IMG/VR virus record: IMGVR_UViG_3300009604_002234
Span: 1-28,588 of that record
DNA from: a virus
Length of the DNA stretch: 28,588 nt
Direction: 5' to 3' (one strand)
The notes under the pieces were generated by a model. It worked only from the letters and a program-made list of their open reading frames with translations. It had not been told where the DNA came from and made no database searches. Position numbers and translations under genes: made by a program. Shown here piece by piece: positions 1 through 28,588 of this stretch; position 1 is the stretch's first letter, and the number at the start of each line of letters is the position of its first letter.

Positions 1-101
1 ACAGCGTCTGCCGCGGGAGCCGTGTCCACTACACCGGTATCTGGACTCTCCTCTACAGGACTGTTCTCAGATACGGGAATATCGGCCCGTTCAGTAACCA
101 T
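1..101 (-). CDS. Partial late-operon protein, acidic N-terminus only
   Basis: Only the first 33 codons are inside the window. The ATG at 101-99 follows a strong ribosome site (GGAGGTGA, about 5 bases upstream). The peptide starts MVTERADIP and is rich in Glu, Asp, Pro, Ser and Ala, so the N-terminus is probably disordered. It lies downstream of terminase, portal and the giant virion-type protein. In phages this position often holds a scaffold, protease or capsid-associated gene, but that is position alone. A promoter precedes it, so it may be expressed at a higher level than the giant gene. Confidence 0.75.
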   Translation of the reverse strand, partial: MVTERADIPVSENSPVEESPDTGVVDTAPAADA

Positions 102-122
102 AGCTCACCTCCAATGTTCTTC

Positions 123-151
123 AGTATACATAATTGATAAAGTGTGTACAA
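123..151 (-). promoter_or_regulatory. Sigma70-like late promoter
   Basis: On the minus strand, TTGTAC (151-146) and TATACT (128-123) are separated by exactly 17 bases. The predicted start near 116 is about 15 bases before the ATG at 101. It lies in the gap after the giant gene and would give the next late gene its own transcript. Confidence 0.6.
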
Positions 152-158
152 TCATAAA

Positions 159-3100
159 TTAACGGTTTTCAGCTTTCCACTTGTTTCTTGCGTTACGTGA
201 AGCCTTGGCTCTTGCCAGCGTCCCGGTGCTGGAATGGTACTCTACTGCCCTCCGCAACTTGGACTTACTTCCCAGAAGATTACCCAAGTAATCTATGTTT
301 GTATTTCTCAATACGTACTCGTATGCCTCCAGGTCACTCATGCGTAACTGCTTCATAAATGCATTCTGCTGTTCGGTCTGATAGTCTGGGTCGTAGTAGT
401 CTTTACCCTCGCCTTCGTTGCGTCCTATATTGAAGAATTCATTGAGGGCCTTTTCCCCTGGAGTATCACCCTCTCTATACCCCATGCCCGGCCCGTGCTC
501 ATGCATACGGGCTCCCATCTTTTGCTTGCTCATCTCACCTATCTCTTCGTAATATTTATTTACCGCAGCCTTCTCTGACACTCTATTGCCTAGACTAAGG
601 TCTGCCTCAATTTGTTGTAGTTCTGCTTCAAACCTAGATTCTATGTCATCAATAGTCCCGCCCAGTCCGTACCTTTCACGCTTTTCCTTGGCTGCCTTGG
701 TACGTTCAAGCTGTTCCAGGTGCGCCATTTGCCATGGTTCTGCGTTCCTGTATTCAGGCCATCCCAATGCCCTTGCCTCGTCATTAGCGGCGTCAGTGAA
801 GGTTTCTCCAGAGGTTCTTCCCCCTAAGAATTCCGTGCCTACAGCGGTAGCCATTTCCTTACTGAGTATCGGGACCTCTTCCCCCCACATCTCATAGGCT
901 GCCTGTATGGGGAACGGCAGTACTTTAGATTGAGCATAATCTAAAAGCTCTTTGTTAGGCTTCATTCCTTTCCATTCTTCTCCAAAGAATGAGGACATGG
1001 GAACGCCCATAGGGGTGTCCCCTCCCAGATAGTCCATAAGGGAGGACGCCACGGGGGGCTGCCTCATCCTTAACCAGTCATAGATAAATTTACCTGTAAC
1101 AGTGTTCTTCCAGTTATCAGTATCGAGCGGTGCAGCCATGAGTGTCATCATGGATCTCAGTCCACCGCCTATTCCATACCATCTTCCGCCAATCTCGTAA
1201 GAAAGGAATCTCTTACCATTTAAGGGATTGAGCCCCCGTAATAATTCCTCATCACTCTTACCCATGGCCTTACCTATGCCCCAGTATGTTAATGCCCCGC
1301 CTATCAGGGTCTGTCCCAATGCCCTTCTCGCTTCTACACCAACCCTACCACCGGCAAGAGTATTTGAGAATACACCAAACAGGGAACGTGTATACCTCGG
1401 AGAGAAGAACACCCATGCGTTCTCAATCGATCTCTGCGTGGCTGATACACCTAACGCCCTTGAACTGGTAACGCCCAGCATCGTGTCAGTGTAACGCGCA
1501 AGCCTCATTAATTCCTCTTCCAACGCATTCCCTGAAGCCTTCCTTGACGCAGTCTGGGCAAATCCGTCAAACATATACGCCCTGCCCATTCCTATAAAGG
1601 TTTCAAATGACCTCTGGAAAGGCCTTATAGGTGCGCCTACCCTGCTCTGTAAAAGACCGGATTCAAAGAATTCGGAGGTTAGACCCAGGTCTATACCATA
1701 CTTAGATGCAAGCTGTGATTCAGGGCTATACTGTCTCCAGTGCATGTAGAAGTCAGGGTCAATCATTGCCCTGAATGCCCCGTGGACAGCCTTGGACCAC
1801 CTTATAGGGGACCTGAAGAACAATATCGAGCCCTGTATAGTGAACTGTCCAAGATCAAATGCGCCAGCCTGTAACGTCCTCAATAAAGAAGATACACTTC
1901 CGGCGTACTTATTTAATTTCTCAAAATTAGTTAGGTCTGCCCTCTGTAACTTGGGGAGGAATGCCTGCAACTCTTTCCAGTCTTCCTTCCTGAATATGGC
2001 AGGATTCCTCAGTTGGAAGTAGTCATCCGGCATCACTTCCCCTTGCTCAGCCAGCTTCCTCTTTCTAATGACATCCCAGTCTCCCGGGCCAGGCCTGCGT
2101 GCCAGACGGCGGTCTATACCTGAAGGACCCAACGGCCCTGCCTCACCTTTAACCCTCTTGGTTATCCTACTTACAAATACCTCGTCACGTATCATTTTGT
2201 GTATCGCATGTACGTATAACTCAACCTGCTCCAACGGGTCTTTCTTATAGTTAACTCCTCCCTTGACCCCATCTTCCTGCAGATCATAGAATCTCTTTTT
2301 GAGTATGCCTGCCTTGGCCCCTACCTTTCCACGCGCGGCTGTATACTTGCCCTTGGTCTCTATCCACCTGGGCCAGTAGCGCATACCCTGTCCCATTTCA
2401 AGCTTGGGGAATTCTTTGCCTGTGCTCTTCTCATATAGCCTTACCATGTCGTCAAGTAATTCATGCCCTGCTTCTATCCATTCCCTCTGTTCCCGTGTAA
2501 GGAAAGGCGCATACTTATTCATGTCTTGAGCCACGTCACCGAACTCGACCCTTCTCTTATCAAGGAGCGTGATCTTGCCGTCATCGCCTATTACCTTTTT
2601 AAAGGGGCTGCGTGCGAGTGCGGATAGTCTCTGGGAGGCCTGAGCCCCCTGGAACTCTTCAAGGAGCATATATCCCAGTCCTTCCATCCTGATCGGGGAC
2701 CGTTCAATTATTGCTGATGGATTGGAAGAATTGATCAGCGTTCTCAAGAATGCCCCTAATCCTACTGTTCTACCTTTAATGGTTGTGTCAGGCAGTGCGG
2801 CTAATTGATTGGAAAGCCTGCGTAACAAGTCTCTTGCATTATTGCCACGAACATTTGCGTCGAGAAGCTTATTCACGAAATTAGAACCCATTTCAGAGCG
2901 TATCCCATCAGATGAGTCCATTGAATCTATAATGCCCCCTCTTCTTCCGCCATATCCTCCGCCCCACTGGCCTCTTTCCCGGAATTCATTCAGGATATTC
3001 CTCCCTGTCCTATTCAGGGCAGTACCTGTATCTCCCAGTATATTACTGAGGCGGGGCATGCGGATAGGTAAGGGTCGCTGCATCCCTGTGCGTGCTCCAC

Positions 3101-6100
3101 GGGATTGTATACCAGCTCTTTCTGCCTGCAGGGCGCCACCAGGGACAGCAGCCCGTGCGGTGGTGATGGGGGCTTCTCTAGTAGTTTGCCCTGGTCTTTT
3201 TACTAGTGCCTCTACAGGAATGTCTCCTGCGTGAATATATCCACCAGATGCTTCAGCCACATTAGATAGATTTAACTTAGAGGCATCTACAATAAATGGA
3301 TCATTGGGGTTTGCCGTTCTCTCTAACCATACTACCTTTTGTTCAGCACCTTCTTTGAAGAACTGCCTAGATAATTCCACTCCTTCAGGGGACTTAGGCA
3401 TTAGGTAAGCCCGTATACCACCTGATTCGGTAGGTTGTATTGGTCCTAGAGTGGGGTCAGTAGGTGGTGGCCTATGACTCCAATACCGTTTTATGGGACG
3501 ACTAGATACAAGCAGGGATTCAAGTTCTGGCCTAATTAATAAACTATCTTCTATATTTACATCTTTAGGTTGAAGAACTTCATTAGCATCCCATCTTTGT
3601 ACAGTCTTAGGAAAAACCGTGTCGGGAACGACTGCCCCAGCAGCCCGTGTGACGGGAACGACTGCCCCAGCAGCCCGTGCGGTGGGTACGACTGCCTCTT
3701 TAGCGGATGCGGCTGTGGTAGGCCTTACCTCCCCAAACTGTTCAATGGCCTTGCGATTCCAAACCACACCTTGGGGTGTGTCTCCCATCATGTGACCTTG
3801 GACTAGCGCACCATCAAACCCTTGTTCTTTCAAGGCAGCGACTGCATCTGCGCGACGAGCAGAAGGCACGCCTGAGATATCAGCAAACCTACCCCGCAAT
3901 ACTATTGGAACCTCAGCAGGAGGCCTCGCCTGCTCTATGCCTATTCGGGATAGAAAATCAGGCTTCCAGAAAGAAACATTGAAAGGCTGGTCGGCTATTT
4001 GCACCACCCCACCCGTGAAATCAGGCCGTTCCTTAAACTCCCTTATATACCGAAGCCCATACTCCTCCTCGCTCTCTGTTATATATCGAGTGCGACGGAG
4101 TTGGCGAATCTCTTGCTCTAAGGATTCGCTAAGGCTGGTACGTTGAGCTTGGCTAAGTTCTCGTAAGAAGTTCCACTTAGCAGTAGCGCGGCCCGTCCAT
4201 AACTGAGGAGCATTTGAAAAATAAATACCGGCTATACCCAAGTCCCCTACCAGTCCGGGATCGCGTGTTTGACTGATATCTCCGCCTACTCGTAATATCT
4301 CTTCAAGGCGAGAAGGGTCACTTGTGACATGGATCGACCGTAGTTGCCCGCCTTCTACGACCGCTACGTTGCCAATCCTCTGTGTCTCAGGTGTAGCTAG
4401 AATCTCAACTGCGCCTTCTGGCAGAGCGCCAGCCCGTGCGGTGGTGATAGGGGCTTCGGCAACCTGCCTAGCGGCTATGCCTCCTGCTGCTTCCCTCTGG
4501 TAGGTACGGGTCGCCTTGGGCATCGTGGCTGACATATCTACCAGTGGCTGTAAGAATCCCCTGGTAATTATGCCGTGTATACCGTTACCGAATATAGTAT
4601 CGGTAAGTTCGTTAGTTGTCTTAGGAACACGGTAACTATCAGGAAGCCCCATGTAGATTCTCTGCATCTCGGGTGTCATGTCTATGACAATGCCGTATTC
4701 AAAACCCCTGCCTTGAGGGTCAGGTAGTATAATACGCTTCTTGCCGCTTACCGTAAGTGTCGGGCCTACACGGCCTGCCTGCCTTGCGTTATGGCTTCCC
4801 CGAAACATAGCCCCTGTAGTTATTATGGGTTCATTGGCAGATAGTTTGCCTTTATTAATAGAGGCTATTATCCTTGCTTTTTCTTCATTCCACCTAGGTA
4901 CATCTTTTACCAGCTTACCTGCGCCTGCAGATTTCGCTGCTTCTATTTGGTATCTCAGGGAAGTATACCAGTCTGTGCCTCCTATCCTTTCCGGTAATCC
5001 AGGAAGCTCGGGGTACTTCCAAAACCCGAACTCATCCTTCTTACCGCGTACTGCCCTGAGGATCAACCTTTTTCTATCCTGTGAACCCCCGTAGTCAGCC
5101 GCGTTATAGACTCCCATATCCCACTTGTAGCCTAGCTCATCTAGCGTATCTGTGATTATGTTGAGCAGGGCAGCCCTTTTTTCAGGCGTTTCAGACCATA
5201 CGCCTTTAACCCTATCAACATATCCGCCATACGCAGGTACATTTTCCAATGAGAATGTAGCAGGCATACCCGTGCGTAAATTCCTCGCAACTGACATGGC
5301 AATAGCACGGTCATTTTCATTCACTATCTTTTCAATATTGTGTAGAGAGCTATTAGGATGAGCCCTTGAAAATCTCTTACATTCAGGGGAAGCATGATAG
5401 TGGGTTGCCCCGGAATTTTCAAATCCGAATGCTTGCCTCATATCGGCAATATCCCTGGGTTCAATGTTTGTTTTCCAGATCTTATTAAATAACGCGACTA
5501 TCTCTGGGCTATACTCGTCTACATGTACAAGGTCATAGCTACCAATATGTAGCGCACCCAGGAATGTGCCGCCGCCTGTCATTGAATCTGCCACCTTGGC
5601 AACAGGCTCAGCAATAAATATCTTATGTAACCTATCCAGAACTTCAGGATCATCAACATTGAATCCCTGTGCTCCCATGAACTCTTTGAAGTATTTAATA
5701 GAGCCTGTCTCTAGCTCTTTAGGCCCTATGGTGTCCAATATAGCAGGGATATAATCCTCACGGGACGCGTTCATAACCCGCTGTTTCAACTCTTCCGGCG
5801 TAGGTTTTGGATACCTTTTCTTGAACCACTCTGAATTTTTGCCGTATAGCTCGTCTATACGTTTTCTCGCAGCTACCGAGGCAGCTGATATTTCAGGACT
5901 GTCAGGGCGTACTAGCCTTCCCCAGTCTGCTTCCTGTCGGGTTACTGCCTTTTCTGCTGCATCCCTGGCTGCCTGTGTAGGGCGTACTATATATTTCTGC
6001 ATACCTGTCCCGGTGAGGAAGGAAGACTGGGGATGCTCAGTTAAGTGTCCAAGTCCAAGATTTGACAGTCTCCTGGCCTTATCGGCAGCCTGTGCTTTTT

Positions 6101-7145
6101 TAATAGCGCTGGTTGTCCTCAATGCCTTGCTAGCTGTACCCCAGCCTGCGGTTAGCGCCAAGTCTAAAGGAAGAGTCCATAGTGCCTGTTGCCACCACGG
6201 CATCTCCCGGTACTGTTCTTGTGCTCTCTCAGTCGTTTCGCCGTAATCGAGGAAGCTTCCGCTGCCAGGGGTAACAAAGTCTTTAAATGCCTGCGCGGTT
6301 GCCCTCGATTCTTCGCTTATACCCCCTCTTTTTCCCATGCCTGCCCCAACGCCTTCGGCAACTAGTTTGGCAGCCCCACCAAGTGTTTCAAATAATTCTA
6401 TAGCTTCTACAAATGGCTTCTTTGCTGCCGCCTTTACCTTTAGCGGTTCTGATACCGGCAACTTGGATACCCTTAGTGCGTTAGGAAGCCTATCTAATAA
6501 CTCCTGGTTATATCTCTCCCAGTCCTTCTCGGTAGGATTCTTGGGTAGCGGGGTAAAGTCCCTGGGAAGATTGATCTTATTACTTATGAATATATTTTCT
6601 ATTTCATACTTTGCTATTTGCGCAGGAGAAGCAGTCTCTCGCCACCGGGTATATTCATCTTGCAGAGCCTTTTCTTTTTGCTCACGGAGATTGTACTCCT
6701 CCAATTTTTTCTGCTCAGCCATCCTCTTAGACCATAGATGTTCTGGACCCGGTATTTCCCCGGGCTTAGGGTACAGTTCTTGGGCAGATTTATATATGGG
6801 CAGAGGCGGCCCACCCGGCGTTAACGCATCTGTCAGCGCCTGTTCCTGACCTGGGTACAAGGGTGCAATTGGAGGTGGTGGTGCAGCTGGAGGCGGTGCT
6901 GTTAACGCAGCCTCCAACCCCTGTTCTTGACCCCAAGCAGCGCCTGAAACAGAGAGAGGTTTGATCATACCCCTAGCTATAGCAGCATTCATGGCATTAA
7001 ACTGAGCAGGCATAGACTGAGTTGGCGTAGGCGGGCCTGATTCCTCAGGCTTAGAGAGGTAAACCCCCTTGCCTATCGGTTTTATCCGGCGCACGAACTT
7101 CATAAATGGATTAAAATCTAATCCACTACCTGAGCCTAGTACCAT
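159..7145 (-). CDS. Giant polyvalent virion-type protein with embedded C5-cytosine methyltransferase and ART-like modules
   Basis: 2,328 residues, starting at ATG 7145 behind an AGGAT site. Residues 1-500 are Pro-rich then helical; GQEQxLxxALT occurs twice (about 73-109). Residues about 515-870 carry C5-methyltransferase motifs: motif I near 520-529, catalytic-type Cys589 in ASPEC, ENVP at 634-637, QDRKR at 689-693, GPTLT at 794-798 and GNG at 853-855. Residues about 936-1141 resemble a phage ADP-ribosyltransferase fold (IHVTSD, GIYFSN, GFDGALVQ). Residues about 1181-1317 form a second toxin-like block ending GYIHAGDIPVEAL. The C-terminal part (about 1360-2328) is helix-rich, with hydrophobic stretches near 1765-1777 and 1940-1957, like large polyvalent-protein-associated regions. 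Such fusions are known in phages and conjugative elements as proteins that enter the cell with the DNA. Activity of each module is inferred, not shown. Confidence 0.85.
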   Translation of the reverse strand: MVLGSGSGLDFNPFMKFVRRIKPIGKGVYLSKPEESGPPTPTQSMPAQFNAMNAAIARGMIKPLSVSGAAWGQEQGLEAALTAPPPAAPPPPIAPLYPGQEQALTDALTPGGPPLPIYKSAQELYPKPGEIPGPEHLWSKRMAEQKKLEEYNLREQKEKALQDEYTRWRETASPAQIAKYEIENIFISNKINLPRDFTPLPKNPTEKDWERYNQELLDRLPNALRVSKLPVSEPLKVKAAAKKPFVEAIELFETLGGAAKLVAEGVGAGMGKRGGISEESRATAQAFKDFVTPGSGSFLDYGETTERAQEQYREMPWWQQALWTLPLDLALTAGWGTASKALRTTSAIKKAQAADKARRLSNLGLGHLTEHPQSSFLTGTGMQKYIVRPTQAARDAAEKAVTRQEADWGRLVRPDSPEISAASVAARKRIDELYGKNSEWFKKRYPKPTPEELKQRVMNASREDYIPAILDTIGPKELETGSIKYFKEFMGAQGFNVDDPEVLDRLHKIFIAEPVAKVADSMTGGGTFLGALHIGSYDLVHVDEYSPEIVALFNKIWKTNIEPRDIADMRQAFGFENSGATHYHASPECKRFSRAHPNSSLHNIEKIVNENDRAIAMSVARNLRTGMPATFSLENVPAYGGYVDRVKGVWSETPEKRAALLNIITDTLDELGYKWDMGVYNAADYGGSQDRKRLILRAVRGKKDEFGFWKYPELPGLPERIGGTDWYTSLRYQIEAAKSAGAGKLVKDVPRWNEEKARIIASINKGKLSANEPIITTGAMFRGSHNARQAGRVGPTLTVSGKKRIILPDPQGRGFEYGIVIDMTPEMQRIYMGLPDSYRVPKTTNELTDTIFGNGIHGIITRGFLQPLVDMSATMPKATRTYQREAAGGIAARQVAEAPITTARAGALPEGAVEILATPETQRIGNVAVVEGGQLRSIHVTSDPSRLEEILRVGGDISQTRDPGLVGDLGIAGIYFSNAPQLWTGRATAKWNFLRELSQAQRTSLSESLEQEIRQLRRTRYITESEEEYGLRYIREFKERPDFTGGVVQIADQPFNVSFWKPDFLSRIGIEQARPPAEVPIVLRGRFADISGVPSARRADAVAALKEQGFDGALVQGHMMGDTPQGVVWNRKAIEQFGEVRPTTAASAKEAVVPTARAAGAVVPVTRAAGAVVPDTVFPKTVQRWDANEVLQPKDVNIEDSLLIRPELESLLVSSRPIKRYWSHRPPPTDPTLGPIQPTESGGIRAYLMPKSPEGVELSRQFFKEGAEQKVVWLERTANPNDPFIVDASKLNLSNVAEASGGYIHAGDIPVEALVKRPGQTTREAPITTARAAVPGGALQAERAGIQSRGARTGMQRPLPIRMPRLSNILGDTGTALNRTGRNILNEFRERGQWGGGYGGRRGGIIDSMDSSDGIRSEMGSNFVNKLLDANVRGNNARDLLRRLSNQLAALPDTTIKGRTVGLGAFLRTLINSSNPSAIIERSPIRMEGLGYMLLEEFQGAQASQRLSALARSPFKKVIGDDGKITLLDKRRVEFGDVAQDMNKYAPFLTREQREWIEAGHELLDDMVRLYEKSTGKEFPKLEMGQGMRYWPRWIETKGKYTAARGKVGAKAGILKKRFYDLQEDGVKGGVNYKKDPLEQVELYVHAIHKMIRDEVFVSRITKRVKGEAGPLGPSGIDRRLARRPGPGDWDVIRKRKLAEQGEVMPDDYFQLRNPAIFRKEDWKELQAFLPKLQRADLTNFEKLNKYAGSVSSLLRTLQAGAFDLGQFTIQGSILFFRSPIRWSKAVHGAFRAMIDPDFYMHWRQYSPESQLASKYGIDLGLTSEFFESGLLQSRVGAPIRPFQRSFETFIGMGRAYMFDGFAQTASRKASGNALEEELMRLARYTDTMLGVTSSRALGVSATQRSIENAWVFFSPRYTRSLFGVFSNTLAGGRVGVEARRALGQTLIGGALTYWGIGKAMGKSDEELLRGLNPLNGKRFLSYEIGGRWYGIGGGLRSMMTLMAAPLDTDNWKNTVTGKFIYDWLRMRQPPVASSLMDYLGGDTPMGVPMSSFFGEEWKGMKPNKELLDYAQSKVLPFPIQAAYEMWGEEVPILSKEMATAVGTEFLGGRTSGETFTDAANDEARALGWPEYRNAEPWQMAHLEQLERTKAAKEKRERYGLGGTIDDIESRFEAELQQIEADLSLGNRVSEKAAVNKYYEEIGEMSKQKMGARMHEHGPGMGYREGDTPGEKALNEFFNIGRNEGEGKDYYDPDYQTEQQNAFMKQLRMSDLEAYEYVLRNTNIDYLGNLLGSKSKLRRAVEYHSSTGTLARAKASRNARNKWKAENR
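3135..3176. repeat. Dispersed linker repeat, copy A
   Basis: Encodes EAPITTARAAVPGG at residues 1324-1337, just after the second toxin-like block. About 27 bases here match the repeat at 4413-4457 with one mismatch in the stretch I compared by eye. Confidence 0.75.
3624..3696. repeat. 30-bp tandem repeat encoding RAAGAVVP-type linker
   Basis: Two 30-bp units (3624-3653 and 3654-3683) differ at about three bases, followed by 13 bases of a third. Read on the minus strand they give TARAAGAVVP-VTRAAGAVVP. The unit sits exactly between the two ART-like blocks of the giant protein and shares its core with the linkers at 3135-3176 and 4413-4457. Confidence 0.85.
4413..4457. repeat. Dispersed linker repeat, copy B
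   Basis: Encodes EAPITTARAGALPEG at residues 897-911, between the methyltransferase domain and the first ART-like block. It matches the copy at 3135-3176 and shares the core cagcccgtgcggtgg with the tandem repeat at 3624-3696. Confidence 0.75.
4536..5603 (-). other. C5-cytosine methyltransferase domain inside the giant protein
   Basis: This stretch encodes roughly residues 515-870. All main motifs appear in canonical order: I (DSMTGGGTFLG), II-like acidic HVDEYSP, IV (SPEC, Cys589), VI (ENVP), VIII (QDRKRLIL), IX (RVGPTLT) and X (GNGIHG). The residue before the catalytic Cys is Glu rather than the usual Pro; similar SPxC variants occur in phage enzymes from general knowledge. The region between VIII and IX (about 700-790) would be the target-recognition domain. 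Nothing in the motifs suggests it is dead. Confidence 0.85.
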
Positions 7146-7154
7146 AATATTATC

Positions 7155-7559
7155 CTAGTAATATATCTGTCTTGTAGACGGGCTGAATCTGCCGGTTGTC
7201 CTACCTGCCTGTTGCGGAGTAAGTGCCGCATACCTCTGGGTAAACGGATCAGACGCAAGGTAGTCCTGGAACTTAGCCGTGGGGTCCTGACCCGCGCGTA
7301 TCTGTTCTCCCAGTCCTCCAAGGTAGTCACTCCATACGTTCTCGAACTGCCCCTGTAGGTATCTTCTTTCGCCCGGTCTCTGAACACCTGTCATCATCGG
7401 GTTACTGTAATATGCCAGTTCAGGGCTTTCCTCAAGCCACTCCAGGTATGGATTTTCTAATATCCCAGTCGAATATTGCTGGTAACCTGGGTTATATGAA
7501 TAGGCAGAGGGAGCTGCGCCTTGTCCTGTCTCTTGTGGGTTATACCATTTTTGAGTCAT
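7155..7559 (-). CDS. Small Tyr/Pro/Gly-rich virion-type protein
   Basis: 134 residues with ribosome site AGGAG before the ATG at 7559. No family is recognised. The N-terminal half is rich in Tyr, Pro, Gly and Gln (for example NPGYQQYSTG), the C-terminal half is helical (about residues 65-110), and it ends SPSTRQIYY. The stop is 9 bases before the start of the giant gene, so the two are co-translated. Its style resembles the upstream 290-residue protein, which also has an ANPGY motif. By position it is probably a minor virion or ejected protein. It shows no signal peptide or membrane segment. Confidence 0.75.
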   Translation of the reverse strand: MTQKWYNPQETGQGAAPSAYSYNPGYQQYSTGILENPYLEWLEESPELAYYSNPMMTGVQRPGERRYLQGQFENVWSDYLGGLGEQIRAGQDPTAKFQDYLASDPFTQRYAALTPQQAGRTTGRFSPSTRQIYY

Positions 7560-7572
7560 GTATTACTCCTGA

Positions 7573-8445
7573 TTAACCTTGATAGAATTCGTCTTCCAGT
7601 GGGTTAAAGCCCTCTGGTGCAGGAGTACCCGCAGGTGTTGTTCCCCAAGGAGTCACGGCGGCATTCACTGGCATAGTTATATCTCCCGTCGTAGAAGCTC
7701 CTGGTACCCATCCTTGCTCACCCATTACTTGACCAGGGGGAGGAGGAGGAGGAGGAGGGGCAGGGGCAGTCCAAGCGGCAAATTGCCCCATGTCGTTTAC
7801 TCTTGGCATGTAGCCTGGGTTAGCCGAGTACTGCGAGGCAAACTGCCTTAGCATCTCACCTGCCGCCATCTCTGGGTTAGCTGCCTGCCACTGGTCAATT
7901 CCCCTGCTTATACCGGGCTGTATTGCCCTGCGCATTATAGGATTACGGCCTGCCATCATTGCCCCTGACATTATATCCCTTGTCTCACCAGGGGTAATGG
8001 TAGAAAGATAATCATATGCCGGGCCTGATACGCTTTGGCCCCATAGGTTTTCAGAGGCAAGTTCGCCTATTCTTCCCAGCGCAGACCCCCATTGTCCAGA
8101 TGTCCACGGGGTGTATCCCCCGGCGCCAGGCTGGCTATACCCAGTCCCTGCGGCCCAGGGTTGGTATACACCTGGTGATGCCTCAGGAGCGGTAAATTGC
8201 AGAGGAGACTTAATAAAATCAGAATATGAACCCAGGTCTCCGTAACCTCCTATTGATGTAGGGGCTGCGGCAAGCATGTACCTGCCCTGTAATGCCCTAT
8301 CCCTATCTTGCAAAATATTTCTTGCAAAAGGAGAGTACATATTAAATTGAGGCCCTGCCATATACTGGTTATATAGCCGCTGCCTTCCTTCTTGTGTGCC
8401 GCTTAATGTATCCTGCCACGGCCCTACCCATGGATTCTCTGCCAT
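7573..8445 (-). CDS. Gly/Pro/Ala-rich virion-type protein with polyproline run
   Basis: 290 residues; the ATG at 8445 follows AAGGAGGA. No family is recognised. The protein is low in Lys and rich in Gly, Pro, Ala, Tyr and Trp. Around residues 228-238 is a run of about eight prolines, encoded by a GGA-type microsatellite (about 7737-7757) that could change length by slippage. Its start lies 2 bases after the stop of the preceding gene, and 13 bases separate it from the next, so it belongs to the late operon. A structural or internal virion role is inferred from position only. Confidence 0.75.
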   Translation of the reverse strand: MAENPWVGPWQDTLSGTQEGRQRLYNQYMAGPQFNMYSPFARNILQDRDRALQGRYMLAAAPTSIGGYGDLGSYSDFIKSPLQFTAPEASPGVYQPWAAGTGYSQPGAGGYTPWTSGQWGSALGRIGELASENLWGQSVSGPAYDYLSTITPGETRDIMSGAMMAGRNPIMRRAIQPGISRGIDQWQAANPEMAAGEMLRQFASQYSANPGYMPRVNDMGQFAAWTAPAPPPPPPPPGQVMGEQGWVPGASTTGDITMPVNAAVTPWGTTPAGTPAPEGFNPLEDEFYQG

Positions 8446-8447
8446 AT

Positions 8448-9803
8448 CTATCCTCCTTGAATGTTCTTATTGCTTCCGTATCCTTTTGATCCATACCATT
8501 GAAACTTTTTTGACCCTGCCCATTCTTCCCATAGCTTCCTACCCATCTTTGCTCGTATCTGGGGAGTCAGGTCATTTATACCTGTGCCTCCATCATGGTA
8601 GGCCTGTGCATAGGTAGTCTCCAGTCCTTTCTCATCTAGAAAAGTATCACCGGGGTCTACCTCGGTGTTATTCATCATCCATGAATCCAAGTCACGGTTT
8701 ATGGTCTGGGCTGCGTATCTTTTAGCAATAGGATTCAATCCCTTGGTAGACTTGGTTATTATCCATCCCTTAACATTGTTGGGATTACTGGAAAATATAT
8801 CATGTGCGTCAGCTATGAATCTCATTCTTTCTGCCGATATCTCTCTTGGCTTGTAAGCACCTGGGAGTTGTGGTTTTTGCCAGTCATTCCTATCGCCGGA
8901 AACCGGGTCATACGTGGCATCTACGGGTATACCAGGCGCATCTGGTAGATTCGTTAAGAAATTTTTATCAATCCATGACCCTTCTTCATAGCCAGAAGAA
9001 CCTGGGGCAGGGGGCGGGCCAACACCTTCTTGATGTTGCAGGATCCTGTATAGTGTCTGTAGGTTGCCCTGCCATTCATCCCTGCTCCATAGCCTTGGAG
9101 GACCCTCCATACCTTCAAAAAACTGCGAGTCAAGATACTGAGAGTATTCTTTCATGGGAGGGTCAACTCTTGTGTCTGCCTCAATTTTCTCAATATCAGT
9201 CTCAAAATCATTCGCTGTTGAGTCAGGCTTTTCCGCCTCTAGGCTACGGCCTAATGGCATAAAGTACGGAGACCCAGGCATCATACGTAACAGCTTAAAC
9301 TGTTTTCTGAGGTCGTATTCCATGTCATCCATAAGCTCCTGTTGAGCCGGGTTCATGTTGAGATACACCGAATTACGCTTTTTAAATTCGTCGTATATCA
9401 TATCCATCCCTCTATCAACAGTACTCAGGTATCTTACCAGCCAGTTACCGTCTACCGTTCCTGTCTCCTGGTATAGTTCCTGAACTGCAGGGTCACCGCC
9501 AGGATACAAAGGTCTTTGTTCAAGTCTTGGTACAGGAGATGGAATCTGATCAAATGCAGGCCCCCCCCCTGGCTTATCAGCCACGGATAGCCCTATATCT
9601 TTTCCGCCAGGGGCCAGCATAGACCATGGCACATCAGGAGATAACCAGTTTGATCTACTCCTGCTCTTTGCCATTTCATCTATAACGGACTGCTCGCTTC
9701 TCCTGGTTCTTGTCTTTTCTTTAGCGTCTTTAGTGTCGCCACCGAATATAGCACGGATGGCCTGCCCATAGTCGCTGGATATTTTATCTGATAAAGGTCC
9801 CAT
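8448..9803 (-). CDS. Unknown 451-residue late protein downstream of portal
   Basis: 451 residues, starting at ATG 9803, 2 bases after the portal stop. The portal's last codons (MGLVPPR) lie over its ribosome site. No motif is recognised. The N-terminus is basic (residues 25-50, rich in Lys, Arg and Ser). The middle (about 120-180) is strongly helical with many Met and Asp, and the C-terminus is Gly/Lys/Asn-rich (GSKGYGSNKN). It could be an internal virion, head-completion or connector protein; its place after the portal supports this but does not decide it. A run of nine cytosines at 9561-9569 lies within the gene without breaking the frame. Confidence 0.75.
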   Translation of the reverse strand: MGPLSDKISSDYGQAIRAIFGGDTKDAKEKTRTRRSEQSVIDEMAKSRSRSNWLSPDVPWSMLAPGGKDIGLSVADKPGGGPAFDQIPSPVPRLEQRPLYPGGDPAVQELYQETGTVDGNWLVRYLSTVDRGMDMIYDEFKKRNSVYLNMNPAQQELMDDMEYDLRKQFKLLRMMPGSPYFMPLGRSLEAEKPDSTANDFETDIEKIEADTRVDPPMKEYSQYLDSQFFEGMEGPPRLWSRDEWQGNLQTLYRILQHQEGVGPPPAPGSSGYEEGSWIDKNFLTNLPDAPGIPVDATYDPVSGDRNDWQKPQLPGAYKPREISAERMRFIADAHDIFSSNPNNVKGWIITKSTKGLNPIAKRYAAQTINRDLDSWMMNNTEVDPGDTFLDEKGLETTYAQAYHDGGTGINDLTPQIRAKMGRKLWEEWAGSKKFQWYGSKGYGSNKNIQGG

Positions 9804-9805
9804 GA

Positions 9806-11698
9806 TTACCTCGGCGGCACGAGGCCCATGCGCCTCATGCGTTCCTCGTCACTTTGAATGGCACCTGGTCTTGGTGATGCAGGAGGCATACCTACAGGAG
9901 GTCCCTGTGGCGGTACGGGCGGTACACCCAGTGCCGCATTAGGCATTACCTGTGGCGGCAGTCCGGGTGGCCCGCCTCCCGGCGGTCCCATTGGCGGCCC
10001 AGGTGGTGGCCCCATCGGAGGTCCCATTGGTGGTCCCATAGGAGGACCAGTTGGAGGACCCATAGGTGGACCGCCAGGCCCTGCCGGAGGCCCGGGAGGA
10101 GGACCCTGCACCATCTGCGCGGTCTTGGCGGTCTTCTCCATAAGTAATCTCATTAGTTCACCGTAGTAGAATTCTGCCAGCTGGTCTCTTCCCCTGTTTT
10201 CCAGTGAGGATAATAGTGTCCAGAGCGCTGCCTCGGGTAGTTCTTTTTCAGCTACCTGTTCCTTGATAACGTCATCCAGCTGGTCTGCATCCTGTAGTCC
10301 GAGTACCCTGTCCCTGATAAATATGTCAGGCAGCAGCGGTGTAGGTCCCTCTCTTGCTATCTGGGCCATGCTCATCTTGGACATATCGTCCTGTGGCAGC
10401 TGGCTCATTATTGATACCTCGGGATCTCCGCCCTTCTTTATCACGTCAGGGCTTATCTCTTCGGCGAAATACATCCGCTCCTTATCCCTGCCTGATACCT
10501 CCATGGATTTGAATCTTCCACTGCCGTACTGTGAAGAGATCATATTAAATATCTGTGTGTATGCTCTTTCAAGCGTCTGTATCCTTGGGGATAGTACGGT
10601 TTCAATTCCCTGCCTGAGGGTATTAATTGCGTAACCTGACAGCTGGAACTGGAGTTCACCGTAGATAGAGTAGGGGAGTCCACCCCTTTGTATCTCACTG
10701 GATACGAGTCCCATGAAGGCACCTGATTCCTTAGCCATCTCAAGCATTCCGAGGGGTTCTACTTCCTCTCCCTGCCCGAGTGAAATCTCAGAACCTTCCT
10801 GGTACGGGTCTTCATCGAGCGTCTTGGTACCGTCCCTGGACTTAACCTTTAATCCCTGCTTTCGGGACCTTGCGGTAAGTTCAAGCATGGTAGACATCAT
10901 AAAGTTATTGTTCTCGAAGTTCTCCCTGTTATGCTTAAACACGGATTCCCCGAAGTCTGCAATAGCATCGGAGCCTACTTCATCTGACTGTACCAGGGGT
11001 GCGGAACCCACCATTCCTATAAAGCACGGAACCCCATCGTAACCGTGCCTTGTCCTGCGCTTCAGGATCCTGTCACCGGTTACAACGTAGTTATCTTCCT
11101 TATCGTAGAAGTCATAGACCAATACGCTCTGTTCATCGTCTTTGCCTATGGACTTGAGGTTATACTGCTTTGCCACCTCTTCGGGGGATTTACGCATCCT
11201 GTAACATGCCCAGTCGAGTCCGTCAGGACCTTCGCCCCAGAAGGTATTAAGCGGGTCCCATGGGGTGATATCAACCCTTGTACCCTGTTCTTTATCCTTT
11301 ATCAGCAGTGCCCTGCCTGCGTACCAACCCCTAAGGGTAACGTACCAGGCTAATTGGTCTCTGAGGGGGGGAAGAAGTCTCATGCACAGGCTGTCGTCCG
11401 CGGCACGGGTAATACCTGTGAGGAATCTTTCCTTCTGGTTATCAGCGTCCCTCTGGTCTCTTTCGTTACCGCTAAAGGGAATTCTCACCACCATTTCTGC
11501 GTTGGTAAGCCAGCTGATGATCTTATCTGCCATCACCTGTGGTTCGTTGGAGGTATAGGACCTGTATCCGTCCCCTGCATCGTAGGGTTCGAGCCTGTAG
11601 AGCCTGTGGTCCTGCTCCATACGGTCTCTGAGTGGATAGGTAGCTTTATAGTGACCTTCCACCATGTCTACAATTTCAGAAAACTTACGTTTTGCCAC
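9806..11698 (-). CDS. Phage portal protein with collagen-like C-terminal tail
   Basis: The portal forms the ring at the capsid vertex through which DNA enters and leaves. I chose the GTG at 11698 (630 residues, MAKRKFSEIV) because AAAGGTGG lies 5 bases upstream. An in-frame GTG at 11707 would overlap that site. The body, up to about residue 530, has portal-like features: an N-terminal helical region, the PWDPLNTFWG strand region, and a long helix around SGYAINTLRQGIETVLSPRIQTLE. The position directly after TerL supports the call. The last 100 residues hold repeated GPP and MGPP triplets, like a collagen or polyproline-II extension, before ending RMRRMGLVPPR. Portals normally lack such a tail. 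Confidence 0.85.
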   Translation of the reverse strand: MAKRKFSEIVDMVEGHYKATYPLRDRMEQDHRLYRLEPYDAGDGYRSYTSNEPQVMADKIISWLTNAEMVVRIPFSGNERDQRDADNQKERFLTGITRAADDSLCMRLLPPLRDQLAWYVTLRGWYAGRALLIKDKEQGTRVDITPWDPLNTFWGEGPDGLDWACYRMRKSPEEVAKQYNLKSIGKDDEQSVLVYDFYDKEDNYVVTGDRILKRRTRHGYDGVPCFIGMVGSAPLVQSDEVGSDAIADFGESVFKHNRENFENNNFMMSTMLELTARSRKQGLKVKSRDGTKTLDEDPYQEGSEISLGQGEEVEPLGMLEMAKESGAFMGLVSSEIQRGGLPYSIYGELQFQLSGYAINTLRQGIETVLSPRIQTLERAYTQIFNMISSQYGSGRFKSMEVSGRDKERMYFAEEISPDVIKKGGDPEVSIMSQLPQDDMSKMSMAQIAREGPTPLLPDIFIRDRVLGLQDADQLDDVIKEQVAEKELPEAALWTLLSSLENRGRDQLAEFYYGELMRLLMEKTAKTAQMVQGPPPGPPAGPGGPPMGPPTGPPMGPPMGPPMGPPPGPPMGPPGGGPPGLPPQVMPNAALGVPPVPPQGPPVGMPPASPRPGAIQSDEERMRRMGLVPPR

Positions 11699-11700
11699 AG

Positions 11701-13041
11701 CTACCACCTTTTAACGGAAATCTTATCCCGTCCCTGTACATAGCCGTATCCGTAGTTGTCCACTATACCATAGATCAGCGCTTTTACACCGTGGTTATTC
11801 TTATCTTCCGGTGAAGATCCCACTATATTCCCATCCCGGTCAACTTTCCACCTGTATGCCCTTGTCTGACCGTCAAACGGGTTAGGGGCTGCCCCAAATT
11901 CCGAAAGAACCCCGTCACACCGGGGATTTATCTTTAATTTTGCTTCTCTTGAGAGAGGGTCGGGCTTTAAAAAGCTCTTTAATCTCTCGGTTCCGTCGTT
12001 AATCATAACTTTTTGAGAATTTAAGTACAATCCCGTCTCCTTTAACCAGATCTCAACCGGTGCAGGCATTGCCTGGTGCTGATTACCTGCTATATCTATC
12101 ACCCCGTACTGCACATCCTGCCACCACGGGCGGTTTTTACAGATGTCAATGATCTCTTCTGTTACCAATCCTCTTTCGTAGACTTCATCTATGACATGGA
12201 TAACATCATCGTGGATTTGAATAGCCATAACAGCGTATGCCCCTGCGTATCCGGGGTCCATCCAGAGGTGTACGGGGTCACCCACCGACCACTTCACTTC
12301 TTCTACGTGGAGATTGGGCCTGAATTCACTAAACACCAGTCCTTCGGGAGGTGACGGGATACCTTCAATGCGTTCCATAAAGAAATCGTCACTGGAATCT
12401 CTTTTAAGTCTCTGTATCTCGGGGTCCTGTATCCCATCGGGGTACAGGTGGGTATTCGTATAGCTCGGAAGTGAGAAACTCTGTTCCTCGTCCGTGGGTA
12501 CCGACCATGCGGTATGCATCTGCGGGTACCATCCGAGTGAGCCTTCAAAGGTTCCTGACAAAAACAGCCACCCTCTCTTGGGGGCGCATCTTCCTCTCAT
12601 CCTGTAGAAGGTTTCTATATCCAGCTGGGATGCTTCGCACCCGATAATACCGTCAGGGGCTCTCATTGCAAGTGTACGCGGATCTTTAGCGGATTTTGTC
12701 TCTATACGTGTCCCGTCTGCGAGTATAATCCTGCCGGGGTCAACCCTTTTAGATGCTTCCTTGAGTATTCCCAGCGCGGAGAAGTCATCTATCAGGTACT
12801 CGAACTCTGCCCTTGTGCGTTCATAGTCAGCAGCGACAAGCCAGTAGAGTCCCTCGTCGTTGATCTCCATCATGCGTGCAAGCAGGTACTTGCTTGCCAT
12901 CATGGATTTACCTGCCTGTTCACCCCCTGCAACAAGGATGAATCTTTTACGGCAATCTACTATCGGCATCTGTGCCGGGGTAGGGTTAAATCCCACCTTA
13001 TCGTAGAGATAACTTACTACATCAGTTACTGTCTGAGTCAT
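11701..13041 (-). CDS. terL: Terminase large subunit
   Basis: 446 residues, the ATP-driven motor and nuclease that cuts concatemers and packages DNA through the portal. Walker A is GGEQAGKS (39-46). A Walker B-type region is GIIGCEA with Glu136. A coupling motif LSGT lies at 161-164. The nuclease half shows acidic residues at the expected spacing: Asp262 in MDPGY, Asp316 in VIDIAG and Asp413 in EDKNNHG. Length is normal for the family. The ATG lies inside the end of terS (20-base overlap), and its stop overlaps the ribosome site of the portal gene, so the three are translationally coupled. Confidence 0.95.
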   Translation of the reverse strand: MTQTVTDVVSYLYDKVGFNPTPAQMPIVDCRKRFILVAGGEQAGKSMMASKYLLARMMEINDEGLYWLVAADYERTRAEFEYLIDDFSALGILKEASKRVDPGRIILADGTRIETKSAKDPRTLAMRAPDGIIGCEASQLDIETFYRMRGRCAPKRGWLFLSGTFEGSLGWYPQMHTAWSVPTDEEQSFSLPSYTNTHLYPDGIQDPEIQRLKRDSSDDFFMERIEGIPSPPEGLVFSEFRPNLHVEEVKWSVGDPVHLWMDPGYAGAYAVMAIQIHDDVIHVIDEVYERGLVTEEIIDICKNRPWWQDVQYGVIDIAGNQHQAMPAPVEIWLKETGLYLNSQKVMINDGTERLKSFLKPDPLSREAKLKINPRCDGVLSEFGAAPNPFDGQTRAYRWKVDRDGNIVGSSPEDKNNHGVKALIYGIVDNYGYGYVQGRDKISVKRW

Positions 13042-13516
13042 TCAGGGACCCGAACTTTCCCCGTACTATAGTTGAGGCTTCTTCTATTGCCGATACCGGT
13101 TCTTCCACCTTGATATCTTCCTTCTTCGGGTCAGGCCCTGACTTAGCTTCTCTCATTGCCTTCCTGAATTCAGAGAGAACGTCCTTAGCCTCGGAAGAAG
13201 CCTGGTTAGCACCCTTATATTTCTCTGGCATAGCGCCGTTCATCTTAAATATAAGCAGTGTCGGGTTAGCCTTGTAGTCAAGATTCTTATGCATCTCATC
13301 TACCAGGTCGTTAAGTATCTCTTCGAGGTGGTCATTATAGGACTCGGTAGCTTCCCTGTATCTCTCAAGGAAAAGAAGATCGTTCCTTCTCCAGTTCCTT
13401 ACGGTTTCAGTACTAACACCTGTTAATTTTGCAGACTTCGTAATAACCCCACACTTTGAATAGGCCTCTAAAAACCGGTCTTGTTTTTTCAGTGTCTCTC
13501 TGGATAACATCTGCAT
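13022..13516 (-). CDS. terS: Terminase small subunit
   Basis: 164 residues. It would bind the packaging site and recruit TerL. Residues about 22-45 form a helix-turn-helix (GVITKSAKLTGVSTETVRNW), followed by a long helical segment (50-80) that in this family makes the oligomer. The acidic/basic C-terminal tail (120-164) would contact TerL. The ATG at 13516 follows GAGGT 7 bases upstream; a second in-frame ATG is two codons later. It is the first gene of the late operon, with a promoter at 13534-13562. Confidence 0.9.
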   Translation of the reverse strand: MQMLSRETLKKQDRFLEAYSKCGVITKSAKLTGVSTETVRNWRRNDLLFLERYREATESYNDHLEEILNDLVDEMHKNLDYKANPTLLIFKMNGAMPEKYKGANQASSEAKDVLSEFRKAMREAKSGPDPKKEDIKVEEPVSAIEEASTIVRGKFGSLNDSDSN

Positions 13517-13533
13517 TTAGCTACCTCGCTATG

Positions 13534-13562
13534 AATATACAATTAAATTAGTGTATAATCAA
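13534..13562 (-). promoter_or_regulatory. Late operon promoter with operator-like palindrome
   Basis: On the minus strand TTGATT (13562-13557) and TATATT (13539-13534) have a 17-base spacer, with the start expected near 13527, 11 bases before terS. The spacer is part of a near-palindrome, TATACA...TGTATA around a TAATTTA core. The same core is in the palindrome of the promoter at 15372-15400. Confidence 0.6.
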
Positions 13563-13610
13563 GGAGAGTACAGGGGTTAGCATTCACCCACTGGCTCGTT
13601 TCTCCTTTCT

Positions 13611-13661
13611 GGTGGTCTCGGGGACGGGTTTTCCTTCTCTCTACCGGACTCCGAGATCACC
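13611..13661 (-). repeat. Imperfect 11-bp inverted repeat at the 3' end of the small minus-strand operon
   Basis: GGTGGTCTCGG (13611-13621) and CCGAGATCACC (13651-13661) pair with one mismatch across a 29-base loop that includes the stop codon of the gene at 13641. It could end or protect that transcript. No T-run follows, so I do not call it a Rho-independent terminator. Confidence 0.35.
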
Positions 13662-13820
13662 AAACAGGGGAGCCCAGCCCTTAGGCCTCCTCAACCGTAT
13701 TGCCCCACATTCCTCACACTCAGTAACATCCCTACCGGCCCTCTTCAAAGAATACTTATAATTAAACTTCCTACACACATGCCCAGGGTAACTACCCTTT
13801 TGGCTTTTTATTTTAACCAT
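13641..13820 (-). CDS. Small zinc-finger-like protein
   Basis: 59 residues from the ATG at 13820, chosen because GGGAGG lies 7 bases upstream; a longer frame to 13895 lacks such a site. The protein is basic (MVKIKSQKG start). It has Cys in HVCRKF and a CEECG pair about 20 residues later, which could form a small metal site. The ATG overlaps the stop of the upstream gene by 8 bases, so they are coupled. No family is recognised. A DNA- or RNA-binding role is a guess from charge and cysteines. Confidence 0.6.
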   Translation of the reverse strand: MVKIKSQKGSYPGHVCRKFNYKYSLKRAGRDVTECEECGAIRLRRPKGWAPLFGDLGVR

Positions 13821-14151
13821 CCTCTGACCTCCCTCTACAGTAAGAACACATACCTTTCCGCGCATCCTTCTCCAAACCACCGGTGTGACTACCACCCATC
13901 AGGATCTTGCAAACAGAACACTTAGGGTGACTTTCAAATATCTTCTTAATCTTATCCTGAATAATCTTCCCGGGAGACCTACCCTTATTCTTTCCCCTAC
14001 CACCGTAAGGCTTCGTAATAACATCCACCCCGTCACAAATAAAACACGTAGGAGGAGGGTCCCTATACTCACTTAACAATATCTCCCCCGTCCTCTTTGA
14101 CCTGGCGAAGTGATGGCTCATTGCCCTAGCATATATCGCAGTCTTCGACAT
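13813..14151 (-). CDS. Cysteine-rich basic protein of unknown function
   Basis: 112 residues from ATG 14151 (a GTG lies one codon earlier; neither has a clear ribosome site, so translation may depend on the overlapping upstream gene). Three CxxC pairs are visible: CFIC (about 36-39), CSVC (about 79-82) and CSYC (about 102-105). The middle is strongly basic (KPYGGRGKNKGRSPGK). Two pairs plus the basic stretch suggest a zinc-binding nucleic-acid protein, perhaps an HNH-like nuclease relative, but I see no clear HNH histidines and do not assign it. Confidence 0.6.
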   Translation of the reverse strand: MSKTAIYARAMSHHFARSKRTGEILLSEYRDPPPTCFICDGVDVITKPYGGRGKNKGRSPGKIIQDKIKKIFESHPKCSVCKILMGGSHTGGLEKDARKGMCSYCRGRSEDG

Positions 14152-14614
14152 CACAATTTACATAAGGATATAAAACACGGTCGTCTGATTCCTTGCATTC
14201 CTTTGTAATCCATATAGGTGTTGTCGCCCCAGGATTCCAAAGTGACAAATTTACCATTATATCCACCCTCCACCCATCCTTAATCAATTTGGCTAGATCA
14301 AGTATCACATCGCTACAAATATCATAAGGCTCCGAAACATAAACAGTGGATCCACTCTTACGCCTCAGCATATAATAATGGTCCTGCCAATCATAATACC
14401 GCTGACCATACTCCGGTTTCCTGTCACCGAACCGGGGAAATTTACTATCCCATCCCTTTACCAACCTGAATCCCCTGGCTTTTAAAACCGAATAATTATG
14501 GTCGGTTTCCCTACCGATACGCTCCATCCTGGGTGAAGCCATCTTCTGCATTTCATTTAACATTCTATAAGTCCCCCTCGCGTGCGTAAGATGTAACATT
14601 GTAACATATTCCAT
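14126..14614 (-). CDS. Unknown 162-residue protein, first gene of small minus operon
   Basis: Starts MEYVTMLHLTHARG and ends CDVEDCDIC. It is rich in Tyr, Arg, Lys and Asp, with no signal peptide, and no family is recognised. A region around residues 90-115 (YVSEPYDICSDVILDLAKLIKDGWRV) looks like a folded alpha/beta core. There is no strong ribosome site before the ATG, so the start is uncertain; Met at codons 6 or 19 are alternatives. Its end overlaps the next gene by 26 bases. It faces the control region at 14,615-15,823, whose operators may repress it. Confidence 0.65.
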   Translation of the reverse strand: MEYVTMLHLTHARGTYRMLNEMQKMASPRMERIGRETDHNYSVLKARGFRLVKGWDSKFPRFGDRKPEYGQRYYDWQDHYYMLRRKSGSTVYVSEPYDICSDVILDLAKLIKDGWRVDIMVNLSLWNPGATTPIWITKECKESDDRVLYPYVNCDVEDCDIC

Positions 14615-14717
14615 TGTAACTATTTTTTTACGATGAGTAATAAGAACGAAGAAGTAAAAAAAGACATAGTTACTTTGTAATACAAGATTGTAACTATTGA
14701 TACATTGAATTAAAAAT

Positions 14718-14751
14718 TAACAGAACCTGTTATTTTTTACAGAACCTGTAA
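14718..14751. promoter_or_regulatory. Two palindromic operators 19 bp apart
   Basis: TAACAGAACCTGTTA (14718-14732) and TTACAGAACCTGTAA (14737-14751) share the core ACAGAACCTGT and are each fully palindromic outside the AAC centre. Centre-to-centre distance is 19 bp, so dimers would sit on nearly the same DNA face. They lie about 105-130 bp upstream of the gene starting at 14614 and resemble repressor operator pairs. Confidence 0.65.
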
Positions 14752-14861
14752 TTTTTATATTAATTGTATATGAAGATCACTAATCACGATTATTGAATCT
14801 TCTTCCGAATCTCCCAAGTTAAAGGGTTCAGAAATTCCGAAACTTAAAGTCCAAAGTAATG

Positions 14862-14920
14862 GTCAGAAAAGAAAGTTTAGTCGGAAAAGTACCTTTTCTT
14901 GCTTAATTGTCTTTTCTGAC
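14862..14920. repeat. Nested inverted repeats
   Basis: The outer arms GTCAGAAAAGA (14862-14872) and TCTTTTCTGAC (14910-14920) pair perfectly over 11 bp. Inside is a second hairpin, GAAAAG-TAC-CTTTTC (14884-14898), using the same AAAAG word. The structure could form a cruciform or be a protein-binding site in an origin or control region. Confidence 0.6.
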
Positions 14921-15149
14921 GGCTAATATGTGGCTGATTAATCATCCTGACAACGTAGGTAAAACACCGTAATTGCTGTAATTTAATTAGGCTACAAGAG
15001 CTCTTTTAGCGAAAAAATTCCGTCACGGGTACCTCAACTCACAACCACTACTACACTAAGCCATACCCCCTCAACAACCGATGCAATAAGCAACAGTAAT
15101 AGTAACTGCATCCACTAAGGCACACTTGCAACCAACCTCACAGTATGTC

Positions 15150-15178
15150 AAGGAATCTCGCTAAAGCTTCGATTCCTT
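15150..15178. repeat. 8-bp stem hairpin
   Basis: AAGGAATC (15150-15157) pairs with GATTCCTT (15171-15178) around a 13-base loop containing GC-TAAA-GC. No T-run follows on either strand, so this is recorded as a hairpin and not a terminator. Confidence 0.45.
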
Positions 15179-15371
15179 ATTCCGGTCCAATGGAAATTTC
15201 CGGTATCGCTTCTCCACTTTGGAAGTGTAGATAGTATCAGGATCCAGTTGGGTCCCGATACCTGGACGGAACATTGCACGCAGCGTGCCACATTTTTACC
15301 AGTATCGCGGCTCAATAGCTTTATCCCTTGCGCCTCCGTTGAATACTGAATCACACCACGATTAACCAAAT

Positions 15372-15400
15372 TTGACAACGGTATACTAATTTAGTATAAT
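15372..15400 (+). promoter_or_regulatory. Consensus sigma70 promoter overlapped by a palindrome
   Basis: TTGACA (15372-15377), 17-base spacer, TATAAT (15395-15400): both boxes are perfect. A 17-bp palindrome, TATACTAA-T-TTAGTATA (15382-15398), fills the spacer and runs into the -10 box, so a bound protein would block RNA polymerase. The predicted start near 15407 coincides with an ATG without a ribosome site, so the product is either leaderless or a non-coding RNA running into the 15,407-15,800 stretch. Confidence 0.8.
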
Positions 15401-15706
15401 TCGGATATGAATATAACTAGAACATACCGGAACGGCCGCCACTACAGAGTTAAGCCTTGCAAATCTATGCTCCGTCCAGTAGACGGGCCTAGAATACGCA
15501 CTGCCACATCCCTGGAGTATCAGGGGGCCGTTCATATCCACCGGAAATCTAGCAATGCGATTGGAAATAAAACCGTTGCTAACAGCGTTACAGGTGGTAA
15601 CAAGCGCAACAATAACGTGCCGCCCACTAGACGCTACCCACACCTTAAAAACTAAATACTAATATCCACCAGTTAGATACGCTAGTCTAGAGAAATAAGC
15701 GCAATT

Positions 15707-15723
15707 TCCACTTCTAAAGTGGA
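15707..15723. repeat. CTCCACTT-family inverted repeat, copy 1
   Basis: TCCACTT-CTA-AAGTGGA, a perfect 7-bp inverted repeat. It belongs to the same family as the sites at 15742, 16647, 16839 and 18733. A degenerate member may lie at 15211-15231. Confidence 0.7.
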
Positions 15724-15741
15724 GATTTACCGGAATTGAGA

Positions 15742-15763
15742 TTCTCCACTTCAAAGAGGAGAT
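15742..15763. repeat. 22-bp hairpin repeat, left copy, before gene 15824
   Basis: Identical over 22 bases to 16647-16668. The core TCTCC-A-CTT...AAG-A-GGAGA pairs with one A-A mismatch. Outer arms GGAATTGA (15731-15738) and TCAATTCC extend the pairing. These arms differ in sequence from those of the right copy but still pair with each other. Confidence 0.75.
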
Positions 15764-15796
15764 AATCAATTCCTGAGATAAATAATTCAATGTTTT

Positions 15797-15812
15797 TATT
15801 GTGCGTTATTCC
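15797..15812. repeat. 16-bp inverted repeat, left arm
   Basis: TATTGTGCGTTATTCC, perfectly complementary in inverse to 16619-16634. The two arms enclose the single gene 15824-16597, with 11 bases to its start and 21 after its stop. Confidence 0.85.
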
Positions 15813-15823
15813 ATATGTAAAAA

Positions 15824-16597
15824 ATGAAAGTGAGAAACATTAAAATGGGAAACGTACTAAATTTCAAAGCGAACCGAACTGCAGATAAGAAGTTTTTCGA
15901 TGGACTACAGTCCATTGTAGACGTGGCATTGTCATTAATTCCTGATCTAGGTATTAGTGTCCAGTTGAATCCGGTAGTGTCAGCGAAAAAATCCGGTAAT
16001 GGACATAAAACAATTTTCAAACTACAAAAACAAGATGACGTGCTGTTGACCCTTGGAGATACTGAGTTAAGGCGTGTTGACGTGAATATGGGAAATAAAG
16101 ACATTGCCGAAACTGATAATTTCTTGCTTCAGGCGTCAAAATCTGCGATTCAACTGGCATATGAGGAAAGTGACTCCGAAATAAACTGTTACGATAAAGA
16201 TGACAAGCGCATAACAAGCGATTTTGCGAAGGTGCTATTGTCCACCGGTATCGTGGCAGAAAAGTCCTCTGAGTCTTCACAATTCACCGGTAAATACTCA
16301 TTAAGCAAACTTGGAGAAACAAATTTTGCCAGTGTCCGTGCGGAGGCAGAAAAAGTTGTCAGGATATACGGAGTTAAGCAGCCTGAACCTAAACTGGACG
16401 AAAATGGCAACCTCATAGAATCCAGTGACAGTGATAAAGGCGCGAAAACTTCTAATTGGCAGTTTGCACTATGTAGAGTTGCTAGTTGTGGAATAACCAA
16501 AAATGAATCCATAAAAATCCATAATGACGAAACTGTACTACCGATATGTGGAGAGCATGGAGAAAGATTAACAAGGGATGTATCGGAAATTAAATAA
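15824..16597 (+). CDS. Unknown 257-residue protein inside an inverted-repeat cassette
   Basis: No family is recognised. It starts at ATG 15824 (MKVRNIKMGN) without a clear ribosome site; the ATG at 15845 is an alternative. The body is mixed, with many Lys, Asp and Ser and an acidic Ser/Asp-rich stretch near residues 195-207. The C-terminus has CRVASC (about 218-223) and CGEHGE (about 243-248), a possible four-ligand zinc site. The gene stands alone, framed by a 16-bp inverted repeat and the 22-bp hairpin pair, with a terminator at 16739. Its base composition is lower in GC than the early operon to its right. A separately controlled or acquired gene is plausible; its function is unknown. Confidence 0.75.
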   Translation: MKVRNIKMGNVLNFKANRTADKKFFDGLQSIVDVALSLIPDLGISVQLNPVVSAKKSGNGHKTIFKLQKQDDVLLTLGDTELRRVDVNMGNKDIAETDNFLLQASKSAIQLAYEESDSEINCYDKDDKRITSDFAKVLLSTGIVAEKSSESSQFTGKYSLSKLGETNFASVRAEAEKVVRIYGVKQPEPKLDENGNLIESSDSDKGAKTSNWQFALCRVASCGITKNESIKIHNDETVLPICGEHGERLTRDVSEIK

Positions 16598-16618
16598 CAA
16601 TATCTAATATCAACCACC

Positions 16619-16634
16619 GGAATAACGCACAATA
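16619..16634. repeat. 16-bp inverted repeat, right arm
   Basis: GGAATAACGCACAATA, the inverse complement of 15797-15812. I see no convincing target-site duplication outside the pair and no transposase, so the arms could be regulatory sites or the ends of a small cassette. Confidence 0.85.
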
Positions 16635-16646
16635 TGAATATTGAAT

Positions 16647-16668
16647 TTCTCCACTTCAAAGAGGAGAT
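16647..16668. repeat. 22-bp hairpin repeat, right copy, after gene 15824
   Basis: Same 22 bases as at 15742-15763, in the same orientation. The outer arms here are GAATATT (16636-16642) and AATATTC (16672-16678). The whole 43-bp block is close to a palindrome. Confidence 0.75.
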
Positions 16669-16738
16669 TTTAATATTCAAATATTATCTCGGAGGTTATA
16701 ATTGAATAGTATCTAAGCTGTAAGTGAATACTCAATAG

Positions 16739-16773
16739 AGCCAGGGCTGTACCGGTCCTGGCTTTATTTTTTA
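16739..16773 (+). terminator. Rho-independent terminator
   Basis: AGCCAGG (16739-16745) pairs with CCTGGCT (16757-16763), followed by TTATTTTTTA. The loop is 11 bases and contains ACCGGT. It would end rightward transcripts of the 15824 gene and of the promoter at 15372, isolating them from the operon starting at 16871. Confidence 0.8.
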
Positions 16774-16786
16774 TTCCGGGGCAGTG

Positions 16787-16826
16787 GAGCGCAGGAGAGC
16801 AGGAGCGCAGGAGAGCAGGAGCGCAG
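16787..16826. repeat. 16-bp tandem repeat, 2.5 copies
   Basis: The unit gagcgcaggagagcag occurs exactly twice (16787-16802, 16803-16818) plus its first 8 bases. It lies in the leader between the terminator and the gene at 16871. It contains AGGAG words that look like ribosome sites without a matching start. Confidence 0.85.
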
Positions 16827-16838
16827 ATCAAAATATTC

Positions 16839-16856
16839 CTCCACTTCAAAGTGGAG
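16839..16856. repeat. CTCCACTT-family inverted repeat, copy before gene 16871
   Basis: CTCCACTT-CA-AAGTGGAG, a perfect 8-bp inverted repeat. It ends 14 bases before the ATG at 16871, directly upstream of the ribosome site. As RNA it would form a 6-7 bp stem capping the leader. Confidence 0.8.
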
Positions 16857-16870
16857 AGAGAGGAGGAGCT

Positions 16871-17095
16871 ATGAACAGAGCAGATAGGAGAGCAAAGGGA
16901 GAACGACGAGTAGTCGTAGGAACTCAGGAACTTGCGAACGGAAAGGTGTTACCTGTGACTGAGTGGCAACAAGTAGTCAAGCCAGCCCACGTTAGCAAGC
17001 CAGTGCCTATGACACGTCATCAAGTGATTGACCATATGGTAGCAACTGGGAAGATGCGCTTGGTACACATAACAGACGAACTCATCAATGGATAA
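16871..17095 (+). CDS. Small basic protein, first gene of early operon
   Basis: 74 residues from ATG 16871 behind GAGAGGAGGAG; the open frame extends back to 16784 but only through repeats. Starts MNRADRRAKGERRVVVG and is basic at the N-terminus. It has no Cys pair and no membrane segment. The C-terminal half (MTRHQVIDHMVATGKMRLVHITDELING) is helical and could pack as a small domain. No family is recognised. A CTCCACTT-family hairpin lies in its leader, and its last codons overlap a direct repeat (17088-17142). Confidence 0.7.
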   Translation: MNRADRRAKGERRVVVGTQELANGKVLPVTEWQQVVKPAHVSKPVPMTRHQVIDHMVATGKMRLVHITDELING

Positions 17096-17142
17096 TTACT
17101 TAGACAGGATCTTTCTCCCTAACGATAGGGAGAGAAAGGAGG
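17088..17142. repeat. Direct repeat, copy 1 (gene-end plus ribosome-site module)
   Basis: 45 identical bases (17088-17132 and 17284-17328), one mismatch, then 9 more identical bases, 196 bp apart. It includes a hairpin CTCCCTA-ACGA-TAGGGAG followed by AAAGGAGG. Here it is mostly non-coding; read from the ATG at 17088 it would encode MDNYLDRIFLPNDRE..., as in copy 2. Confidence 0.9.
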
Positions 17143-17148
17143 TACAAC

Positions 17149-17346
17149 ATGGAATATGTTACCGGTGATGACCAATGTGGTGTATGTGGGAAAGCCATCG
17201 GCTTTAGTGACGACACTATTGGGATGGAGACATGTGAAGTGTGCATCGACTGCGCTAGGAAAGCAATTAAGTTCGTTAACCGTATGGATAATTACTTAGA
17301 CAGGATCTTTCTCCCTAACGATAGGGAGGGAAAGGAGGAACAATGA
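17149..17346 (+). CDS. Zinc-ribbon-like 65-residue protein between direct repeats
   Basis: ATG 17149 behind AAAGGAGGT. Residues 10-35 hold CGVCGK and CEVCIDC, spaced like a small zinc ribbon. The tail from residue 46 (MDNYLDRIFLPNDREGKEEQ) is encoded by the direct repeat and ends acidic. The stop overlaps the next start (ATGA). The repeat on each side could recombine and remove this gene. Early phage genes of this size often bind host enzymes or nucleic acid; here the function is unknown. Confidence 0.75.
   Translation: MEYVTGDDQCGVCGKAIGFSDDTIGMETCEVCIDCARKAIKFVNRMDNYLDRIFLPNDREGKEEQ
17284..17338. repeat. Direct repeat, copy 2
   Basis: In this copy the same sequence is the 3' end of the 17149 gene (codes MDNYLDRIFLPNDRE) and carries the ribosome site of the next gene at 17343. 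The hairpin and AAAGGAGG are kept. Confidence 0.9.
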
Positions 17347-17534
17347 ACTATTCTGTACATTGCACAAAGTGCGGTAGCGAAAATGTAGTCATGTATAACG
17401 CCGTTTGCAGATGGGATAAGAATAATCAGAAATGGGAGTATGCAGTGAACTATGACACGGTGTATCAATGTCCTGACTGTGGGAAAGATAGTATTGAAGT
17501 TGTAGAGAGGGAGATCAACCCTACGGTGGCGTGA
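17343..17534 (+). CDS. Zinc-ribbon protein
   Basis: 63 residues. CTKCGS (about 8-13) and CPDCGK (about 43-48) form a clear four-cysteine zinc ribbon, with strand-rich sequence between them (NVVMYNAVCRW, WEYAVNYDTVYQ). The fold resembles transcription-factor-type ribbons found in many small phage proteins. Start ATG 17343 overlaps the upstream stop and has AAAGGAGG from the direct repeat. Role unknown; binding nucleic acid or a host polymerase subunit would fit. Confidence 0.8.
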   Translation: MNYSVHCTKCGSENVVMYNAVCRWDKNNQKWEYAVNYDTVYQCPDCGKDSIEVVEREINPTVA

Positions 17535-17552
17535 GCTTAGACCATGCCGGAC

Positions 17553-17568
17553 GTGTGGTTGACCACAC
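17553..17568. repeat. Hairpin in a 100-base gene gap
   Basis: GTGTGG-TTGA-CCACAC, a 6-bp stem with a 4-base loop, between genes 17343 and 17636. The rest of the gap (17535-17635) holds only a 14-codon ORF without a ribosome site and the AAAGGAGG of the next gene. Confidence 0.45.
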
Positions 17569-17635
17569 TATGGACGAGTACGAGCTAGGTGCGTAACAAA
17601 ATCTCGCAGACTAATCTGTAGAAAGGAGGTACACC

Positions 17636-17905
17636 ATGCTACAGAATGACATGAAGAAAGGTCAGATGGGAACGACTAAAGACGGAATAAGATTCCGTAT
17701 CGAGGACAACAAGAAAGGCAACATCAGGTTGGCTACTGTCTACGCGTCATCGGTAGGACTGTTCGATGATATCGGCAGTATATACACGAGTGACATAGCA
17801 ACAGTAGACATGCCCGACGGCACGACCGAGCGCCTGGAGATGACGCCTGCGCAAGCGAAGAAGGCGAAGAAGGTACAAGATATATACAGATCATTAGGCT
17901 GGTAA
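17636..17905 (+). CDS. Unknown 89-residue early protein
   Basis: ATG 17636 behind AAAGGAGG. Starts MLQNDMKKGQMGTTKDGIRF, which reads like a small beta domain (KKGQMGTTKDGIRFRIEDNKKGNIRLATVY). It ends in a Lys-rich helix (TPAQAKKAKKVQDIYRSLGW). No Cys pair, signal or membrane segment. No family is recognised. It lies 12 bases before the next gene, with a shared GGAGG ribosome site pattern, so it belongs to the operon. Confidence 0.75.
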   Translation: MLQNDMKKGQMGTTKDGIRFRIEDNKKGNIRLATVYASSVGLFDDIGSIYTSDIATVDMPDGTTERLEMTPAQAKKAKKVQDIYRSLGW

Positions 17906-17917
17906 AGGAGGCCAATA

Positions 17918-18184
17918 ATGGAATCAGTTAAGGCAGTTGAGATACGTGTAGAACGACCGGATATAGAGGTGTACAAGATGGGAGCCGAGCTCGCACCTCT
18001 GATAGGACAGCAAGCGTATGACATAATCAACAATCTAAATTCAGAAGAGCTCAACATATTGGCGAGGTATGCCCTGTCCCGCGGGATCATATTGGCCGAG
18101 GAATCACTCATGTTCGAGAAAGCATCTAGGCTACGACGTATGCTGAACAGGGCTAATACCGAACAATTCAATAGCGGAGGGTAA
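17918..18184 (+). CDS. Unknown 88-residue helical early protein
   Basis: ATG 17918 after AAAGGAGG. It is predominantly helical and charged. An N-terminal strand (AVEIRVERPDIEVYKM) is followed by helices (QQAYDIINNLNSEELNILARYALSRG). It ends RMLNRANTEQFNSGG, where the last codons encode the ribosome site of the next gene. No motif is recognised. Confidence 0.75.
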   Translation: MESVKAVEIRVERPDIEVYKMGAELAPLIGQQAYDIINNLNSEELNILARYALSRGIILAEESLMFEKASRLRRMLNRANTEQFNSGG

Positions 18185-18185
18185 C

Positions 18186-18407
18186 ATGAGTACGAAGGAG
18201 AAACTAGACGAGATCCATGCGAAAATACAGCATGAGTTGAAGCACTTGAAGACTAAGTGCCGGTGCTGTGGTATGCACGTAGTACATGACGACATGACGA
18301 GAGACCAAGGTATACACTTCACATGCCTGAGTGTGCATGTGACGCTGCACTCCAGGGGCAAGAGCGCGGTCGGATGCAGACAATACGGCCCCGGAAAGGA
18401 GGACTAG
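18186..18407 (+). CDS. Cysteine/histidine-rich 73-residue protein
   Basis: ATG 18186, two bases after the upstream stop, with GGAGG in the preceding codons. An N-terminal amphipathic helix (KEKLDEIHAKIQHELKHLKT) leads to CRCCGMHVVH and then a CxxxH region (TCLSVHVTLH) and a lone Cys near the end. The cysteines and histidines could bind one zinc. Family unknown. Confidence 0.7.
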   Translation: MSTKEKLDEIHAKIQHELKHLKTKCRCCGMHVVHDDMTRDQGIHFTCLSVHVTLHSRGKSAVGCRQYGPGKED

Positions 18408-18408
18408 T

Positions 18409-18726
18409 ATGGAATTAACACACGATGAAAGTATGCATATAGCAGCGAGTAATTTGTTAGACAAGAACATGGAAGGCAAGGAGTGTAACCCCGGATGTGG
18501 GTTTGAACTGGACGACCAGCCTATACCGATGTCGGTAGGATATGTACGCGATATCAAGAACCTGTTGACTGACAGCTTGAACTCGCTACAACTTTCTGAC
18601 AGGGAAGCTGTTTGCAGAATGGTAGCTAAACTGATCAGCGAGTTAGCTTACGCAGAGAAGCAGTTCAACAATGACCATCCTAACGACGGGAGCACGAAGT
18701 CAACCGGAAGTTACTGTATACAATAG
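18409..18726 (+). CDS. Unknown 105-residue early protein
   Basis: ATG 18409, one base after the upstream stop, behind AAAGGAGG. It begins with a helix (MELTHDESMHIAASNLLDKN), then a CNPGCGF pair (about 26-32), then two longer helices (YVRDIKNLLTDSLNSLQL, REAVCRMVAKLISELAYAEKQ). Only one CxxxC pair is present, so a full zinc site would need a partner. It ends just before the CTCCACTT-family hairpin at 18733. Confidence 0.75.
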   Translation: MELTHDESMHIAASNLLDKNMEGKECNPGCGFELDDQPIPMSVGYVRDIKNLLTDSLNSLQLSDREAVCRMVAKLISELAYAEKQFNNDHPNDGSTKSTGSYCIQ

Positions 18727-18732
18727 TTTATC

Positions 18733-18750
18733 CTCCACTCTAAAGTGGAG
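18733..18750. repeat. CTCCACTT-family inverted repeat, copy before gene 18767
   Basis: CTCCACT-CTAA-AGTGGAG, a 7-bp stem with a 4-base loop. It ends 16 bases before the ATG at 18767, almost the same placement as the copy before gene 16871 (14 bases). Confidence 0.8.
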
Positions 18751-18766
18751 AGAAAGAGAGAAGCGA

Positions 18767-19138
18767 ATGACTCTAACTATAACGGAATTAAGACAGGCTC
18801 ACCCAAGTTACTTCAGCCGTGTGAATATAAAACTATTCGGTGATAAAGAATACCGTATCTTGCACAGCAAGGATGGTAACCCGTACCTAGTACGACTCAC
18901 CCAACAGTGGTCGGATATGTTCGGACACCCTCCTGTAGAGTGTTATCGAGTCAACCCGATAGGTTCAAATCTGAAAATTGAGGAGGTGATTAAGGAACAA
19001 TTTGAAACACTGCAAGACGTGAAGGATTGGTTAAAATATGAGAAGGAGGTGAGCGATGGAAGAATCAAAGATACCCGAGTCACTGATCAACAGGATAGTA
19101 ATGCCCGATCCTGTACAAATAGGCAAGGTGATCACTAA
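18767..19138 (+). CDS. Unknown 123-residue early protein
   Basis: I chose ATG 18767 because the hairpin and a purine-rich ribosome site (AGAAAGAGAGAAG) lie just upstream; the open frame extends back to 18671 through the previous gene. Starts MTLTITELRQAHPSYFSR, with a small strand-rich region (KLFGDKEYRILHSKDGNPYLVRL) and a helix near 75-95. Its last 83 bases overlap the start of the gene at 19056 in another frame, so the C-terminal 27 residues (rich in Asp, Arg, Gln) may be under mixed constraint. No family is recognised. Confidence 0.65.
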   Translation: MTLTITELRQAHPSYFSRVNIKLFGDKEYRILHSKDGNPYLVRLTQQWSDMFGHPPVECYRVNPIGSNLKIEEVIKEQFETLQDVKDWLKYEKEVSDGRIKDTRVTDQQDSNARSCTNRQGDH

Positions 19139-19895
19139 CAACGGGTGCTATACCAACTTCGGACACACTCAGCACACAACTAACCGGCTGAACAGACGTG
19201 CGTTGAGTAACGCAGACGAGAGTGCTGTTATCGTAAAGGAGAAATCCAGTAACTCAAAGACAGGGGAGATGAACGTCACCTATGCCCCACAGATAACATG
19301 CCCGACCTCGTGTCCACTGTACCCTGAGATACTAGGTGACGAGCATGACATTGAAATCAGGATGCATATCCAAATAGAGTACTCGAGGATAGAGAGGCGT
19401 AGGATATACGAGCTACCTGCGGATCGTAACCTGAGAGTACATGTGGTGGGTGATTGTAGCAACACTATATCGGCAGGGCTGATCGGTGATGCCATGGTTG
19501 ACTACGAAGCACGGTCGCCCAACGGTTCCCTGGCATACACCTACACACATGGATGGGATGGACCATACAACGTACCGGAATCAGCTTGGAATGGAGCAAG
19601 GGTACTTGCAAGCTGTGAGTCAGCCGAGCAGATACTACGAGCTCGTTCACTAGGCTATGCATGTGAATGGACATACAAGAACCATGAGTCACGCAAGATA
19701 CACGAGCGCCAAGGCATCCAGGTACTACCCTGCCCTAACAACTTCAACAAGGATGTGACGTGCAACATGTGCATGAAGTGTGCCGACCTCGGGTTACTCA
19801 AGTCACGTAACATGGTGATAGGATTATCCACCCATGGAGCGCACAAGAAAGCTGGAGCTGCCATTGAACGCAAGCTTAGAGAAGGAGGTGCATAA
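19056..19895 (+). CDS. Cysteine-rich phage protein resembling gp88/DUF7227-type families
   Basis: 279 residues from ATG 19056, with AAGGAGGT 5 bases upstream. Features seen: TCPTSCPLYPE (81-91), LRVHVVGDC (126-134), YTYTHGW (161-167), ARVLASCES (181-189), CPN (226-228), CNMCMKC (236-242) and STHGAHKK (258-265). The order of CP..C, HVxGD, THxW, a Cys triplet and HG near the end resembles a phage family I recall as gp88-like/DUF7227. That name comes from memory and has not been searched. The conserved cysteines suggest zinc or an iron-sulfur site. No biochemical role is known to me. Confidence 0.75.
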   Translation: MEESKIPESLINRIVMPDPVQIGKVITNNGCYTNFGHTQHTTNRLNRRALSNADESAVIVKEKSSNSKTGEMNVTYAPQITCPTSCPLYPEILGDEHDIEIRMHIQIEYSRIERRRIYELPADRNLRVHVVGDCSNTISAGLIGDAMVDYEARSPNGSLAYTYTHGWDGPYNVPESAWNGARVLASCESAEQILRARSLGYACEWTYKNHESRKIHERQGIQVLPCPNNFNKDVTCNMCMKCADLGLLKSRNMVIGLSTHGAHKKAGAAIERKLREGGA

Positions 19896-19927
19896 CAACA
19901 TATTTGAATCAACTATAAACAAGTAGT

Positions 19928-20290
19928 ATGAAAGAGAGAATTGGAATGGTTATATGTGATGTATGTCGTATAGATGTGAACAGTGCAAACCTTGGTATCA
20001 ACAAGATCGTGTATGGATTGATGCCGGTGGAGGTTAGTGGTCATGGGTATGTCAATGCCGAGTGGATGGAGGGCGCATCCATGTCCAGGTTCATTCACGA
20101 TGGCTGCCTGGATTCATTACTCTCGGCTTCTATGTATGTCGTGGCGGAAGGCAAGAAAGAGTCAGAACATCTGTGCCATGACTGTGGACGGGAGATACCC
20201 GAGTTGCAGGAGAAATGCCATGACTGTGAAGCGGAACCTGATTACTATGTCCCAGAACCAGACGACCCGGCAATAACAGGAGGAGAATAG
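19928..20290 (+). CDS. Zinc-ribbon protein of 120 residues
   Basis: The N-terminus has CDVC (10-13). The C-terminal third has CHDCGREIPELQEKCHDC (about 83-100), a standard four-Cys ribbon, followed by an acidic tail. No strong ribosome site precedes ATG 19928; the Met at codon 7 is possible. The stop overlaps the GTG of the next small gene. Role unknown; the ribbon type often mediates protein or nucleic-acid contact. Confidence 0.7.
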   Translation: MKERIGMVICDVCRIDVNSANLGINKIVYGLMPVEVSGHGYVNAEWMEGASMSRFIHDGCLDSLLSASMYVVAEGKKESEHLCHDCGREIPELQEKCHDCEAEPDYYVPEPDDPAITGGE

Positions 20291-20406
20291 TGGAACAAGA
20301 GATAGAAGAATTAAGATCAGAGATAGAAATGTTGAAAGGATATCTAGCAAGGCTGATGCAGTACGTTATACGTAAACATCTATACGAGAGAGAAGGAGGA
20401 AGATAA
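20290..20406 (+). CDS. 38-residue coiled-coil peptide
   Basis: GTG at 20290 overlaps the upstream stop and follows AGGAGGA. Reads MEQEIEELRSEIEMLKGYL then ARLMQYVIRKHLYEREGGR. Leu, Ile and Met recur with coiled-coil spacing across nearly the entire length, and the ends are charged. The last codons supply the GGAGG of the next gene at 20408. It could be a small oligomer or an adaptor for a partner. The reading is good but the peptide is short. Confidence 0.65.
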   Translation: MEQEIEELRSEIEMLKGYLARLMQYVIRKHLYEREGGR

Positions 20407-20407
20407 C

Positions 20408-20713
20408 ATGATACTGAGAAGAGATGAGTTTACGAACCTATATGGCGATACCGAAAGTTTAATATGTAAAGAGTATCCATGCACCGAGCATGAGTGGATA
20501 GCCCCAGTTAAGTACGGGTTCGATGCAGTCGGTGAACTCGCCAGCATGGTAGCGCAAGTACCATACACGCTTGAGTACGGGGTAAGAGGTGAGATACGTA
20601 CCAAGGAACGCATGAAGATCGAGGTGTTCACTGGTACAACCATACACCACGTATTCAAACACTACACAAGTCATACACGATATAGCGATAACGGAAGTTT
20701 AATAGCCGAATAG
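20408..20713 (+). CDS. Unknown 101-residue early protein
   Basis: ATG 20408 behind GGAGG. Starts MILRRDEFTNLYGDTESLI and has a mixed alpha/beta look (YTLEYGVRGEIRTKERMKIEVFTGTTIHHVFKHY). A GDTESLI/SDNGSLI pair near its ends is encoded by a similar short DNA word (gaaagtttaata, ggaagtttaata). No family is recognised. It ends 13 bases before the double-coded methyltransferase locus and may share its transcript. Confidence 0.7.
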   Translation: MILRRDEFTNLYGDTESLICKEYPCTEHEWIAPVKYGFDAVGELASMVAQVPYTLEYGVRGEIRTKERMKIEVFTGTTIHHVFKHYTSHTRYSDNGSLIAE

Positions 20714-20726
20714 GCAGAAAGGAGAA

Positions 20727-22040
20727 ATGAATGTGGCTATACGTACCTTATCTATCTGCACAGGATACGGAGGAATCGAGCTCGGACTCTCCGCAGTTGG
20801 AGACTTTGAGCCGGTCTGCTACGTGGAAAACGAAATCACGGCAGCTACGATTCTGGCAAAACGCATGGAAGAAGGATCCTTCCCTAAGGCTCCTATCTGG
20901 AGTGACCTACGCACCTTCGACGGTAGGCCATGGCGTGGCAGAGTGGATCTCCTCACTGGAGGTTTCCCATGCCAGCCCTTCAGTGTCGCAGGAGTCAGGA
21001 GAGGAGTCGACGACCCAAGAAACATGTACCCCGAGGTCGAGAGGCTCGCAGGAGAACTCGGCTACCCAACTCTCTTTCTTGAAAATGTTCCAGGAATCCT
21101 CCAGTACTACTACGAAACAATCAGACCCGGACTTCAAGGTATGGGTTACACCGTTACGGAAGGACTCTTCACGGCGGCTGAAACTGGCGCACCACACAAG
21201 AGGCAGCGACTATTCATCCTGGCCTACACCAGACACTCAGAATTACAGGGATGGGTCGAAGGCACGGAAGGATGCGAAGGGAGCACACTCGGTGAGCCTG
21301 CACCACAAGGTAGCGAACTGGCCCACCCCAGTGGCCTCGGACGAGCACGACAGATCGAAGACGGAGAACTGGGAAGGGAAGAACGACCTACCCTCAGTGA
21401 CCAAGGCCTGGTCAACACCCACGGCACGGGACCACAAGGGTGCGAACACGGGTTACCACATATCCCTACCGAGGCAGGCGACCAATTGGCCTACCCCAAG
21501 AGCGTCGATGAAGTCACCTCCGACCCAATCGGAGGTAGAGCAGGGCAACCCAAAGAGGAGACTGGAAGTGACGGTAGCCACCTGGCCGACCCCGAACGCA
21601 TCGGAACACAAGTCCTCGTCGAGGGTGAGGGAGAACAATCAGGACAACCTCGGCTCGGCAGCGAGGAACTGGCCCACACCGACAGCGACAGAGAGGTCAG
21701 GCATCAACCCGGACACGGGCAAGGGGGAGGGCTTGAGCCTGTCAGCGAAGAACTGGCCCACACCGGCAGCGAGGGACTACAAGGGGATGGACCCACCGGG
21801 ATGCACGGTTCCGCACAAGCCCCCTTCACTCTACCTCTCTATCCCCCAAGCCCCGACGACTACGAAGGATGGACACACCTGCTCGACGTCCTGCCGCAGG
21901 TTGAACCCACTTTTTGCAGAGATGCTTATGGGTCTACCCCTGGGGTGGACGGACGCCTCAGAGCCACTGGCAACGGAGTTGTTCCAGCTGTGGCAGCATT
22001 CGCTTGGAGATACCTTACTGAGGAAAGGGTCGTGATCTGA
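20727..22040 (+). CDS. C5-cytosine DNA methyltransferase (frame 1 of a double-coded locus)
   Basis: 437 residues. It transfers methyl groups to cytosine C5. Motif I CTGYGGIELGL (11-21), motif IV GGFPCQPFS with Cys82, ENVP (119-122), QRLFIL (160-165) and GNGVVPAVAA (415-424) are all present. Residues about 166-370, where the target-recognition domain should lie, are instead Gly/Glu-rich with seven L-(A/V)-(H/Y/D/N)-(P/T) units, and I find no clear motif IX. A second 434-codon ORF runs in the +1 frame almost end to end. The ATG is only 2 bases after AGGAG plus AA, a tight spacing. The enzyme may protect phage DNA from restriction. Confidence 0.9.
   Translation: MNVAIRTLSICTGYGGIELGLSAVGDFEPVCYVENEITAATILAKRMEEGSFPKAPIWSDLRTFDGRPWRGRVDLLTGGFPCQPFSVAGVRRGVDDPRNMYPEVERLAGELGYPTLFLENVPGILQYYYETIRPGLQGMGYTVTEGLFTAAETGAPHKRQRLFILAYTRHSELQGWVEGTEGCEGSTLGEPAPQGSELAHPSGLGRARQIEDGELGREERPTLSDQGLVNTHGTGPQGCEHGLPHIPTEAGDQLAYPKSVDEVTSDPIGGRAGQPKEETGSDGSHLADPERIGTQVLVEGEGEQSGQPRLGSEELAHTDSDREVRHQPGHGQGGGLEPVSEELAHTGSEGLQGDGPTGMHGSAQAPFTLPLYPPSPDDYEGWTHLLDVLPQVEPTFCRDAYGSTPGVDGRLRATGNGVVPAVAAFAWRYLTEERVVI
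20731..22035 (+). CDS. Overlapping WPTP-repeat protein in the +1 frame of the methyltransferase gene
   Basis: 434 residues from an ATG 4 bases after the methyltransferase start, with AGGAG 6 bases upstream, a better spacing than for frame 1. Features: Trp-rich N-terminal third (TWKTKSRQLRFWQNAWKK at 31-48, AEWISSL, WVTPLRK near 138); seven W(P/S)TP units at 164, 197, 227, 253, 285, 314 and 342, several followed by xARD or xASD; and a C-terminal LNPLFAEMLMGLPLGWT at 391-407. From memory, phage proteins with WPTPTARD repeats and an LNPxFxExLMGxPxGWT end are widespread, and some are found with C5 methyltransferases. A random overlap would not give these motifs. Function unknown. Confidence 0.7.
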   Translation: MWLYVPYLSAQDTEESSSDSPQLETLSRSATWKTKSRQLRFWQNAWKKDPSLRLLSGVTYAPSTVGHGVAEWISSLEVSHASPSVSQESGEESTTQETCTPRSRGSQENSATQLSFLKMFQESSSTTTKQSDPDFKVWVTPLRKDSSRRLKLAHHTRGSDYSSWPTPDTQNYRDGSKARKDAKGAHSVSLHHKVANWPTPVASDEHDRSKTENWEGKNDLPSVTKAWSTPTARDHKGANTGYHISLPRQATNWPTPRASMKSPPTQSEVEQGNPKRRLEVTVATWPTPNASEHKSSSRVRENNQDNLGSAARNWPTPTATERSGINPDTGKGEGLSLSAKNWPTPAARDYKGMDPPGCTVPHKPPSLYLSIPQAPTTTKDGHTCSTSCRRLNPLFAEMLMGLPLGWTDASEPLATELFQLWQHSLGDTLLRKGS

Positions 22041-22231
22041 TGATTAGAATTTATTTCGAGTCTAGTAACTACGCTGAAGTCGTGGCTTCTATGAGCTTTG
22101 AGCCGACAACACAAGCTTTCTGGGATGCAATGCTGCTGGAAGCCGTAGATCTGGGATTCGACAAGGTGGCTGCATCAATCGATGATGATTCTATGCCTCC
22201 CCCCATAATTATTGAGGAGGTGAAGAAATGA
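22040..22231 (+). CDS. Small acidic protein coupled to methyltransferase
   Basis: 63 residues; ATG 22040 overlaps the methyltransferase stop (TGATG). Reads MIRIYFESSNYAEVVASMSF..., with a helix (TQAFWDAMLLEAVDLGFDKVA) and an acidic, Pro-rich end (DDDSMPPPIIIEEVKK). The GAGGAGG at its end is the ribosome site of the next ORF. No family is recognised. Tight coupling suggests it is made together with the methyltransferase or the overlapping protein. Confidence 0.7.
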   Translation: MIRIYFESSNYAEVVASMSFEPTTQAFWDAMLLEAVDLGFDKVAASIDDDSMPPPIIIEEVKK

Positions 22232-22320
22232 AAGTAGAAGTATATAAGAACCTACACACTATTATTTACTTGATAACATACCGAATTTACCATATAATAC
22301 CATTCAGAAAGGAGGTGTAA
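22228..22320 (+). CDS. 30-residue hydrophobic peptide
   Basis: ATG 22228 overlaps the upstream stop (ATGA) and has GAGGAGGTG upstream. Reads MKVEVYKNLHTIIYLITYRI then YHIIPFRKEV. The central 15 residues are hydrophobic but broken by Arg and His, so membrane insertion is uncertain. A promoter (22270-22298) and the next ribosome site lie within it. It may be a coupling peptide and not a stable protein. Confidence 0.4.
   Translation: MKVEVYKNLHTIIYLITYRIYHIIPFRKEV
22270..22298 (+). promoter_or_regulatory. Sigma70 promoter of the excisionase-like gene
   Basis: TTGATA (22270-22275), 17-base spacer, TATAAT (22293-22298). Predicted start near 22305, 18 bases before the ATG at 22323 and 5 bases before its AAAGGAGG. 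It lies in the middle of the rightward block and would give the downstream replication genes their own transcript. Confidence 0.75.
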
Positions 22321-22322
22321 AT

Positions 22323-22565
22323 ATGAGACAGGTTGATACTCCATCCCAGTATACCGAAGAGCTTAGAAAAGAAGCCATATCCCAGCTAGATGATGACAGC
22401 CGTAAGGTTATAGATTTAAAGCATGGGCTCGTCCTATTGGACGTAAGCAGGGTTGTGGGTTATGCGCTTGCCAGGAAGGGAGAATTCCCCGGCGCTGTGC
22501 AGATAGGTAATAACTGGAAGATCCGTCGAGAAGAGCTACGTAAATTTCTACATGGAGAGGAGTAA
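22323..22565 (+). CDS. Excisionase/MerR-like helix-turn-helix DNA-binding protein
   Basis: 80 residues. The C-terminal half (LLDVSRVVGYALARKGEFPGAV then QIGNNWKIRREELRKFL) matches the winged-helix pattern of the excisionase (HTH_17) group: a helix, a turn with G-x-F-P, the wing VQIGNNWKI, and a final helix. It should bind short DNA sites. No integrase is seen here, so transcription control or replication initiation is as likely as excision. It has its own promoter and a strong AAAGGAGG. Confidence 0.75.
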   Translation: MRQVDTPSQYTEELRKEAISQLDDDSRKVIDLKHGLVLLDVSRVVGYALARKGEFPGAVQIGNNWKIRREELRKFLHGEE

Positions 22566-22567
22566 CC

Positions 22568-22738
22568 ATGGATATACTAGACCATGACCGGAAGAGAGAG
22601 GAAGAAGATCAGCACCACGTATCTAACATGCCGTGGATTAAGTGCGTCCACTGCGGAGAACAGGAACCTGTGATCGCAGGCTGGACAATGGTAGTCAGGC
22701 GTGGCGTGTTGGAACAGAGGTGCATCGATGACCGTTAA
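22568..22738 (+). CDS. 56-residue protein with a CxxC pair
   Basis: ATG 22568 behind GAGGAG. Reads MDILDHDRKREEEDQHHVSN then MPWIKCVHCGEQEPVIAG, and ends RCIDDR. Only CVHC and one further Cys are present. An acidic/charged N-terminus is followed by a small strand-rich part. It overlaps the next small ORF by 11 bases. Too short for family assignment. Confidence 0.6.
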   Translation: MDILDHDRKREEEDQHHVSNMPWIKCVHCGEQEPVIAGWTMVVRRGVLEQRCIDDR

Positions 22739-22847
22739 TAATTGGGACGACCCCTGCCTGCAAAGCAGAAGCCGCCCCGTTGCGCGAGGTGGACACAAGC
22801 GCACACATACACTATCAGAGAGAGGATACAAATGGAAACTACATTAG
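22728..22847 (+). CDS. Possible 39-residue Arg/His-rich peptide
   Basis: ATG 22728 overlaps the end of the upstream gene; AGAGGTG lies about 7 bases upstream. Reads MTVNNWDDPCLQSRSRPVAR then GGHKRTHTLSERGYKWKLH. It overlaps the start of the 22832 gene by 16 bases. It is basic, with no pair of cysteines. It fits the operon's packing, but could be a chance frame. Confidence 0.35.
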   Translation: MTVNNWDDPCLQSRSRPVARGGHKRTHTLSERGYKWKLH

Positions 22848-23656
22848 TCGTAACAATCAAGGTTGACTCGATGAGGCTCAACAAGCAGGACAACTGGTGC
22901 CTTCAGGCTTTCGTGCCTGGCATAACCAACCAGTACCCGATACCGTTGAACCTTACAACAGCACAGGGTGAGTACGTGCGTGAGATCAGTGAGAAGACAG
23001 AGTACGAGAACGTCAAGGTGCAGAGGGGTAACCTCAAGGAAGGCAAGGACGGAACCTACGCTAACCATTACTACTGGGACGTGGCTGTCTTTGAGGGTAT
23101 AGAGAACGAGATGGTAGCCGGTAAGCCACCTGCCTCAGGCACAGGCACAGGATGGATTCCTACAGGACATGGGAATATAGCAACCAAGACAGTGCCTGTC
23201 AGGACCGATACCCCGGAAGTACCTGTGCATTTCTCTGAGATGCTCGACACAACAGGCAGGTCAATCATCAGGCAGGTAGCATTCAAGGCTGCTGTAGAAC
23301 GCACCAACGGGTCTCCAGAGAACGTGCGTGACCTCACTGACCAGTACGAGAGGATACTCCTGAACCTACCATTGGATGGTTATATGCCAGATGAGGAACT
23401 GCAAGATGAGGAGCCTGCATTCGATTACCCCGAGCCACCCAAGAGGGTCACCATGGATGAGTTCAATGACTACTGCATGAAGGCAGGATGGGGTGATGAA
23501 ACTATCCGCGGATGGGTAGGAGACCCAATGGAATGGCTGAAGGAAGACGGTAAGCGCACACTACGCAAGCTACTGAAGTTCTGCAGGGATCAGGCAATAG
23601 AAGAGGGGCTGACGCCACCTGAGGACTTCAGGGCAGGGGGTAGTGATGGCAATTAA
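22832..23656 (+). CDS. Possible ssDNA-binding or recombination protein
   Basis: 274 residues from ATG 22832 (AGAGAGG upstream); an open frame reaches back to 22742 but through other small ORFs. Residues 1-85 are strand-rich (TTLVVTIKVDSMRLNKQDNW, then YYWDVAVFEG), compatible with an OB-fold. A linker is followed by SIIRQVAFKAAVERT (about 150-164), a helix type found in phage DNA-binding proteins, then an acidic stretch and a C-terminal helical domain. It directly precedes a PD-(D/E)xK nuclease with an overlap of 11 bases, as in phage recombination or replication modules. Function is inferred from shape and neighbours. Confidence 0.5.
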   Translation: METTLVVTIKVDSMRLNKQDNWCLQAFVPGITNQYPIPLNLTTAQGEYVREISEKTEYENVKVQRGNLKEGKDGTYANHYYWDVAVFEGIENEMVAGKPPASGTGTGWIPTGHGNIATKTVPVRTDTPEVPVHFSEMLDTTGRSIIRQVAFKAAVERTNGSPENVRDLTDQYERILLNLPLDGYMPDEELQDEEPAFDYPEPPKRVTMDEFNDYCMKAGWGDETIRGWVGDPMEWLKEDGKRTLRKLLKFCRDQAIEEGLTPPEDFRAGGSDGN

Positions 23657-24560
23657 AATCAACAAGGTGGAACTGTATCCTTTCCTGTTAGATTGGAAAG
23701 ATGGGGAACGCCCCCACTTGCTACAGTTAACAGGGCCGAGGGGCAGCGTCAGGGCTTATCAGAAACCAGGTACTGACTATCCCTTGTGGTCGGTCACTTC
23801 CATGTTGGATAAGACCATAGATAAACCGGGGCTGATGAACTGGGCGAACAAGGTGGGGCGCGAAGCTGTTAAGAATAAGCTGGCGTCCCACATAGGAGAT
23901 GAGCTCACCACTGAGATCATAGATGATGCCGTGTTCGCAGCCAAGGTAGCGCCCTACAAGGAGAAGACCAAGGCAGGTGACATAGGAACCAGGGCGCATG
24001 ACCTGCTCGCACAGTACATCAATTCCAACATAGCCAATGACTCCACTGACATTATAGTGCCGGTGGAGCTGGCTACTATATGGGAAAGCTTCAAGCAGTG
24101 GGAGAGTGACAACAACATAGACCGGTACCTCAAGACGGAGTTCGCTGTGTACAGTGAGTCCTTCCGCTATGCGGGATCTGTTGATGCCCTTGCGTACAAC
24201 GAGAAGGAACAGAAGTACATACTGTTGGATTGGAAAACCAGTAAGGGCCTCTACCCGGCAAGCGCAATGCAGGTAGCAGCCTACGCTAACGCAGTATCAG
24301 TACCGCTATCTGTGCAACAACAGGTACCCGTGTATGAATGGAGCACCTGGGACAGGATAGAACCGTGGGTTATACGGTTGGGTAAGGAGAACGCAGAGTT
24401 TGAAGCGAGGCAGGTAACAGACCCACAGCTGGCGCTGGATGGGTTCCTGAATGCCATGGAGATGTGGTATGCACTCGGGCTGCCTGGCTTGACGGACAAT
24501 GCGAAAATAGAATTGGAAGAATACTTTAAAATGCCTGATGGTTTGCCATCAGTATGGTAG
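23646..24560 (+). CDS. PD-(D/E)xK family nuclease (RecB/Cas4-like exonuclease)
   Basis: 304 residues from ATG 23646 (a GTG one codon earlier is possible). The nuclease core is clear: TRAH with His118, Glu165 in KTEFAV, Asp180 in GSVD, LDWKTSK with Asp195 and Lys197, and QVAAYANA with Gln209 and Tyr213. This is the order of RecB-type nucleases that resect DNA ends. A helical N-terminal part (SVTSMLDKTIDKPGLMNWAN) is typical of phage members. It follows the possible ssDNA-binding protein and precedes the helicase. I see no missing catalytic residue. Confidence 0.85.
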   Translation: MAIKINKVELYPFLLDWKDGERPHLLQLTGPRGSVRAYQKPGTDYPLWSVTSMLDKTIDKPGLMNWANKVGREAVKNKLASHIGDELTTEIIDDAVFAAKVAPYKEKTKAGDIGTRAHDLLAQYINSNIANDSTDIIVPVELATIWESFKQWESDNNIDRYLKTEFAVYSESFRYAGSVDALAYNEKEQKYILLDWKTSKGLYPASAMQVAAYANAVSVPLSVQQQVPVYEWSTWDRIEPWVIRLGKENAEFEARQVTDPQLALDGFLNAMEMWYALGLPGLTDNAKIELEEYFKMPDGLPSVW

Positions 24561-24573
24561 AGAGGAGAAACAA

Positions 24574-24840
24574 ATGCCATGTACCCCGAGTTATTGCGAC
24601 CTACATGACTTCGCTGTAGCAGCCCCATGGTGCGCCATGGCGTGGGCTGGCAGGGAGCGTGATACCCAGCACTACCCGACCATGGATGACGTGCGTAGGG
24701 AGATCGCTAACGCAATGGAAGACATGCCGGAAGAGAAGCCCGTTAAACAGAAGGGGGCATACCATCGGAAGGATAGCCCCAAGGAACCAACTGTTCAGTG
24801 GCGAGAGCCTGACAAGCCGTTCCGGGGGATAAAGATATGA
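24574..24840 (+). CDS. 88-residue protein between nuclease and helicase
   Basis: ATG 24574 behind GAGGAG; the open frame from 24538 only adds codons inside the nuclease gene. Starts MPCTPSYCDLHDFAVAAPWC, has several Cys and Trp in the first 30 residues, then an acidic helix (TMDDVRREIANAMEDMPEEK) and a basic, Pro-rich tail. The stop overlaps the helicase start (ATGA). No family is recognised; coupling to the helicase suggests a replication partner. Confidence 0.65.
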   Translation: MPCTPSYCDLHDFAVAAPWCAMAWAGRERDTQHYPTMDDVRREIANAMEDMPEEKPVKQKGAYHRKDSPKEPTVQWREPDKPFRGIKI

Positions 24841-26135
24841 GGGAAGAGCATACATTCCACCTGCACAGGTACATATATGACGAGTACGGGGTAACCCTCA
24901 AGGTAGACAGGATGGACGAGGATAAGGGGGCGGTGAAGGCTTATATAGAAGTCACTGCCCACCCGGATAAGTTTCCCGGCATGGAAGGGTCCCACATAAC
25001 AATGGGCCAGCAAATCCTGTCGTCCATACAGGGCAAGAAGAGACTTGCCGATGCGCTGTCCGAGGACTTACCCCTGACCCACTGGAGAGCTATAGTGGAA
25101 CAGGTATGCACCAAGACCATTAAGAAGTTCTGGGAAGGTGCTCCTGTCGTAACCATAGGCAAGCAGCCCAAGAAGACAGAGGCACCCTACCTCCTGTACC
25201 CAGTGGTACGTCAGGATGCACCCTGTATTATCTTCGGGCCGGGTGGTATAGGTAAGAGCTACATATCCCTGTACTTCAGCATGTTGGTACAGCACAACCT
25301 GTCAGTGGGATCTTTCATACCCAAGCAGGCTAACGTGCTGTACCTTGACTACGAGTCAGGAGAGGACGACCTCAACGATAGACTGGCCGCACTGTCCAAG
25401 GGCATGGGGCTGGACGTGGAGCTCAAGTACAGGTACTGCCACCAGTCCCTGGCTAATGACGTGGAGACACTCGGAACCATCATAGCCGAGGATAACATAG
25501 GGCTGTTGATAGTAGACGCCAAGGGCGCAGCTGTAGGTGGCTGGATTAACGAGTCGAGACAGACAATGAGCATGTACAACGCGCTGAGGTCACTGAACGT
25601 CACCTCGATCATCATAGACCATGTGAGCAAGGAGAATCAGGACGCTCCCATAGGCAGTATATATAACTTCAATGAATCCAGAAATATCTGGAAGCTGCGT
25701 AAGACTGAATCCAATGACCCCGGCACCCTGATACTGGGGCTGTCTAACGAGAAGTCCAACTCGGGCAGGAAACACCCCAACATGGCAATGAAGTTCGTGT
25801 TCAAGGACGATGAGTACGGGAACGTGGATACCGTGTGGGTATCAGAGACCGAGGTAGAGGAACATCCTGATCTCATGCAGGACGAGCCCACCCACAGGAG
25901 GATACAGCACCTGCTCAGGGGCAACGTGGATATGAGTACGGGATTGTCTATGCCCATGTCACCTGACGATATAGCCCAGTCACTGGGTATCAAGAAGAGT
26001 ACAGTCCAGTCACGCCTGAGTGACGGTGCGTACTCGGGTAAGCCGGGATGGTGGGCAAGGATAGGCAAAGGACAGTTCGTATACATACCTGAGGCCAATA
26101 TACCAGACACAAGTGAGGAGATTGAACCATGGTAG
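24837..26135 (+). CDS. RepA-type hexameric helicase (AAA/RecA-like ATPase)
   Basis: 432 residues. Walker A FGPGGIGKSY (133-142) and Walker B IGLLIVD (221-227) are clear, with LYLDYESGEDD (168-178) matching the Walker A-prime acidic motif and SIIIDHVSK (257-265) the next conserved strand. This is the RepA/AAA_25 plan for plasmid and phage replicative helicases. The C-terminus adds a helix-turn-helix (PDDIAQSLGIKKSTVQSRLS, 376-395), probably for DNA or regulator contact. It overlaps genes on both sides by 4-7 bases. It is the main replication protein in the window. Confidence 0.85.
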   Translation: MREEHTFHLHRYIYDEYGVTLKVDRMDEDKGAVKAYIEVTAHPDKFPGMEGSHITMGQQILSSIQGKKRLADALSEDLPLTHWRAIVEQVCTKTIKKFWEGAPVVTIGKQPKKTEAPYLLYPVVRQDAPCIIFGPGGIGKSYISLYFSMLVQHNLSVGSFIPKQANVLYLDYESGEDDLNDRLAALSKGMGLDVELKYRYCHQSLANDVETLGTIIAEDNIGLLIVDAKGAAVGGWINESRQTMSMYNALRSLNVTSIIIDHVSKENQDAPIGSIYNFNESRNIWKLRKTESNDPGTLILGLSNEKSNSGRKHPNMAMKFVFKDDEYGNVDTVWVSETEVEEHPDLMQDEPTHRRIQHLLRGNVDMSTGLSMPMSPDDIAQSLGIKKSTVQSRLSDGAYSGKPGWWARIGKGQFVYIPEANIPDTSEEIEPW

Positions 26136-26218
26136 ATTTAATTAACTATGGAATTGGCTTTTGTTCCAGATGCAGTAAGAGCCATAAGGGTTCCTGTAGA
26201 AAAGGAGGAAGGAAATGA
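26129..26218 (+). CDS. 29-residue zinc-knuckle-like peptide
   Basis: ATG 26129 overlaps the helicase end; GAGGAG is 8 bases upstream. Reads MVDLINYGIGFCSRCSKSHK then GSCRKGGRK. The C-x2-C-x3-H-x3-C spacing is close to the CCHC zinc knuckle (C-x2-C-x4-H-x4-C). The stop overlaps the next start (ATGA), and its last codons hold the AAAGGAGGAAGG ribosome site of that gene. It is too short for certainty. Confidence 0.5.
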   Translation: MVDLINYGIGFCSRCSKSHKGSCRKGGRK

Positions 26219-27252
26219 AGTTTATTGATATCAATACAGCAACGAAGTGGTTATCGGGGCTTTGGTTCTGGAAGCCCAAGAAGAAGAAAAGGCGTTACGA
26301 CCCAGTCAAGCGTCAGCGCCGCAAAGCGCTACGTACATCATTGGATACCCTGGACGAGATAGCTGGGTATGTTCTTAAAAACGAGTTCCGTCCAGACCGG
26401 TCGTACCCCAAAGACATGAATGGGTACAACAGGGTTCACCCAATGTCGTTCAACCATGCCGAGCCTATGGTACTCGTAGAAGACCTCGCAGCACTACGTG
26501 GTGAATTTGCAGAGAAGGCGTACATACCAAACTGGCACGATGATGCCTGGCGTCTTAACGAGGAGTTCTGGAAGCCGCGTATTGATTCGCGCTTCGTGGC
26601 TAACCATACTGGCTACTATAAAGATAGGAGGGATACCATAGTGTTGGGCAGGGTGAAGGTGCCTGATCTTCCAGCCGTGCGTGGAAAAATCGTAAGGCCT
26701 ATGAAATACCTGGTTCAAGTTGACCACGCATTTGTAGAACCTTCTGGAACATGGACCAGGCGAGGGCTATACGGAAGACAGAGTATCCACGAGCGGTGGC
26801 AGGTTAACCATATAGCATTTGTTAGAGAGGGTAGTCCCATACAGTACGCACATGACGAGGATGTCGAGTCAATAGGTAACAGCTTTGCTTTATGGCGGAC
26901 AAGAGAAATGTTTTGGAGCGTCACACTACGCAAGGAAGAGGAGCCGGGGTTCCTGTTTCCTACTGACGCCATAGGAGCACGCGCTCTCTTCAAAACCCGT
27001 GACATACCTGACGGTAAGAAGAGGCGCACTGCCCTGCTACACTGGGTTGAGTCCCACTACAGGCAGATCAACCGGGTTGACCCTATCATTGAGACCCGTG
27101 TACGCAAGCACTTCAGGGGACAGCGTAGTTTTAGGTGGAATGACCTGATATGTGACATAAGGCCATCAATTCAGGAATCTATAGAGAACATGGAGGCGCG
27201 GCTTGAGCGTGAGCGCGAAGGTACCTCTAAGAGAAGGATTAGGTCAGCATGA
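26215..27252 (+). CDS. Unknown 345-residue basic protein
   Basis: Starts MKFIDINTATKWLSGLWFWK then a Lys/Arg run (KPKKKKRRYD). A central block is rich in Trp, Tyr and His (PNWHDDAWRLNEEFWKPRID, HTGYYKDRRDTIVLGRVKV). A C-terminal block HWVESHYRQINRVDPIIETR then VRKHFRGQRSF recurs, as I recall, at the ends of other phage proteins of unknown role. The tail is basic and helical. The stop overlaps the RusA start (ATGA), so a role in DNA processing is possible. Confidence 0.75.
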   Translation: MKFIDINTATKWLSGLWFWKPKKKKRRYDPVKRQRRKALRTSLDTLDEIAGYVLKNEFRPDRSYPKDMNGYNRVHPMSFNHAEPMVLVEDLAALRGEFAEKAYIPNWHDDAWRLNEEFWKPRIDSRFVANHTGYYKDRRDTIVLGRVKVPDLPAVRGKIVRPMKYLVQVDHAFVEPSGTWTRRGLYGRQSIHERWQVNHIAFVREGSPIQYAHDEDVESIGNSFALWRTREMFWSVTLRKEEEPGFLFPTDAIGARALFKTRDIPDGKKRRTALLHWVESHYRQINRVDPIIETRVRKHFRGQRSFRWNDLICDIRPSIQESIENMEARLEREREGTSKRRIRSA

Positions 27253-27611
27253 TAACCATACTCATACCGCACCTACCGCATAGTGACGTGGGTCCCAACG
27301 CACGCAAGCATCACTTTGCAAGGAACAACGCAATGCAGGGAGCCAAGGACGAGATGGTTGCAGAGCTAAGAAGCCAGGGGGGAGTACAGGATCCCCTCTG
27401 GGAAAGGGTGGAGATACAGTTCGTGTTTCACTGCAAGGACAAGAGGCGCAGGGACGTAGATAATCTCATAGCCTGCTGCAAGCCATGGATAGATGCACTC
27501 ACAGGGGAGGTTATACCGGATGACTCAGCGAACTACGTGTCCAAGGTATCCGGTGAGTTCGTAAGAGACTCGGAATCATTCACCGAGGTAACTATCAAGC
27601 AGCTTTCTTAG
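27249..27611 (+). CDS. rusA: RusA-type Holliday junction resolvase
   Basis: 120 residues, the standard length. It resolves four-way DNA junctions and branched packaging substrates. RRRDVDNLIAC (66-76) and TGEVIPDDSA (85-94) carry Asp69, Asp71 and Asp91, matching the three catalytic aspartates known for E. coli RusA (70, 72, 91). The N-terminus (MITILIPHLPHSDVGPNARK) fits the family. It is the last rightward gene and overlaps the stop of the leftward gene 27595 by 17 bases, tail to tail. No terminator is visible in the overlap. Confidence 0.9.
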   Translation: MITILIPHLPHSDVGPNARKHHFARNNAMQGAKDEMVAELRSQGGVQDPLWERVEIQFVFHCKDKRRRDVDNLIACCKPWIDALTGEVIPDDSANYVSKVSGEFVRDSESFTEVTIKQLS

Positions 27612-27789
27612 TCTTACCGTTAACCTTCTCGGCTTCCTTAATCATCTGCCACATATATCCCATCACCTTGGAGCGTTCATCCTTGTCTAGCTTACCGTCA
27701 GCCGTAGCTGACTGTATGAACTGAATAAACTCTATGGCAACAGGTAAAAGCTGCCTGTATTTCAGTGCCGCCATGATTGCCTTTACCAT
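27595..27789 (-). CDS. Small helical protein with TerB/EF-hand-like segment
   Basis: 64 residues from ATG 27789 behind AGGAGGA. A helix (KYRQLLPVAIEFIQFIQSA) is followed by TADGKLDKDERSK, a loop-helix of the DGxxDxxE type seen in TerB-like and EF-hand proteins and in small phage proteins next to holins, then a helix and a Lys-rich end. Its start overlaps the 30-residue membrane peptide by 7 bases. A role near lysis is suggested by the neighbour, not by motifs. Confidence 0.65.
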   Translation of the reverse strand: MVKAIMAALKYRQLLPVAIEFIQFIQSATADGKLDKDERSKVMGYMWQMIKEAEKVNGKTKKAA

Positions 27790-27875
27790 TGTGTCCTCCT
27801 ACGTCTTATCAATATAGCCACTAAGGCCCCCAGGATCGCCGTAGCGGCGAGTCTTACCTTCCAGGTACCTATCAT
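27783..27875 (-). CDS. 30-residue single-pass membrane peptide (holin-like candidate)
   Basis: ATG 27875 with GGAGGTG 4 bases upstream. Reads MIGTWKVRLAATAILGALVA then ILIRRRRTQW. One hydrophobic segment (about residues 9-23) is followed by four Arg, the layout of a small membrane protein anchored with a basic C-terminal side. Its end overlaps the start of gene 27789-27595. It could help lysis or be a membrane anchor; it is shorter than usual holins. Confidence 0.6.
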   Translation of the reverse strand: MIGTWKVRLAATAILGALVAILIRRRRTQW

Positions 27876-27892
27876 ACTACACCTCCGTAATA

Positions 27893-28588
27893 TTAGCGTA
27901 TCCAGATCGGAGCTTCCTGTACTCCGTCCTGCACACTGTTGACCTTCACAGTGCCATTTGTACCAATTAATAGGTCAGCACTGTTTATGTCCCCATCGTC
28001 ACCCACCTTCACGTTTTGCAAGGTCACTGTACCGATATGAGTATAGTCCAGGTCGAAAGCACCAACCCATGCATTTACGTTATCCAGTATGAGCTTGTCT
28101 ATGATAACGTCACCACCTGATGTAGTCTGCGTGAGGATAATCCTGTCAACGGTCATGTCCGTGGCTATATAGGACGTGGCTCCCCTGCCCGATGACACGG
28201 TTACATCAGTTGCCGTGGCAGAGGTGACATTGAATGTGTGACCTGCTGCTAGTACGGACGAGGTTGCGTGTAGTTCATAGAACTCCGAGTAATCGAAGCT
28301 CATCGTAGGGAACTCTGAGTTCTTTATTATTAACTCATCTATGGTGATGAGGTCTGTAGTTGATGTACCTGAGATTTTGAATGATGTCGCCAGCCCTGCC
28401 TTACCCAGATTAATGTTCTTGAACTCTACTACATCAAGCCTTACACCGGCAGGGAACCTGACCTCTAGAGTTTGGCTTGCCTGTGCAGGAGTCTCAGGGT
28501 CTACGATCCTTGTGCCTATCATGGACGGTGCTTCATATACTGCGCCTAACATCGGGAATGTAATCTGTTGCTCTCCCTTTGATATCAA
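27893..28588 (-). CDS. Beta-rich fibre- or spike-like protein (partial)
   Basis: 231 residues are in the window; the frame is open to the right edge, so the start lies outside. The sequence is built of short strands with Thr, Val, Ile, Asp and Asn at regular intervals (ITIDELIIKNSEF, VDRIILTQTTSGGDVIIDKLIL, IGTVTLQNVKVGDDGDI), a pattern expected for a beta-helix or stacked-sheet tail spike or fibre. No catalytic motif or chaperone tail is visible. It ends WIR at 27893, 18 bases before the membrane peptide gene. It is the only tail-like gene seen here. Confidence 0.65.
   Translation of the reverse strand: MISKGEQQITFPMLGAVYEAPSMIGTRIVDPETPAQASQTLEVRFPAGVRLDVVEFKNINLGKAGLATSFKISGTSTTDLITIDELIIKNSEFPTMSFDYSEFYELHATSSVLAAGHTFNVTSATATDVTVSSGRGATSYIATDMTVDRIILTQTTSGGDVIIDKLILDNVNAWVGAFDLDYTHIGTVTLQNVKVGDDGDINSADLLIGTNGTVKVNSVQDGVQEAPIWIR

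Follow-up and report, generated by a model that had tools for sequence, protein, structure and literature searches.

Two-polypeptide C5-cytosine methyltransferases and a probable phage form

The polypeptides of M.EcoHK31I (YGGCCR) are 309 and 176 aa long, and the second, smaller one was reportedly found by Lee et al. in 1995 to be encoded in another frame inside the gene of the first. Motifs I-VIII and X of this enzyme lie on the large subunit, where the target-recognition domain is also predicted, and only motif IX lies on the small polypeptide (PMC3404938). In M.AquI the chain break follows motif VIII, and the second chain carries IX and X (PMC3404938). The small domain of C5 methyltransferases comprises a variable region and motif IX, and fragments of monomeric C5 enzymes can complement (PMC3404938). 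Out-of-frame HNH insertions of the ShiLan type are also known in phage methylases (PMC11855218).

Literature searches of open-access sources returned no description of the overlapping phage methyltransferase family reported here. The family is represented in the window, i.e. the whole stretch of DNA analyzed, a complete virus record of 28,588 bases, by a methyltransferase frame (F1) and a second frame that overlaps it (F2). Judged from sequence, both frames of the pair are real genes, and most probably they encode a C5 methyltransferase of two subunits, as in M.EcoHK31I, in a phage version that is extreme and widespread. Compared by description rather than by sequence, F1 resembles the large subunit of M.EcoHK31I in having I-VIII and X without IX, and, as is said of M.EcoHK31I, the first gene contains the coding sequence of the second polypeptide in a different frame. 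Unlike in that system, the two products are almost equal in length (F2 434 aa, F1 437 aa) with the overlap running over essentially the whole length, F2 has as many as seven WPTP repeats, the pair is phage-borne with no restriction enzyme noticed alongside, and substitution evidence places the putative recognition region in F2 whereas it was predicted in the large subunit of M.EcoHK31I.

The arrangement of M.AquI recurs in split relatives (Obama12 gp80/gp79, L035, L042, L153 and L214) that break after VIII and carry IX and X on a second chain; in the window, by contrast, motif X is in F1 and the overlap extends over 1.3 kb, X on the second chain being found in 14 relatives. The pair also resembles single-chain actinophage methyltransferases (Martik gp71 and kin) in its catalytic domain, PTP repeats, IX-like motif and X, although theirs are all in one frame and their other frames contain stops. 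As in a ShiLan-type insertion, a phage methylase gene conceals a second protein in a different frame, but here that frame runs the length of the gene and would encode part of the enzyme rather than a homing endonuclease. An HNH insertion was considered and rejected: F2 spans the whole gene, is not an insert and matched no HNH family.

Layout of the locus

The features of the locus, with the basis for each in brackets, are as follows.

20718-20724, +, Shine-Dalgarno-like AAAGGAG upstream of the twin start ATGAATG (sequence)
20727-22040, +, F1, C5-cytosine DNA methyltransferase, 437 aa, ATG start (PF00145, phrog_363, alignment A2)
20731-22035, +, F2, +1-frame protein overlapping F1, 434 aa, ATG start (phrog_1008, E 1.9e-27)
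20731-20748, +, F2 start MWLYVP (alignment A1, start census)
20748-20789, +, F1 motif I region LSICTGYGGIELGL, AdoMet binding (alignment A2)
20958-20984, +, F1 motif IV GGFPCQPFS with the catalytic Cys (PCQ invariant in A2)
21072-21089, +, F1 motif VI LFLENV (E invariant in A2)
21186-21224, +, F1 motif VIII region GAPHKRQRLFILA (A2)
21220-21900, +, F2 repeat array of seven WPTPxAxDxKG units (repeat-codon comparison)
21246-21896, +, F1 middle, a putative spacer opposite the F2 repeats (substitution classes; 13 stops here in relative L097)
21901-21951, +, putative F2 motif IX-like LNPLFAEMLMGLPLGWT, residues 391-407 (pattern; single-chain relatives have it after the repeats and before motif X)
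21969-22007, +, F1 motif X GNGVVPAVAAFAW (A2; family F1 proteins against the single-chain profile)

The initial annotation had described a 434-codon second ORF covering the methyltransferase gene in the +1 frame, with starts 4 bases and stops 5 bases apart, and the coordinates of F1 and F2 bear this out. The AAAGGAG lies 2 nt from the F1 ATG and 6 nt from the F2 ATG. In a start census of the relatives the commonest offset was +4 or +7, and the F2 start is common to distant relatives (MWLYIP, MWLYVP), others having MSWLF or MSWLY.

F1 matches PF00145 (E 1e-30, residues 6-173 only) and phrog_363 (E 5e-48, residues 5-431). Motifs I, IV (PCQ), VI (ENV) and VIII occur in order, followed by X (GNGVVP, residues 415-420 in A2), as expected of a C5-cytosine methyltransferase; the five had been named previously, and alignment A2 shows them all. 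No motif IX was recognizable in F1, i.e. IX and target recognition were not found on the same chain as the catalytic motifs. F1 was filed as the catalytic part rather than as a complete enzyme because motif IX is absent and the middle is nearly unconstrained in the F1 frame.

F2 had no match in Pfam or NCBIfam, split-type F2s as a class not being recognized by Pfam; it matches phrog_1008 (labelled DNA methyltransferase) at the E value given above, and also phrog_27243. The seven W(P/S)TP units and the LNPLFAEMLMGLPLGWT end reported for frame 2 were both located in F2, whereas its "Trp-rich N-terminal part" proved only mildly so. The repeat units begin at 21220, 21319, 21409, 21487, 21583, 21670 and 21754, with W(P/S)TP at F2 residues 164, 197, 227, 253, 285, 314 and 342, and when the seven are compared, their codons for W, T and P differ at no position but the third base of the F2 frame, in agreement with the substitution test described below. 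The end pattern, LNPxFVExLMGxPxGWT, faces the part of F1 that immediately precedes motif X and is assigned as a putative motif IX by position, pattern, spacing and the single-chain relatives; profile alignment to canonical enzymes gave no match for it. Searches of the PDB with the F2 profile gave no relevant hit, and with the C-terminal profile found nothing. An AlphaFold model of the window F2 (46-row alignment) was mostly disordered (pLDDT 53), the C-terminal helices excepted, and this low-confidence model had no fold match. The predicted disorder may reflect an F2 that needs F1 in order to fold, or too thin an alignment.

Elsewhere the window has a phage context: a 2328-aa ORF (159-7145, -), a terminase large subunit (phrog_2; 11701-13041, -), a DUF7227 protein (19056-19895), an exonuclease (phrog_298; 23643-24560), an AAA_25 ATPase (24837-26135) and a RusA-like resolvase (27249-27611).

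Relatives and openness of the second frame

About 290 related loci were compared overall. Profile searches supplied 80 F2-recruited loci from viral contigs, 80 recruited by F1 alone and 80 F2-recruited loci in bacterial and archaeal genomes; 35 loci were kin of one single-chain mycobacteriophage enzyme, and further loci were taken from annotated phages and plasmids. With an Acinetobacter phage F2 as query, 307 phage records matched. Both frames were in the same register in 241 of the first 251 loci examined, the others being contig ends, fusions or four special cases, and each F2 for which both flanks were available has a methyltransferase next to it. The canonical enzymes sampled (Streptococcus, Brochothrix and one Salmonella phage) had no such F2.

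Synonymous codons were shuffled within F1, preserving its protein and codon usage. In 200 such shuffles of the window's F1, the longest F2 opening averaged 145 codons versus the actual 434, which none reached. Among relatives recruited with F1 only (74 loci), the F2 frame stays open along 97% of the F1 length; its longest opening averages 317 codons (155 when shuffled) and its F2-profile score 153 bits (26 when shuffled), the shuffles ignoring the relatedness of loci. A shuffled F2 scored at least as high as the real one in 0 of 223 complete loci, and low-GC loci (under 50%) gave the same result.

Stops in F2 are nearly absent over the length of F2 in these 74 loci: 3 versus 98.5 expected in the first 60 codons, 0 versus 135 from there to motif VIII and 1 versus 95 in the middle, a total of 4 versus 329 up to the end of the middle. 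The shuffled rate is reached only in the last 35 codons (86 versus 73 expected), where the stops fall mostly past the F2 end and serve as an internal negative control. The F1 middle had 0 stops in 204 loci versus 743 expected, an open F1 being the condition of that class. Two independent tests were added because the shuffles do not model relatedness.

Selection in the two frames

Isolated differences in 39 independent pairs were classed by their effect in each frame. In pairs more than 85% identical, rates per 1000 opportunities were 80 for doubly silent changes and 4.3 for doubly changing ones, with 33 for F1-silent/F2-changing and 36 for F1-changing/F2-silent; only 26 doubly silent changes were available, which makes the absolute ratios rough, but not the contrast between regions. 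Over motifs I-VIII, F1 is the strongly constrained frame, with F1-changing/F2-silent at 13 versus F1-silent/F2-changing at 42. In the middle, F1-silent/F2-changing stands at 13 versus 79 for F1-changing/F2-silent, a pattern in which F2 is evidently the frame under selection and F1 is nearly free. Both frames are constrained at the end of the locus. Constraint by frame, the comparison proposed in the initial annotation, was found in both, and 19 neighboring genes gave a single-frame pattern (65 versus 5.6).

The nearest relatives of the window are L097 and L018 (clade support 100). In L097, 13 stops interrupt F1 after motif VIII and before the C-terminal part, whereas F2 has 378 uninterrupted codons and an identity of 48%, versus 21% for the F1 middle; L181 follows the same pattern with four internal F1 stops. 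The F1 middle is open in most relatives and its sequence is nearly unconstrained. In both L097 and L181 motif X is still in F1, behind the stops, and for these loci a simple scheme of two chains would require either an additional start or decay. The F1 motif X piece of L097 (3316-3649), which follows the 13 stops, has AGGAGG and a well-spaced ATG upstream; AGAGGAGGAAAAATCATG precedes this motif X remnant and is suggested as a plausible separate start, and the piece is perhaps a third polypeptide, i.e. of a three-piece methyltransferase.

Single-chain and split relatives

Martik-like single-chain enzymes have, in one frame, motifs I-VIII, PTP repeats, LSAxFPEWMMGWPAGW and motif X, with 2 to 15 stops in the other frames. 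The F2 module also occurs without an overlap, in frame inside single-chain methyltransferases whose other frames are closed. Against a profile of single-chain C-terminal halves, F2 proteins match the repeats through IX and F1 proteins only motif X, with no overlap between the two; the window's own F2 fell below significance with this profile, its tie to the family being via alignment A1 and phrog_1008. In phrog_116, a single-chain family, the F2 and F1 of the split type match segments that lie next to each other. A model of the single-chain L296 was confident in the catalytic and IX-X parts, which match M.HhaI, DNMT2 and DNMT1 (TM about 0.5), and of low confidence in the repeat region.

Motifs IX and X could be assigned in 248 loci, the F2-recruited sets among them having been chosen by the motif IX pattern: IX was in F2 and X in F1 in 209, both were in F2 in 14 and both in F1 in 25, and the reverse was never seen. 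Within the F1-recruited set, 61 of 64 assigned loci had IX in F2 and X in F1, the remaining 3 having both in F2. Where X is in F2 (14 loci), F1 typically ends right after VIII (median 10.5 nt). A tree of catalytic domains built by a quick method gave ∼9 changes of the motif X frame, and well-supported branches force at least 5 for the split class. The mycobacteriophage genes L270, L280 and L295 have almost the same sequence around the junction after VIII, yet single-base differences at two sites make them either fused or split. These differences lie in C or G runs, and reflect either real switching between one and two chains or sequencing error. Lastly, L258 (Gordonia phage JKSyngboy) and L265 (Arthrobacter phage 1191A) have IX and X in F1 and the PTP repeats in F2 only.

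Comparison of the relatives shows F1 and F2 alike to be coding, and F2 to hold the module that single-chain relatives have between VIII and X. The initial annotation had regarded the two frames as likely real genes that occupy the same DNA, and had suggested that the frame 2 product might complete or partner the methyltransferase, a view supported by openness, substitution classes, relatives with a broken F1 and intact F2, and the non-overlapped F2 module. To that reading we add the contribution of each frame, the finding that F1 is the weaker frame in the middle, and the two-polypeptide precedent of M.EcoHK31I.

Proposed mechanism and alternatives

On these comparisons, F1 and F2 probably specify one C5-cytosine methyltransferase made as two polypeptides from overlapping frames, the two chains associating. 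F1 would supply the large catalytic domain (I-VIII plus X) as an alpha-like subunit, its middle being a linker of almost free sequence that only has to reach motif X; an F1 that is open though nearly free in the middle is expected under such a role. F2 would supply the small-domain part as a beta-like subunit, with WPTP repeats at the target-recognition position and motif IX. We infer that F2 is initiated separately, at the ATG 4 bases downstream and on the Shine-Dalgarno sequence of F1, and that the chains form a heterodimer which would recognize DNA through the repeats and methylate it, probably protecting phage DNA from host restriction. The repeats are regarded as putative recognition modules from their position. 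More speculatively, the F2 frame might encode the entire target-recognition module of a large phage C5 methyltransferase family, the F1 region being a mere spacer, with each WPTP unit (up to seven here) a separate recognition module, such that F2 would set or change one or several targets while the catalytic subunit stayed fixed; we hold this as a tentative possibility.

A single fused chain could instead arise by programmed frameshifting, with F1 read through VIII, F2 for the repeats and IX, and F1 again for X. Such a product would have the same module order as the single-chain relatives, and would suit L097 and L181, where F1 is stopped in the middle and motif X is still in F1, as well as the near-identical fused and split genes one base apart. 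However, two shifts would be required, the F1 middle is kept open in most loci, and a direct splice in window coordinates puts IX nearer X than in single-chain relatives. Furthermore, F2 is kept open from close to the F1 start onward, in a part that a product of frameshifting does not need (3 versus 98.5 and 0 versus 135 stops), and has its own ATG and the conserved MWLYVP start. Separate initiation is favored because F2 is open from the F1 start and has this conserved start of its own, and frameshifting appears unlikely.

It is also quite unlikely that F2 is a separate protein (a regulator, counter-defense or other partner) that overprints the methyltransferase gene and acts outside the enzyme. 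Its own start and weakly constrained N-terminal part would fit such a protein, but the repeat and IX module is in frame within single-chain methyltransferases, motif X goes into F2 where F1 ends after VIII, and all F2s with both flanks known adjoin a methyltransferase. That F2 is a mere shadow, open by chance from the composition bias of F1 as had been offered as an alternative, draws on the long alternate ORFs of high-GC genes and the roughly 155 codons left open by shuffles, but is contradicted by the shuffles themselves, by low-GC loci (under 50%) behaving alike, by an F2 conserved where F1 has 13 stops (L097) or ends, and by the predominance of F2-silent changes in the middle, and is highly improbable.

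Implications for annotation

Long same-strand overlaps with both frames under selection are rare and hard to prove. For the present pair, dual selection can be argued by comparing hundreds of relatives, among which naturally fused and naturally split genes serve as controls, and the origin of an overlapping pair becomes testable, the same module being found in frame, split and overlapped. The data suggest a two-subunit enzyme behind many phage 'dcm' genes, with annotation picking up only one of the halves; cloned by itself, the annotated gene would possibly give an inactive enzyme. The annotated half varies, being F2 in XFactor and Vibrio phage 1.236.O and F1 in others. In Mycobacterium phage XFactor (L003, 1643-2371) and Vibrio phage 1.236.O (L259, 1205-1903) F2 is annotated as a hypothetical protein and the F1 methyltransferase is unannotated; in Paenibacillus phage Bloom (L304) both F1 and F2 are annotated as DNA cytosine methyltransferase. 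One further locus (L006, 2208-3111) is a natural fusion with motifs I-IV in frame with the F2 protein and VI-X in another frame, and is possibly a frameshifted gene.
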